NCBI GenBank assembly: GCA_018667995.1
Contig: JABIQT010000580.1
Span: forward strand, 1 to 6,374
Length of the DNA: 6,374 bases
Direction: 5' to 3'
Source: Candidatus Latescibacterota bacterium
Lineage (GTDB): Bacteria > JAAXHH01 > JABIQT01
Shown here: positions 1-6,374 of the stretch, in pieces
Layout: every line of letters starts with the position of its first letter
Position numbering within the stretch: position 1 is the stretch's first letter
Translations under genes and position numbers: made by a program
The notes under the pieces: generated by a model
Database searches by the model: none
Told to the model about the DNA's origin: nothing
Seen by the model: the letters and a program-made list of their open reading frames with translations, nothing else

Positions 1-2262
1 CCCTCCCAGAGTCAACGCCAGACCATTCTTCAGGATCATGCCAACGATATCCGCATTCTGGGCACCCAACGCCAGTCGTACACCAATCTCTTGCGTACGT
101 TGTGTGACCGCATACGACATGACCCCATAGATCCCAGCCGCCGCAAGTATCAGGGCCACGCCAGAGAATATCCCCATCAATAGGGCGATGAACCGGGTAC
201 CGGAAGCTTTCTCAGAGATTAACCCCTGCATTGTTCTTACGGCGTAGACGGGAACCAGGGGTTCAATATCACGTATCTCGCTCCGGATATTTGGAATCAC
301 CGTGTTGGCATCTGTTGCCGTTCGGACGAGCATTGCAGTGGTACCACCAATGGCCTCCTGGAGCAACGGTGTGTAAATCTGAGGGCGAATCTCATTGTCA
401 ATCAACCTCAATTTTGGTTTCACATCTGCAACAACACCTACCACCTGATACCACTCCTCTACCGACGCATCATTGCGACCAAAGCGGATCTGCCTACCTA
501 CTGGATCAGTAGTCTTCCAATGTCGCTCTGCCAGAGAGGCACTGACGATAGCGACACGGGGCACGTCTCGATTATCTCGATCTGAAAAGTCGCGCCCTCC
601 CAGTAGTGCTATACCCATGGTCTCGATGAAATCAGGTCCCACGTATTGTCGGTCCGTGCGAAATCCATTATCAGGGATAGAGGTCCCGGCGCCATCTGGC
701 ACGTAGGACATGCTCATATACCCGGCATCATAGAACAGATGTGACGTATAACTTGTTGACTGGACGCCAGGTAAGTTGCTCACGCGCTCCAGAATCCTCG
801 TCATCAGGGAGGCTTTGTCCTCTTCATCTCCGTACTGGTTTGGAATGCCCACGGACATGGTGAGCAGGTGCTCCGTGCGAAAACCCGGATTGAATGTGCG
901 AACTTTGCTAAAGCTCCCCATCATTAGGCCGGCACAAATCAGAAGCATACACGCCAGGGTGATTTCACCGACCACAAGTACATTCCTGACACGACGGCTA
1001 CGGCGACTACTGCCCGCACGCATGGTGCCCTCCTTAAGAGCATCATACGTAGGTACTTGAGCCATGACCAGCGCAGGACCGATGCCGAATAACAGACCAG
1101 TGCCCACGGCGAGACACATCGTAAAAATCACAACCTGCGCATCGATCGTCACATTGATGAAATCAGGTACGTCGATGGGCACAAACGCCATGATCGCATC
1201 GGTACCAAAGATGGCGACGTACAGGCCAGCAAGGCCACCGATTGCAGACAACATGAGACTCTCCGTTAGGAGTTGTCCCACCAATTGCCGTCTGCCGGCT
1301 CCTAGTGCGAGGCGGACCGCCACTTCCCGGCGACGTCCTGCAGACTTAGCCAATGTAAGATTCGCCACATTGGCGCATGCGATAAGCAGAACAAACCCTA
1401 CGGCACCGAAGAGTACGACCAATGCTGGTTCCAGGTCTCCCAGCAGTTCATCGAAAACCAGTTTGAGTCGAGTTCGGGTATTGGTATTGGCCTTGGGGTT
1501 ATCGATTTCGAGCTGAGCAGCTACAAGATCCAGATCAGTGTTTGCCTGATCAATGGTCACGCCCGGTTTCATGCGACCGAGAACACGGTGCCAGCGAATC
1601 CCTCTCTGCGTAATTATCTTATACTGCTTCAACGATGGATTGAGCGTATCGAACATCATCATCGGAATCCACAGATCCACATTCCCCGCAAGGCCCCGAA
1701 ATCCGTCGGGCATGATGCCAATTACAGTGTATAAAGCGTCATTGACACGAATGGAGCTTCCGAGAAAATCTGAACGGCCGCCGAACCTCGTGTGCCAGAA
1801 TCCATGGCTGACCACAGCCACCGGATGTGAATCTTGTGTTCTGTTTTCCTCGGGCAGGAACGTCCTGCCCTGCGCAGCGGAGAAGCCCAGTGTCTTGAAG
1901 AAAGAATCCGATACGATCTCGCCACGCACGGGTTCAGCACCGGATGGGCCGATCAGAATCATATCGGTGTCATCGAAAGCCGCCATATCAGCGAACGTCC
2001 GGTTGTATTGACGCCAATCGCGGAAATCCGCATAGGAAACGGATTGTGACTGACCGGTGGTGCTGATGCGACTCCGGATTACCACCAACCTATCCGGGTC
2101 GACAAATGGCACGGGCTCTAAAAGGATTGCTTTGACGACGCTGAAAATGGCCGAATTGGCGCCGATTCCTAGGGCAAGCGTCAACACGGCTATCGCCGTA
2201 AAGGCGGGGCGTTTTAACAACATGCGAAAACCAAATCGGATGTTCTGCTGCAAGGATCGCAT
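1..2262 (-). CDS. Duplicated FtsX/MacB-type ABC transporter permease (ADOP family), C-terminus cut by window edge
   Basis: This is an inner-membrane permease of the acidobacterial duplicated orphan permease (ADOP) type, built from two MacB_PCD-FtsX units. Reading in from the left edge there are 754 codons without a stop. The start is ATG at 2262-2260, preceded by AGGAG with a 5-nt spacer. The N-terminal 'FRMLLKRPAFTAIAVLTLAL' opening is typical of the family. Hydrophobic segments lie near residues 22-48, 280-303, 333-352, 376-400, 427-450 and 691-716, with large presumed periplasmic domains at about 50-275 and 455-685. The cytoplasmic motif EVAVRLALGA (313-322) recurs as EIGVRLALGA (725-734), showing the internal duplication. 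Family members are about 800 residues, so roughly 50 residues with the last two membrane helices are missing at the edge. No ATPase gene is visible. The substrate is unknown; relatives are proposed to act in macrolide/lipoprotein-type export. The family call is secure, the function is not. Confidence 0.95.
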   Translation of the reverse strand, partial: MRSLQQNIRFGFRMLLKRPAFTAIAVLTLALGIGANSAIFSVVKAILLEPVPFVDPDRLVVIRSRISTTGQSQSVSYADFRDWRQYNRTFADMAAFDDTDMILIGPSGAEPVRGEIVSDSFFKTLGFSAAQGRTFLPEENRTQDSHPVAVVSHGFWHTRFGGRSDFLGSSIRVNDALYTVIGIMPDGFRGLAGNVDLWIPMMMFDTLNPSLKQYKIITQRGIRWHRVLGRMKPGVTIDQANTDLDLVAAQLEIDNPKANTNTRTRLKLVFDELLGDLEPALVVLFGAVGFVLLIACANVANLTLAKSAGRRREVAVRLALGAGRRQLVGQLLTESLMLSAIGGLAGLYVAIFGTDAIMAFVPIDVPDFINVTIDAQVVIFTMCLAVGTGLLFGIGPALVMAQVPTYDALKEGTMRAGSSRRSRRVRNVLVVGEITLACMLLICAGLMMGSFSKVRTFNPGFRTEHLLTMSVGIPNQYGDEEDKASLMTRILERVSNLPGVQSTSYTSHLFYDAGYMSMSYVPDGAGTSIPDNGFRTDRQYVGPDFIETMGIALLGGRDFSDRDNRDVPRVAIVSASLAERHWKTTDPVGRQIRFGRNDASVEEWYQVVGVVADVKPKLRLIDNEIRPQIYTPLLQEAIGGTTAMLVRTATDANTVIPNIRSEIRDIEPLVPVYAVRTMQGLISEKASGTRFIALLMGIFSGVALILAAAGIYGVMSYAVTQRTQEIGVRLALGAQNADIVGMILKNGLALTLGG

Positions 2263-2536
2263 GTATACTCCTATAACCTAGTTGTGAACTCTGGCGCAAT
2301 AAGCTAAGATGGTACTTGTTACCTAAGACGGTGACCACGCAGGATTCGTTGTCGACCCCACGCTTTTTACTGCAGATCAGACCGGTCCGGGCTTCACATC
2401 CGGTCCGCGGCTCCTTTCTTCGCAACCTATTGCGGATATTTGAGTACCCTATATAGTACCGTGCACAAATCGCTTGAGTTTACCATATCGATTCCGTACC
2501 ATTTACGACCAAGCAAACCTGCTGTTATGATTCTCC
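2263..2536. other. Divergent intergenic region between permease and hydrolase
   Basis: This 274-bp region separates two divergently transcribed genes and must hold both promoters. For the plus-strand hydrolase a candidate promoter lies at 2430-2457. The palindromic CGCAA-CCTA-TTGCG at 2421-2434 overlaps its -35 box, and an 8-bp direct repeat CCGGTCCG occurs at 2382-2389 and 2400-2407, 18 bp apart. For the permease only the ribosome binding site (AGGAG, 2272-2268 on the minus strand) is clear. TTGCGC with a downstream TATAGG lies too close to the start to be convincing. No short open frame here looks like a real gene. Confidence 0.6.
2421..2460 (+). promoter_or_regulatory. Candidate sigma-70-like promoter with overlapping dyad, for the hydrolase gene
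   Basis: TTGCGG (2430-2435) and TATAGT (2452-2457) are separated by 16 bp and resemble -35 and -10 boxes. Transcription would start near 2464, leaving a leader of about 73 nt. The inverted repeat CGCAA-CCTA-TTGCG (2421-2434) covers the -35 box, and the -10 box lies between two GTAC tetramers (2444-2447, 2456-2459). Such symmetry would suit a repressor site, but that is inference. The -35 match is only moderate. Confidence 0.38.
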
Positions 2537-4024
2537 ATGCAACCAATCGGATGGTCCATGTTTCCTCGCTTCACCCTCTCAGTTCTCGTGACACTGTTCT
2601 GGGTATCAGTCTGTTCAGCCCAGAAACCGCCTCCACCTGACTCGGGCCCATTACGCCTTGTACCCCTAATGTTTACCAGCAACAAGGGCGGTCTCTTCTC
2701 GGCGGAACTGGGTCAATTGCGCGTACCGGAGAATCGGACGAACAGAAAATCAAAGCGTGTCACGCTTCCGATTCTGAAGTTGAAGAGTCGAATTGAGAAA
2801 CCAGGCCCTCCCATCATCTATCTGGCAGATGGCCCAGGTGCAATGGCGACGAAAGAAGGATTCATTCTTGAATCCATATTCCAACCGCTGCTACGCAATC
2901 ACGATATTATCCTCATGGACCAACGCGGCGTAGGAAGATCAAAACCACGAGTATTCTGGGAATCGCCGGCGTCCCAGCCTTTGGACTACTTCCTCTCTTA
3001 CGAAAACATGTTGATGCAGGACCGCTGGGCCAGTGAACAAGCGGTTGCGCGATTTAAGAGGCAGAAGATCGACTTCAAGGGCTATAATACAATTGAGAGC
3101 GCAGATGACCTGAAGGACCTGGCGGCGGCACTCGGAGTGAAGAAACTTATCCTTGTGGGATATGGATACGGCACGCATCTGGCCCTGGCGACTATGAGAC
3201 GGTATCCTGGCCTCGTACACTCAGCGGTCCTTGTAGGACCAAAGGGGCCAGACCACCTTCTGATGCTTCCATCAACCATGGATCAGCATTTCCAGAATGT
3301 TTCGGATCTGGCTGTAAAAGACCAAGCGACACGAATCAAAGTTGCCAACCTGACGAGTCTTACAAAGATAATCCTGCGACGACTCGATCGGGTGCCGGTT
3401 GGCCTATCCGTTCGTGATCGCCGAACACGGAAAATGGTCCGTGTGGAGCTGGGTAAATTCGGACTTCAGTGGATAATCGCACGTCAATTGAGCGAAAAAA
3501 AGTACTTTGTGGAATTGCCTGCAATGCTACATCTCATTGCGAAACAAGACTACTCAATGTTGCGCAGACATGTAGAACGGCTCTACAACGAGACCGGGCG
3601 CGGAATCTCAGGAATGTCATACCTGATGAGGTTGCACTCGGGCGCCACTATGGACCGTCTCGCCCTCATCGTGAGGGAATCCGGGGACGCCATCCTGGGA
3701 AATGCAATGAACTACCCAGTCTTTGATGTACCTGATATATGGGGCCATCCCGACCTCGGAAATTCCTATAGGACTCAGATCGACAGCGAACACAGGGTTC
3801 TCTTCGTAAGTGGCTCGCTGGATCCGGGGGCTTTGCCTTCCCAAACAGAAGAGATACGTCAGGGATTTCCCAACGGAGTCCACTGCGTCGTTGAAAACGC
3901 AGATCATTCGGATGTACTCGCCCACGAACGCGCCCAACGGGTCATCCTGGATTTCCTGGTTGATAAGCCGGTCAATGATATGCGTATCTCGTTGAACCCG
4001 CCTGATTTCCTCCCTCTCCCCTGA
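2537..4024 (+). CDS. Exported alpha/beta-hydrolase, TAP/proline iminopeptidase-like, lacking the catalytic serine
   Basis: This 495-residue protein has the order and length of TAP-like alpha/beta-hydrolases: N-terminal 'RVPENR' segment, YLADGPG loop (family usually YLAGGPG or HGGPG), DQRGVGRS (128-135), nucleophile elbow, helical lid, and a TAP-like C-terminus with 'GFPNG'. The elbow reads G208-Y-G-Y-G212, where the family has G-x-S-x-G, so residue 210 (codon GGA, 3164-3166) is Gly in place of the nucleophile Ser. The presumed acid D429 (SGSLDP) and base H457 (NADHS) are kept. Residues 8-28 form a signal peptide, probably cut after C-S-A28, so the protein acts outside the cytoplasm. ATG 2537 and in-frame ATG 2558 are both possible starts; neither has a strong Shine-Dalgarno, and 2558 gives the more compact signal peptide. 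Ordinary peptidase activity is unlikely. It may be a binding or scaffold pseudoenzyme, or use another chemistry. The fold call is firm; function is open. Confidence 0.9.
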   Translation: MQPIGWSMFPRFTLSVLVTLFWVSVCSAQKPPPPDSGPLRLVPLMFTSNKGGLFSAELGQLRVPENRTNRKSKRVTLPILKLKSRIEKPGPPIIYLADGPGAMATKEGFILESIFQPLLRNHDIILMDQRGVGRSKPRVFWESPASQPLDYFLSYENMLMQDRWASEQAVARFKRQKIDFKGYNTIESADDLKDLAAALGVKKLILVGYGYGTHLALATMRRYPGLVHSAVLVGPKGPDHLLMLPSTMDQHFQNVSDLAVKDQATRIKVANLTSLTKIILRRLDRVPVGLSVRDRRTRKMVRVELGKFGLQWIIARQLSEKKYFVELPAMLHLIAKQDYSMLRRHVERLYNETGRGISGMSYLMRLHSGATMDRLALIVRESGDAILGNAMNYPVFDVPDIWGHPDLGNSYRTQIDSEHRVLFVSGSLDPGALPSQTEEIRQGFPNGVHCVVENADHSDVLAHERAQRVILDFLVDKPVNDMRISLNPPDFLPLP

Positions 4025-4280
4025 AGCAATTCACTCTCGCTTCTATGAACGTCAACACTCGCGCATCGTACATATAGAAATGGTACTTGCCCACGTCCGT
4101 GCCCCGTATCTGTGACAGGTACTCGCTCCGCGTGAACCGGAATCTGCGCCATGGAATTGACTTCCCAAGCGGCACATAGGCGTCCTCCTTCCAATGACCA
4201 GCATCGGTGGTGGAATCGCAGCCGTTACCGGATGTACCCAAGCATAGCGGTCCATCTGCGCATCGGTCGTGGCCACCGAC
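4025..4280. other. Gap between convergent genes with an open minus frame, no recognised gene
   Basis: This 256-bp gap separates the stop codons of the hydrolase and the REC-SpoIIE gene. On the minus strand, in the same frame as REC-SpoIIE and directly after its TGA, 102 further codons stay open to a stop at 3972. Within it a strong AAGGAGG (4190-4184) precedes GTG at 4175-4173 by 8 nt. That start would give a 67-residue protein (3972-4175), rich in aromatic and charged residues, overlapping the end of the hydrolase gene antisense by 53 bp. I recognise no family. It could be a small gene, a decayed gene end, or chance. A GU-rich hairpin (4205-4213 with 4222-4230) has no T-run, so it is not a clear terminator. 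Confidence 0.4.
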
Positions 4281-5429
4281 TCAGTCAACGCCTATAACCA
4301 TTACTGTCACATCGTCGAGATAGATTCCTTCGCAGAAGTGGTCTACGGCGTCCATGATGACACCCCGCAACGCGTCCGGTGATTCAGCACGATGGGCTCT
4401 GGCCAAATCAATTAAATGGTCCTCCCCGAATTCCCTTCCGGAGGGATCCATGGCTTCGTTTACCCCATCGGTGTACAGCACCAGTCGGTCGCCGGGGAGA
4501 AGCCTGATCTCGCCACACTCATAGTCCCAATCGGAGAGTGCCCCGACGACAAGCCCTCCATCCGTGAGCTGTTCTGTGGCCCCATTCTCTCGGACGACTA
4601 TGGGATTGTTGTGTCCCGCATTGGTGTACGCAAAGCAGCCACTGCCGGCGTCAAGGATACCGTAAAACAAGGTCACAAATTTATTGTCCGGTATGTTGGA
4701 GGCCAATGTACGATTCACTTTTCTGCAGAGGCTCTCAGGGGCAACGTCGGCGGCGGCATAGGCATGCACCAAGGCCTGAACATTGGACATCAAGAGTGCA
4801 GCAGGCATACCCTTGCCGACCACGTCCGCTATGCAGATCCCCCTGCTGGTTTCACTCAGAGGCAGTACATCAAAATAGTCGCCTCCCACATGTCTTACCG
4901 GACGCCAATCGTGGGAAATGTGGAACCCATCAGGATTACTGACATCAGATGGCATGAGCGCCCGCTGGATCGATCGGGCCTCATCTTCCTCTTGAGATTT
5001 TGTGCTCTCGGCATGTCGGACCGAGCGCCCTTGAACAATCTGCGCCTCTATGAGTCCGAGGAGATAGTCGTTGTCCCAGGGCTTCTGGATGAATTCCCGA
5101 AGATCACCACGCATGGCCTCAACCGCAAGCTCGACGCTACCCCATGCCGTCATGGCAATCACAGGCAGACTCTTGTCAAAAGCCCGTACGCTGGAAAGCA
5201 GATCCAGGCCTTCCTGACCCGAGGTAGTGTCCCGAGCATAATTCAGATCCACAAGCAACACATCGTAATCGCGATTTCTAATAGACTCCAGGACCGCACC
5301 CGGCGACGTCACAGAATCGGTCTCATAGCCCTCGGCCTTTAACAAAAGCTCCAAGGCAGACAGAACATCTTCCTGATCGTCGGCGATTAAAACGCGTGAT
5401 CCCAAGCGTGTCGTACTCGAAATTGCCAT
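4281..5429 (-). CDS. Response regulator: receiver domain fused to SpoIIE/PP2C-type phosphatase
   Basis: This 382-residue cytoplasmic regulator dephosphorylates a protein partner under control of its receiver, as in RsbU-like partner-switching systems, where the substrate is an anti-anti-sigma STAS protein. The receiver spans about 11-130: acidic pair D17-D18, phospho-acceptor D61, T94 and K116 are all present. Its 'NYARDTTSGQEG' and 'QKPWDN' segments resemble receivers usually attached to sigma-54 AAA+ activators. A short helical linker (about 135-155) leads to the PP2C-like domain (about 150-382), with metal-binding aspartates in GGDYFD (D184), IADVVGKG (D202), TDGVNE (D321) and LDDVT (D372/D373). 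All key residues are intact, so it should be active. ATG 5429-5427 is chosen because AGGAG lies 8 nt upstream and the receiver begins right after it. An upstream in-frame ATG at 5507 lies beyond the sigma-54 promoter and is rejected. No STAS, kinase or sigma-factor gene is in the window, so the partner is unknown. Confidence 0.93.
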   Translation of the reverse strand: MAISSTTRLGSRVLIADDQEDVLSALELLLKAEGYETDSVTSPGAVLESIRNRDYDVLLVDLNYARDTTSGQEGLDLLSSVRAFDKSLPVIAMTAWGSVELAVEAMRGDLREFIQKPWDNDYLLGLIEAQIVQGRSVRHAESTKSQEEDEARSIQRALMPSDVSNPDGFHISHDWRPVRHVGGDYFDVLPLSETSRGICIADVVGKGMPAALLMSNVQALVHAYAAADVAPESLCRKVNRTLASNIPDNKFVTLFYGILDAGSGCFAYTNAGHNNPIVVRENGATEQLTDGGLVVGALSDWDYECGEIRLLPGDRLVLYTDGVNEAMDPSGREFGEDHLIDLARAHRAESPDALRGVIMDAVDHFCEGIYLDDVTVMVIGVD

Positions 5430-5472
5430 GTCTCTATCTCCTGCTCCACTAAGTATCATCTTATCTGGTAAT

Positions 5473-5488
5473 TGCAATACGCGTGCCA
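5473..5488 (-). promoter_or_regulatory. Sigma-54 (RpoN) -24/-12 promoter of the REC-SpoIIE gene
   Basis: On the minus strand the sequence reads TGGCACG (5488-5482), a 4-nt gap CGTA, then TTGCA (5477-5473). This matches the consensus TGGCACG-N4-TTGCW at every fixed position. The invariant GG (5487-5486) and GC (5475-5474) are exactly 10 nt apart. Transcription would begin about 12 nt further on, near 5462, leaving a leader of about 33 nt with AGGAG before the ATG at 5429. Such promoters need an ATP-dependent enhancer-binding activator, which is not encoded here. Confidence 0.8.
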
Positions 5489-5740
5489 CAACCGGATGCT
5501 CAAACAACGGTATGGCAAGTTATATGGTTGATTGATAGTCCAAGTGGTACTCGGGGCCATCGGAAGTCACGAGGCTGGCGACTTGCAGGCCCGAAGACCC
5601 TAGAAATCCCGGTCGGATATCGGATGTCTCAGCATCTGTTTTTCTCTCCACGATAGCCTGATCGCCAGACCAACCTTCATGAAAATGGACCATCATGTCC
5701 GGATACGGGAAGTGATATCTCGATTGTGGAATTTTCACGA

Positions 5741-5770
5741 TTGCTCGTTCACATCATTATGGTATATATT
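5741..5770 (+). promoter_or_regulatory. Possible sigma-70-like promoter for clpS
   Basis: TTGCTC (5741-5746) is followed by an AT-rich TATATATT stretch (5763-5770). TATATA lies 16 bp and TATATT 18 bp downstream of the -35-like box. Transcription would start around 5777, about 46 nt before the ClpS start codon. The -35 match is weak, so this is a suggestion based mainly on position. Confidence 0.3.
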
Positions 5771-5822
5771 GACTAAGTAGGAAGGATTCTCGTTGCCAAC
5801 AGTTGGTTAAGGGGATGCCCCA

Positions 5823-6116
5823 ATGATACCCACAGCGCGTACGACAGATACGGAGCAGGAGCAAAGGACCCACCGGGCCATCCTACCGCCATACGCTGTT
5901 ATTCTGCACAATGATGACGATCATGACATGGACTATGTGGTGGAGGCGCTTCGGAAAAGCGTATCGGAACTCTCGGAGGATGAGGCGTTTCGGATCATGA
6001 TGGAGGCGCATCGGAACGGTACGGCCGTAGTCATTGTCTGCCCGTTGGAGCAGGCTGAACTCTACAGGGACCGTCTACGGAGTTTTGGCCTGGGTGCCAC
6101 CGTCGAAAAAGCGTAG
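5823..6116 (+). CDS. clpS: ClpS-family ATP-dependent Clp protease adaptor
   Basis: ClpS is a small cytoplasmic adaptor that binds proteins with bulky N-terminal residues (N-degrons) and hands them to the Clp AAA+ unfoldase. This 97-residue protein has a flexible N-terminal tail (about 1-20) for engaging the unfoldase, then the core starting at 'PPYAVILHNDD'. By comparison with E. coli ClpS, pocket residues N30, D31, D32, gatekeeper M36, M59 and H63 line up with N34, D35, D36, M40, M62 and H66. The canonical 'GVCGVFT..VAETK' segment is replaced by 'AVVIVCPLEQAELYRDRL', while the protein still ends in the typical VEKA. This divergent form resembles ClpS variants I associate with Planctomycetota-type genomes. 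GGGGA (5811-5815) lies 7 nt before ATG 5823. No clpA/clpC is adjacent, so the partner unfoldase is unknown. The family call is strong; equivalence to E. coli ClpS is less certain. Confidence 0.9.
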   Translation: MIPTARTTDTEQEQRTHRAILPPYAVILHNDDDHDMDYVVEALRKSVSELSEDEAFRIMMEAHRNGTAVVIVCPLEQAELYRDRLRSFGLGATVEKA

Positions 6117-6118
6117 CA

Positions 6119-6374
6119 TCAGATCCAGGAATCCAGGGGATTTCCAGACTCCTCCAACGGCAGGGCCACTCGGGCTCCGTTTATATGGGACAATCGTGCG
6201 GCCATAGCCATAGCCATATGGCGTCTGGCGGTCTTTCCCATGCATAATTCATACTCTGGTTGTCGGCCTTCAATCATATCTATCATCGACCGCGCCATCC
6301 TGTTGTGGGCATTGATCCACTTCTGGCCACCGGATACATCCTCGTGGGCGAGCACTTCCCACCGATCATCGACA
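6119..6374 (-). CDS. C-terminal end of a Gfo/Idh/MocA-like oxidoreductase, N-terminus beyond window edge
   Basis: This is an 84-codon open frame entering from the right edge and ending in TGA at 6121-6119. The pattern resembles the C-terminal helix and tail of Gfo/Idh/MocA NAD(P)-dependent oxidoreductases: 'NRMARSMIDMIEGRQPEYEL', then 'ARRHMAMAMAARLSHINGARV', then 'ALPLEESGNPLDSW'. In that family a 'SLPLxxRxHPL' tail after the 'AxxxSxxxGxxV' helix is common. The NAD(P)-binding Rossmann domain and the catalytic residues are outside the window, so substrate (often a sugar or inositol) cannot be stated. A GTG at 6355-6353 is only an internal valine, since the frame stays open upstream to the edge. 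The gene is convergent with clpS, with just 2 bp between stop codons. Assignment rests on a short C-terminal pattern. Confidence 0.72.
   Translation of the reverse strand, partial: VDDRWEVLAHEDVSGGQKWINAHNRMARSMIDMIEGRQPEYELCMGKTARRHMAMAMAARLSHINGARVALPLEESGNPLDSWI

Follow-up and report, generated by a model that had tools for sequence, protein, structure and literature searches.

A TAP-like/Hip1-type gene with its frame intact

The window, by which we mean the whole stretch of 6,374 nucleotides analysed here, carries on its forward strand an open reading frame at positions 2537 to 4024 (stop included) that encodes 495 amino acids from an ATG start with no internal stop. The open frame, the Pfam matches and the existence of full-length homologues identify it as the gene of a TAP-like/Hip1-type alpha/beta-hydrolase homologue, and the description of the gene as full length in an earlier note on this DNA holds. 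The protein scores above the curated cut-off for PF00561 (Abhydrolase_1; 61.8 bits against 25.8) and just above that for PF08386 (the TAP-like C-terminal domain; 21.7 bits against 21), whereas its score for the prolyl aminopeptidase equivalog TIGR01249 (33.3 bits) lies far below the cut-off of 259.75. Among proteins of solved structure, Hip1/CaeA of M. tuberculosis and TnmK2 are nearest in sequence. Residues 1-28 (positions 2537 to 2620, forward strand) were recognized by eye as a probable signal peptide, with R11, a hydrophobic stretch at 12-26 and CSA before Q29; the AlphaFold model places a helix at residues 10-27, within this putative peptide. The hydrolase homologue is probably secreted. 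In codon usage the gene resembles its neighbors, exceeding a composition null by about 3 standard deviations. The source assembly is fragmented and of metagenome type (6.06 Mb in 1165 contigs, 85% complete).

Divergent from the hydrolase gene, a MacB_PCD/FtsX (ABC-type) permease gene occupies positions 1 to 2262 of the reverse strand and runs off the start of the window. Downstream on the reverse strand (4281 to 5507) lies a response regulator fused to a SpoIIE-type, RsbU-like phosphatase, which has 41 matches in its own genome and whose closest match in the phylum (59%, genome G013) is fragmentary and contains a stop. A 97-residue ClpS-family protein (PF02617, 72 bits) is encoded at 5823 to 6116 on the forward strand, and the C-terminal end of an incoming gene, which by sight may encode a Gfo/Idh/MocA-like oxidoreductase, lies at 6119 to 6373 on the reverse strand. 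When the frames around the eight closest homologues were read, no neighboring gene was seen in common with the window, and our analysis, neighbors included, identified no substrate, ligand or partner of the protein.

The nucleophile serine is missing from the elbow

The nucleophile elbow (residues 208-212, positions 3158 to 3172, forward strand) is encoded by GGA TAT GGA TAC GGC and reads G-Y-G-Y-G, as the earlier note had it. Gly210 (3164 to 3166) thus stands where a Hip1-type/TAP-like member of S33 has the nucleophile of G-x-S-x-G. In the 78-row alignment, which includes the window protein, all 77 relatives have Ser at this position, and a profile search over all fetched loci returned 144 aligned matches, of which 137 have Ser, 3 have a gap and 4 are copies of the window gene. 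As Ser was found in 137 of 137 aligned matches from outside the window gene, GYGYG cannot be put down to chance alignment. The other two members of the triad are in place: the catalytic acid Asp429 (GAT, 3821 to 3823) and the catalytic base His457 (CAT, 3905 to 3907), both on the forward strand, are matched by Asp and His in 77 of 77 relatives, which bears out their earlier identification.

Other invariant positions have changed as well. The oxyanion loop, GGPG in the family, reads DGPG in the window protein, with Asp98 (GAT, 2828 to 2830, forward strand) replacing a first Gly that is found in 77 of 77 relatives. In the alpha/beta-hydrolase fold the oxyanion hole is formed by the residue after the nucleophile and by residues after strand 3 (PMC11878206). 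Since the GGPG-loop position follows strand 93-96 in the AlphaFold model, D98 sits at the oxyanion hole and is a second catalytic-site loss beside Gly210. The earlier note had thus been right that ADGPG replaces AGGPG, but it had treated as secondary what is a loss in the catalytic site, and it had assigned the oxyanion side to DQRGVGRS, which is a conserved motif (DQRG, residues 128-131, positions 2918 to 2929, forward strand, is kept here and in at least 90% of homologues) yet is distinct from the GGPG loop and post-nucleophile residue that make up the hole. Among the structural matches is PDB 1xqv, titled 'inactive F1-mutant G37A'; G37 of tricorn factor F1 presumably lies in the same loop. 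Two further replacements, both on the forward strand, fall at positions of 98% weighted conservation: Ala196 for Arg (3122 to 3124) and, three residues past the acid, Ala432 for Thr (3830 to 3832). Ala432 aligns with T466 of Hip1, for which a T466A mutant structure exists (PDB 5uoh). A pocket motif is also changed, by E236K, T241L and K243M.

The predicted fold is that of Hip1

An AlphaFold (AF2) model built from 57 aligned rows has a mean pLDDT of 92.1 and a pTM of 0.89, and in it the elbow keeps both its strand (204-209) and its helix (211-222). Structures of Hip1 (Rv2224c, the S33 type of MEROPS; PDB 5ugq, 7sfm and 8e5w) match the model over their whole length, with Z of about 30, an rmsd of 3.8-3.9 A and about 420 aligned residues (in one case Z 30.3 and 3.8 A over 421), whereas ordinary proline iminopeptidases and esterases reach Z of 20-22. 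On the strength of these matches the predicted fold is the whole Hip1-type fold, long helical cap included. The order of the triad is also that of Hip1 (S228, D463, H490), in which Thr466 occupies the position of Ala432. Unlike the window protein, Hip1 is an active serine protease/esterase that retains its Ser228, and identity in the structural alignment is about 16%. TnmK1 and TnmK2 (PDB 8e18 and 8g5t), Streptomyces enzymes of tiancimycin biosynthesis, match the model in fold at Z 29-30, with about 420 residues aligned; TnmK2 differs in keeping GYSYG and has VGPG as its oxyanion loop.

The change is private to the window lineage as far as sampled

A scan of genome contigs from 84,980 species yielded 61 relatives. 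The closest, at 38-41% identity, are full-length proteins from Acidobacteriota assemblies (L069-L072) and from Telluribacter humicola (L073; Spirosomataceae), which resemble the window protein in length and motifs but have GFSYGTHL where it has GYGYGTHL, and also retain GGPG and the Thr past the acid. In the tree the Telluribacter protein groups as sister to the window protein (support 100/96), with which it shares an MR-x-x-SGA variant, yet it carries Ser; the branches are 0.94 for the window protein and 0.64 for its sister, and the program warns that both are long. The earlier note had proposed aligning homologues to see whether Gly at 210 is conserved in a clade. Every homologue found carries Ser, and no Gly210 clade was seen in the phylum itself (16 genomes, one of them the gene's own), in a sample of about 380 genomes from the whole domain, in 195 genomes from the phylum of the best hit, in the contig scan of 84,980 species, or in viral contigs or plasmids. 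As far as sampled, then, the Ser-to-Gly change is private to the window lineage; the serine-less form is so far one gene in one genome, with its nearest homologue at 41%. No second family member (a paralogue that it might regulate) was found in its own genome, and no family member at all in the 15 other genomes of the phylum, also by a family profile search.

Two of the homologues look split or short. The one from Candidatus Aminicenantes (L110:4291-5590) is seemingly split into two matching pieces that lie in different frames or have a break between them, and a gammaproteobacterial one (L118:5908-6717) stops at 270 amino acids and so lacks the end that carries the acid and base of the family.

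Constraint on the rest of the protein

At columns that are at least 95% conserved the window protein deviates in 5 of 30, where the count for serine-bearing relatives with branches of similar length is mostly 0-3; L045, from a distant subfamily, has 8 deviations in the most conserved columns. The count is somewhat high in columns of 70-95% conservation (27 of 70, against 22 of 69 for L073 and 22 of 68 for L089); variable columns show an ordinary number of deviations, or one at the upper edge of normal. In the 72 columns where 95% of relatives have a hydrophobic residue, the core is violated once, much as in the other relatives. We also simulated neutral drift from the present sequence and asked how often a sequence came through free of stops, with 4 or more invariant residues lost and the core violated once at most: the joint probability peaked at 0.009 near 0.03 substitutions per site, in a simulation that was designed post hoc, after the pattern had been seen, and that ignores indels and codon bias. 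This result speaks against a long decay and does not prove maintenance. What the protein does present is the loss of a catalytic residue from an otherwise folded and intact homologue, which is one mark of a pseudoenzyme.

Discussion

We favor, with moderate confidence, the reading that the window gene encodes a secreted TAP-like/Hip1-type alpha/beta-hydrolase that has ceased, within its own lineage, to work as a serine hydrolase but has kept its fold. Under this scenario Gly210 would have replaced the nucleophile Ser, Asp98 the leading Gly of GGPG and Ala432 the Thr that lies three residues past Asp429, while the folded core would have stayed under selection. Acyl-enzyme catalysis is not to be expected of such a protein because the nucleophile is absent and the oxyanion loop disturbed; formation of the acyl-enzyme would be impossible, and the old cleft would hold a peptide, an ester or a partner protein uncut. 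The secreted pseudoenzyme of the earlier note is partly upheld: the two catalytic losses and the constraint on fold and core make it the best reading, but Gly is private and all homologues found have Ser, which goes halfway to what that note had named as a refutation.

Hip1 itself offers an analogy. Its S228A mutant has a CD spectrum identical to that of the wild type and cleaves neither azocasein nor GroEL2, although it appeared to interact with GroEL2 more strongly and robustly (PMC4022732), so that fold and substrate binding are kept. By this analogy the window protein may bind without cutting, and it is plausibly now a non-cutting binder. There is also precedent in the fold for a Gly at the serine position, namely mammalian DPP10, which is inactive and serves as a channel subunit (PMC4873792). 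DPP10, CGI-58/ABHD5, Arb2, DUF687 and DUF3530 all represent a non-enzymatic or altered use of the alpha/beta-hydrolase fold (PMC4873792, PMC11878206), but they belong to other subfamilies and are conserved, with partners that are known or conserved, whereas the window protein is a single gene. In the literature searched we found no direct precedent in the Hip1-type/TAP-like family for a bacterial Ser-to-Gly alpha/beta-hydrolase pseudoenzyme.

An unlikely alternative is recent relaxation, in which this strain could do without the enzyme and the gene is now at the beginning of decay, with no new function. The residue losses are private to the window gene, several pocket residues are altered too, and the absence of the family from the rest of the phylum makes the gene look acquired and dispensable. 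Yet there are zero stops in 495 codons, the core is as clean as that of serine-bearing relatives, codon use is neighbor-like at about 3 standard deviations above the null, and neutral drift fits with a probability of about 0.01 at best in the post hoc simulation. An error of sequencing or assembly at the elbow, which the single assembly might suggest, strikes us as extremely improbable given that (i) GGA is two changes from any Ser codon, in agreement with the earlier statement that no single base change would suffice; (ii) several other invariant positions changed independently and (iii) the reading frame is intact.

It is also conceivable that the protein is still an enzyme. We think it quite unlikely that the chemistry has changed, such that the Asp429-His457 dyad would support a reaction free of nucleophilic Ser, resembling that of a lyase or of a cofactor-free oxygenase. 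Asp and His are strictly kept despite the loss of Ser and of the oxyanion Gly, and some alpha/beta-hydrolase lyases use a D/E-H dyad without serine (PMC11878206). Moreover, biosynthetic relatives of the fold, TnmK1 and TnmK2, are among the nearest structures, and TnmK2 too lacks the first oxyanion Gly. Against this, TnmK2 retains its Ser, no biosynthetic cluster surrounds the window gene, and the retention of Asp and His may be structural or reflect too little time. The more specific claim of a serine-less Hip1-type protein, the first in its family, that pairs Asp-His with a remodelled oxyanion loop in a nucleophile-free reaction, we regard as having a slim chance. It is very unlikely that the nucleophile has moved and the protein still works as a serine or threonine hydrolase: Asp and His are present and S427 and S458 adjoin D429 and H457 in sequence, but Ser is always on the elbow in this fold (PMC11878206), residues 209-212 include no Ser, Thr or Cys, and the oxyanion Gly is lost too. 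The shifted catalytic residue raised in the earlier note likewise finds no candidate there, T213 being ordinary (Thr or Ser in relatives).

Within a family of secreted peptidases and esterases, the window protein is the only homologue without the nucleophile Ser among all that were gathered. If the loss of serine-hydrolase catalysis has indeed been followed by maintenance as a pseudoenzyme, Hip1-type proteins would be reusable for binding, and the window protein would be a natural counterpart of the Hip1 S228A and T466A mutants. Some caution in annotation is also indicated: because the domain scores exceed the cut-offs of hydrolase families, automated pipelines would probably call this protein a hydrolase.
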